DNA of 48,443 nt from Fimbriimonas sp. (GTDB lineage: Bacteria; Armatimonadota; Fimbriimonadia; Fimbriimonadales; Fimbriimonadaceae), in the NCBI GenBank assembly GCA_031292555.1, contig JARLGV010000031.1, forward strand, positions 1 through 48,443, in the 5' to 3' direction. Shown here piece after piece: positions 1-48,443 of this stretch. Numbering within the stretch: position 1 is the first letter of the stretch; every line of letters begins with the position of its first letter. A model generated the notes under the pieces. The model was given only the letters and a program-made list of their open reading frames with translations. It was not told where the DNA came from and ran no database searches. The translations under genes and the position numbers were made by a program.

Positions 1-1
1 T

Positions 2-913
2 GACCGCGCCTTTGGACGTTCGGAAGAACTCGTCTGCCAAATTCACGATGCCATCCGCGAGGGCGCCATCGATAGGCTGGAAGAGCTAAACGAGGAGCTT
101 ACGCTTTCGGCCTCGGCGTTGTCTGCGACCAGTCAAGAGTGGCTGAATGGCCTTTCGGCCGACCTGTACATGCTGTCTGGGCAGGAAGCCCGATTTCCGT
201 TCAGGGCACTCGAACCAGGAACCCAACTCCCGGCACACGATGCCTTGATGCAGGCGATTGCCGATCGCAACTGGGAGAATCTCCTCCGCGTGCTTCGTAG
301 CCGTGAACTTGAGATCTCTGAAGATAAGAGAGCCTATTTCCGAGGACGATGCTACGGCGAGTTGGACATGAACCACGCGCCGGACCTCTTCTACGCGCAC
401 TCGGTTAACCTTGCCCCGGGCAATTCATCGTACCGCTACATTCGCCTAAGTTGGCTCGCCGCGAACCGGCCACCCGATGCGCGCACTACTGCCGAGCAAT
501 TCCTCGACGACCCTGATACCGATCTGGCGACGGTGGCGCTGGCCGCCTGGAGCCTAATTAGGAGTGGCATCGAGTCGCGGCGAGAGGTAAGCGGCAACGT
601 CGTCAGCAAAGCGGCACGGCGGTTCATGGGTATCCCGATCATGCCTGAACTCGCCGCTTACCCGGCAGAGGTGGTCGCCTCGACGCTGCTCATTGCTGGA
701 TATCTCTTTGAGCTCCTGGGCAAAGTCGACATTGCCGAGCCCCTGTACCGTAGAGCGTTGAGTCTGGACCCAACAAGCCGTGAGGCCCGCGATTTGCTTC
801 GGGGCTGGGGGCGTCCTGACGGGGAGATTCGCGAACATAGCCAGTTAGCGCGTGCAGCGGAAGCAACCCACAACCAATTACAGCGCGACCTTGTTTTCGC
901 ATTCGCACTCTAG
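2..913 (+). CDS. TPR-containing protein, 5' end outside the window
   Basis: The reading frame is open from base 2 to the TAG at 911-913, so this is the C-terminal 303 residues of a longer protein. The visible part is alpha-helical in character and contains a recognisable tetratricopeptide unit near its end (residues about 225-265 of the visible part, with GYLFELLGKVDIAEPLYRRA and a following DP). TPRs are protein-protein interaction scaffolds; nothing here identifies a catalytic domain. A TTG at 119 could act as an internal start, but the frame upstream of it remains open and coding-like, so a start outside the window is more likely. It converges with the glycosidase gene ending at 1085. The precise role is unknown; the missing N-terminus could carry another domain. 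Confidence 0.7.
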   Translation, partial: DRAFGRSEELVCQIHDAIREGAIDRLEELNEELTLSASALSATSQEWLNGLSADLYMLSGQEARFPFRALEPGTQLPAHDALMQAIADRNWENLLRVLRSRELEISEDKRAYFRGRCYGELDMNHAPDLFYAHSVNLAPGNSSYRYIRLSWLAANRPPDARTTAEQFLDDPDTDLATVALAAWSLIRSGIESRREVSGNVVSKAARRFMGIPIMPELAAYPAEVVASTLLIAGYLFELLGKVDIAEPLYRRALSLDPTSREARDLLRGWGRPDGEIREHSQLARAAEATHNQLQRDLVFAFAL

Positions 914-1015
914 TCGGCAATGTACCGATCGGACTGTTCGTGTCGGAAGCCCTTTGCTCGCGAAAGCACCCGGCAGCGCCAACCCGACGCTAACAAAAGC
1001 TCTCCTTGCGAGACA

Positions 1016-1055
1016 TGTGGAGCGGACTTCGTCCTCTTGCGTCGCCCGCTCCACA
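1016..1055. terminator. Inverted repeat between convergent genes, possible bidirectional terminator
   Basis: The arms TGTGGAGCGG (1016-1025) and CCGCTCCACA (1046-1055) are perfect 10-bp complements around a 20-nt loop. It lies between the convergent TPR gene (ends 913) and the GH gene (ends 1085), where a terminator is expected. There is no T tract immediately after either side, so a classical intrinsic terminator is not proven. Confidence 0.4.
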
Positions 1056-1084
1056 CGAGCCGCTTCCCTGACCCGCGACCCGCG

Positions 1085-3619
1085 TTACGTCCCCATCTCG
1101 TACCAGATGGTGGCGTCGGACGGGTCGAGGTGCATCGACGTGCCGACGGCGCCGTGGCCCAGGACGATCTCTTTTTTTCGCTTGCCGGTTGCGTCGAGCG
1201 CCCACACGTGGCGGATTGGTGCGCCGGTGAAGGTCAGATCTAGCGGAACTCCCTCCGCTTGGATCGGGCCGTGTCCCCAGTTGGGGCCGATCGTCGTCCG
1301 CTTGTCGTTCCAGCCCATCTCCTGGTTCTCGGCTCGGCTGCCCACCGTCAGCAGGTATCCGCCGGTGTGCAGAGGCGTACACGTCACGGCCACGAAGCCG
1401 CGTCCGAACTGACCGAACGTAGCGCGCACCGTGATGCCCCCTCCGCTCAAGGTCTCGGTCCGCCCCCCGACTTGGCCGACCAGAACGAGTGCTTTCGCCG
1501 TCTGCAATTTGTAGACCGTCCCGCCGTCCACTTTCGTGAGCGAGGCGGGTGACTCGCCACCGGCGAACGACTTGGGCGAACCTTCGGTGGTCACCTCCAG
1601 ACGTTGGCTCAGCGGGTTCAGTCGCTTCCCCCGCCACGGATCGGTGGACACCAGTTCCGCCGCCTTTGCGTCGACTACCGTGCGATCGATGCCTGTCAAC
1701 GGCGGCACGATTCCGGTCCGGAAGATCTCGGCGGCACTCGGGAAGAACCCCATTCGCACCGGATCCAGGCCGACGTCGAAGTATCCGCCGATCTGATCGT
1801 TCTTCTTGCCGGTACCGAACGAACCGTACTCGAAGAGATAGAAGCCATCCCAATCCTGCAGGGCGGCAAAGGTGCTCAAAAGCGGCATCATTTCAACTCG
1901 ATAGTCGCTCGGCGCCGGGTGATTGTACTCGCTGATCGTGTACCCCTTGCCCGCGAACCGGAACTTGGCCAACGACGTCAGCCCGTCCGTCTGGTCGAGC
2001 ATTGCATCGACCATGGGCGTATTCGCGATGTACCAGTTCGACGAGTCCCACGGGATGCCCGGGAAGGACGGATGCTGCCAATAGGAGTGGTTGTCCGCGT
2101 AGTCGGAATCTCTTTCGCGGACGAGCGACGTTACGCCGCCCCACGCCACCTGGGTATCGATCAAGTTCGCCTTGATGCCGAGGTCCTTGCGCACGTAGGC
2201 CCGCATCTCGTCGCTATAGGCGGTTTCTGCCGCGCAAAGGAAGCGCAGGAAATCTTCTGTCCTCGAGCGGATGCCGGACGCAGGAAGAGGAATCGAAGCA
2301 GCGTTGAGCGATCCTCCGAGCAGAGGTCCGGGATCGATGCCGGGAGACACGGAGAAACTCTCGACCTCCAGCGTGCCACGAAGAGCACCGAGCATGAAGC
2401 CGATCCGGTTGTGATTGGTGCGCGTATCGGTCGGCGTGAACGGCAGCGCGAAGCTCTGCCATTCGACGCCCACTTTTACCGGTTGAAAGACCCCAAGGCT
2501 GTGCCAGTCCGGCTCGTCGAGGGCGGACGACACCGTCAGTTGGGCCAGGCCCGAACAGCGCGCGCGGAAGCGGATGGTGTAGGGCTGCCCCTCTTTCAGG
2601 TCCAGACCGGTGATATGGAGCTGAACGTGCCAATCGGGCCCCGAGTTGCTGCGCACCGTCACCCGACAGGAGGGCGCATCGCCATCGTGGGATGGCTGAG
2701 ACTGATCCGGATTGGGGACTTCAAACTTCACGTCGCCGTTGCTCTGATTCTCAGTCGTCCAGACCGAAGCGGCGCTCAGAATGCTCGGCCCGGGCTTCAC
2801 AAAGCCTTGTGACCATGTCTGCTTGACCTTCTCGTCGTTGCCGTACTTGGCCGCGAGCCACTTGTTCCACTTGGAAACGACCTCTTGGCGGAACGGCTCC
2901 GGCAAGGCCATGAACTCCTCGGCCGCCGGTTCGCCAGGCCAGCCGACCAGCGAGTTTTCATTGTTGATCTCTACAAAGGCAAGAGCCGGATCATCCTTGT
3001 ACTTGAGTCCGGTGTACGGGTTTGGCCGATCGAGAAGGTCGCGAGCATACTCCTTTTGGAGCTGAATCATGTGCCGGTCGACCTTATCGATCCGCTTGTC
3101 CAACTCGAACGAGATCTGCTTTACCGACTCCGGAAATCCCATCTCGGGAACGTAGATCCTCGTCGTCTGCAAGTTGATGTTCGAATAGACGCCGTGCCGC
3201 TTCAAAGCGGCGAAGAGGTAGTCAAGCTTGTCCAACTGAGCCGGGTCGAGTTCCAGATAGAGATGCCCTTTCTTCCAGATCGATCCGCCGGATTCAAGCT
3301 CCCACGGATTCTGAAGATGGTGGAACCGAACGAGGTTGACTCCCATTTTCGCGAGGTGCGCGGCGGTCCGATCAGAGTCCTCGTGGCTGGGAAATGCGGC
3401 GCCTCCAACGATATCGACGGCAAGGAACCGTACCCGGGTCTGGGTGTTCGCCTCGACCAAATGTCCATTCCTCGGCACGATTCGGCCGTTTCGCCCAGCC
3501 GGCATCGCGTTCAGGTAGCTCATGTCGATCGCTGTGTGACTCGCATCGTCCCACGGAATCACGAACGGAAACCAGGTCGGCCCGGCAAGGGCCAAACCCA
3601 TCGCTGCAAACAAGATCAT
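1085..3619 (-). CDS. Secreted clan GH-A glycoside hydrolase with internal carbohydrate-binding module
   Basis: 844 residues. The N-terminus (hydrophobic MILFAAMGLALAG) looks like a short signal peptide. A TIM-barrel glycosidase of clan GH-A is indicated by the acid/base motif FVEINNEN (N220-E221) after beta-strand 4, and by a candidate nucleophile E564 in YTISEYNH, followed by an aromatic DWDGFYLFEYGSF segment typical of strand 8. Between about residues 290 and 430 the barrel is interrupted by a jelly-roll-like segment resembling CenC-type (CBM4/9/16) modules. The C-terminal about 200 residues look beta-rich. The substrate cannot be read; GH5-like or mannanase/cellulase-like families are likely. 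It starts 33 nt after the GH106 gene and is probably co-transcribed with it. The exact GH family is uncertain. Confidence 0.82.
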   Translation of the reverse strand: MILFAAMGLALAGPTWFPFVIPWDDASHTAIDMSYLNAMPAGRNGRIVPRNGHLVEANTQTRVRFLAVDIVGGAAFPSHEDSDRTAAHLAKMGVNLVRFHHLQNPWELESGGSIWKKGHLYLELDPAQLDKLDYLFAALKRHGVYSNINLQTTRIYVPEMGFPESVKQISFELDKRIDKVDRHMIQLQKEYARDLLDRPNPYTGLKYKDDPALAFVEINNENSLVGWPGEPAAEEFMALPEPFRQEVVSKWNKWLAAKYGNDEKVKQTWSQGFVKPGPSILSAASVWTTENQSNGDVKFEVPNPDQSQPSHDGDAPSCRVTVRSNSGPDWHVQLHITGLDLKEGQPYTIRFRARCSGLAQLTVSSALDEPDWHSLGVFQPVKVGVEWQSFALPFTPTDTRTNHNRIGFMLGALRGTLEVESFSVSPGIDPGPLLGGSLNAASIPLPASGIRSRTEDFLRFLCAAETAYSDEMRAYVRKDLGIKANLIDTQVAWGGVTSLVRERDSDYADNHSYWQHPSFPGIPWDSSNWYIANTPMVDAMLDQTDGLTSLAKFRFAGKGYTISEYNHPAPSDYRVEMMPLLSTFAALQDWDGFYLFEYGSFGTGKKNDQIGGYFDVGLDPVRMGFFPSAAEIFRTGIVPPLTGIDRTVVDAKAAELVSTDPWRGKRLNPLSQRLEVTTEGSPKSFAGGESPASLTKVDGGTVYKLQTAKALVLVGQVGGRTETLSGGGITVRATFGQFGRGFVAVTCTPLHTGGYLLTVGSRAENQEMGWNDKRTTIGPNWGHGPIQAEGVPLDLTFTGAPIRHVWALDATGKRKKEIVLGHGAVGTSMHLDPSDATIWYEMGT

Positions 3620-3652
3620 CTGTCGTCCTTCGCCGCCGTCGCGGCGTTCTCG

Positions 3653-6600
3653 CTATCGCATCGGCTTTAGCCTTAGTACAATCTCGGTCCGCAGGACAAC
3701 CGGCCCGATCAGGCCGGACGGAAGAAGTTCGTCTTGCTTGTGCCAAAGCTTCCACGAAGAAAACGTCACGCGCCCGGTCGGGCTCTTGCCGCCCTGAAGT
3801 ACCCACTTCGGCCACGACTTAAGGGTCCCGTTGGGGTTTCGGTCGCCGTCTTCAGGCAGCGATTCGTCCCCGATCATCCGGTTCGGCCAGAGGTTGGTCA
3901 CTTGGAGCGTCAGCTCGTTCTTGCCGGGACGAATCTTGCCCGTCACATCGACCTGATAGGGCGCACGCCAGAGCAGCCCAACGTTTTGCCCGTTCAGCTT
4001 GACTTCGGCAATCACCCCGACTGCCCCGAGATCGAGAACGGTTCGCGCCTTTGCGCCAATCCGATCGGCCGGACAGTCGAACGTCTTGTGATAGGTTGCG
4101 GTCCCCGAGAAGTAGCGCACACCGGCGCTCTTCGACTCGCTCCAAGAGATGAGCGACGGAAGCACAACGTGCTTGGGCGCACCGAGTCCGGGCGGAAAGT
4201 CCAGCGTCCAGGGTCCCGTAACCGGGAATGGCGTGGGGACGGCCTTGACGCGCGCCCGAAGCGTCCTTCCTGTTCGCGTATGAGCCGCGTAGTCGCCGGG
4301 TGCGTCTGCCACCACATTCAGTCCTCTAGCGGTTGTCTCCAGGCGGGCAACCGGCTTTCGGTCGGCGCGCTCCATGAAGGAAATCGATTCCGGATCGGTG
4401 GCCGATGCCGTGAAGGTCCGCCCGTTCATCGTGTATTCCAGGTTGAGCGTCTTGACGATGTTCACTGCCGGGTCCCCTTCGCCGGCAAGCTGGGCGACTT
4501 GGAACGAGGTGACCTGGCCATCCACCATCCGCTGAACTTGAGATTGCACGTCCTTTGTCCGTGAGGCGTCCCCTTTCGGACCCCAAAGCGCCTTTGTAAT
4601 AACGATGCGACCGAGTTTGGCGAATGGCAGCACGTCGGCGTTCGATCGCGTGAATCGGACCACCGCATTCTGAGACTTGGCGACCGGCTTGAACACGACG
4701 AAGAGCGAATCCGCCGGGCCGAACGCCATCGGAATCGACACGCAGCCGTGATCGACGGTGTATTGGGGAACAGGAGCGGTCAATCCCGTTTCCGGATTCC
4801 AGATCTCAGGCGCCTTGGCGCCGACTCGGAACGTGCAAATCGAATTGGTAGGGAACCGGTTCGTGTTGGCGACGAAGTAGATGTCGGTATTGCCGTCTCT
4901 CCGATGCGCCATGTTCAGCCGAGGATCGGCCCTCATGTCGGGAACGATTCCGTGCTGGGCAAGAACCTGCTCGACCGGTTTGCCGGCGATCACGCGCCCT
5001 CTAACCCACAGGAGATCGGCCAAGTGCTGGACTTCGGAATCGCATGCCGGATAGTCGACAAGACTCGGCGACTTCGCCGGTTTTGGACCGACGACGATCG
5101 CCCCCGCATCGCACAGCGCTTTGATCTTGCGCAGCAGGCGAGGGGTCATCGGGGCGGATGGCAGCACAAGCGCCGCGTAGCTCATTCCGTCGGGGAACAC
5201 GATCCGTCCGTTCTTCACGGTCGCTCGGTGAAGCAGCGCGTCGGGCGGGCAGGCGTCCGCATGGTAGGGGCTCGGCGGGCTCGATGCCGGAGGCGTGAAC
5301 GAGCTTGGGGCGCCTTCCGGCGCCAGGTACAGGACGTCCACTACGGGCAGGCCCTGTCGCAGCATGTTCTGGCATCTGGCCACGTAGGTGTGCCACGGGA
5401 TCGACTTCTCCCACCAAGTTGCGGTGCGCTCGTAATGGAGACCCCATGGCCCCATCGACATACCAGGCTTCACGTTCAACCAAGGCTGCAAGGCGTATCG
5501 GTGCACCACGTACCGGTTGATGCCATGACAGAACTGGAGGTCGCCCATCGCCTTGATCAGGCCCGGGTAGTAGCGCCAACGCTCCGAATCGTCCGAAGTG
5601 AACGACTCCGCTCCGATGATCCGCTTGCCATAGACGTGGCCGGACGACACCATCTCCTGGACCGAAGGATCGGAGTGAGACTGGGGGTTGCCGATGTCGC
5701 CGTTCCAAGTCCAGAACTCGCCCATTGGTTCGTCAGATCGCCCGGCATATGCCAAGTCGTCCATCGTCATATCGCCGTAAGCTTCAGTAGACAACTGGAT
5801 TCCGTGCTGCCGGGCCAACTCGGCCATGTGCCCTTCGTAGTTGTCGACCAGCAAATCGGAAACCGTCTGACGGAGGTCCCATAGGAACCGCTCCGAAACC
5901 TCCAAGCTGCCAACGACCTTGCCCGAATAGACCGGAAGATATGGGAGTAGATCGTAGCCACGCCGGTTGCGGAAGGAGTCCCGGAAGTGGGCGGTCCAGT
6001 TCTGTGACCCTACCTCCCAACTATCGATATGCATTCGAACGAGGGCGTTGCCGACCAGCGGCCCCGAATCGGCCACCAGCTTTCCTAACAGCCCATTGAA
6101 CGCGGCTTCGGACCCCTCTTTGCTGAGCTTGTCGCACTCCAAACCCAGGCCCGATTGGGGAGACGGCTCGTTCATCGAACCGGTCGAGGTATAGCCGAAC
6201 CGCATAATCGTCCAATCCCCTTCCGGCAGATTGCAGACGACCTTGCCGTCCGGCCCCATCTTGGTCGTCAGGTCGACGACTTTGGATTTATCGATGATCG
6301 AATCCTCGGGGGCAGTGCCGTAGTCGACGACCGGCGATGCGTCGCGCCGTACGTATGCCGCCTTGCCTTCGATCTCTCTTATCCGATAGGCGCCGGGAGT
6401 CGGGAAGGCCAAAACCGCGATGTCGCGGTAGAAGCCGGCGACCGCTTGGGGCTTGGGCAAGACCACGACGGTCTTCTTGGCGCCGGCAACCTTCTCCTCG
6501 GACCAGACGACCTTCTGCATCGACTTGTCGGGAGTGATCCACGGGCCGCCGCTGCCGGCCCAGCCCGCGTCGTCGTTCATGTTGACTTGGAGCCCCAGAC

Positions 6601-6913
6601 GTCCGGCCTCCGTGACGACATGGTGGAAGAGGGTTCGCCACTTAGGGCTCGCGAACGGCACCGGTCCTAGCGGAGCCCCTTGGTCGGTCTCCATGATCAG
6701 GACGCCCCCAACCCCCACCCGCTTCATCGCCTCAAGGTCGGCCGTTATCCCCGCCTTCGTAATATTTCCGTTGAGCCAAAACCAATAGACCCAGGGCCGC
6801 GAGGCCGCCGGCGGCTGCAAAAAGCTCGAACGAAGATCGTCGATCGGCGTCCCCGCCGCATTTGCGGACAACAACCCGGACATCGTGAGCGCAACTAAGC
6901 AAAGCGTTCTCAT
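3653..6913 (-). CDS. GH106-type alpha-L-rhamnosidase, secreted
   Basis: About 1086 residues, the usual size for GH106. The N-terminus has a signal peptide (MRTLCLVALTMSGLLSANA). The family signature follows directly: RPWVYWFWLNGNITKAGI, then LEAMKRVGVGGVLIMETDQG, and GWAGSGGPWITP near residue 125. GH106 enzymes release terminal L-rhamnose from pectic polysaccharides such as rhamnogalacturonan II or from glycosides, usually as surface or periplasmic enzymes. The C-terminal third has a GH2-like jelly roll (TVLDLGAVGVIAEVKLNGQN, ELTLQVTNLWPNRMIGD), as is common in this family. An ATG at 6913 is preferred over the in-frame GTG at 6925, because AGGTG lies 9 nt upstream of the ATG and the signal peptide then begins at Met. 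The GH-A enzyme gene follows 33 nt downstream, suggesting joint action on one plant glycan. Confidence 0.88.
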   Translation of the reverse strand: MRTLCLVALTMSGLLSANAAGTPIDDLRSSFLQPPAASRPWVYWFWLNGNITKAGITADLEAMKRVGVGGVLIMETDQGAPLGPVPFASPKWRTLFHHVVTEAGRLGLQVNMNDDAGWAGSGGPWITPDKSMQKVVWSEEKVAGAKKTVVVLPKPQAVAGFYRDIAVLAFPTPGAYRIREIEGKAAYVRRDASPVVDYGTAPEDSIIDKSKVVDLTTKMGPDGKVVCNLPEGDWTIMRFGYTSTGSMNEPSPQSGLGLECDKLSKEGSEAAFNGLLGKLVADSGPLVGNALVRMHIDSWEVGSQNWTAHFRDSFRNRRGYDLLPYLPVYSGKVVGSLEVSERFLWDLRQTVSDLLVDNYEGHMAELARQHGIQLSTEAYGDMTMDDLAYAGRSDEPMGEFWTWNGDIGNPQSHSDPSVQEMVSSGHVYGKRIIGAESFTSDDSERWRYYPGLIKAMGDLQFCHGINRYVVHRYALQPWLNVKPGMSMGPWGLHYERTATWWEKSIPWHTYVARCQNMLRQGLPVVDVLYLAPEGAPSSFTPPASSPPSPYHADACPPDALLHRATVKNGRIVFPDGMSYAALVLPSAPMTPRLLRKIKALCDAGAIVVGPKPAKSPSLVDYPACDSEVQHLADLLWVRGRVIAGKPVEQVLAQHGIVPDMRADPRLNMAHRRDGNTDIYFVANTNRFPTNSICTFRVGAKAPEIWNPETGLTAPVPQYTVDHGCVSIPMAFGPADSLFVVFKPVAKSQNAVVRFTRSNADVLPFAKLGRIVITKALWGPKGDASRTKDVQSQVQRMVDGQVTSFQVAQLAGEGDPAVNIVKTLNLEYTMNGRTFTASATDPESISFMERADRKPVARLETTARGLNVVADAPGDYAAHTRTGRTLRARVKAVPTPFPVTGPWTLDFPPGLGAPKHVVLPSLISWSESKSAGVRYFSGTATYHKTFDCPADRIGAKARTVLDLGAVGVIAEVKLNGQNVGLLWRAPYQVDVTGKIRPGKNELTLQVTNLWPNRMIGDESLPEDGDRNPNGTLKSWPKWVLQGGKSPTGRVTFSSWKLWHKQDELLPSGLIGPVVLRTEIVLRLKPMR

Positions 6914-7182
6914 CTGCGAGGTCACCTACCTATTCGGACAGTCATATTAGACAACCCAAACCACCCGAAGTTCAAATGACAGTATGCGGGATGTGGGTGG
7001 AGCAGTGTTCTGGGGTCGAGGGTCGGGGGAACGCGAAGCCGCGTTCGGCAGCCGTGAATCAACAATGCGGGACTTATGCCGACGGCATACCTCCGATTCC
7101 TTGAGCCGACGGGCCCCCAGGATGCAACATCGCCTAGGTGCGAAGCACCGAATCGCCTTGCGCGAAGCGCTAGACTACAGAC

Positions 7183-9273
7183 ATGACGCAAAAGCGGCAG
7201 TTGTCGCTGGCCGACAGAGACTCTTGGCTCGAACCGTACCGGGATGTCATCGATCGCAGGAGCCACTACTACGATCGGATTCGGAATGAAATCGATGAGG
7301 CGGGAGGATTGCTTGGCCCAATCTCTCAAGGGCACCGAATCTTCGGACTCCACCGAGGCGACCGCGACGGCGTCGACGGCTTCTGGTACCGAGAGTGGGC
7401 GCCTTCGGCTGACCGGCTCAGCCTGGTCGGGGACTTCAACGACTGGGACCGCGAAACGAACATTGCCCAGAGGGACGAGCTAGGCGTCTGGAGCCTCTTC
7501 CTGCCGTTCAGCGAAGTCGGGTCGCGCTTGGTTCATGAGAGCCGATACAAAGTCCATGTAGTCAGCCGGAACGGCGGGATGGATCGGATCCCGGCCTATG
7601 CCAACCGGGTCTTGCAGGAGCCCGATCAGTCATTCGCCGCCCGACTGTGGATGCCGGAGCGTGGGCACACATTCCTCAACAAACGCCCGGGCATCCCCGA
7701 CAACGAGGGTCTTCGCATCTATGAAGCCCACGTCGGGATGGCTCAGGAAGAGTGGAAGATCGGCAGCTACGACGAGTTTCGAACGAACGTGCTGCCTCGC
7801 ATCGCCGCCAACGGTTACAACGCCATCCAACTGATGGGGATCCAAGAGCATCCCTACTATGCCTCCTTCGGCTACCACGTCAGCAGCTTCTTCGCTCCGT
7901 CGTCTCGGTTCGGCACCCCCGACCAGCTTCGAACCCTGATCGACGCCGCCCACGGACTCGGAATCGTGGTCCTTCTGGACCTCGTACATAGCCACGCGGT
8001 CAAGAACACGGCCGAAGGACTCAACCTTTTCGACGGCACCCAGTATCAGTACTTTCACGACGGCGATAGGGGGATGCACTCAGCCTGGGATTCGATGCTC
8101 TTTAACTACTCGACGCCGGAAGTGCGCCGATTCCTGCTGAGCAACATCCGCTATTGGCTCGACGAATTTCAATTCGACGGATTCCGCTTCGACGGCGTCA
8201 CCAGCATGCTCTACCTCGATCACGGCATGGGCGGAGGGTTCAACAGCCTGGCCGACTACTTCAGCCCGAACGTGGACGACGAGGCCCTTACCTACCTCAA
8301 GCTCGCCACCGAAACAGCGCGCGCCGCCTATCAGCCTGCGATCACCATCGCGGAGGACGTTTCCGGCATGCCCGGCCTCTGCCGACCGGTCGCCGAGGGC
8401 GGATTGGGGTTCGACTACCGGCTCAGCATGGGCGTACCCGACTTCTGGATCAAGATCCTCAAAGAGCGAAGGGACGAGGATTGGAACCTCGGCGACGTGT
8501 ATCACGTGATGCTTAACCGCCGGAGGGACGAGAAGCACATCGGCTACGCGGAGAGCCATGACCAAGCGCTGGTGGGCGACAAGACGCTCGCGTTCTGGCT
8601 TATGGACGCCGAGATGTACACTCATATGTCGAAAGACCGCTCCAGTGCGGTCGTCGAACGCGGCATCGCGCTCCACGAGATCATCCGGCTGCTCACCTTC
8701 TCGCTATCCGGCGAGGGCTACCTGAACTTTATGGGGAACGAGTTCGGCCACCCCGAGTGGATTGACTTCCCCCGAGCGGGCAACAACAACTCCTACCAAT
8801 ATGCCCGGCGCCAATGGTCATTGGCGGACAACCCGCACCTCAAGTACGAGATGCTTCGCGAGTTCGACCGGTGCATGCTCGCTCTCGATCCGGCGTTTGG
8901 GTTGCTCACCGATTCTTTGATCGAGCAGTTGGCGGTGCACGAAGATTCGCGCCAGCTCATCTATCGAAGGGGCCCCCTTGTCTTTGCCGTCAACCTGCAC
9001 CCCACCGAATCGTATTTCGGCCTTCGCATGCCGGTGCCGGATGCGGAGGATTATCGGTATGTGCTGTCGACCGACGAGCATCGATTCGGCGGGTTCGGAC
9101 GATGCGACCAGAACCAGGTGTTCCCTTGCCAGGCAGTGCCGATGTACGGGCGCGACCAGACGATCGAAATTTACCTGCCCAGCCGCACCGCTCTCGTATT
9201 GGCTCCAGTGCGACTGACCGAACGAATCGATGCCTACCGGACGGCGATCTCGTCGAGGAATACCCACGACTGA
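7183..9273 (+). CDS. glgB: 1,4-alpha-glucan branching enzyme, eukaryote-like type (GH13)
   Basis: 696 residues. It forms alpha-1,6 branches in glycogen by cutting and transferring alpha-1,4 glucan segments in the cytoplasm. An N-terminal CBM48-like domain (about 60-155; WAPSADRLSLVGDFNDW) is followed by the GH13 barrel with GLRIYEAHVGMA (178-189), LLDLVHSHAVKN (264-275), the nucleophile D337 in GFRFDGVTSMLY, the general acid E391 in IAEDVSGMPG, and YAESHDQALVGDKT. The region GNEFGHPEWIDFPRAGNNNS and the spacing of motifs resemble animal, fungal and plant branching enzymes more than E. coli GlgB. ATG at 7183 is the first plausible start; no strong Shine-Dalgarno is visible, and TAGACT six bases upstream would fit a leaderless transcript. 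Its 3' end overlaps the opposing DUF4838 gene by 40 bp. No other glycogen genes are next to it. Confidence 0.93.
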   Translation: MTQKRQLSLADRDSWLEPYRDVIDRRSHYYDRIRNEIDEAGGLLGPISQGHRIFGLHRGDRDGVDGFWYREWAPSADRLSLVGDFNDWDRETNIAQRDELGVWSLFLPFSEVGSRLVHESRYKVHVVSRNGGMDRIPAYANRVLQEPDQSFAARLWMPERGHTFLNKRPGIPDNEGLRIYEAHVGMAQEEWKIGSYDEFRTNVLPRIAANGYNAIQLMGIQEHPYYASFGYHVSSFFAPSSRFGTPDQLRTLIDAAHGLGIVVLLDLVHSHAVKNTAEGLNLFDGTQYQYFHDGDRGMHSAWDSMLFNYSTPEVRRFLLSNIRYWLDEFQFDGFRFDGVTSMLYLDHGMGGGFNSLADYFSPNVDDEALTYLKLATETARAAYQPAITIAEDVSGMPGLCRPVAEGGLGFDYRLSMGVPDFWIKILKERRDEDWNLGDVYHVMLNRRRDEKHIGYAESHDQALVGDKTLAFWLMDAEMYTHMSKDRSSAVVERGIALHEIIRLLTFSLSGEGYLNFMGNEFGHPEWIDFPRAGNNNSYQYARRQWSLADNPHLKYEMLREFDRCMLALDPAFGLLTDSLIEQLAVHEDSRQLIYRRGPLVFAVNLHPTESYFGLRMPVPDAEDYRYVLSTDEHRFGGFGRCDQNQVFPCQAVPMYGRDQTIEIYLPSRTALVLAPVRLTERIDAYRTAISSRNTHD

Positions 9274-11465
9274 CCGCCTGCAGCCGAATGCCACTCAGGA
9301 AGGTGAAGCGTCCCTTGGACGTGCAACTTCACGTACCGGACGCCGGTTCGATTCCACTGGTACTTGAAGGTGTGAATGATAGGCAGGTGCCGGGCATCCC
9401 CTTCAAAAGTCTCGGTTCCAACCGGCTCGAATTCCTTTCCGTCGGACGACACCAGGCACGTGATCGCCTTCGGATGAAGGATCCAGCTTTGCCAAGATGA
9501 GAGCGAGTCGACCTGGGCCTCGTGGGCATTCGTTTCCCTACCGAGGTCCATGGTGACGTCGAAGTCGGTTCCCTCCCAGCCGAGCCACTGAACGTGGAAG
9601 TCGTTGGCGCCATGAACTCCGTTCGTCAGCAGGGCGATATCCCCATGGCCGTACTTCGTCGATGGAGGAGGTGTGGCGGTCGCCTGCTTGCGAAAGGCCA
9701 GGTTCCCGTCCATCTCGAGAATCGTCAGCCGCCGAATCGCCTCGCAGAAGTCGTGTGGAGTCAGGTTCGACTCATTCACACTGCGCACGTGGTTCTGGAC
9801 GCATGTCGATGCAAAGTCATCGATCATCCTCGACATGTCCGTTCGAAGTTCCGGCTTTCCTAGACCTTCGTCGAAGAAACCAGTCGGGCCAAAAACCCGG
9901 TCGGCGGCGACGGAGAGGGCAGCGTATTGAATCGAAAGACGGGCGACTTTGACTCGCTGGAGCAACGCGTCGTCATGGGCCACCGCCGCCTCGGCTTGAT
10001 CGAACAGCCGCCCGTATTGGGTCATCTGTTTGGCAGACAACATATCGTCGACATGGGCGATCGGGCTGCCGAAGATGTCCAGCCTGCCTCGAAGGCTCCG
10101 CTCGATCGCCTGGATATAGGATCGGATGGATGGGGCGGCTTGGCCGTAGTAGCCGGCCAGGAACTCACGCTCGATCGCCTGGATATCGGCGTTTGGGTTC
10201 CACAGTATCCGAGCGATGAGATAGCTCTTCAGCTCTGAGAACTCATGCCCGGGGCTGGTGTTCGACTGCTGGAAGTGCTGAAAGGCGTTGTTCTCGACGA
10301 AGAATCGGATATTCGGCTGGAGGACCTTGATGTTTGGGAACGGCGTGATCTGGTGGGCGAAATCGACGGTGTAGTCCCAGAGGTAGATGTTGTGCGAGAT
10401 CTTGCCCCAATCCACGATGTCCTGCCGGAAGCTCGCGCTCGTCGGTTCGGTCGCGATGGGAGCGCTTCGGCTAAGCTCGATGGTGCAGAGCATGATCTGG
10501 ACGTTGGCGTCGGGCCGGGTGACCTTCGGCGCCGACCTTGAGAACTCGTAGGCCAGGGTCGAGATCGTCTTGTGGGGAAAGCGCCGGGCGATCGCATTGA
10601 CGAACCGGATGATCGGCCCGGACGGAGAGCCCTCCTCTTTGATAATCCGGAGGCAGTCCGGGCAGTGACAGTACTCAGGGTTGTCGTTCTGGCTGACGGA
10701 CCAGACTTGTTTTGTGGGGTCGAGAGCCATCGCCCTTTCTAGTGTTTCCACCGCGATCTCGACGTTTTCCGGCCGGCTTGGGCAAAGCTGCGAGGCGTCG
10801 TGCCGGCCGTTGATCACTGCAAAGAACTCGGGGTGTTCCTTGAAATGGGTCTCCGGCGGCACCAGGCGATGGAAAGTATGGACGTAGTAGCCCGTGCCGA
10901 ACATCTCGTTGACGTTGTTCAGCCGTTGCCAGTCGAGCCAATCCTCGTTGGCGTCAAAGTCACCGTTGATCGCCCGGAAGCTGTTGACCGGCTGGTCCGA
11001 ATAACTTCCAATTGGAAGTCGCAGCGTCTTTCGCTTGGGAAAAACATAAGCGGTTGGGCTGAAGCACCGGCAACCGAAGTGCCGCTCAAGTAGATCTACC
11101 ACCCCATAGATCGAGCCCTTGCGCCCGCCCGAGCCGATGCGCACGGCGGATGCAGTGACATCGACCGAAAAGCCATCTGCCTTCAATGTTTGCGTTTCAG
11201 TTGCAGAGGTAAACCCGATCTGGATCGCCGGCTCGGAGCCCGGCGACGCCACAAAACGGATCGGAAGATCGACCCCGCTCATCTCCTTGACTGCGTGACG
11301 GAGGATCTCGGCTGCGCGCCGTTCCGCTCCCGGCGCCTGAGCCGGCAAGTCGATCGTTGTCTTGGCCACACCTCGGTCGACGACGACGAACGAAGTATCG
11401 GGTCGGATGGCGGCGCAAGCGCACGCTCCGGCGAGTGCGAGAGTGCTGAGCAGCATATCTGCCAA
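9234..11465 (-). CDS. Secreted DUF4838 protein, alpha-glucuronidase-like
   Basis: 743 residues. A hydrophobic N-terminus rich in Leu, Ala and Cys (LLSTLALAGACACAA) suggests export; a second ATG at 11456 would give a tighter signal peptide. Residues about 30-140 resemble the alpha-glucuronidase-type N-terminal domain (ERRAAEILRHAVKEMSGVDL). The middle matches DUF4838: the segment QNDNPEYCHCPDCLRI with its paired cysteines and the following FVNAIARRFPHKTISTLAYE are hallmarks I recognise. The C-terminal about 150 residues (DFDVTMDLGRETNAHEAQVD) look like a discoidin/F5-8C-type carbohydrate-binding domain. DUF4838 proteins usually sit in polysaccharide utilisation regions; enzymatic activity is not established. 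The 3' end overlaps glgB by 40 bp in antisense. It is divergent from the URO-D-family gene at 11504, leaving only 38 bp for both promoters. Confidence 0.85.
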   Translation of the reverse strand: MADMLLSTLALAGACACAAIRPDTSFVVVDRGVAKTTIDLPAQAPGAERRAAEILRHAVKEMSGVDLPIRFVASPGSEPAIQIGFTSATETQTLKADGFSVDVTASAVRIGSGGRKGSIYGVVDLLERHFGCRCFSPTAYVFPKRKTLRLPIGSYSDQPVNSFRAINGDFDANEDWLDWQRLNNVNEMFGTGYYVHTFHRLVPPETHFKEHPEFFAVINGRHDASQLCPSRPENVEIAVETLERAMALDPTKQVWSVSQNDNPEYCHCPDCLRIIKEEGSPSGPIIRFVNAIARRFPHKTISTLAYEFSRSAPKVTRPDANVQIMLCTIELSRSAPIATEPTSASFRQDIVDWGKISHNIYLWDYTVDFAHQITPFPNIKVLQPNIRFFVENNAFQHFQQSNTSPGHEFSELKSYLIARILWNPNADIQAIEREFLAGYYGQAAPSIRSYIQAIERSLRGRLDIFGSPIAHVDDMLSAKQMTQYGRLFDQAEAAVAHDDALLQRVKVARLSIQYAALSVAADRVFGPTGFFDEGLGKPELRTDMSRMIDDFASTCVQNHVRSVNESNLTPHDFCEAIRRLTILEMDGNLAFRKQATATPPPSTKYGHGDIALLTNGVHGANDFHVQWLGWEGTDFDVTMDLGRETNAHEAQVDSLSSWQSWILHPKAITCLVSSDGKEFEPVGTETFEGDARHLPIIHTFKYQWNRTGVRYVKLHVQGTLHLPEWHSAAGGQSWVFLDEIAVR

Positions 11466-11503
11466 TCTACCTGGGCTGGCCTGAGGTAGCCTGGAAACCG
11501 GAA

Positions 11504-12619
11504 ATGAGCCCTCGTCAACGGCTCCTCAACGCCATCGATCGCAAACCCGTGGATCGGGTCCCGATCTCCACGTACGAACTCGTCGGGTTCAATTCTCGTG
11601 CCTGGGAGAACCAGGAACCCTCCTACGACCGGCTGATGTCTGCCAACCGCGAGTGCACCGACTGCATCGCGATGTGGAATCCAGGCTCGGACGAGCGATT
11701 CCTGCTCAGCGCCCATCCGGTCGAAATCGATACGGTTGAAGAGGTCGATCCTCAGGGCCGCACGATCAAGAGCACGCTCCATACGCCGAAAGGCGACCTA
11801 AACCAGACGGTTCGGATCATGAACGGCGTGCATACCACCTGGCAGACGGAGCACTGGTGCAAATCGACCGAGGATGTCGACCGGGCACTTTCGGTTCCCT
11901 ACGTGCCGGTAACCCATACGAGCCAGGATCTCGAGCGGATCTTCACCGAGGTCGGCGATCGGGGCATCGTGATGTCGTCCACCGGCGACGCCCTCCTCCA
12001 TGCCGCCGAATTGATGGAGATGGGAGAGTACACGGTCTGGGCGATGACCGAGACCGATCATTTTCTGCGCACGGTCGAGGTTCTTCACGAACGTAATCAG
12101 GAATCGATCCGCAACATGCTCGAAACCGCACCCGCCGACCTTTACCGAATCTGCGGCCCCGAATATGCCACCCCGCCCTATCTGCCGCCTTCCCTGTTCG
12201 AGCGGTTCGTCGTCCCGTTCGTGCGTGAGCAAGTCGACCTTATTCATGAGCACGGTGCGAAGGTACGGTTCCATTGCCACGGCAAGATTGGCCGGGTGCT
12301 CGACGCGATCGCGGCGGTTGGAGCGGACGCCATCGACCCCTGCGAAGCGCCGCCATCGGGGGACATCGAGTTGGATGAACTCAAGAGAGCGCTAGGGCCC
12401 TCCATGTGCCTCTTCGGGAACCTCCAACTCCACCTGCTCGAGCATTCCGAAGAGACGGACGTCCGGCGCGAAGTCCGTCGATGCATGGATGCCGCGAAGG
12501 CGGGAGGGGGCTTCGTCATCATGCCGACGGCCGCTCCCATCAACGTGCCCTTGAACCCGAAGACTGAGGCCAACTACCTTGTATTCATCGAAGAGGCTCT
12601 AGCCTGCGGCGCCTACTGA
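11504..12619 (+). CDS. Uroporphyrinogen decarboxylase family protein, probably not heme HemE
   Basis: 371 residues, close to the family length. The N-terminus SPRQRLLNAIDRKPVDRVPI is the typical opening of URO-D-superfamily proteins, and the C-terminal barrel half shows FHCHGKIGRVLDAIAAVGAD followed by CEAPPSGDIELDELK and LFGNLQLHLLE. True HemE has an N-terminal RPxWxMRQAGR motif, which is absent, so this belongs to the broad URO-D-like/cobalamin-dependent methyltransferase (MtaA/MtbA-like) group whose substrates are mostly unknown. Such paralogues are often found beside glycosidases in Armatimonadota, Planctomycetota and Lentisphaerota; that remark is from general familiarity, not from this sequence. 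It is divergent from the DUF4838 gene. Confidence 0.8.
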   Translation: MSPRQRLLNAIDRKPVDRVPISTYELVGFNSRAWENQEPSYDRLMSANRECTDCIAMWNPGSDERFLLSAHPVEIDTVEEVDPQGRTIKSTLHTPKGDLNQTVRIMNGVHTTWQTEHWCKSTEDVDRALSVPYVPVTHTSQDLERIFTEVGDRGIVMSSTGDALLHAAELMEMGEYTVWAMTETDHFLRTVEVLHERNQESIRNMLETAPADLYRICGPEYATPPYLPPSLFERFVVPFVREQVDLIHEHGAKVRFHCHGKIGRVLDAIAAVGADAIDPCEAPPSGDIELDELKRALGPSMCLFGNLQLHLLEHSEETDVRREVRRCMDAAKAGGGFVIMPTAAPINVPLNPKTEANYLVFIEEALACGAY

Positions 12620-12959
12620 CGGTGCGATCCGGACGGTCTCAACGGAGTGGGACTAGAGAACTCTCCCCAGACGGACCTCTAATACCGAAAAGCCCGTGTC
12701 TTCGCCCCTGAGAGAGCCTTTGGGAAGTATAAGCATAGGGTTCGCCAGACGCCAGGATATGTATGGGTGGACCGACCCGGGCAGAGGTCGAACAAACGGA
12801 CCACGTTGCAGATTGCCGACTCAGAAAATGAAGGTTCCGATCTGCTTGACGGCACCGGCTAGAGGCCGCCTACTCGATAGATAATTGCGATTTCAGCGAA
12901 TCGATCGAGACGTCGACCGTTCGGCTCCTTTTTGCGCATTGCTGCGTCTTTATCTATCG

Positions 12960-14891
12960 ATGCCAGGCTTGCGATTAGCCGTTTCGGCGGGTAAGCCACA
13001 CGAAAACAACACCCAGCCTGCACCGTTCTTCACGCCATGGCGTCTGGGACTGCTGCTCGTGTTCGCCGTTAGCGTCGCCATCTATCTGCCCTGTATGATG
13101 GGGGCGGCCACGTGGGACGACGACATGCTCATCTCTGGCGTGGGCCTCGGGCCCAATCGGCTGGTCACTTCATTCACTCGTCCCTTTCTCGGGATCTACT
13201 ACCGACCGCTGACATCCTTCTCGTTTGCCGTCGAATCGCTCTATGCCAAGGACACGCCATTCTTCTTCCATCAGACCAGCATCCTGCTCCATGCGTTCAC
13301 CGCGGTGGCGGCAAGTTGTCTGGTCCTATTGGTTTCCAAAAAGAGGCTTGCCGGAGTCTTCGCCGGGCTCTTCTTCGGCTTGCAGCCGATGCAGGTCGGC
13401 GCGACCGCCTGGATCGGCGGAAGGACCGACGTGCTTTCTACGTTCTTCCTGGCGCTCTTCCTTCTTGCGCTGGTTCAGTTTCACCTTCAGGCCAAGCCGG
13501 CTTGGCTCAACGCATCGGTGGCCGCCTATCTCCTTGCAGCACTAGCAAAGGAGCAGGCGGCCTTCGTGCTTCCCGCCGTTCCTCTGTCTGTATTCGTATT
13601 CGGTACTGGCCGATGGAAGGATGTCAGGAAGGTCTGCGTACCGTTCGCCTTCGCAGTTATCGTCTATGCGGCATTGTGGCTGCACGGGGGACCGCCGCTA
13701 ATAAGCGCGCGTCAAGGCATTTCCGAAACGATCGTCTTGGCGCTCCGAACGCTCTCGTTCTATGGGTTGTCGATCATATCTCCCAACCGGGCGTCGCTTC
13801 TCACATTCACCTTGGAACGATTCACGGCAGCCGGGTGGACAGTTCTCGGCGCTGTATTCTCAGTCGGAATCGTGTGGTTCGTCTGGGCGATGTGGCGAAG
13901 CCACCGCCCCATCGCTTGGCTCACGATCTGCGGCTTGCTTGTCTACCTACCTGTCTCCAATTTTCCTCCTGTCCCAACCTACGTCGTGGGACCATACCGA
14001 ATCGCCGAGCCGGGCCTGATCGCCGCTTGCCTCTTCGGAATCGGGTTTGGATATTTGGCCAAGCCAGAAACCTCCGTCGTGGCTGGCCTATTGATCGTAC
14101 CGTTGAATGCGGCAGCGTGGACGACATGGTGGGGCGTTCATCAATGGAATTCCAACGAGAACCTATTCGCCCAAGCGGTGCAGTTCGACCCCCACTTCAT
14201 CATCGGCGTCACCAAGCATGCGCAAATCATCGACAATGTCGGTCGCACCGACGAGGCAATCTTGCTAAGAGGTCGGACACTGCGATGGATCTTCGGAACC
14301 GACCATTGGATGGAGGACTTGGAGGCGGGCCGGACAGGTCCTCACGATCCCGGAGTGCTAGAGCGCCTTCGCACGAACGAAGGCAATCCTTATCTTGGAG
14401 AGCTCAGTTGGCTCATGTGCAACCAGGCGTCATCGCTCATGAAGAAGCACCAGGAAGCCAAAGCCATCAAGCTGGACCGGCTTGCGATCGGCATCGAACC
14501 AAAGGACCATCGCGTTCTCTTTGCCTATGCCCAGATGCTGCTTCCTCACGACCGCAGCGAAGCGATCCGCTACATGGAAAGGGCAAACATGTTAGCTCCG
14601 AAGTCGCCTGTCTATGCAATGGCACTTGCTCACGAGCGAGTGCACGATGGACGCTACTCGGAAGCAATTGCCCTTCTCACTCCCATCATCCGCATTGTCG
14701 GTTGGAATGCCGGCCCGTGGCTCGACCTGGCCGACGCAAAGATCGGCCTGAGCGACGCCGAAGGCGCGGCATCGGCTCTTGCTGGCGCCCAATCGGCAAT
14801 GATGAGACCTCAACCAATCGAGGTCAAGTCTCGTCGGGCCAAGATCGACGCCATTAGGCACAGAAGCGAACGGTCGATACCGACGCTCTAG
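12960..14891 (+). CDS. TMTC-like GT-C membrane glycosyltransferase with C-terminal TPRs
   Basis: About 643 residues from the ATG at 12960. The frame opens at a TTG at 12885, immediately after an in-frame TAA, but the extra 25 residues are polar and not membrane-like, so the ATG is preferred. After a first transmembrane helix (WRLGLLLVFAVSVAIYLPC) comes an acidic loop TWDDDMLI, where GT-C enzymes place catalytic acids, then YYRPLTSFSFAVE and QPMQVGATAWIGGRTDVLS, both strongly reminiscent of TMTC/O-mannosyltransferase-like proteins. About nine to eleven hydrophobic segments follow to residue about 400. The last 230 residues are helical repeats compatible with TPRs. Such proteins transfer sugars from polyprenyl-phosphate donors to extracytoplasmic acceptors; donor and acceptor here are unknown. 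It is 26 bp ahead of a second GT-C gene and likely co-transcribed with it. Confidence 0.75.
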   Translation: MPGLRLAVSAGKPHENNTQPAPFFTPWRLGLLLVFAVSVAIYLPCMMGAATWDDDMLISGVGLGPNRLVTSFTRPFLGIYYRPLTSFSFAVESLYAKDTPFFFHQTSILLHAFTAVAASCLVLLVSKKRLAGVFAGLFFGLQPMQVGATAWIGGRTDVLSTFFLALFLLALVQFHLQAKPAWLNASVAAYLLAALAKEQAAFVLPAVPLSVFVFGTGRWKDVRKVCVPFAFAVIVYAALWLHGGPPLISARQGISETIVLALRTLSFYGLSIISPNRASLLTFTLERFTAAGWTVLGAVFSVGIVWFVWAMWRSHRPIAWLTICGLLVYLPVSNFPPVPTYVVGPYRIAEPGLIAACLFGIGFGYLAKPETSVVAGLLIVPLNAAAWTTWWGVHQWNSNENLFAQAVQFDPHFIIGVTKHAQIIDNVGRTDEAILLRGRTLRWIFGTDHWMEDLEAGRTGPHDPGVLERLRTNEGNPYLGELSWLMCNQASSLMKKHQEAKAIKLDRLAIGIEPKDHRVLFAYAQMLLPHDRSEAIRYMERANMLAPKSPVYAMALAHERVHDGRYSEAIALLTPIIRIVGWNAGPWLDLADAKIGLSDAEGAASALAGAQSAMMRPQPIEVKSRRAKIDAIRHRSERSIPTL

Positions 14892-14917
14892 AACCGCTCT
14901 CCGATTCGTCACCAGAT

Positions 14918-16750
14918 ATGGCTACTCGAATGCAAACTAACGACATCAAGGAACACTGGAAGCGAATGCTCCCCTATTTGTGCGGGGCTCTCCTCTTGGG
15001 AGCCACCATCCAGATCCTGTTGATGGTCTGGCGCGTCTGCATGCGGCAATCCGAGGGCCACTTCACATACGTTCTCGACGATCCATACATTCACATGTCG
15101 ATTGCGAGGAATCTCGCCGAGCATGGCGTCTGGGGCGTCACCCAATATGCCTGGTCCTCGGCATCCTCATCCCCCCTATGGACCGCTTTACTGGGGGCGT
15201 TGGTGCAGATAGAGGGCGACTCGGTTTTCCTACCGTTGGCTCTTTGCGTTCTTTTTTCGATTTCGACCGCGGTCCTGCTGTATGTGCGGTTCCTGAAGGC
15301 CAGCTTTCCTGCCATTGTTGCGGCCGGGGCGGCGTTCGCCGTTTTCGCGGCCGGGCCGCTACATGTGTTGCCATTCACTGGGATGGAGCATTGCCTCCAA
15401 GTGCTGCTAGATCTTGTTTTCGGATTCTGGATCCTCGACAATTTAGGGCGACGAAGCAGTGCTAAAGACTGCGCCATGGCGCTGGTCTTAACCATGTTGG
15501 TCTGCTCGATCCGGTACGAAGGCGCATTTCTCGTCGTGGTTCCGTTCTTCTTGAGCCTTTGGAGGCGCGACTGGAAACTGGCGGCTTCGCTTGCCGCCGG
15601 CCCGATCCTGGCGATCGGTGGATTCGCCGCCTACTCCCACCTGATGGGGATGCCGCTCATTCCCAACTCGATTGCGATCAAGGGACATATGCCGGCCTTT
15701 GGGCCGCTTCGCTATATTCAAGACCTCGCAATGATGGCGTTCTCCGCCCTTCACTTCTCGACCGGCACGCACGCCGACCTCTTTGCGATGACCCTGCTCA
15801 GTGTTCTTGCCATGCGCCTAAAAGCGCTGAGAACCGAGACCTCCACACTCCAGATCTGGATGTGGACGGTCGTCGTCGCTTGCGTCCTCCACGCCGGATT
15901 CGCGAGTTTTGGTTGGTTCTTCCGGTACGAGGCCTACCTGGTCGTCTCGATGACGACCGTGATGTTCCTTGCCGTTCGCGAGGTCGTTCGGGCACATGTG
16001 GATCGGGAAGATGCGCCGGTCTCAGTGGTCATGTGGCTCGGCGGAATCGCCTGCGTGACGATTGTCCAGGGCATAATGAATCGAATCGGTTGGGCCTACC
16101 GGGTCGAGTCCAATCTGATCCTTTCCACCAATGTCCTCGCGCTGGCCTTGCTCGGGGTCATGATATTCGGTCCAAGAACGAAGGGTCGGTTGATACGATC
16201 GGCAACTGCGCTGCTCGTCACGTCGGCGATACTTATCAGCATCTGGGATCGGGCCGTTTATGCCTATGCGGTCGTGGGACTTGGCGCTCGCGACATCTAC
16301 TTGCAGCAGAGCCAGATGGGCCGATTCGTGCACAAGTACTACCAGAACGGTCGCCTTGCCGCCAACGACATCGGTGCCGTGACCTACTTCAGCGACGTTC
16401 ATCTCCTTGACGTTTGGGGTCTGGCCAACGATGAAGTTCGACGCCTGCGCGTTGCCCGCAAGTACAACACTCGGGAGCTTGGCCGCATCCTGGGATCCTT
16501 CAGCCCTGACTTGGTCATTATCTATCCGGAGTGGTATGCCGGAAGGACTAGGTTGCCGGACACTTATATCCCCGTCGCCCGATGGATAGTGCCCCAAACG
16601 ATCTCGTCGGCATTTCCCGACGTGGTGTTCTTTGCCCCGAATGCAGTCAAAGCGCTTCTGTTGCGCCGGCAGTTAAGAGAGTTCCAAACGACCTTGCCTC
16701 GTCGGGTGCAGGTTCAATACTTTAGGCAACCGGTTGTCCAAACACCTTAG
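14918..16750 (+). CDS. Multi-pass GT-C-fold glycosyltransferase-like membrane protein
   Basis: 610 residues with a first transmembrane segment at about 18-40 and at least ten further hydrophobic helices. The first periplasmic loop has [20 protein letters not shown], matching the conserved DD-x-x-I(H) loop of GT-C proteins of the PMT/ArnT/arabinosyltransferase type, followed by [11 protein letters not shown]. The soluble C-terminal part (about 470-610) includes [20 protein letters not shown] and a LVIIYPEWY strand, a pattern common in bacterial GT-C proteins of unknown acceptor. Together with the upstream TMTC-like gene it probably decorates lipid, exopolysaccharide or protein outside the membrane. 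The stop overlaps that of the opposing histidine kinase gene by 3 bp. No specific family name can be assigned with confidence. Confidence 0.78.
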
Positions 16751-19700
16751 GCAAATGCGACCTTTAGCCGCCACTGCTTGAGTTTGGCGATCATATCGTT
16801 TCTCGTGATCGGCTTGGGCACGTAGTCGTCCATACCGGCAGAAAGGCAACGATCACGATCCTCTTTTTGGGCGTGGGCGGTCAGTGCAATGATCGGCGTG
16901 TGAGTTCTCCGCGTCGCCTCAATTTCCCGAATGCGCAGAGTGGCCTCCAGTCCATCCATTACCGGCATTTGTACGTCCATCAAGACCAAGTCGAAGTGCT
17001 GGCTGGCAAACGCGTCAACCGATTTGGCGCCATTATCGGTCGAAACGAACGTGCAATTGAGGTCCTCTAGCGTTCGCTCCAAGATCAGAACGTTTACCGG
17101 GTTGTCCTCAGCGATCAAGACATGCAGACCGAGGTGCGTTTCGTTGGGATCGGCTGCCGTATGGTCAGGAAGTGCATCCATGGGCTGTGCCAGGTGCATC
17201 AGTCTTAAATCAGTCAAAATCCCGGCCAGTCGAGCCCGCCGAATCGGCTTACTTAGCGCGATCACCCGACTCGCACGCGAGGCCTGGTATAACGACGCCC
17301 GCATCCAACTAGGGGTCATGATCACGATGGGCACACCGGCGTCACCTCCAAGGTGTCCCGACCCATCCGCAAGGCGCTCGTCGCTAATCGCAATCTTTGC
17401 GTCGATAAAGACGGCTTGAGTCTTTTGGTCACCGGAAGCGTTCGCGATAGCATCGATGGCCTCGTCTAGGCTCTGGTATTCGGCAACTGAATAGCCCCAG
17501 AACCTGAGCTGCTCACCAAGCGTACGGCGGAGACTGGCGCTTCGATCGACGATCGACACAAGCCCTTTGCCGATCGTAGTCAGCGACAAGACAGAATTCG
17601 CACCTCCCGCCACGCGTTCAAAGGGAATCTCTACCCAAAACTCGCTGCCAACTCCTTCACGGCTCCGCAACCCGACCCGGCCGTTCATCAATTCAACAAG
17701 TTGTCTCGTCAGCGTCAGACCCAACCCGGTGCCGCCGTAACGGCGGGTCGTACTCCCGTCGGCTTGGGTGAAGCTCTCAAAAATCTGTTGCTGTCGATCT
17801 TGGGGAATGCCGATCCCGGTGTCGCGGACCTCGATCCGAACGTACATTCGATCCTCGGTTGCTGCCACCACGGAAGCGTCGACCGTCACGTCGCCATGCT
17901 CGGTGAACTTGAGGGCATTGCCGACAAGATTGGTCACAACTTGGCGAACCCGCCCCGAATCTCCTTTGACGACCTCGGGAAAGTCCGGCGGAATGTGGCA
18001 GCTCAAATCGACGGTTCGCTTTTCAACCCGGGCCGAAATCAGCTCCACGACCTCTTCGATGCAGGCTCGTAAGTCGAAGTCGACGGTATCCACAAGCATC
18101 TTCTGTGCTTCTATTTTCGAAAAGTCGAGCACGTCGTTGATCACTGAAAGCAGTGCCTCGGCACTGTTCTGGATGATCGTCGTAAATTCCCGTTGCTGAG
18201 GAGTAAGTACCGTCTCCGAAAGCAGCGACAGCATGCCGATCACACCATTCATCGGCGTGCGAATCTCGTGGCTCATGTTGGCGAGGAATTCACTCTTTGC
18301 CTTTGTCGCGGCAAGTGCCTGATCCCTCGCCAGAATAAGCTCTTCGGCTTGAGTCCTCAACGTTTCCTCAACCGACTTGCGCCGTTCGATCTCATCATGG
18401 CGCGCGGCTAGCAGCGCGGCCTTGTGGATCGCCGTTGCCGCCTGGTGAGCGAACGGCAATAGCTGCCGGACGTTCTTTTCGGTAACCGGCCGATGGGAAA
18501 ACAGGTTGTCGACGTTGATCGCCCCTAGCGTCTCGTTGTTGACGCGCAGGAAAAGAATGGCGTGCTCATGGACGCCCACCATGCTCTTACTGGTTGCTGG
18601 ACCGTATTTGCCCTCGAAATCCTCGGTCAGATCGTATTCAAGGGCGGCTTCGCCGGCATCGAGCTTCCAGCGCAACCGATCTTCTTCGCAGACGACGTAG
18701 GAGTGTTGGGCTATATTTTCGGCCCGTCCTTCTCGATCGGTACCCCATGTCCCACGCATGGTCCCGCTGTCCCGATCGTAAAGGAAGACCCCCGCGCGAT
18801 CGAACCGGCCGACGTCGACGACGGCGTCTCGTACAAGTTTGAGAAGCTCGGTGAGGTCCATGGAGCTGTTCATCGTCGCAATCAGCTCCAGCAACCTCGA
18901 CTGCTGGTGAAGCATCTGTTCTCGCTCTTCGAAGAGGCGCGCTTTCTGGATAGCCGTTGCAGCTTGGTGAGCAAAGGGCAAAAACCAGAGAATGTCTTCG
19001 TCACCGATCGGGCGGCGTGAGATGAGATTGTCGACGCTCACGAATCCGACGACCTCTTTGCCTGTCTTGAGGTACATGCGAGCGTGAGAGCCCACTCCTC
19101 TCATCGTTGTCTGTTCGCCAGGCTGGTACGTTTTCTCGTAGTCGTCAACGATGATATATTCGGTGTCGAACTCGTCCTGGTCGAGAAATAGCTTTCTCCC
19201 CTCTTCCTCGGAAATAGTGTAGCGCTCGTGACTGATATCCTCTGCGTTCCCCTCGCGATCGGTGCCCCAAGTCCCGTGCATCGTTCGGGCTGCCTCGTCA
19301 AACAGGAACACTCCGGCCCGGTCGAAACCACCGTCGTCGACCGCCGCATCTCTAACCAGCCGAAGGATTACGCCGAGGCTGGACGTGGTGTTCATCATCG
19401 ACGACAGTTCGATAAGTCGTCGTTGCTGATTGGCCATCCGCTGGCTGTGAGCGAGCATCTGAGCCTTGGCAATTGCCCCCGCAGCTTGGGCGGCATACAA
19501 CAGCAGCTCCTCCATGTCCTGTGCGAGGATCGGCCTTTGACTCAGGAGATTATCGACCGTAATGAACCCGACCACACGATCATTGGCCTTGAGTTGAACA
19601 ATGCCGTGCTCGCGGACACCATCCATGCCCGGATTGGGCACTCCCCTGTTTAGTTCCTGAAAATCGGAGACAAAGCAGTAGCCTTGACCGTTCGGATTGT

Positions 19701-20469
19701 CCATTCCCCAGCTCAATGGGTCACCGGGCACCAGTGTCCATGAGTGATTGCTTATATCCTCGGCCGTGCCCGCTCGACTCGTGCCCCAGGTTCCCCTTAC
19801 CAACCGCGTTACATTGTCATACAGGAACACTCCTGCCCGATCAAACCGCCCCTTCTCGACCACCGCGTCACGGATGAGACGCAGGATGTTGCTCAGGTCG
19901 ACCGTGGTGTTGATGGCAGTTGCCAACTCCAGAACACGCTCGTGCTTCTCGATCTCCTTGCGATGCTCTTGAACCAGACGAGCATTCTCGATGGCAGTCG
20001 CCAATTGCATGGAAATCGTCCTAAGTGCGTCGAGATGCTCTTCCGAATATCGGCATGCCGGCCCTCTGCAAGCGGCGGCGACGACCCCTTGCGTCCTTGA
20101 CTGAATCAGAACTGGAACGGCCACAAGCGAATTGATGTCGCCGACAGAGTCCAATAGGAATTTTTCGTCTGTAGTGGCCTTCTTACGGTCAGGTATCAAA
20201 ATCGGCTTGGAGGTTTCAAAGATCCTTCGGACCACGGCACAATCGATTTCATCGAGATTCTGGCTGGGCATGACTCGATCGACACCCGAAAGGCGCATCA
20301 CCGGGAAATCGACCATTCGGCCGGTAGTATCGACGAGAGCGACGGCGAAAAAGTCCCGGTCGAAAGTCTCGGGATCCAACACCGCGAACACCGCCTTCGG
20401 CATGTCGCACGTCTCGACGACTTGGCTAAGCGCGGTAGCAACCCTATAAAGTAAGGACGAGAGAGACAT
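16747..20469 (-). CDS. Hybrid sensor histidine kinase with four GAF domains and C-terminal receivers
   Basis: 1240 residues, no transmembrane segment, so a cytoplasmic sensor. Order: GAF1 (about 10-165), then three closely similar GAF domains (about 180-340, 353-510, 527-685), a short coiled coil (690-725), HisKA with the phospho-acceptor H734 in [12 protein letters not shown], HATPase_c with N-box NLVGNALKF (847-855), DTGIGIP (883-889) and GGTGLGLTL (912-920), a divergent receiver (about 968-1088; candidate Asp 1023 in VFIDAK and Lys 1074 in SKP), and a canonical receiver (1115-1235) with D1165 in [13 protein letters not shown] and K1219 in VPKP. GAF domains bind small ligands or chromophores; the ligand is not readable. 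There is no DNA-binding output and no neighbouring response regulator, so the signal must go to a distant partner. It is convergent with the GT-C gene. Confidence 0.93.
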
Positions 20470-20485
20470 TAGAGCAATGCCCGCC

Positions 20486-20602
20486 GGCCCGATAAGCCCG
20501 GTGGCGAATCCGGCCTTCCCATCATATCATTGTCGGCAGATTGTTCCAGATACTAAACCGTCTGTTCAAGGACAATCCTCCAGTTTTGCAGCTTATCGGG
20601 CC
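20486..20602. repeat. Widely spaced 12-bp inverted repeat upstream of the kinase
   Basis: GGCCCGATAAGC at 20486-20497 and its exact complement GCTTATCGGGCC at 20591-20602 flank 93 nt of AT-richer sequence in the gap between the kinase start (20469) and the lipoprotein terminator. The arms could form a long-loop structure in the kinase leader or be paired binding sites. Function is unknown. Confidence 0.45.
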
Positions 20603-20617
20603 AATCGGACATACAAT

Positions 20618-20654
20618 TGAGCCCGGCCTCCCGATTAGGAGATGGCCGGGCTCA
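20618..20654 (-). terminator. Intrinsic-type terminator of the GntR-prepilin-lipoprotein operon
   Basis: An 11-bp perfect stem (20618-20628 with 20644-20654; GAGCCCGGCC against GGCCGGGCTC plus one outer pair) with a 15-nt loop begins 28 nt past the lipoprotein stop codon. On the minus strand the stem is followed by AATTGTATG, only modestly T-rich. Stem strength and position fit a rho-independent terminator. Confidence 0.65.
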
Positions 20655-20682
20655 GGCATTGTCGATTACTAGACACGAACGA

Positions 20683-20922
20683 CTAGGGGATGCCAGCCTT
20701 ATCCTTGATCTTCTTGATCATGGCAGCCTTTGCAGATGCCGGCATCGGGCCGTTCTGGATACGATCGATCTGCTGTTGAGGGCTCATGTTCTTGAGTTCG
20801 TTGATCGCCTTGTCTTCGGTCGCTGAGTGTACGGGAACCGAGTTCGGGTTCGCGCAACCTGCCACCAGAAACGCGATCAGCGCCAGAAACAGCCCCGGTC
20901 GAGTTACTGTGCGGTCGTCCAT
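20683..20922 (-). CDS. Small lipoprotein coupled to a prepilin gene
   Basis: 79 residues from the ATG at 20922. A lipoprotein signal peptide is clear: charged start, hydrophobic [10 protein letters not shown], and a lipobox V-A-G-C with the modified cysteine at position 23. The mature part is short and ends in a helical, lysine-rich stretch (residues 49-79, [20 protein letters not shown]). The frame can be read upstream to 21120, but that extension is arginine-rich antisense-like sequence inside the prepilin gene and lacks a signal peptide. The start lies 19 bp inside the end of the prepilin gene, indicating translational coupling. It has the same position, order and cysteine location as the second lipoprotein at 32271-32453, although the mature sequences are not similar. 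Function unknown; a pilin-associated or assembly accessory role is inferred from context only. Confidence 0.8.
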
Positions 20923-21824
20923 TCTGTCGGTCCGTTGTTCATGTTCGTGCTGCTCACACCGTTGATAAGGCCTTGCCAGTAACCGGGTGACGCAAGATCG
21001 TAGGCCTTGAGGGCATCCCACATGTCGGCCGTTCCAACCGTTGCCTGGCCCATTACGTTCTTGGCGTGACCGTCGAAGAACGCCACGTTCATGCCGCGAT
21101 TGTGGGTGCTCTGAATACAAGACAGAGGGCTACCGCCTTCGGGCAAACCGTTCGCCGAGCACTCATAGCCCATCTCCGCAGCCCAAGCTCCCGGGAAGTA
21201 GACGCGCTGATTGACGATCATGATCGTGTTGGCGCCGTTCGACAATTGAGTCTCGCTGCCGACCGTCCCGTTCAATCCAGTAACTTCCCAGTCGGCGATG
21301 ATGCCGGGCGCCACATTGCCGTTGACTGGGCCGCCGCCTTCATTCCGACCGGCATCCTGGTTAAGCGAGTAGCCGCGAGGGAATCGGGTGGTTTCGTCTC
21401 CGGGGCCTTCGGCCAGCGGCCAACCCCAATAGATCGGCGTCACGTCAGACCAGGGAGCGTCGCCGATTGGAGACTGGAATATTCCACCGTTGTCCGGGAC
21501 GGTGTAGGGAACGCCGTTGTTGTATGGGCGGCCTCCGTTCTTGATATAGGGCGACGTGAAGTCCTTCCAGTTCATCATTCGGGCAGTCCACCAATCGTTT
21601 CCGTTGGCGACGACTCGGAATAGAGGAGTCATATCGTCGGAGTCGTTCATGTACATCGCAACGCCGAGACTCAGCTGCTTGTTGTTCGAAAGGTCGGACG
21701 TTCGTTTTGCCGCAGCCTTTGCCTGAGCGAAAACCGGGAAGAGAATAGCGGCGAGGATGGCGATGATCGCGATGACGACGAGGAGTTCGATGAGCGTAAA
21801 ACCGCTCTTATGCGACGATTGCAT
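20904..21824 (-). CDS. Prepilin/pseudopilin with N-terminal methylation domain (DUF1559-like)
   Basis: 306 residues. The leader MQSSHKSG is followed by the prepilin peptidase site G|FTLIE and a 20-residue hydrophobic helix ending in [14 protein letters not shown], as in the large pseudopilin families of Armatimonadota and Planctomycetota. The globular domain contains MYMNDSDDM and, near the C-terminus, [19 protein letters not shown], the H-x9-DG-type element of this group. A ribosome-binding site GGAGG precedes the ATG by 10 nt. It follows the GntR-type regulator gene by 39 bp and overlaps the lipoprotein gene by 19 bp, forming a three-gene operon. In related phyla such proteins accompany glycan-use genes, so a surface-displayed glycan-binding role is possible; the family is otherwise uncharacterised. 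Confidence 0.9.
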
Positions 21825-21863
21825 GGGTAAATAACCTCCGTTGGTTCAGGAATACTCGCGGGT

Positions 21864-22967
21864 CTAGGATGGGTGAGATGAGAGTTGTAGGCCTGCATCG
21901 GCCATGACGAAGTCGGCGCTCACTCGAACCGTTTTAAGTTCGGTACGTGAGCCACTCAGCCGTTCGAGCAGCGATTCTGCCGCCGAACGACCGATCTCGT
22001 AGCTGCGCTGGACGATGCGATGCGTGCACCAAGGGGTGCGGAGCATCATCGGCGGCCAGTCGTTGAAAGTCGCAAGTTCCATTTGTTCCGGTATCGAGAC
22101 TTCCATGGCGTCGCACGCTTGGAGAGCGGCGGCGGCGAAGGAATCCTGGACGCAGAACAGGGCTGTGATCGGGTCCGGTTGGTGTAATAAGGTGAAAAGC
22201 GCGTCGTAAACGGCTTGATAGAACCCCTGAGGGTTCGTATCCAACTCGCGAGGGAACCATCGGGTTAGGGCGCTTACGTCTTCGACGCCTACCTCTGCGA
22301 GGGCCTTCCGATACGCCGCGTGGCGCTCACTGACAGTTGAAAAGTCGGGTTTATGGAACGAGAAGAATCCGATTCTGCGGTGGCCCCTAGCTTCCAACTC
22401 CCGAATGGCCATTAGAGTGGCTCCTTCGTTGTCGCTCATGACTGCATCGGCTTGGATTCCGTCCGGTAACCGGTCGAGGATCACCGTCGGGAGGCCGGAG
22501 TCAAGAAGTCGCTGGATGGCAGGGCGGCTTTTCGGGTTGCTGGTCGGGTACAGAATCAAACCGTCGACCTGATCCTGGAACTTCCTGAGCTGGCGGATCT
22601 CAGTCTCGAAGTCGCTCTTGCTCTCCGCGATCACGAGTTGGATCTCCTCGCCGAGAGTATCTTGGATGCCCCGAATCAGGTCGGCGGAAGGAAAGTTGTA
22701 GTTCTGTGCGAAGACGTCGACCAGGAAGCCGATTCGCGCCGCCTTGCGTTCGCTCTGATCGGCAACGACGGTTCCCCACCGTCGTTGGCGGACAACGATC
22801 CCTTGTCGCTGCAATTCTTCGATTGCCCGGTGGGCAGTATGACGGCTGACTCCCCATTGGAGGGCGAGGTCGTCCCCGGAGGGAAGCCTCATACCAACAC
22901 TTAGCTCGCTGGCTTCAATTTGACGGACGATCTCCGCCGCTATCGTTTTCCAAGATGTATTCTTCAT
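21864..22967 (-). CDS. GntR-type transcriptional regulator with LacI/PBP1-like sensor domain (AraR architecture)
   Basis: 367 residues. Residues 1-72 form a GntR winged helix-turn-helix (GMRLPSGDDLALQWGVSRHT, then AIEELQRQGIVVRQRRWGT). Residues about 76-360 form a periplasmic-binding-protein-like effector domain of the LacI type (RIGFLVDVFAQNYNF, DGLILYPTSN, GLPTVILDRLPDG, ALFCVQDSFAAAALQA). This fusion is the architecture of AraR and related sugar-responsive repressors, which release DNA when a sugar binds. It heads the operon with the prepilin and lipoprotein and is divergent from a GHL10 glycosidase-like gene; palindromic repeats in the shared intergenic region are good operator candidates, implying autoregulation and control of the divergent gene. 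The specific sugar is unknown. Confidence 0.9.
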   Translation of the reverse strand: MKNTSWKTIAAEIVRQIEASELSVGMRLPSGDDLALQWGVSRHTAHRAIEELQRQGIVVRQRRWGTVVADQSERKAARIGFLVDVFAQNYNFPSADLIRGIQDTLGEEIQLVIAESKSDFETEIRQLRKFQDQVDGLILYPTSNPKSRPAIQRLLDSGLPTVILDRLPDGIQADAVMSDNEGATLMAIRELEARGHRRIGFFSFHKPDFSTVSERHAAYRKALAEVGVEDVSALTRWFPRELDTNPQGFYQAVYDALFTLLHQPDPITALFCVQDSFAAAALQACDAMEVSIPEQMELATFNDWPPMMLRTPWCTHRIVQRSYEIGRSAAESLLERLSGSRTELKTVRVSADFVMADAGLQLSSHPS

Positions 22968-22988
22968 CGAATATCTGCGGATGGCCTA

Positions 22989-23004
22989 TATGTGCTAGGA
23001 AATA
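22989..23004. promoter_or_regulatory. Candidate operator copy 1 (TATGTGCTAGGAAATA)
   Basis: This 16-bp element matches the element at 23125-23140 in 15 of 16 positions. It begins 22 bp upstream of the regulator start codon, a good position for autorepression. It is an imperfect palindrome around CTAG, as expected for a dimeric winged-helix regulator. Confidence 0.55.
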
Positions 23005-23080
23005 TACACCACATTTAGTTCTACTCCACTCATTCTTTGAGTTTATTTACATCCAAGTCGGCAAACATGGGTCGTACCAT

Positions 23081-23096
23081 TTGTCACGTGCGACAA
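23081..23096. promoter_or_regulatory. Palindrome TTGTC-N6-GACAA, candidate AraR-like operator
   Basis: The 16-bp sequence TTGTCACGTGCGACAA is palindromic in 6 of 8 base pairs, with perfect 5-bp arms. Its layout loosely resembles the TTGT...ACAA operators of AraR, whose domain architecture the adjacent regulator shares. It lies between the two CCTAGG-type elements. Confidence 0.45.
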
Positions 23097-23124
23097 AAGA
23101 GGCGATTGGGCACTGTGTATTTGT

Positions 23125-23140
23125 TATGTCCTAGGAAATA
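23125..23140. promoter_or_regulatory. Candidate operator copy 2 (TATGTCCTAGGAAATA)
   Basis: Second copy of the 16-bp element, palindromic in 7 of 8 base pairs around CCTAGG. It lies 136 bp from copy 1 in the same orientation, close to 13 helical turns, which would allow looping by one repressor. Confidence 0.55.
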
Positions 23141-23441
23141 CTGCAACTGCGTCTGACGTCCATCAGAAGCTGTCGACAAGCCCTGGCGCACTAGACTCGT
23201 GATGCCCGCAAGAATTCTCTTTGCATCCTCGCAGGCTCTTTGCAAGATGGGTCAATGAGCCCACCCACTCCCGCAGCCGCGCCGAATTTCGACCCGTTCG
23301 GGAGGCTAAGCGAAGATCTATGCCCTCATCCTCCCGTTGATCCTCTCGGCGCCCAAGCACCAAATCGCCGCAAGTGGCGGACAGGAGAATATCGAATCCT
23401 GCCGCGAGGTCCTGGCGGAACTCCCATCGAAATGACGGCAC

Positions 23442-25823
23442 ATGCCGGATTTGGCGGTGATAGACTGGGCCATGTGCCTTCTGGCGGTTGTCTGCCTCGG
23501 TCTCTTCCATCCGGCCGGCTTGTCCTCACTGACACTCGATAGTTGCCGCTACGTTTCGACCGCCGACGCTCGATCTTCCTGGACGCCCTCTGATGGCGGC
23601 CAACCTGTCGAGATGGCCGAACGGGGAATCAGACTTCCTTTCGACGTCACAGGAAACCACGCACGAGCCTATTGGGATCGCTCCCTCTCAGTCGATTTGA
23701 GTCGGGTTGATCGGATTCGATTCTCGTTTTACGTTCAAGATTCGACTCGCCAGTCGACTGCGTTCAGCTTCTACTTTCAGAGCGACCGCGGTTGGTACTC
23801 GGCCGATTTTACAGCTGAGCCAGGTTGGAACAAGATCACGCTCGGCAAGGCTGTCTTCCGAACGGAAGGAACAGTTACCGGGTGGGATCATATCACCGGC
23901 ATACGTATCGGCGCATGGAAGACGGTCGACGCCGCGTCCAGTCTAGGACTAAGCGGCATCGAAGCGCTGTCGTCCGACATCGTCGTCGTTCTTGGCGACC
24001 GAACCCCCAACACATCTCCCGAGTTTGGCGCGGTGGAATCTCAAGCCAAGACGGTGTCCGGTTTGTTGGATAGCATGGGGATCGAAGCGGGCGGCCTCAC
24101 CGACAGAGACGTGGAGCGGGGCGCTTTGACAGGCAGACGAATCGCGATCTTCGCATTCAGTCCCGATATGTCCGGAGCCGAAATCGCCGAGGTCCGAAAA
24201 TTCGTCGAGGACGGAGGACACATTTTCGCCTTCTACAACGCTCCCGCACCAATGCTCAAGCTAATCGGCGTAGAGTCCATCGGGTGGAAGGGACAGGAGC
24301 GACCGGGGCTATTCAGCGCGATTCGATTCGTGCCAGGCACTATCCCCGAGCTTCCTTCCCTGGTACACCAGGCCTCATGGAACGTAGATATCGTTAAGCC
24401 CTTGCAGGATTCGGCCCATGTCATTGGTGGTTGGGTAGATGCAGACGGAAAGGACATCGGCGTCCCCGCTCTCGTGGCGTCGCCAACCGGCGTCTACATG
24501 TCACACGTACTGCTTGGCGACGATGTAGAAGGGAAACAAGCGATGATGCTTGCCCTGCTCGGATATTTCGACGCCGACGTTTGGAAAGAGGCCTGCGACC
24601 GCACCCGGGCTGGATGCGGCATGGTCGGCGATGCCAAGTCCATAGACGAAGCGATTGCCAAATTGGGCAAGCCTGCCACCGCGACGGCGACGCGCCAGTA
24701 CGAAGCCGGGATCGCGAGCGCCAAGAACGGTCAATACGCCGAAGCGATCAGACAGTTCCGATCCGCCCACACGGCTCTTGTCGCTGCCTATTGCACTGCC
24801 GCACCAGGAAAAGGCAAGGAGATGAGGGCGGTCTGGTGCCATTCCGCCTTCGGTGTACCGGGACGATCTTGGGACCAGGTCGCTAACAAATTGGCCGAGG
24901 CCGGGTTCAACATGATCGTGCCCAACATGCTTTGGGGGGGCCGCGCTTACTATCCTAGCAAGGTACTTCCGGTCGACGAAAGCCTCGGAAAGTCAGGCGA
25001 CCAAATCAAACTCTGCCTGGAAGCCGCCCACCGACACGGCCTCCAGGTTCACGTGTGGAAGGTTTGTTGGAACCTGTCCAACGCTCCTCAAGCGTTCCTC
25101 GAAAGGATGCGATCAGAGGGCCGCACCCAAAAGTCGCCGGCCGGACAGGACATCGATTGGCTTTGCCCATCCAACCCTGCAAATTTCGAGATGGAACGGG
25201 ACGCAATGCTTGAGATTGCTCGGAGCTACGCGGTCGACGGCATCCACTTCGACTATATCCGCTACCCGGACTCGGACGGATGCTACTGCGACGGGTGCCG
25301 CAAACGCTTCGAGGAGGCGAGCCAGATTCGCATTGCCCACTGGCCTCAAGACGTGATCACCGGTTCCTATGCCGATTCGTATCGCCAGTTCAGACGTTCG
25401 AATATCACGAGGCTCGTCAAGGCGGTTAGCACCGAAGCACGCCGGATTCGACCCGGTATCCAAGTGTCGGCTGCCGTATTTGCCGACTGGCCGGCTTGCC
25501 GAGATACAGTCGGCCAGGACTGGGTGAGTTGGGTGAAGAGCGGCTACCTCGACTTCGTATGCCCGATGGACTACACCGGATCGGCGACACAATACGAGCA
25601 GTGGATGATCAACCAAACCAGTGCGGTTGGCCGTTTCGTTAGGTTCTGCCCTGGAGTAGGAGTCACGCTCGACAGTACCCTCGCTCCGGACCAGGTCGTT
25701 CGGCAGATCGAGCTAGGTCGGAGGCACGGCTCGGCAGGCTTCATCCTGTTTAACCTCAATGAAGCGCTACTTCAACAGATCCTTCCGTTCCTGAGGGCGG
25801 GAATCTCTCGACCGATGAAATGA
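23442..25823 (+). CDS. Secreted GHL10/DUF187 family glycosidase-like protein with CBM- and GATase-like domains
   Basis: 793 residues from the first ATG; an ATG at 23472 would start directly at the hydrophobic segment CLLAVVCLGLF and is an alternative. Residues about 60-175 form a jelly-roll-like carbohydrate-binding segment (SVDLSRVDRIRFSFYV, PGWNKITLGK). Residues about 178-385 look like a flavodoxin/GATase-1-type alpha/beta domain (FSPDMSGAEIAEVRKFVEDG). From about 460 the GHL10 (DUF187) TIM-barrel begins with EMRAVWCHSAFG, then AEAGFNMIVPNMLWGG, HGLQVHVWKVCWN, DGIHFDYIRYPDSDG and YLDFVCPMDYTGS. GHL10 proteins are putative glycosidases, some active on peptidoglycan-linked or unusual glycans. 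The DYIRYP motif carries the likely catalytic acid. It is divergent from the GntR-LacI regulator and likely controlled by it. Confidence 0.85.
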   Translation: MPDLAVIDWAMCLLAVVCLGLFHPAGLSSLTLDSCRYVSTADARSSWTPSDGGQPVEMAERGIRLPFDVTGNHARAYWDRSLSVDLSRVDRIRFSFYVQDSTRQSTAFSFYFQSDRGWYSADFTAEPGWNKITLGKAVFRTEGTVTGWDHITGIRIGAWKTVDAASSLGLSGIEALSSDIVVVLGDRTPNTSPEFGAVESQAKTVSGLLDSMGIEAGGLTDRDVERGALTGRRIAIFAFSPDMSGAEIAEVRKFVEDGGHIFAFYNAPAPMLKLIGVESIGWKGQERPGLFSAIRFVPGTIPELPSLVHQASWNVDIVKPLQDSAHVIGGWVDADGKDIGVPALVASPTGVYMSHVLLGDDVEGKQAMMLALLGYFDADVWKEACDRTRAGCGMVGDAKSIDEAIAKLGKPATATATRQYEAGIASAKNGQYAEAIRQFRSAHTALVAAYCTAAPGKGKEMRAVWCHSAFGVPGRSWDQVANKLAEAGFNMIVPNMLWGGRAYYPSKVLPVDESLGKSGDQIKLCLEAAHRHGLQVHVWKVCWNLSNAPQAFLERMRSEGRTQKSPAGQDIDWLCPSNPANFEMERDAMLEIARSYAVDGIHFDYIRYPDSDGCYCDGCRKRFEEASQIRIAHWPQDVITGSYADSYRQFRRSNITRLVKAVSTEARRIRPGIQVSAAVFADWPACRDTVGQDWVSWVKSGYLDFVCPMDYTGSATQYEQWMINQTSAVGRFVRFCPGVGVTLDSTLAPDQVVRQIELGRRHGSAGFILFNLNEALLQQILPFLRAGISRPMK

Positions 25824-25900
25824 GACCGCGTCCTTTCGTATCGAGTAACTCTGGGCGGTTCGGGCAAACGTGCGAGTTATCACGAATCCGGGTCTTGCGG

Positions 25901-26821
25901 TCACTGCCCTGGCGGCATAAGCGAGGAACTCTGATCGTCTTGACCATCGTGCCAGGTGAGTTCGGCCAGACTGAGGCCGCCATTCATCCATCCGACGTGG
26001 CTTACGAACCACTTTCCGGTCTCGTCGCGAACCAACTCGCAAGCATGGGCTTGGAACTTGGCAACCTCTTGGCGCATCGACCAGTGCCGCGATTCCTTGC
26101 TGGCATACACATGAATGGTGTTGTTATCCGTGATGAACAGGTAATAATGCGTTCCTCTTCGCACCACAAACGGCGATTCGGTGGGGCCTCCGAACGTGCC
26201 CTCAATGTCGTGTAAGAATACAACCTGACGATCAGTCCAGTGCACCAGGTCCCTACTGACTACGGAGGCCACAATGTGGTTTCCGCCTGTGGGGGTTGAG
26301 TTAGCCGTGTAGTAAAGAACCCACCGGTCTCCGTCGCGAATCACCATCGGATCCCGGGCATCGAAGCCGTCGGTCAAGACGAATCCATCCTTTGGCCTTT
26401 CCCAATGCCAAAGGTCTTTCGATGTCAACCGGTGGATCGAATATCCGTGCCCCTCCTTGGCTCCCACGCAAACGAACATGTGAAAGACCCCGTCGGCCCT
26501 CACGATATGGGGCGCCCAGAGCAAGTACTCCGACTCAGCAGGGCTGGCGGTGACCGCAAAGGGCTGCTTCGTCCAGGGCTGCTGGGTCAAGCTACTCGCC
26601 GTGGCATGGGCGAGGTTAATCCCGGGGTCTTGGGCGAAGCTGAATGGCTTGACGTGGGTGATCGCAAACAGATGCCACAACCCATCCGGCCCCTTAGCGA
26701 AGCAATGGTCGTTGATGCACCAGGGCTCGCGTTCGCCGATTGCCGGATCGTAGATCGGCTTGAACTCTCCAAGGGTGAAGGGTGATGTTATGGCCAAGGC
26801 TGCTATCCAAAGCGAGAGCAT
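25901..26821 (-). CDS. GH43/GH32-like five-bladed beta-propeller glycosidase, secreted
   Basis: 306 residues with an N-terminal signal peptide (MLSLWIAALAITSPFTLG). Repeated blades have the pattern of furanosidase-type propellers: PDGLWHLFAI, LLWAPHIVRADGVFHMFVC, DARDPMVIRDGDRWVLYYTA, and GPTESPFVVRRGTHYYLFITD. The RDP in DARDPMV and the E in PTESPFV match the Asp and Glu positions used by GH43/GH32/GH68 enzymes. Members hydrolyse arabinofuranosides, xylosides or fructosides; the specificity is not readable and some small members have no known activity. It is the last gene of the prepilin-sulfotransferase-halogenase operon, 35 nt after the FAD enzyme gene, and converges with the GHL10 gene. 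Its presence suggests that the operon's product or target carries a glycan. Confidence 0.8.
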   Translation of the reverse strand: MLSLWIAALAITSPFTLGEFKPIYDPAIGEREPWCINDHCFAKGPDGLWHLFAITHVKPFSFAQDPGINLAHATASSLTQQPWTKQPFAVTASPAESEYLLWAPHIVRADGVFHMFVCVGAKEGHGYSIHRLTSKDLWHWERPKDGFVLTDGFDARDPMVIRDGDRWVLYYTANSTPTGGNHIVASVVSRDLVHWTDRQVVFLHDIEGTFGGPTESPFVVRRGTHYYLFITDNNTIHVYASKESRHWSMRQEVAKFQAHACELVRDETGKWFVSHVGWMNGGLSLAELTWHDGQDDQSSSLMPPGQ

Positions 26822-26856
26822 CGTGGTTAGTCCGCTGAAGCAGAGTATGTCGGATT

Positions 26857-28569
26857 CTAGGACGGCGCCGCGTTATCCGTGTTCTTGTGGAACAGAGCCG
26901 TTCCAACTAGCGGCTCAAGGTCCATCAGAGGGTGACATGGATCGTACGATGCGGTGACCCAACCGTCGTTGACCATCGCTTCAAGCGCCTCAATCGCTTG
27001 CCGAAGGCCATGAGTGCCGGCACCCGGATGCGAACACCAGTCGGTCCGAACCAAGCTCATCACTCGATCCAGTTCTGAGTACTGGGTGAGGGCTTGCACC
27101 AGGAAGCGATAGACGCCTCGGGCAGGTAGGCTGCGGCCACCTCGCGACAGGGCGGGAACCCGCTCTACAAACCCCTCGTGGTAGATCGCGACGTCAACCT
27201 TGGACGCACCGTCCAAATTGAGACGAAACTTGTTGTTCCTGGCCACTCGCCATTCGGGAGGCGACTCGTGGAACGCGTTGACCAGCCACTGGGTACTGGC
27301 TAGCGTGAATCCGGCCACTCCGGCGCCGCCCATCTGAACAAATCCGCCCGAGCCCAGCCATTGCCATGCCGATTTTCCGGTGAACGGCATGCCGGAATCG
27401 CTCGCAAGCGAACCCGTGAACTCAATTAGGTCGGTGAAGTGTGCATTGGACGTGTACCAATAGTCAGCGAATTTGATGTGGGTTTTGATTCGTCGTGCCT
27501 GGCTCTTCTCAAACTCCTCTTTCAACCAACGAGAATCGTGCCGACCTCGGTCTAGCTCAGCGATGGTGATGGCGGCTTCCTGAGCTCCCACCATCGCCAT
27601 ACTGATGCCGGCGGCAAGGATCGGATCGGCGAAGCCAGCGGACTCCCCAACCAAAAACCAGTTTTCCCCCGCCATTTGGGATGCCATGAACGACCAGTCC
27701 TTAGTAGTAAAAATGTCCCGTTCTGGTCTCGCCTCCTTAAGCAAGGACCTCACGTTCGGCTCAATCGAGATTGCCTCGTCATAGATCTCGGCAGGCCGCT
27801 TTCCTGACCTCTTGTAGAACTCGGCGGGAAGAACCAAACCGATGCTGGTCCGGGTTGGCGTAATCGGAATGACCCAGATCCACCCCCATCCGATGCTGAG
27901 TACCTGAACCCTCGTTCCGCTCGCACCGATCGTGACCGCCCAACCTGCATCCTGCCAGTATCGCCAAACCGCGATATTTTGGAGTGAGGATGGTTCGACG
28001 ATCTCGACGCCGAGGGTCCGCCGGAGAAGCCCCACGTGGCCCGACGCATCGATGTAGTACCGCGCGCCGATGACAGAGTCATCCTCCAGCCTTACGCCTA
28101 TGACGGTTGACCCGTCGTGCAGCACCTCCGCGACCCGAGTTTTCTGTCTGACCTCGACTCCGAGCGATGCGGCATGGTCCAGCAGTATCGTGTCGAACAC
28201 GGATCGATCGACCTGATAGGCCGTGCTCGTGCGTTGCTCGGCGTACTCCGCCGGGCGTGGTCTATCTTCGTATGGCTGGCCGGCCAAGAAGTCGAAGTCC
28301 CATAGGTCGTTGGTAGAGCCCCAGCGATAGGTGGCGCCCACCTTGACTGGGAATCCGGCGGCCTCGACCTTGTCCCAGCACCCCATATTGTGGAGTACCC
28401 GGCACGCGACCGGCAGAAGGCTCTCTCCCACATGGTCTCGGGGAAATCGCTCCCGCTCCAACAGAACAACTCTGAGGCCGGGACAATATCGCCTCAGTAG
28501 CGAACCCACCGTGGAACCGGCCGGACCGCCACCGATTATTGCTACGTCAAAATCTGCGTTTTCGGACAT
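26857..28569 (-). CDS. Flavin-dependent halogenase-like FAD oxidoreductase
   Basis: 570 residues. The Rossmann FAD-binding motif is at residues 11-20 (IIGGGPAGST). FPRDHVGESLLP (42-53) and WIWVIP (230-235), the latter fitting the WxWxIP signature, are hallmarks of flavin-dependent halogenases as opposed to hydroxylases. GFPVKVGA places K76 where the proposed catalytic lysine of phenol/pyrrole-type halogenases is found. A second FAD motif NWFLVGESAGFADPILAAG is at about 303-321. Halogenases use FADH2, O2 and halide to form HOCl or HOBr and modify indoles, phenols or pyrroles, free or carrier-bound. The C-terminal about 200 residues are variable. Many members of this group in environmental bacteria are uncharacterised and might instead be epoxidases or geranylgeranyl-reductase-like. 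It lies 6 nt after the second sulfotransferase gene in a tight operon. No flavin reductase is next to it. Confidence 0.82.
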   Translation of the reverse strand: MSENADFDVAIIGGGPAGSTVGSLLRRYCPGLRVVLLERERFPRDHVGESLLPVACRVLHNMGCWDKVEAAGFPVKVGATYRWGSTNDLWDFDFLAGQPYEDRPRPAEYAEQRTSTAYQVDRSVFDTILLDHAASLGVEVRQKTRVAEVLHDGSTVIGVRLEDDSVIGARYYIDASGHVGLLRRTLGVEIVEPSSLQNIAVWRYWQDAGWAVTIGASGTRVQVLSIGWGWIWVIPITPTRTSIGLVLPAEFYKRSGKRPAEIYDEAISIEPNVRSLLKEARPERDIFTTKDWSFMASQMAGENWFLVGESAGFADPILAAGISMAMVGAQEAAITIAELDRGRHDSRWLKEEFEKSQARRIKTHIKFADYWYTSNAHFTDLIEFTGSLASDSGMPFTGKSAWQWLGSGGFVQMGGAGVAGFTLASTQWLVNAFHESPPEWRVARNNKFRLNLDGASKVDVAIYHEGFVERVPALSRGGRSLPARGVYRFLVQALTQYSELDRVMSLVRTDWCSHPGAGTHGLRQAIEALEAMVNDGWVTASYDPCHPLMDLEPLVGTALFHKNTDNAAPS

Positions 28570-28575
28570 GGATCG

Positions 28576-30420
28576 CTATCCTCCAACATCCAGCGACAGA
28601 AACTCGCCGAGCGACGCGCCGTAGCGCTCGCGCTTGTTCACCGAGCGAACGTCGATCGGACGTCTGACCCGCCAAACGCTTGGAGTCGAGACGAATCGAT
28701 CGTTGTCCTGCGGCCGCAAGCACGCCTCTTCCCAATTCAAGCCACAGAAGCCAAGCACCGCTCGCATCGTCGCTTTCGGATCCGCCGCAAGTTCTTCGTA
28801 CTGGACCTCCATGAAACGATCTTTCGGCAATACTTCGCGCCAGTGGCGGCGTAGCCGCTCGTGCTGCCGAAAGGCATGGATGATGTTGCCCCTATGGTTG
28901 CAGAATTCAGGCGGCCTTCGAAAATAGGTATTCCAGATGGAAAGGCACGTATCGATCGGGTCTCGGACCATGTGGATAATCCTCGCATTTGGGAGGGCGG
29001 CGTGGATAAAGCCGAGCACGGTCACGTTGCCTGGCATTTTGTCGGTGACGAAGCGAGCAGACCCACCCGCCCTCACAAGCACGTCGATGTATCGACTGGC
29101 AGCGTCGGCTAGGCGATCCGGATCGATACACGTACCCGCCTCGCCGAGGCACTTTTGGGCCTCGTCCATCCAAAACCAGAGCTCGCCGGCGCCGTCGACA
29201 TCGGGATGAGCCGACAGCATTTGTTCCATGAGGGTCGTTCCGGAACGGATCATGCCCAGTATGAAAAGTGGCCGGCTCGACTGATTGCCCAACAAGGCCG
29301 CTTCTTCGAAATACGATTGCGTGAACACCCCGATGGTCCGATCGACCTGACGCTCGAAAATATCTGCGTCCCATGGATCCGACGTTCGATATAAATCAAA
29401 GCCCAGTCGGTTGGCGGCGTCATAGTGCTCCATGGCCTCGCCGTAGTTCTCTTGGTCGTCGCACGCCTTGCCGAGAGCGTATTCGAGCACGATCCGTTCG
29501 TGCGGTGAGACATGCGGAGACCGGATCAAGCTTCCTAGTCGGTCCACAAGATCTCGGTCGGCGGCCACAATCTTCCGGCTCTGGACTAGACAATAGAGCG
29601 GCGTCGCCTGCCCCGGATCCAGCTCTAGCGAACGGGAGAGGTGCTTTTCCGCCTCGCTGAAATGGCCCATTTGCTGCTGGAAAATCCCCATGAGGCCATG
29701 AGCCTCCGCCGATCCAGGGTTTGCCGCCAGCGCCTTCCGGATGAACGTCTCGGATTGTTCCGGGAAGCCATCCTGAGCCATCACTTGTGCCATCAGGAGG
29801 TTTGCCGACCCGTTATTGGGGGCAAGCTCCAAGGCATGGGCCGCCTGGTTCCGGGCATCTGAAAACCTTCTCTGAATGAGCAAGACCTGCCCCATGGCAA
29901 CCCAATGAACCGGCTGGTTCGGTTCCATCTGCCTCGCCGCCTCCAAGCAATCGAGTGCATCCGAAAGCTTGTCCTGTCGCATGAGCGCGATACCCAAGTA
30001 ATGAAGCGGTTGTGCGGACCTCGATATCTCGACAACCCCCCTGAGCCTCGACTCCGCTTCTGGATACCGGCCCATCGCCAAGAGGCAAATGGCGCCTGTA
30101 AATAGCGGATCCGGCCGGCGGGGAAAGATCTGGGCCGCCCGGTCAGCATGTCGAACAGCATCCTCGTAGCGCCCGGCCTTCCGTAGCGCGTCGCTAAGCC
30201 ATATCAGGGCTTCGCCGGATTCAGGATCGATCTTGTACGCCGCTTCAAGATAGCCAATTGCCTCCAAGTGACGCTTCGTTCGAGAGAGCGTTGCACCGAG
30301 TACGAGCAGTGCTTCCAAATCGGAACCCTCTGTCTGAAGAACGTGACGACAGAGTTGTTCGGCCCTTGCATAGTCACCGGCAGAGTAGGCGTCCTGTGCG
30401 GAATCGGTAGTTTGACGCAT
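28576..30420 (-). CDS. TPR-sulfotransferase fusion, copy 2
   Basis: 614 residues. Residues 1-275 contain about seven TPR units (for example YLEAAYKIDPESGEALIWLS and AEKHLSRSLELDPGQATPLY). Residues about 383-600 are a PAPS-dependent sulfotransferase domain: 5'-phosphosulfate loop LGMIRSGTTLMEQML (388-402), a possible catalytic base E413 in AGELWFW, the TDKMPGN motif (459-465), and the 3'-phosphate loop HMVRDPIDTCLS (483-494). The domain is of the Sulfotransfer_3/tyrosylprotein-sulfotransferase-like type, which in bacteria often has N-terminal TPRs. It transfers sulfate to a hydroxyl of a protein, sugar or small molecule; the TPRs suggest protein recognition. It has no signal peptide, so action in the cytoplasm is expected. 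Only 3 nt separate it from its paralogue upstream. Confidence 0.9.
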   Translation of the reverse strand: MRQTTDSAQDAYSAGDYARAEQLCRHVLQTEGSDLEALLVLGATLSRTKRHLEAIGYLEAAYKIDPESGEALIWLSDALRKAGRYEDAVRHADRAAQIFPRRPDPLFTGAICLLAMGRYPEAESRLRGVVEISRSAQPLHYLGIALMRQDKLSDALDCLEAARQMEPNQPVHWVAMGQVLLIQRRFSDARNQAAHALELAPNNGSANLLMAQVMAQDGFPEQSETFIRKALAANPGSAEAHGLMGIFQQQMGHFSEAEKHLSRSLELDPGQATPLYCLVQSRKIVAADRDLVDRLGSLIRSPHVSPHERIVLEYALGKACDDQENYGEAMEHYDAANRLGFDLYRTSDPWDADIFERQVDRTIGVFTQSYFEEAALLGNQSSRPLFILGMIRSGTTLMEQMLSAHPDVDGAGELWFWMDEAQKCLGEAGTCIDPDRLADAASRYIDVLVRAGGSARFVTDKMPGNVTVLGFIHAALPNARIIHMVRDPIDTCLSIWNTYFRRPPEFCNHRGNIIHAFRQHERLRRHWREVLPKDRFMEVQYEELAADPKATMRAVLGFCGLNWEEACLRPQDNDRFVSTPSVWRVRRPIDVRSVNKRERYGASLGEFLSLDVGG

Positions 30421-30423
30421 CCG

Positions 30424-32271
30424 TTACTCCTCATCCCATTCGGCAAAAGCCCCAAGATACGGCTCGTAGTGCTTCCACTGGTTCTTGGAGGACTGAAAGA
30501 TCGGCTGCCTCGCTTGCCACACGCTCGGAGTGTTGACTTCACGCTTATTATCTCCGTGGCGAAGGCAGCCGTCGTCCCACTCAAGGCCGCAGAATTCCAG
30601 AACGGAGCGTATTGTCGCCTCACTGTCGTCCACAAGCCGCTCGTACTCGACGTCAAGGAAGGAACCGAGCGGAAGCACCGAGCGCCAGTGCTTCGCGATC
30701 TCTTCGTTCCGCCGGTACGCAAACACGATGTTCTCGCGGATGTGGGCAAAAGCCGGCGGAAACTCGTATGGCGTGAAGTAAATCGAAAGGCACGTGTCGA
30801 GCGGGTTCCGGTTCATGTTGATGATCTTCGCGTTTGGAAAGAGGATCTTGATGAGACCGATCACCTGAATATTCGCCGGCATTTTGTCGGTCACTCGGCC
30901 ACTCTTCGCGATGCCGTACAAGAGCTTCAGGTAGTCGTCGGCCAATTGGCTCGCTCGATTTGGCTCAATTGTGGCAGTGACCGGATCGACGACTCTTGGA
31001 GCGCGCTCAAGCCAGAACTGCAGTTCGCCCCCGGGCGAAACCTCTGGATGATTGGACAGAATCTGCTCCATCAGGGTCGTTCCCGATCGCATCATCCCTA
31101 CAATGAAAATCGGCTTCGCCGATTCACTGCCCAGATGCCGGTGCCTTTCGATGAAATCCCGTCCAAAAAGGCCAATCGTCTCGTCGAAGGCCGCTCTGTA
31201 GACTTCGGGCCGAAACGGCCGCTTCGCGAGGTTGGACTCATATGCGCATCGATTTGCCTCGTCGTAGTGCCGAATCGCCGTCGCGTAGTCGCGCAACTCT
31301 GCCCACCCCTTGCCGAGCGAGTAATGCAGGTAGGCGCGCTCCGATACAGGAACCCTTGGGCTCTCGGCTAGATCCGCAAGCCGCGCAAGTTCCGGACGCT
31401 CCTCGGATGTTGCCTTCTTGCCCTGACGCAGCCCCCAATAGCTGATGCCCTGGTAGGGCTGGATCTCCAGCGAGTTCCGGAAGGCCGATTCGGCCTCCTC
31501 AAACCGGCCGGCGAATTGCAGACGGAACCCCAACATGCTGTAGGCAACGTAATGGCGAGGGTCCAATCGTACGACTTGGCGAAGGTGCCGTTCAGATTCC
31601 TCGCCCTGCCCAAGATTGGTGAGTGCCCGGGCGGCCAGCAGGTGGGCAGTGATTGAGTTCGAATCCAGTCTGAGGGCTTGCATTGCACATTGGTGGGCGG
31701 CCAACGGATTCCCGTGAGCCAGCGTCAAATTGCCCAGCGCGATCAGGCTCGGAAGCGCACGTGGAGAGATGGCAACCGCCCGGCGAAAAGAATCGGCGGC
31801 TTCCGCGTCTTTACCGGCGAACTGAAAAGCGATGCCAAGGTTGTGGCGAAACTGAGCGTCGTCCGGCCTGATTTCCACCGCTGTCGCAAGCGACCTGACG
31901 GCCGCTTCGCCATTCCCTAGGGCCAGGTAGGCCAAACCGAGGTTGCCATGGCTGTCGCCATTCGACGCGTTCAATCCAACCGCGGCCAACCCCTCTCGTA
32001 CCGCCATGTCGCCGTCGCCAAGCCTTCGATGGAGGATAGATAGCCAGTTGCGGCATTCCTCGGACGTCGGCTGCATTTGGGACAGGGCTTCAAAGGCCGC
32101 CAACGCACGAGGCAGTTGCCCCATCCGGGCCAGCGTAATTCCGTAGAGGCGCGTCGCCTCCGGGTCCTTGGGATCCACCTTCAGCGCTCGTGCCAGGACC
32201 TGTTCGGCGTCGGCAAGTCGCCCCTCTTTGAGAGCGCGATCCGCCGACGCCAGTAGCCCGCGCTCCTCCAT
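30424..32271 (-). CDS. TPR-sulfotransferase fusion, copy 1
   Basis: 615 residues, the same architecture as the following gene: about seven TPR units in residues 1-275 (such as ADAEQVLARALKVDPKDPEA and FEEAESAFRNSLEIQPYQGI), a linker, and a sulfotransferase domain with VGMMRSGTTLMEQIL (391-405), GGELQFW (E416), TDKMPAN (461-467) and NMNRNPLDTCLS (485-496). The R-to-N change in the 3'-phosphate loop (NRNP against VRDP in the paralogue) and divergence in the TPRs suggest different acceptors. The start ATG overlaps the lipoprotein stop by one base (TAATG), so translation is coupled. The pair presumably arose by tandem duplication. Confidence 0.9.
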   Translation of the reverse strand: MEERGLLASADRALKEGRLADAEQVLARALKVDPKDPEATRLYGITLARMGQLPRALAAFEALSQMQPTSEECRNWLSILHRRLGDGDMAVREGLAAVGLNASNGDSHGNLGLAYLALGNGEAAVRSLATAVEIRPDDAQFRHNLGIAFQFAGKDAEAADSFRRAVAISPRALPSLIALGNLTLAHGNPLAAHQCAMQALRLDSNSITAHLLAARALTNLGQGEESERHLRQVVRLDPRHYVAYSMLGFRLQFAGRFEEAESAFRNSLEIQPYQGISYWGLRQGKKATSEERPELARLADLAESPRVPVSERAYLHYSLGKGWAELRDYATAIRHYDEANRCAYESNLAKRPFRPEVYRAAFDETIGLFGRDFIERHRHLGSESAKPIFIVGMMRSGTTLMEQILSNHPEVSPGGELQFWLERAPRVVDPVTATIEPNRASQLADDYLKLLYGIAKSGRVTDKMPANIQVIGLIKILFPNAKIINMNRNPLDTCLSIYFTPYEFPPAFAHIRENIVFAYRRNEEIAKHWRSVLPLGSFLDVEYERLVDDSEATIRSVLEFCGLEWDDGCLRHGDNKREVNTPSVWQARQPIFQSSKNQWKHYEPYLGAFAEWDEE

Positions 32272-32453
32272 TAAGGCGGTGCGGGCCGGTTGCCGGGCAA
32301 CTGCATCTTGCTCTTCCGGGTAGGAGGCACTTGCGGTCCAAAGAACCGCTTGCCTCCTTCCGGGAGAGTCTGTTGCGCGTTCCCACAGCCGATCAGGGGC
32401 GCCACGATACTGGCGACCACGATAGTCAAAACGCAGGTGCGGATCAGGGCCAC
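32271..32453 (-). CDS. Small lipoprotein coupled to a prepilin gene, second copy
   Basis: 60 residues from a GTG start. The signal peptide runs CVLTIVVASIVAPLIG with lipobox L-I-G-C and the acylated cysteine at residue 23, the same position as in the lipoprotein at 20683-20922. The mature tail of 38 residues is proline- and lysine-rich with no predicted fold. The GTG lies 10 bp inside the 3' end of the prepilin gene and the stop overlaps the next start by 1 bp, so all three are translationally coupled. Such a short frame would be doubtful alone; the lipobox, the coupling at both ends and the parallel with the other cassette support it. Function unknown. Confidence 0.75.
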   Translation of the reverse strand: MALIRTCVLTIVVASIVAPLIGCGNAQQTLPEGGKRFFGPQVPPTRKSKMQLPGNRPAPP

Positions 32454-33289
32454 TGACCGTTACCTGAGATACTCCAATGAGTGCCCTGATGGGTTAGCTG
32501 AGACGTCGGCATCGCCTTGGTGTGACCGTCGATGAAGCCTGTTACATTCAACCCATTCGGATCGGGTTCCGACTTCCCGACCGTCATCTTGTACGACGCG
32601 TTGTGAGGCGACTGCAACGTCTCCTTCGCACCGTTCGCTCCCACATATCCGGGAGGGATGGGATTGGGGTCGTTGTCGAAGTAACTTAGGGCAAGGGCAG
32701 ATCCCGGGTATCCGGGGTCGGTGCTTCCTGCACTCAACCAGTCCCATGTCTCCGTGAAGATCAGAGCGTCCGCCGGGGCGGCAACCTGTGACCCGTTAAC
32801 CGGAACATATGTGGTCGGCACATGAGCCGGTTCCCACCAGTTGCAGATGTCGTCGGAGTATCCCCAACTGGCGATGTTTCCATACCCGCCCGTTGTCGGG
32901 AACGTGAGCGTCTCAATTGGGTCAAAGAAGATCTTCGACAGATCTTGAGCCAAGATCTGTTGTCCGCCCGCGCCATCGGTCGCCGTCTGCGACTTCTGAA
33001 CGTAAGTCGAGAGCAAGCCGGGCCAGTACTCACCTGGAGGGCCGAACGAATAGTTGGGAGGACCTGAGTAGTAACTGAAGTAGGGCGCGAACATGTCGTC
33101 GTAATCGTTCTGATACATGATCGAGCCGAGACTAATCTGTTTGCAGTTGCTAACTGCGGTTGCCTTTTTGGCCGCCGCTTTCGCCTGAGCAAACACTGGG
33201 AATAGGATTGACGCAAGGATCGCTATGATTGCGATCACGACAAGCAGTTCAATGAGCGTAAACGCTTTCTGTGAAGAAGAGTGCTTCAT
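32444..33289 (-). CDS. Prepilin/pseudopilin (DUF1559-like), first gene of the sulfotransferase-halogenase operon
   Basis: 281 residues from the ATG at 33289; the frame extends nine codons further to 33316, but the shorter leader MKHSSSQKA is the normal form. The processing site is A|FTLIE, with alanine rather than glycine at -1, followed by a hydrophobic helix and [14 protein letters not shown]. The globular part begins with QNDYDDM and a tyrosine-rich region (Tyr at 59, 63, 70, 73, 74, 80, 88 and 96), where the cassette-1 prepilin has NDSDDM and few tyrosines. The C-terminal third has SPHNASYKM and GFIDGHTKAM, the H...DG element of the family. Overlap with the lipoprotein gene is 10 bp. It is probably an exported, membrane-anchored or pilus-like subunit; a substrate role for the downstream modifying enzymes is speculation. 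Confidence 0.9.
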   Translation of the reverse strand: MKHSSSQKAFTLIELLVVIAIIAILASILFPVFAQAKAAAKKATAVSNCKQISLGSIMYQNDYDDMFAPYFSYYSGPPNYSFGPPGEYWPGLLSTYVQKSQTATDGAGGQQILAQDLSKIFFDPIETLTFPTTGGYGNIASWGYSDDICNWWEPAHVPTTYVPVNGSQVAAPADALIFTETWDWLSAGSTDPGYPGSALALSYFDNDPNPIPPGYVGANGAKETLQSPHNASYKMTVGKSEPDPNGLNVTGFIDGHTKAMPTSQLTHQGTHWSISGNGQWP

Positions 33290-33710
33290 GAGTAGTCCAC
33301 GAGTCGGTAGTGACAAACCACGCGGTCGACATTAGAGACCGCAGGCCATTTGGAGCAGAAGCGGGAGCCTCGGCCACAACAGCACGTGACATCCCGTCGC
33401 ATGACGTCGCGGGGGCAAGACCCGAACTCCCGGTGGAGCGAGGTACATCCCTCACAGGTGGGGCGAGGCCAGACTATGGATCCTCGGGGAGATTATAACA
33501 TTGTTAAGGGAAACCTCCAAGTTAAGTTTGCATGTCCAAGAGGCAGCCTCGCACAAGGCAGTGAGTAGGCTATGCTACGCGGCTTGCGTGAACATTCGCG
33601 ATTCAGAGAAGCGACCAGTCGCGTCTCGCTATCGTACGAAGCGAACCGGTGTAGAGCACAAGACGAGCGAGGTCTGCGATTTGCCAGCGAGATGGCCGTG
33701 AACTATAGGC
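33290..33710. other. 420-bp gene-free region holding the operon promoter and a long leader
   Basis: No supported gene on either strand; the short frames here lack coding character and ribosome-binding sites. It contains the minus-strand promoter at 33492-33520 and hence a leader of about 195 nt before the prepilin start. A short inverted repeat GCGGTC/GACCGC (33322-33327 and 33337-33342, 9-nt spacer) lies about 33 nt upstream of the start codon. No known riboswitch could be recognised in the leader. Confidence 0.55.
33492..33520 (-). promoter_or_regulatory. Extended -10 promoter for the prepilin-sulfotransferase-halogenase operon
   Basis: On the minus strand a perfect TATAAT (33492-33497) is preceded by TGT, giving an extended -10 (TGTTATAAT), and by TTGGAG at 33515-33520 with 17-bp spacing. 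Transcription would begin near 33484. The -35 matches the consensus only in its TTG, which is usual for extended -10 promoters. Confidence 0.6.
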
Positions 33711-34847
33711 TCAGTGCGCCAGCCTCTGGTTTGCCGCTTCGATAGCGTCCAACTGCCAGGCTCTCGGGCCGGCTGAAGTGATATTCCACGTGTCGGCTTG
33801 GCCGTCGAAGTCGTATACCCAGAGGGCCGCAAAGGCATGGTCCAGGTGCTCGATGGTGTCCAGTATGTGTCGAAAAACGGATTGGGCGTTGGGGGTTTTC
33901 GATTCGACGCCGAATTCACCGACGAAGAGCGGCTGGCGGGCTTCGCGTGCCCAGATTTGGTATTGCGAAAGGCGGTCTGCATCGGCGCCATAGGCATGGA
34001 CGCTCAGCACGTCAATTGGGGCGCGATCGATCTCTTCGAGAAGTTCGGCCTGTTGGACGGAGGTATCGGACTGCCAAGTGTGTTCGTGTCGATTGTGCCA
34101 TGCGGATTCGCGGAGAACGCTGTCTCCGGATTCGATGATTCGCGAGCGGTCATATCGGCGAACCTCTTTGGCGAAGAGGGCATAAGCGGTCGCCAGATCG
34201 GGGTAATGCCACTCGTCCTCGGCGGTTCGTGCGGCGGGAGTTCCGGCGCTCGTGACGACGGGCGGACGATTTTCGGCTGCGTTCGGCAGGTCGGCGCCGA
34301 GGGCGTACTCGTTCCCGAATTCCCATCCCCAGATCGCGGGCGACGTCCGGTATCTCGTGACGACGTCGTGGACGTAACGCCTCATGTAAGCGATCGTCTT
34401 GCTGCCGGAGTCACCCCACGCGTTCACCGGCTCGTGAACGAGGTCGGGGACGGTCGACGGGTTCCAGAACAGGCTCAGGATGAGACCGACATGGTTCCTC
34501 TCGGCGCTTCGGACGACTTTGTCGAACCGCGCGAAGAACCCGACCGGATCTTTCGTGTAGTGCGCCTGCTCAATGGGCCAGAAACCGCCGGCCATGATGC
34601 GACAGAACGGGATGTGCCGCCTGGAGAGTTCGCCGAAGCCTTGCTCGTAGGACGTGGTGTTCGGGTCCTTGAGCGTTCTATAGAACGCGTCGAAGTAGTT
34701 GACGCCGATGCCCTGGAACGGCTTCCCATCATGGACGAGCAGTCCGTCTTTCCGGACGGTGAGGCCCTGGCCGTAGGCGGTAGAGGCCATCGCGATAATG
34801 AACGCTAGCACGAGAGGGTAACGCCACCGGGAGAAGTCTTTAGTCAT
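33711..34847 (-). CDS. GH5-like secreted glycoside hydrolase
   Basis: 378 residues from the ATG at 34847; the frame extends 33 codons upstream into the intergenic region and the end of the previous gene, without signal-peptide character. From this ATG a signal peptide is evident (WRYPLVLAFIIAMASTAYGQ). The TIM-barrel shows GIGVNYFDAFYR on strand 1, an acid/base in WGWEFGNEY (E180) after strand 4, VLSVHAYG on strand 6, the nucleophile in LFVGEFGVE (E310) on strand 7 and ALWVYDFDGQ on strand 8. This is the clan GH-A pattern of GH5-like cellulases and mannanases; the subfamily is uncertain. It lies 40 nt after the 867-residue secreted protein gene, in one probable operon. Confidence 0.85.
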   Translation of the reverse strand: MTKDFSRWRYPLVLAFIIAMASTAYGQGLTVRKDGLLVHDGKPFQGIGVNYFDAFYRTLKDPNTTSYEQGFGELSRRHIPFCRIMAGGFWPIEQAHYTKDPVGFFARFDKVVRSAERNHVGLILSLFWNPSTVPDLVHEPVNAWGDSGSKTIAYMRRYVHDVVTRYRTSPAIWGWEFGNEYALGADLPNAAENRPPVVTSAGTPAARTAEDEWHYPDLATAYALFAKEVRRYDRSRIIESGDSVLRESAWHNRHEHTWQSDTSVQQAELLEEIDRAPIDVLSVHAYGADADRLSQYQIWAREARQPLFVGEFGVESKTPNAQSVFRHILDTIEHLDHAFAALWVYDFDGQADTWNITSAGPRAWQLDAIEAANQRLAH

Positions 34848-34887
34848 CGTTCGCCCATTACACTGGATTGCTGACATGGTCTTCTGA

Positions 34888-37491
34888 TCAATACTCGATC
34901 GTGACGTGAAGCGAATGCCCGGAGGATTCCCCAACGACGGGGACAATTTTCAGCCTCCAGAAGCCGCCTTTGATTCGTTGGGCACGCTGTTCCATCCCAT
35001 TCACGAGGATTCTAGTGGGTGGGGGCCCGGCTTGTGGAGAGTCTCGGTGCGACTCGGCTCTCCTCCACGACCAATCGAGGCACACTGTTTCACTCGCCAA
35101 CGGAGTGAGCGAGACCGATAGGGTGCGGCCTTTAGCGTCCCATCCGACCGATTCGATCTTCGCCTGCGCTTCCGGAACCCATACTTGCGGCGCCCCCGCT
35201 TGTTCGAGGTCGATCGCCGCTCTCAGCCAATACAAGAAGGCGATGTCCGGTTGGAGTTTATCCATCAGAGGGGCAAGCGCATCGGGCGAGTCGCCGAACA
35301 GGTTGGCCCGGGCGTCCAGATGGGCGATTACGAAATTGCTTCCGTACGGCTGATTGGAGAATCGCTCGATCGCGCTCTTGTCGAGCCAACTCGGATGCAG
35401 TCGCGGAAGCTGCCTGTACTCCCAATCGTATATTTTCCCGTACAACGTCTCGTCGTACAGGCGATAGAGGCACGGGTTGTTCCAGTAGATCGCCGCCGTT
35501 GCGTGCCAGAAGCTTCCATTTCGGAAGACCTTGACTCCCGTCGTATCGCTGAAGATATCGAGGCCAAACCCGGTCTGTGCATCCGCCGGCGCCATGCGAT
35601 GGATCTCGTACCGCCCGCTCTTTTTGGCGTAGTCGTAAGACGTGTCGGTCCAAGTCACATAGTCCTGTTGCTTGACCCATTCGGTCAAGAACCAGGCGCC
35701 ATAGGTGCAGAGGGCCTGCTTCGCGGACCGGTATGTCGCGTCGCGCCACAGTTCGTCGTCCCCCATCCGCTTGGCCATCCGGGCGACTCCAAGCATTCCC
35801 TCCATCGCAAAGTTCATCCCGTCGGCGCAGAGGGCATAGGCAAACACGCTGGAAAGCGTTCCAGACCAAGCCCAATCGTTGTAGACCCGATAGTAGGCGT
35901 AGAGCCCCTGAATTGCCTTCCAGTGGGATCGGACTGCACCAGGATCTACCCAGGTCGAGTATTCCGACGCCATATCCAACTGCCGTCCGGCATACCACTC
36001 TCGGTCGTAGGCCTCTCCGGCACACCAGATCTTGCTGCACATCACATAGGTCTGACCGACAACGGGGTCGGTGACCGTCTGCATGTTTCCGGGAGCGAAT
36101 GAAGCGTCGAAGGCCCGCTGGAGCCTGGGCCGTAGCGTCGCTTGCGCATCGGCGTCGAGCAGCGGAAACGCCTGAGAGTACTCCTTGAGTTGGAGCCCCA
36201 AGCCTCCGTCGCTCGTGTCATCCGGCTTCGGCTCGTGGTGCAACGCCAGGTCCTGCGCCTTGAGCCGGTACGCTTCGCGTTGCGGGTCGCCAGTGACCAG
36301 CAACGGTGCGAGCATCGTATCTCGCGCTGACGGTATTGGGATCTCGTAGGAGAACTCGGCCCCTTCCGCGTAGGCAAACGGCCCGACCAAAGTGGCCAGT
36401 GGCGTACGCACGACCTTGCTGCCCCATCGAACGGGATATCCGTTCTCATGGGCGATCTCGGTGACTGGCGAAACGGGCGTCACGACGAGCGGCTTCGTGC
36501 CCCATTCATCATGGAAGTCCCGGATCTGGATCCGATCGGTGATCCGCACTAGTCCCGTCGCCTCCTCGGCTTCATACGACTCATTGATGCCTATCGGCAT
36601 CGCCGCGCTCACATGGGTCCAGAAGCCGGCCTGCGAAATCGCGTCGGCAGGGATTGCAGAATCCCACTCCCCTGCCTTCTGGGGTTTCGGTCGATGCACT
36701 CCGTAGAGTGGCATTACCAGAATGCTCTTGGCGGGTCTGCCGAAAGTGGCATGAATTCCGTTCTGAAACGACAAAGCGGTCGGCTTCCGTTCGAATCGAA
36801 TGAGCACTGGAACGATCTCCGAGCCACTTTGCGAATGGTTCCAGACGACGATCCATGGCGCACCCATCGCTCCGATTTGAGTTGAACCGTTGACGACAGC
36901 AAACTTTCCCTGGGTCGTTTGGTAAGCGGCCCGGTCGAATGCTAGGTCTCCGGCTTCGAAGTCCCATTTCGGTGACTCGGTGTCGTAAAGTGCGCCCGGA
37001 AATGCTCGAGAGAAGAATACTGTGTTGTGGATCGGCTTGCCCTGCAGATCGGTCGTGTACTCCAACCGGGCAGTCGTCCAATCCATAAAGGTGAATCGCT
37101 TGTCGGTGACCTTGCCCGCAACCACCGAATGACCGAGCACCAGGTCCTTGCCGTCTACGAAATTCGCCCACACGAGGGTGTTCGACGGAGCGTCGTGCCT
37201 CAGGGTGAAGGTAGGGAGCCCGTCGAAGTCCCGATCTTGGACCTCGCTTCCCTTTCCGAACATGCCAAAGATGCCAACCGATCGAAACGTCTGGTGTGGG
37301 TCGAAACGCTCGAACCCCGGTCGAGTGTAAATCGGTTTTTCCTGACTCGTCCGAATCGGCGATCCGTGAGCGAGCGCAGGAAGCGTCGCCGCAATCAAGG
37401 CGAGCTTGGGCCAAAACGAGTGTTCGCTTGCCCTTGCCACGGCAAAGATGGACTTGCGGGTTGAAAGTGAGTCGGACTCTGAGTGCTTCAA
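34888..37491 (-). CDS. Large secreted protein of unrecognised family, possibly an (alpha/alpha)-barrel glycosidase
   Basis: 867 residues from a TTG at 37491. A GTG at 37440 would begin closer to the apparent signal peptide (FWPKLALIAATLPALAHG) and may be the true start. Residues about 50-400 are beta-rich; residues about 400-750 are rich in helices and aromatic residues (YSTWVDPGAVRSHWKAIQGL, YVTWTDTSYDYAKKSG), suggesting an (alpha/alpha)6-toroid of the six-hairpin glycosidase kind; the last 110 residues look like a small beta domain. I do not recognise a named family. The following GH5-like gene, 40 nt downstream, supports a carbohydrate-degrading role. The TTG lies within a palindrome at 37490-37511, so either the start or the regulatory site needs care. 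Confidence 0.65.
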   Translation of the reverse strand: MKHSESDSLSTRKSIFAVARASEHSFWPKLALIAATLPALAHGSPIRTSQEKPIYTRPGFERFDPHQTFRSVGIFGMFGKGSEVQDRDFDGLPTFTLRHDAPSNTLVWANFVDGKDLVLGHSVVAGKVTDKRFTFMDWTTARLEYTTDLQGKPIHNTVFFSRAFPGALYDTESPKWDFEAGDLAFDRAAYQTTQGKFAVVNGSTQIGAMGAPWIVVWNHSQSGSEIVPVLIRFERKPTALSFQNGIHATFGRPAKSILVMPLYGVHRPKPQKAGEWDSAIPADAISQAGFWTHVSAAMPIGINESYEAEEATGLVRITDRIQIRDFHDEWGTKPLVVTPVSPVTEIAHENGYPVRWGSKVVRTPLATLVGPFAYAEGAEFSYEIPIPSARDTMLAPLLVTGDPQREAYRLKAQDLALHHEPKPDDTSDGGLGLQLKEYSQAFPLLDADAQATLRPRLQRAFDASFAPGNMQTVTDPVVGQTYVMCSKIWCAGEAYDREWYAGRQLDMASEYSTWVDPGAVRSHWKAIQGLYAYYRVYNDWAWSGTLSSVFAYALCADGMNFAMEGMLGVARMAKRMGDDELWRDATYRSAKQALCTYGAWFLTEWVKQQDYVTWTDTSYDYAKKSGRYEIHRMAPADAQTGFGLDIFSDTTGVKVFRNGSFWHATAAIYWNNPCLYRLYDETLYGKIYDWEYRQLPRLHPSWLDKSAIERFSNQPYGSNFVIAHLDARANLFGDSPDALAPLMDKLQPDIAFLYWLRAAIDLEQAGAPQVWVPEAQAKIESVGWDAKGRTLSVSLTPLASETVCLDWSWRRAESHRDSPQAGPPPTRILVNGMEQRAQRIKGGFWRLKIVPVVGESSGHSLHVTIEY

Positions 37492-37511
37492 GGTGTACCT
37501 AGGGTCACCTT
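37490..37511. promoter_or_regulatory. 22-bp palindrome AAGGTG-N2-CCTAGG-N2-CACCTT at the start of a secreted-protein gene
   Basis: Nine of eleven base pairs match, with a CCTAGG core as in the candidate operators at 23125-23140. It overlaps the possible TTG start of the minus-strand gene. A repressor site would fit best if translation begins at the GTG at 37440. Confidence 0.45.
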
Positions 37512-37635
37512 GGGCGTCAGCTCAGGAACGCACTCCCAATTGCCGTTCAGATCCCCTTCCTCAGGTTGGAGTGTTCTTCAGCCACAAGTCAACCGATCTC
37601 CGCGCCGAACAACCAAATCGGCTCCAGTCAACTGC

Positions 37636-40164
37636 CTATTTCGTTGCGGCCGGTCGAAACAGGTACCGCAAATAGGTTGGCACGCGTCGGACCGGCACGT
37701 CCCCGAGGTCGAAGCAACGCGCAATTTGGAAATCCTGCGGAATCGGGTAGTTGAGAGCCCCCTGCTCGTCCTCAGCATTCAAAGAATTAATCGTCTGGTC
37801 CAGAACGCTTCCAGCAGACGGGAACTTCTCCGGTTGTACGGCTTGATAGGGGATGACCGATACCGACCGATACGACCCCATCATGTACTTGGGAGGAACC
37901 TGATACTCGGCATACAGCGGAACCGCCGTTCCTGTCAAAGCATCCATCAGGCTCCGATAGGCAATCTTGACCGCCTCATATCGGACGGTTAACCATTCGT
38001 GAAACAGTGAAGGGGGAGTGCCGCTGGTGTTCGGATAGAAGTATCCCCCTTCGAACGGGTTCCGAAATGGAGCACGATCGAAAAACGGGGCGGGAGGACA
38101 GAGCCCGACTCGGTTCGTCTGGAGAAGGTCGATCGGGTCCATTCCATGCTTGCGGATGAAGCCGATTCTCAGGGCTAAGGTATAGCCGAACTCGCCAAGC
38201 AACGGGGTCGCTTGCATCAGCGAGGCGTGTACCGGCCCCTCGATGACGAACGAACTCGGAGCCCCGACAAACATTCCGGAGGCAAGCGGCTCCCGGTAAC
38301 CAGGCGGCATCGCGTCTAGAACGACGATGCGGTTCAGTCCCTTAGGAGGGACAAGATCGATCACCCTTCGAAGGTGTTCGGTCAAGCCCACGTCGGTTGG
38401 TGAGCAGGAATCGCCAAATGACCACGTCTCCTTCGATGAGGGGTCGCACCGAGCCTCGGGCACTACATTCAGTTGGGAGCCGGTCTGTCCGACCACGTTC
38501 CGATCGATATCGGGGCATCGCTCTCCGGGAAGCAAACGCCAAGGCCGGATCACGAGGTCGACCTTGATTCCCGCGTCGATTGCGGATTGTATGGCCGTTC
38601 GACGCCTCGATTCGAGCCACATCTCCGAGATGCCATAGCTCTTAAGCTTTTCGCAAAAGTCGGCGACGACTCCGGGTTCGTCGCTTCGTAAGCCAACCGC
38701 GCTCCCAGCAGGCATTTTGGCGAACTCGAGCGGCTTGGATGTGCCAGCCGACTTCGGCACGTTCACCTGCTGGTGAAGTGGCAACTGGAGCGGGTGAAAC
38801 TCCAGCGGTCGGCCGTCGGGGAGCATGAGCCGGTATCCATACGTTGGAGTCAATCGAACTTTGCCTTGAAGCGAATCGATGGGTACCCCACCACGGTTGA
38901 CCGTTCTCGCTTCACTATCCATTTTCACCAACTCCCGCACCCCGTCCGGAAGGGCCGATAGCTCAACCCAACCGGAATGGAATTCGCTGGTGTCCGAACT
39001 GACCCTATCAGAAGAGATACCTTGAACGCCGGCAAGATCGGGTTCAGGAAATCCAACCGAATCTAGGGCCCGACGAGACGACACCGAAGCCATCCACTGG
39101 ATGACGTTTCCGCGAATCTGCGCGTCGGCGAGCGCCTTTCTTGCGGTCAAACGAACCTCCCGGCTGGCTTCCCCATCCTTGGACCAAGTCAACAGGTATA
39201 TCGACCCGACTCGCCGGATAGCTCCGGTAACGGCGAGGCAGAGACCATGGAGGATGTCCCCTGCTCGTGCGTGAGCGCCGATAAATCCCACAACCAGATC
39301 GCAAATCCTCGCGTCGGCATAGATCTCGACGCCCGTCTGCCGTCTGACCAAAGTGACGAGCGCTCCAAGTTGGGTGGGCCCAGTCAAGTCGATTTGAGCG
39401 TCCAGCCGGGGATCAGTCCAGGCCAGGTCTCCCTTTCGCTCGAAGTTATCGACGACCCGGCCCGATAGGGCTCCCGCAAATCGGCGGCCCATCATTCCTG
39501 AATGAACGACGGTAGTTCCAGAGGGACCACGGTAATCCAAGCTATTCAGATTGGATGCGGAGACGCCGTTACCTTCATTGACCGCACTGTAGAGGATCGA
39601 AAGACCACGGCTCACTTGAAGCCGTACGTTGCCCAGCTGGTCGTCAGGAACTGGCTTCGGCATTTCACGCGAGGAGAATCCGTGGATTTTCTCGATTTGT
39701 CCCTGCATGTACATGACTGGCTTGGGCAAGATGGAGAGCAGCGCGGCACGTTGCTCTCCCCGAAGCTCATTGGCCGAGATTCCCCGGGCGCTCATCTTCT
39801 GGAGGTCGGACGGGCTGAGCGTCGCCAGAAGAAAGCCGATCTTCTCGTCGGTCGTCAGCATATCGTACGCGCTTGGCAGATCATCGTCCGTGAAATCGAT
39901 CGTGCGATCCGGCGCCAGAACCGTCAAGCCTCCGGCTTTGAACGGTTTGCGTTCATAGGCGGCAAGTCCGAGTGGCACGCCATCGTCAGGGTTGACGCTG
40001 TCCCACTCCACCGCCATTAGTGGCCCAGACGCAACTGCGTCCCACGGCTTGACCTTGGTGATGTAGTCGTGTAGGTTCTTGGCTGGCGCCGTTTGACTCG
40101 GCGCAGTCGCCCCCAGCACGGCAAGAAACATTGCCGGACAGAACTTGGTGAGGCGCATCGGCAT
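37636..40164 (-). CDS. Secreted protein with STN-like domain, function unknown
   Basis: 842 residues with a signal peptide (RLTKFCPAMFLAVLGATAPSQ). Residues about 60-200 contain ordinary alpha/beta sequence (TTDEKIGFLLATLSPSDLQK). Around residues 250-325 the stretch DAQIDLTGPTQLGALVTLVR followed by QTGVEIYADARICDLVVGF and VGSIYLLTWS has the pattern of STN (secretin/TonB short N-terminal) domains. The remaining 500 residues include repeated references to ordered loops with few hydrophobic helices and no catalytic motif I recognise. It has no beta-barrel-like end typical of TonB receptors or secretins. It stands alone between the 867-residue gene (144 bp) and the PreA-like gene (63 bp). An Armatimonadota-specific secreted protein is the most I can say. 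Confidence 0.6.
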   Translation of the reverse strand: MPMRLTKFCPAMFLAVLGATAPSQTAPAKNLHDYITKVKPWDAVASGPLMAVEWDSVNPDDGVPLGLAAYERKPFKAGGLTVLAPDRTIDFTDDDLPSAYDMLTTDEKIGFLLATLSPSDLQKMSARGISANELRGEQRAALLSILPKPVMYMQGQIEKIHGFSSREMPKPVPDDQLGNVRLQVSRGLSILYSAVNEGNGVSASNLNSLDYRGPSGTTVVHSGMMGRRFAGALSGRVVDNFERKGDLAWTDPRLDAQIDLTGPTQLGALVTLVRRQTGVEIYADARICDLVVGFIGAHARAGDILHGLCLAVTGAIRRVGSIYLLTWSKDGEASREVRLTARKALADAQIRGNVIQWMASVSSRRALDSVGFPEPDLAGVQGISSDRVSSDTSEFHSGWVELSALPDGVRELVKMDSEARTVNRGGVPIDSLQGKVRLTPTYGYRLMLPDGRPLEFHPLQLPLHQQVNVPKSAGTSKPLEFAKMPAGSAVGLRSDEPGVVADFCEKLKSYGISEMWLESRRRTAIQSAIDAGIKVDLVIRPWRLLPGERCPDIDRNVVGQTGSQLNVVPEARCDPSSKETWSFGDSCSPTDVGLTEHLRRVIDLVPPKGLNRIVVLDAMPPGYREPLASGMFVGAPSSFVIEGPVHASLMQATPLLGEFGYTLALRIGFIRKHGMDPIDLLQTNRVGLCPPAPFFDRAPFRNPFEGGYFYPNTSGTPPSLFHEWLTVRYEAVKIAYRSLMDALTGTAVPLYAEYQVPPKYMMGSYRSVSVIPYQAVQPEKFPSAGSVLDQTINSLNAEDEQGALNYPIPQDFQIARCFDLGDVPVRRVPTYLRYLFRPAATK

Positions 40165-40227
40165 AATGCTATGTTTGACGTGCCCAAAGGCCCCGCTTGT
40201 TTGGGTTCAGTCGGTTAAGATCTCGGC

Positions 40228-41268
40228 TTACAGTCCGGCGTCTGGGTCCCAGCGACCATGACTGTACTGCAGGTCGTGCTTGGGCATGAAGCTCTGCAGT
40301 ACTTTCACGTAGTTCGCCCGGTCAAAAGCGGACGGGTCGATCACGTGTTTCTTGCTCATCAGGCCGCGCATCTGGTCGACCGACTTGTACCCACGCTCTT
40401 CGCTCCATTCGGTGAACTCGCGAACGATCGTGGACAGGTGGTGCACACCGTTCTTGAGCAGCGAGGACGTTACCATCGCGATGTCGGCCCCGGCCAAAAC
40501 GTATTTGGCGACGTCCTTTCCGCAATGAACGCCGGTGGTTCCGGCAAGCGAGCAGTTCACGTGGCCGTATAGGTTCGCGATCCAAAGGAGTGCCAAGCGG
40601 ATCTCGTATGGCTGGCTGAGTTCGATCGAAGGTACGACTTCAAGTTGATCCAGGTCGAAATCGGGCTGATACAGCCGGTTGAACAGCACGAGGCCATTGG
40701 CGCCGGCGTAGGTTAGTCGCGAAGCCATGTCGCCGACCGAACTGAAATACGGGCAGAGCTTGACCGCGATCGGGATTTTGACTGCCTTGCGGACCATCTT
40801 GACCATGTCGATGTAGCGCTGCTCGACTTCCTGGGACGACTGACCGAAATCCGGAATGTAGTATGCGTTCAGTTCAAGCGCCTTGGCCCCCGCCTGTTCG
40901 ATCTCACGCGCATATTCGTCCCAGCCTTCGGGCGACATCGCGTTAAGGCTGGCGATAATGGGAACTGACACAGACTCGTTGGCCTTCCGGATTAGTTCGA
41001 GATAGTCGCTCGGCCCCGCCGAGAACTCCTCCATCTTCAGGAAGAAGCTGAGGGATTCGGCAAACGTATTGGACGAGATGTGGTCGAAATAGGCGTACGA
41101 TTCGTTTTCAAAACGGATCTGCTCCTCGAACAAGCTAAAGAGCACGATCGCGGCGGCTCCGTTATCCTCCAGTTTGCGAATGCCGTCGAATTTCCTTGAA
41201 ATGGGTGACGGGGATGCAACGACCGGGTGCTTGAGTTCGAGACCGAGATATTTAGTTTTGAGTTCCAT
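40228..41268 (-). CDS. Dihydroorotate dehydrogenase-like flavoprotein (PreA-like)
   Basis: 346 residues, an FMN-binding TIM barrel. MELKTKYLGLELKHPVVASP opens like DHOD and PreA; IPIAVKLCPYFSSVG, GANGLVLFNRLYQPDFD and GTTGVHCGKDVAKYVLAGAD are FMN-site strands. The NxSxPN loop that carries the catalytic Cys or Ser of true DHODs is replaced by ELNAYYIPDFGQSS, so it is probably not the pyrimidine enzyme. It also lacks the two C-terminal [4Fe-4S] domains of PreA. It begins 8 nt after nifJ and is the third gene of the operon, a placement I recall for this subfamily in several phyla. It may accept electrons from ferredoxin or from the GltD-like partner; the substrate is unknown. Confidence 0.85.
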   Translation of the reverse strand: MELKTKYLGLELKHPVVASPSPISRKFDGIRKLEDNGAAAIVLFSLFEEQIRFENESYAYFDHISSNTFAESLSFFLKMEEFSAGPSDYLELIRKANESVSVPIIASLNAMSPEGWDEYAREIEQAGAKALELNAYYIPDFGQSSQEVEQRYIDMVKMVRKAVKIPIAVKLCPYFSSVGDMASRLTYAGANGLVLFNRLYQPDFDLDQLEVVPSIELSQPYEIRLALLWIANLYGHVNCSLAGTTGVHCGKDVAKYVLAGADIAMVTSSLLKNGVHHLSTIVREFTEWSEERGYKSVDQMRGLMSKKHVIDPSAFDRANYVKVLQSFMPKHDLQYSHGRWDPDAGL

Positions 41269-41276
41269 TTCTATCG

Positions 41277-44200
41277 TTACCTATCCTGGGATAACTCCTC
41301 GTATAGTTTGAACCGGCGTTCGATCGCCGTTTGGGCGTTCTCCATCATACGATCCACCGCATTCGGATTTGTTTGCTTCAGCATCCGGAAGCGAAGCTCG
41401 TTATCCGCGAAGTCCTTGAACTTCAAATGCGGCCTCGCGGAGTCGAGAACAAACGGATTTTCGTCGGAGTTCCTCAACTCAGGGTTATATCTCAAAAGCG
41501 GCCAGTAACCACTATGAACTGCAAGGTTCTGTTGCGCCAGACCCTTTTCCATGTTGATGCCGTGGGCGATACAGTGACTGTAAGCGAGGATGAGCGAAGC
41601 GCCGGGGTACGCCTCTGCTTCTCGGAATGCCGTCAGCGTTTGCTGCGGGTTGGCGCCCATTGCTACACGGGCTACGTACACATTGCCGTATGCCATTGCC
41701 TGAAGGGCGAGGTCCTTCTTGTTGACCTGCTTGCCTCCGTTGGCAAATTTGGCAACTGCGGCAAGAGGCGTCGACTTCGATGCCTGTCCACCGGTGTTCG
41801 AGTAGACCTCAGTGTCCATTACCAGAACGTTCACGTTACGTCCGGAGGCAAGGACGTGATCCAGCCCGCCAGACCCGATATCGTATGCCCAGCCGTCGCC
41901 GCCAATAATCCAAACGCTTCGTCGAACCAGCGAATCTGACACGGCGGCCAGCATGTGAACATCGGGGCCGTCTAGTTTGACCAGCTTCTGCTTCAAAGCA
42001 TCGACTCTTGCTCGTTGCTTCCGGATATCCGATTCCACCCTCTGCGGCGACGTGATGAGGTCGTCGACAAGGTCGGTTCCGATCTGGTTGGCCAACCGAA
42101 TGAGTAGCTTCTGGGCGGTTGCCGTGTGCCGATCGGCAGAGACTCGCATCCCCAGACCGAACTCGGCGTTATCCTCGAACAGAGAATTCGACCAGGCCGG
42201 CCCACGGCCTTCATGGTTGACGCTCCACGGCGTGGTGGGCAGGTTCGCCCCGTATATCGAAGAACAACCGGTGGCATTGGCCACCAACATTCGGTCTCCG
42301 AACAATTGAGACAAGAGCTTGAGATACGGAGTTTCGCCGCACCCGGCGCATGCACCGGAAAACTCGAATAGAGGTTCAAGGAACTGGGTGCCACGCACCG
42401 TGCCGAAATCGACGTAAGACCGGTCGTTCACCGGCAACGTTTCAAAGTACGTGTTGTTCGAGCGCCCCTGCTCGACCGTTGCCGGCAGTTTGGGCGTCAT
42501 ATTGATGGCGCGCTTGCCAGGCTTCGTGCGACTTCGTACTGGGCAAGCCTCAACGCAAAGCGAACAGCCCGTGCAGTCTTCCGTATACACCTGAAGCGTG
42601 TAGAACGTGTCGGGGAAGCCCTTTGCGTCGATCGGTGCGCTCAGGAAGCCATCAGGTTTCGCTTCGAGATGCTCGCGATCGAACAATCGTGTTCGGATGA
42701 CGCCATGCGGGCACACGAAACTGCAGTTGCCGCACTGGATGCACGCCTCAGGATCCCACTCCGGCACGAAGTCGGCGATGTTGCGCTTCTCCCATCGGGA
42801 CGTGCCGCTCGGGAAAGTGCCGTCGATCGGCATCTCGCTCACGGCCAAATCGTCACCGTCTCCGGCAATGATTCTCGCGGTGACTCTCTGGACGAAGTCG
42901 GGAGCTTCCTGCGACACCGGCGGCTTCAACTCGACCAGGCTTGAAACCGAGGAAGGAACTTTGACTTCGAATAGGTTTTGGATGGTTTGGTCCACCGCGT
43001 CGAAGTTGCGACGCACGACCATCACGCCCTTCTTTCCGTACGTCTTTTCAATCGAGTACTTGATCTTCTCGATCGCCTGGTCGGGCGGTAGTACGCCTGA
43101 GATCGCGAAGAAACATGTCTGCATGATCGTGTTGGTACGGTTGCCCATCCCGACGTCACGCGCCACCTTTGAGGCATCGATCACAAAGAACTTGAGCTTC
43201 TTGGTGACAATCTGTTCCTGAATTACGCGAGGAAGTTGGCCCCAGACGTCGTCGACCGAGTAGGGGCTGTTCAAAAGGAAAGTGCCTCCGTCGGCGGCGA
43301 GCTTAAGCACGTCGGTCCGCTCGATGAAATTGAATTGGTGGCAGGCAACAAACTGTGCCCGGCGGACGAGATAGGACGAGCGAATCGGTCGAGGGCCGAA
43401 CCGGAGGTGCGAAACCGTCTGAGATCCGGACTTCTTCGAGTCGTAGAGGAAGTACCCCTGGGCGTAGAAACGTGGGTCTTCACCTATGATCTTGATCGTG
43501 TTTTTGTTTGCTCCTACCGTGCCATCCGCACCAAGCCCATAGAAAATGGCGCGATGAACATCGGCCGCCTCAATGTCGAAGTCCCGGTCGTAATCGATGC
43601 TCAGGCCGGTTACGTCGTCGTTGATTCCGACGGTAAAGTGATTCTTGGGATTCGCCTTGGTCAGTTCATCGTAGACCGCCTTCACCATCCCAGGGTTGAA
43701 CTCCTTGGATGATAGGCCGTACCTGCCGGTCAGAATCCTCGGCATCTTGGCAAACGGAGGGTTGGGCGACGCAGCCGCTTCAAAGAACGCACCGATGATG
43801 TCGGCGTACAGCGGTTCGCCCTCGGCGCCCGGTTCCTTGGTCCGGTCGAGGACCGCGATCCGTGTGACGGTCGGCGGAATCGCGGCCAAGAGCCGGTCGG
43901 CAGCAAAAGGCCGGTAGAGGTGGACACACACGACGCCGACGTTCTCGCCGTTCGCGTTCAGGTAGTCGCAGGTCTCTTTGACGGTTTCGCCCCCCGAGCC
44001 CATCAGAATGATCACTCGTTCGGCGGTCGGCGAACCGTAGTAGTCGAAGAGCCGATAGCGCCGACCAGTCAGACTGGCAAACTGGTCCATTGCCTTCTCG
44101 ACGATGTCCGGGCAACGCACATAGAAGATGCTGGAGGCTTCGCGCGCCTGGAAATAGACGTCCGGGTTCTGAGCGGTGCCGCGAATAAACGGTTTGTCCG

Positions 44201-44858
44201 GGTTAAGTGCCCGATTGCGATGGGCGATGACGAGTTCCTCGTCGATCATCTCGCGAATGTGCTCATCGGCGAGGATCTCGACCTTGCTTACCTCGTGCGA
44301 GGTGCGGAAGCCATCGAAGAAGTGGATGAATGGAAGTCGGCTCTCAAGGGTCGCCGCCTGCGCGATCAACGCCATGTCGTGAGCTTCCTGAACCGAGCCG
44401 GATGCCAGCATCGCGAATCCGGTCGAACGCGTGGCCATCACGTCCTGATGGTCGCCGAAGATCGACAGTCCCTGAGTGGCGAGCGATCGTGCCGCGACGT
44501 GAATCACGCACGGCGTCAGTTCTCCCGCGATCTTGTACATGTTCGGAATCATCAGAAGCAGGCCCTGCGACGCCGTGAACGTCGTGGTCAGCGATCCCGC
44601 CTGGAGGGCGCCGTGAACGGTGCCGGCTGCGCCGGCTTCGCTTTGCATTTCGATGACATCCGGAATTTCGCCCCAGATGTTCCGCTTGCCTTCGCTCGCC
44701 CACTGGTCGGCCAATTCGGCCATCGTGGATGAGGGAGTGATCGGGTAGATCGAACAAACCTCGTTGACGCGATAAGCGACGTAAGCGGCAGCTTCGTTGC
44801 CGTCGATCGTTGCGACGTTTACCGAGGTGGATTCAGGGGCTTCGAGCGTTTCGTTCAT
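41277..44858 (-). CDS. nifJ: Pyruvate:ferredoxin (flavodoxin) oxidoreductase, single-chain
   Basis: 1193 residues, the normal size of homodimeric PFOR. It oxidises pyruvate with CoA to acetyl-CoA and CO2 and reduces ferredoxin, in the cytoplasm. Domain I has YPITPSSTMAELADQW near residue 38; the inserted ferredoxin domain has two cluster motifs, CIQCGNCSFVCP from residue 706 and CTGCSLCVEACP from residue 762. The cysteines for the TPP-proximal cluster begin at CAGCGETPYLKLL and include ATGCSSIYGAN; the thiamine diphosphate motif is GDGWAYDIGSGG followed by DTEVYSNTGGQASKSTP. All key residues are present, so it should be active. It lies 48 nt after the GltD-like gene and 8 nt before the PreA-like gene. 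PFOR implies at least partly anaerobic or microaerobic metabolism, or ferredoxin supply. Confidence 0.96.
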   Translation of the reverse strand: MNETLEAPESTSVNVATIDGNEAAAYVAYRVNEVCSIYPITPSSTMAELADQWASEGKRNIWGEIPDVIEMQSEAGAAGTVHGALQAGSLTTTFTASQGLLLMIPNMYKIAGELTPCVIHVAARSLATQGLSIFGDHQDVMATRSTGFAMLASGSVQEAHDMALIAQAATLESRLPFIHFFDGFRTSHEVSKVEILADEHIREMIDEELVIAHRNRALNPDKPFIRGTAQNPDVYFQAREASSIFYVRCPDIVEKAMDQFASLTGRRYRLFDYYGSPTAERVIILMGSGGETVKETCDYLNANGENVGVVCVHLYRPFAADRLLAAIPPTVTRIAVLDRTKEPGAEGEPLYADIIGAFFEAAASPNPPFAKMPRILTGRYGLSSKEFNPGMVKAVYDELTKANPKNHFTVGINDDVTGLSIDYDRDFDIEAADVHRAIFYGLGADGTVGANKNTIKIIGEDPRFYAQGYFLYDSKKSGSQTVSHLRFGPRPIRSSYLVRRAQFVACHQFNFIERTDVLKLAADGGTFLLNSPYSVDDVWGQLPRVIQEQIVTKKLKFFVIDASKVARDVGMGNRTNTIMQTCFFAISGVLPPDQAIEKIKYSIEKTYGKKGVMVVRRNFDAVDQTIQNLFEVKVPSSVSSLVELKPPVSQEAPDFVQRVTARIIAGDGDDLAVSEMPIDGTFPSGTSRWEKRNIADFVPEWDPEACIQCGNCSFVCPHGVIRTRLFDREHLEAKPDGFLSAPIDAKGFPDTFYTLQVYTEDCTGCSLCVEACPVRSRTKPGKRAINMTPKLPATVEQGRSNNTYFETLPVNDRSYVDFGTVRGTQFLEPLFEFSGACAGCGETPYLKLLSQLFGDRMLVANATGCSSIYGANLPTTPWSVNHEGRGPAWSNSLFEDNAEFGLGMRVSADRHTATAQKLLIRLANQIGTDLVDDLITSPQRVESDIRKQRARVDALKQKLVKLDGPDVHMLAAVSDSLVRRSVWIIGGDGWAYDIGSGGLDHVLASGRNVNVLVMDTEVYSNTGGQASKSTPLAAVAKFANGGKQVNKKDLALQAMAYGNVYVARVAMGANPQQTLTAFREAEAYPGASLILAYSHCIAHGINMEKGLAQQNLAVHSGYWPLLRYNPELRNSDENPFVLDSARPHLKFKDFADNELRFRMLKQTNPNAVDRMMENAQTAIERRFKLYEELSQDR

Positions 44859-44906
44859 GGTCTTGGTCTATTGATGGTTCGATGCGGTGCTATCGGAATG
44901 AGTTTC

Positions 44907-46544
44907 CTAGGCTTCCCAGGCGGCCTCAGGCACGATCGAGATCGCGTGGCACGGGCATTGTTCGAAGCAAGTTCCGCAGCCAGTGCATTTGTCGAAGTCG
45001 AATTGGTAGCGCTTGCCTGGACCAAGCTTGATGATCGCGTCTTCAGGACAGGCTCCATAGCAGCCATCGCATTCAAAGCAGTTCCCGCAAGAGAAGCACC
45101 GCTGCGCCTCATACTGAACTTCGTCTCCGTTTAGGCCGCCAACAACTTCCCCGAACCCGTCTTTTCGCTTGGTCAGGTCCATGTGCGGCTGCTTCTGCTT
45201 GGTGACGCCGGCGAAGAACCAGAGCCGCAGCTTGTCGTAGCTGGCGATCGGCTTGAGGGCAGGATGAGTGTAAGGATCCAGGCGTAGGTAGCCATCGATG
45301 TTTCTGGCCGCCTTTTTGCCGTGTCCTACCGCGATCGTAACCGTGCGATCGGAAGGAACCATATCGCCGCCCGCGAAGATTCCGACCTGACCCGTCATCA
45401 TCTGCTTGTCGACGACGACCGTACCGTCGTCCTTCAGTTCGATTCCGGGCACCCGTCGAAGGAAGTCGGTATCCGTGTCCTGGCCTAACGCCAAGATCAG
45501 ATCGTCTGCTTCGATGGTTTCAAATTCTCCGGTCGACCTTGGCCGCCCTTTCTCGTCGATCTCCATCTTCTCCACCGTAAACGTGGAGGCCTCGATTGAC
45601 TTGATGGTGCGCAGCCAATGGATCTCTACCCCTTCTTCAATCGCTTCGTCGGCTTCGATCTCATGAGCCGGCATATGGGCGCGATCTCGACGGTAGATGA
45701 TCAGCGGCTCGGACCCGAGACGCATCGCCACGCGAGCGGCGTCCATCGCGGTGTTGCCGCCTCCATAGACAGCAACTCGACGGCCCAAGACCGGCGCATT
45801 CCCGGATTCGACGTCCCGCAAGAACGTCACTGCGTCCAGCACGGTCCCCGCATCGCGCGCCGGGATATCGGTTTTCTTCCCGATATGGGCGCCGATCGCA
45901 ATAAACGAGGCGTCGAATCGACCGTTTCTCAGTTCAGAAACCAGGTCTTCGATTCGATGATTCAGGACGATTTTGACGCCGATCCTCTCGATCCTAGCGA
46001 TTTCGCCGTCCAAGACGTTTCGCGGCAACCGATAGGCAGGAATGCCGTATCGCATCATGCCCCCCGCAAATGGCGCCGCGTCGTAGATTTCGACCGTGTG
46101 GCCCATCATGGCAAGGTGATAGGCGCATGACAGGCCGCTTGGCCCAGCGCCGACGACCAACACACGTTTGTCCGACTTTGGAACCGCGATGGTTGGCGTC
46201 CACTCTTGCTCGAGCGCCATGTCGCCGATAAATCGCTCGATCGCGTGAATACTGATCGGCTCATCGAACTCCTTGCGGTTGCAGTTCGACTCGCATGGGT
46301 GATAGCAGACGCGGCCATGGATCGCAGGCATCGGGTTGTCACGGACGATGACCTCCCACGCGTCCTTGTATCGCCCTTCGGTCGCTAGCGACAACCAGCC
46401 CTGGATGTTCTCTCCGGCCGGACATGCGTGGTTGCATGGGGGCATCAAGTCTTGATAAACGGGGCGATGAACACGGATGGGGCCGGTGCGGCGATCGTGG
46501 CTGAGATCTGGCGGTGGAGTGAGATCTTTGCGGTTCGGATTCAC
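44907..46544 (-). CDS. GltD/PreT-like NAD(P)H-dependent FAD oxidoreductase with C-terminal ferredoxin domain
   Basis: 545 residues from a GTG preceded by GGGAG at 6 nt. The N-terminal domain has the Fe-S cysteines C37, C41, C80, C84 and C88 (CNHACPAGENIQGW, GRVCYHPCESNCNR). The FAD motif VLVVGAGPSGLSCA is at 128-141, the NAD(P) motif RRVAVYGGGNTAMDAARVA at about 260, and LILALGQDTDTDFL follows. The last 70 residues hold two ferredoxin-type cluster motifs (CFECDGCYGACPEDA and CTGCGTCFEQCPCHA). GltD-like proteins pass electrons from NAD(P)H to a partner, or in reverse; here the partner is likely the ferredoxin reduced by PFOR or the PreA-like flavoprotein. It is the first gene of the operon; an upstream hairpin may regulate it. 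Confidence 0.9.
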   Translation of the reverse strand: MNPNRKDLTPPPDLSHDRRTGPIRVHRPVYQDLMPPCNHACPAGENIQGWLSLATEGRYKDAWEVIVRDNPMPAIHGRVCYHPCESNCNRKEFDEPISIHAIERFIGDMALEQEWTPTIAVPKSDKRVLVVGAGPSGLSCAYHLAMMGHTVEIYDAAPFAGGMMRYGIPAYRLPRNVLDGEIARIERIGVKIVLNHRIEDLVSELRNGRFDASFIAIGAHIGKKTDIPARDAGTVLDAVTFLRDVESGNAPVLGRRVAVYGGGNTAMDAARVAMRLGSEPLIIYRRDRAHMPAHEIEADEAIEEGVEIHWLRTIKSIEASTFTVEKMEIDEKGRPRSTGEFETIEADDLILALGQDTDTDFLRRVPGIELKDDGTVVVDKQMMTGQVGIFAGGDMVPSDRTVTIAVGHGKKAARNIDGYLRLDPYTHPALKPIASYDKLRLWFFAGVTKQKQPHMDLTKRKDGFGEVVGGLNGDEVQYEAQRCFSCGNCFECDGCYGACPEDAIIKLGPGKRYQFDFDKCTGCGTCFEQCPCHAISIVPEAAWEA

Positions 46545-46585
46545 TATTTACTCCCGAAAAAGGCGCCAGTCCAATTGGGGTTCAT

Positions 46586-46613
46586 TCGCCATTAGGTTCA
46601 AAACCAATGGCGA
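46586..46613 (-). promoter_or_regulatory. Hairpin/palindrome upstream of the GltD-nifJ operon
   Basis: TCGCCATT (46586-46593) and AATGGCGA (46606-46613) are perfect 8-bp arms; after a single bulged A, GGTT (46595-46598) pairs with AACC (46602-46605) around a 3-nt loop. It lies 42-69 nt upstream of the GTG start. It could be an RNA hairpin in the leader or an operator; no T tract follows, so it is not a typical terminator. Confidence 0.5.
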
Positions 46614-46686
46614 TTCACTCATTTGGAGCGAGGTGCACCCTTACAGAATAGACCTGACAATTGCCCGTTAGCCGTCCGTACTTTCG

Positions 46687-46715
46687 TGGACGCAGAACCT
46701 TCTACCGGCTAGAAT
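46687..46715 (+). promoter_or_regulatory. Sigma-70-like promoter of the isomerase-like gene
   Basis: TGGACG (46687-46692; 4 of 6 to TTGACA) and TAGAAT (46710-46715; 5 of 6 to TATAAT) are spaced by 17 bp. Transcription would start near 46722, giving an 18-nt leader before the ATG at 46740. Confidence 0.5.
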
Positions 46716-46739
46716 GGGCGTGTAGGTAAGCTCCGGACG

Positions 46740-48176
46740 ATGAACGGGGCTGTGTCGTCGCCGACGAAAGTGGGGCTGTTCGGAATCGGGCTAACCACCT
46801 ACTGGGGCCAATTCCAAGGTTTGGAGGACCGCCTCAAGAGCTATCAGGAGCAGATTTCGCATCGCATCGCCGAGTTCGGAGTCGAAGTCGTCGATGTCGG
46901 TCTCGTCGATGCGCCAGCTAAGGCAGCCGACGCCGCATCGCGCTTCCGGCGGGAAGAGGTGGAGATAGTCTTCCTGTTCGTTTCAACCTATGCTCTTTCG
47001 TCGACAGTGCTTCCGGTCGCTCAACAGGCAAAGGTTCCCATCGTCGTTCTGAACCTTCAACCTGTTGCGTCGATCGACTATCAGCGATTTAACGAGTTGG
47101 GCGACCGGGGAGCGATGACCGGTGAATGGCTTGCCCATTGTCAGGCATGTTGCGTCCCCGAGATTGCGTCCGTCTTCAACCGGGCCCGTATTCCCTATCA
47201 TCTCGTAACGGGGTATTTGGATGATGGTGAGGCGTGGAAGGAGATCGAGGATTGGATAGTCGCGGCATCCGTCGCTCAGGTCATGCGAAAGTGCCGAGTT
47301 GGTATCCTCGGCAACTACTACTGCGGAATGCTCGACGTTTACAGCGATCTGACTCAGCACGCCGCCGCCTTCGGATCGCACTTCGAACTGCTGGAGATGT
47401 GCGAGCTAAAGGCGCTACGCGACGAAGCCTCGGACGAGGAAATCGACGCCAAGGTCAAGGAGTTTGCACGAGTTTTCGACGTCGCCAAGGAGTGTTCGGA
47501 GGGCGACTTGAGGCGGTCTGCCCATACGTCGGTCGCACTCGATCGACTGGTCGCCAAGCACGGTCTCGGTGCGCTGGCGTACTACTACGAGGGGCAACCG
47601 GGCAACGACTACGAGAACGTCGTCACTTCGGTCATCGCCGGCAACACCCTCCTGACCGGGCGCAACGTACCGGTGGCGGGAGAGTGCGAAGTCAAGAACG
47701 TGATGGCGATGAAGATCATGGATTCGCTCGGTGCGGGCGGCTCGTTTTCCGAGTTCTACCTAATGGACTTCGACGACGACGTAGTGCTGTTGGGGCATGA
47801 CGGCCCCGCCCACTTTGCCATCGCCGAAGGACGAGTGGGCCTCGTGCCTCTTCCCGTCTTTCATGGCAAGCCAGGAAGGGGCCTTTCGATCCAAATGTCA
47901 GTCAAGCATGGTCCGGTGACCTTGCTTTCGGTCGTGCAGAGCGTCGATGGGCGACTCACGCTCTTGGTTGCGGAGGGTGAGTCGGTTCCAGGTCCGACGC
48001 TACAGATCGGCAACACAAATAGCCGGTACCGTTTCTCTCTCGGCGCAAAGCGGTTCGTGAATGAGTGGTCGAAGGCGGGGCCGGCTCACCATTGCGCGAT
48101 CGGAATCGGCAATGTCGCATCCAAAATCGAAAAGCTGGCGAGACTTCTTAACCTCGAATACCAAAAGATATGTTGA
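46740..48176 (+). CDS. L-arabinose/L-fucose isomerase-fold protein
   Basis: 478 residues, close to AraA (about 500). The N-terminal half has Rossmann-like strands ([43 protein letters not shown]) and the C-terminal part carries the metal-site pattern of the superfamily: GECEVKN (E315, aligned in pattern to AraA Glu306), FSEFYLMDF (E338, like Glu333) and LLGHDGP (H353, like His350). It is therefore likely an Mn-dependent aldose-ketose isomerase, although the overall sequence differs from classical AraA and sugar specificity cannot be read. It has its own promoter, is divergent from the GltD-nifJ operon and ends 9 bp from a convergent gene. A catabolic partner for sugars released by the nearby glycosidases is inferred. 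Confidence 0.82.
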
Positions 48177-48185
48177 TTTCCAACT

Positions 48186-48443
48186 CTAGGGCTTGAGCGC
48201 GTGAAGGACGCCGTCCTCGCTGCCGATCAGGATCAATCCATTTACCACGGAGGGGGCAGCAGTTAGCTTGGACCCAAGGCGGACCGAATCCAGAAGTTTT
48301 CCGTCGCTCGCCCTGACGGCGTAGAAGAACCCGTCGTCGCACCCGAAGAACGCGACTTTGCCTGCGACGACCGGAGCGGAATCAACCGCTTCTTTCGTAC
48401 GAAAGGTCCACTTGCCGACTCCGGTTCGCGAGTCAACGGCAAA
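48186..48443 (-). CDS. PQQ-like beta-propeller protein, only the C-terminal end in the window
   Basis: The minus-strand frame is open from the right edge to the TAG at 48186-48188, giving the last 85 residues. Three propeller-blade repeats are visible: VDSRTGVGKWTF, VAFFGCDDGFFYAVRASDGK and LILIGSEDGVLHALKP, each with the AxDxxTGxxxW/GSxDGxxYAL pattern of PQQ-binding-like (WD40-like outer membrane BamB-type) propellers. The N-terminus, including any signal peptide or kinase domain, is outside the window. It converges with the isomerase-like gene with a 9-bp gap. Confidence 0.85.
   Translation of the reverse strand, partial: FAVDSRTGVGKWTFRTKEAVDSAPVVAGKVAFFGCDDGFFYAVRASDGKLLDSVRLGSKLTAAPSVVNGLILIGSEDGVLHALKP

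Follow-up and report, generated by a model that had tools for sequence, protein, structure and literature searches.

The analyzed window is a 48,443-nucleotide stretch of DNA from Fimbriimonas sp., a member of the Armatimonadota (contig JARLGV010000031.1, positions 1 to 48,443), in which a regulator gene on the minus strand (21864–22967) is followed 40 bp downstream by a pseudopilin-like gene on the same strand (20904–21824; PF07963, TIGR02532) encoding a prepilin N-terminal methylation motif. The two genes are likely co-transcribed, and the regulator-pilin pair is retained in 17 of 20 related loci. An intergenic region of 474 bp separates the regulator from a divergent GHL10 glycosyl hydrolase-like gene on the plus strand (23442–25823; PF02638), and glycosidase-like genes are present in the regulator neighborhood. 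About 4 kb away, past two glycosidase-like genes, the window also contains a gene for a halogenase-like FAD enzyme (26857–28569); genes of this kind accompany the regulator-pseudopilin pair at loci L045, L047, L049 and L051, placed either divergently from the regulator or downstream of the pilin.

The chimeric GntR-LacI nature of the regulator given in the initial annotation was confirmed by domain matches above cut-off: PF00392 at residues 8–68, PF13377 at residues 189–351 and PF00532 at residues 89–354. This is the architecture of the AraR subfamily, an N-terminal GntR winged helix joined to a C-terminal LacI/GalR-like, periplasmic-binding-like effector domain. The closest solved relatives of the N-terminal part are YvoA, AraR and similar proteins, and the best PDB matches to the C-terminal part are the LacI-family repressors 3h5o, ancestral LacI and PurR. 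In an alignment with the AraR DNA-binding domain (4egy), the run GVSRHT is identical in the two proteins. Arg-63, His-64 and Thr-65 of the AraR recognition helix contact DNA (PMC4494728, Table 1), and all three are identical in the regulator; the Gln-Gly residues of the AraR wing (PMC4494728) are replaced by Arg-Arg. Judged by its amino acid sequence, the regulator is of the AraR kind, within the AraR subfamily of GntR regulators.

Re-reading of the intergenic sequence confirmed two 16-mers in the same orientation on the plus strand, copy 1 (TATGTGCTAGGAAATA) at 22989–23004 and copy 2 (TATGTCCTAGGAAATA) at 23125–23140, which are identical at 15 of 16 positions and differ by one base. Both are near-palindromic, with dyad symmetry at 6 of 8 pairs in copy 1 (8 of 10 when extended to the 20-mer TATATGTGCTAGGAAATATA) and 7 of 8 pairs in copy 2. 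The CCTAGG center assigned to both copies applies to copy 2; copy 1 has GCTAGG on the plus strand. The start-to-start distance of 136 bp corresponds to 12.95 turns at 10.5 bp per turn, close to the 13 helical turns originally noted, and a near-integer value of this kind is not rare by chance. Copy 1 spans 22–37 bp upstream of the start codon of the regulator, 22 bp away from the codon and not abutting it, and overlaps a weak −10-like hexamer, TATATT (23006–23001, minus strand). Roughly 300 bp separate copy 2 from the start of the GHL10 gene, for which a later ATG may be the true start. A search for a good sigma-70 promoter in the plus direction near copy 2 found none. A further palindrome, TTTGTCACGTGCGACAAA (23080–23097; 7 of 9 pairs), is located between the two copies, is unique in the genome at up to 1 mismatch, and is a possible site of another factor.

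The symmetry of copy 1 alone is unremarkable for a 110-bp region (p about 0.34). Among 20,000 dinucleotide-shuffled versions of the 474-bp intergenic region, 30 contained a 15/16 repeat pair of any kind, and none contained such a pair with near-palindromic form in both members. The improbable feature is the repeat together with the double near-palindrome, not copy 1 symmetry by itself. When the genome (140 contigs, 6.46 Mb) was scanned with TATGTNCTAGGAAATA at 0 mismatches, the two matches were copies 1 and 2, and the degenerate pattern TATNTNCTAGNANATA at up to 1 mismatch again returned only these two, compared with 4 matches for the reversed control pattern. A genome-wide regulon for the motif was rejected because the 6.46 Mb contain no third site. 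Both matches adjoin the regulator gene, which speaks for the regulator as the protein that would bind them.

Phylogenetic footprinting, one of the checks proposed at the outset, was performed with 20 genomes of the genus; the closest regulator ortholog is from an uncultured Armatimonadetes bin. Orthologs with more than 50% identity were found in G019 (a divergent pair, 66% and 61%), G008 (58%), G012 (57%) and G004 (55%). Upstream of the 66% ortholog in G019, TATTGCCTAGGATTAA at −38 matches a window copy at 12 of 16 positions (shuffle p 0.002), and TATTTCCGGTGAGATA at −30 of the G004 ortholog likewise matches at 12 of 16 (shuffle p 0.003), single values that are to be weighed against the 11 upstream regions tested. 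The corresponding position of copy 1 is −37. No similar element was found upstream of the G008 and G012 orthologs, and G012 lacks it despite sharing the SRHTAHRA recognition helix with the window regulator. Because counterparts lie at the promoters of two orthologs, the lack of conservation that would have spoken against the initial annotation does not apply to copy 1.

Copy 2 fared differently: a second copy matching it was not recognizable upstream of any relative examined, and 16-mer pairs like that of the window are no general feature of the upstream regions of relatives. A second element in G019, TTAATTATTGGCAATT, was rejected as a counterpart; it lies 204 bp from the first, out of phase at 19.4 turns, and is weak (9 of 16 to the palindromic consensus). 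Across the 20 related loci the divergent neighbor of the regulator varies: in G019 its position is taken by a second regulator, in L047, L049 and L051 by a halogenase-like gene, and elsewhere by other genes. A GHL10 homolog adjoins the regulator in none of the 20. Since the divergent neighbor differs and the second copy is absent in relatives, sequence conservation does not support a role for copy 2, looping, or repression of the divergent glycosidase gene. Of the initial proposal, the chimeric regulator and a positionally conserved copy 1 are supported, a conserved copy 2 and control of the divergent gene are not supported by the related loci, and the in-phase spacing is the sole evidence for cooperative looping.

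Eight more distant orthologs of about 44% identity belong to another family (f19). Alignment was possible for seven of their upstream regions, and in these a TTGACA-17-TATAMT promoter is followed immediately by a conserved AATACCATAG-type box, which in one ortholog, as AATACCATAGTATT, is a perfect 14-bp palindrome. This box differs in sequence from the window element; it is palindromic and lies over the +1 of a strong promoter. As the conserved box sits just after the −10 in these orthologs, an operator-like box at the start site, with a sequence that varies between lineages, appears to be a general trait of the regulator group. Distinct motifs may be bound even by proteins of 60–70% identity (PMC4494728). 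For most single regulators, the best palindrome upstream did not score significantly. A palindromic motif sampler applied to the sequences upstream of 10 regulators with similar DNA-binding domains beat 92 of 92 shuffles; the result was dropped as support because the sampler had converged on sites of mixed kind, some −10-like and others unrelated.

The mechanism, a GntR-LacI chimera acting through paired palindromic operators, is already known from AraR, whose effector is L-arabinose. AraR binds cooperatively to two in-phase 16-bp palindromes with formation of a small loop; control of the Bacillus subtilis araR gene is through one box only (PMC4218819). The window regulator resembles AraR of B. 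subtilis in the fusion of a GntR winged helix to a LacI/GalR-type effector domain, in the SRHT recognition helix, in a near-palindromic 16-bp element, and in the glycoside hydrolase genes nearby. The 12.95-turn spacing of the two copies would be compatible with cooperative binding and looping of the AraR kind. It differs in its wing residues, in the pseudopilin gene that follows it, and in the element itself, as TATGTSCTAGGAAATA departs from the AraR operator consensus At(T/A)tGTaCGTAcaa(A/T)T. With repressors of the LacI/GalR/PurR family, in which paired operators and looping are also known, the regulator shares the effector domain, but its DNA-binding domain is GntR-type and not a LacI helix-turn-helix.

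On balance we favor, with some reserve, the interpretation that the AraR-type regulator represses its own gene through copy 1 as operator and has a second site in copy 2. A regulator dimer on copy 1 would cover the likely −10/start region and lower transcription of both the regulator gene and the pseudopilin gene downstream; binding of a small-molecule inducer, probably a sugar, to the LacI-type domain would relieve the repression. From its position 13 helical turns away, copy 2 would strengthen repression through cooperative binding and a small DNA loop, as in Bacillus AraR, or would instead extend control to the divergent GHL10 glycosidase gene. A loop between the copies is plausible, as the spacing permits it, and copy 2 may be a lineage-specific site that adds cooperative looping or divergent-gene control. 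Several observations count against this interpretation: the G008 and G012 orthologs lack a similar element, copy 2 has no conserved counterpart, no good plus-direction sigma-70 promoter lies near copy 2, and the AraR wing residues are replaced. In addition, TATATT, the left half that is conserved, could partly represent a −10 hexamer instead of operator, and the common GntR consensus GT-Nx-AC fits the element poorly, with GT in one half only.

The restriction of positional conservation to copy 1, the single box that controls B. subtilis araR, and the lack of conservation of the divergent gene would all fit a simpler arrangement in which copy 1 alone serves the regulator and no loop forms, copy 2 being a chance occurrence, a relic, or a site for the divergent gene only. 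A genome-unique 15/16 copy placed 13 turns away is improbable by chance, however, and we regard this arrangement as rather unlikely. Binding of both copies by a protein other than the adjacent regulator seems more doubtful still. Half-sites that break the GT/AC rule of AraR and of GntR regulators in general, the two close orthologs without the element, and the unrelated palindrome TTTGTCACGTGCGACAAA between the copies speak for another protein, but both sites in the genome adjoin this single regulator gene and similar boxes occupy the same position at orthologous regulator genes.

Direct repeats around a short segment can resemble target duplications, and the copy 1 TATATT resembles a −10 box; the pair might therefore be a by-product of rearrangement, with a target duplicated around a 120-bp insertion, or a mere coincidence of AT-rich promoter hexamers. 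Against this very improbable origin stand the near-palindromic form of the copies and the related element that occurs singly in orthologs, and a search of the same genome and the genus returned no further significant match to the intergenic segment. For lack of such additional copies, the idea that the 120-bp segment is mobile or inserted was rejected.

If copy 1 is indeed an autorepression operator, it would provide a concrete operator for one of many uncharacterized sugar-type repressors of Armatimonadota and make their link with pseudopilin genes testable. No relevant description of regulator-pseudopilin pairing in this phylum was found in the open literature. We tentatively suggest that the LacI-type and AraR-like repressors of Armatimonadota form an expanded set, each coupled to a pseudopilin gene of its own, that the GntR-type members are autoregulated through their own divergent start-site palindromes, and that the second operator copy in the window brings a newly adjacent glycosidase gene under control.

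The genome that contains the window has 48 Peripla_BP_3 matches and 122 genes with a prepilin motif; directly downstream of 27 of the 48 lies a pseudopilin gene on the same strand, and the DNA-binding domains of these 27 are either LacI-type or GntR-type. Upstream of a paralogous regulator with 42% identity (L038; G000:C39), a near-perfect 24-bp palindrome, CACATATAGCGCGTGCTATATGTG, spans about −47 to −23 and is the probable operator of that paralog. A palindrome of the TATCTCA-N5-TGAGATA type is common to the sequences upstream of the regulator start in L011, L067 and L037, three related regulators from two genera.
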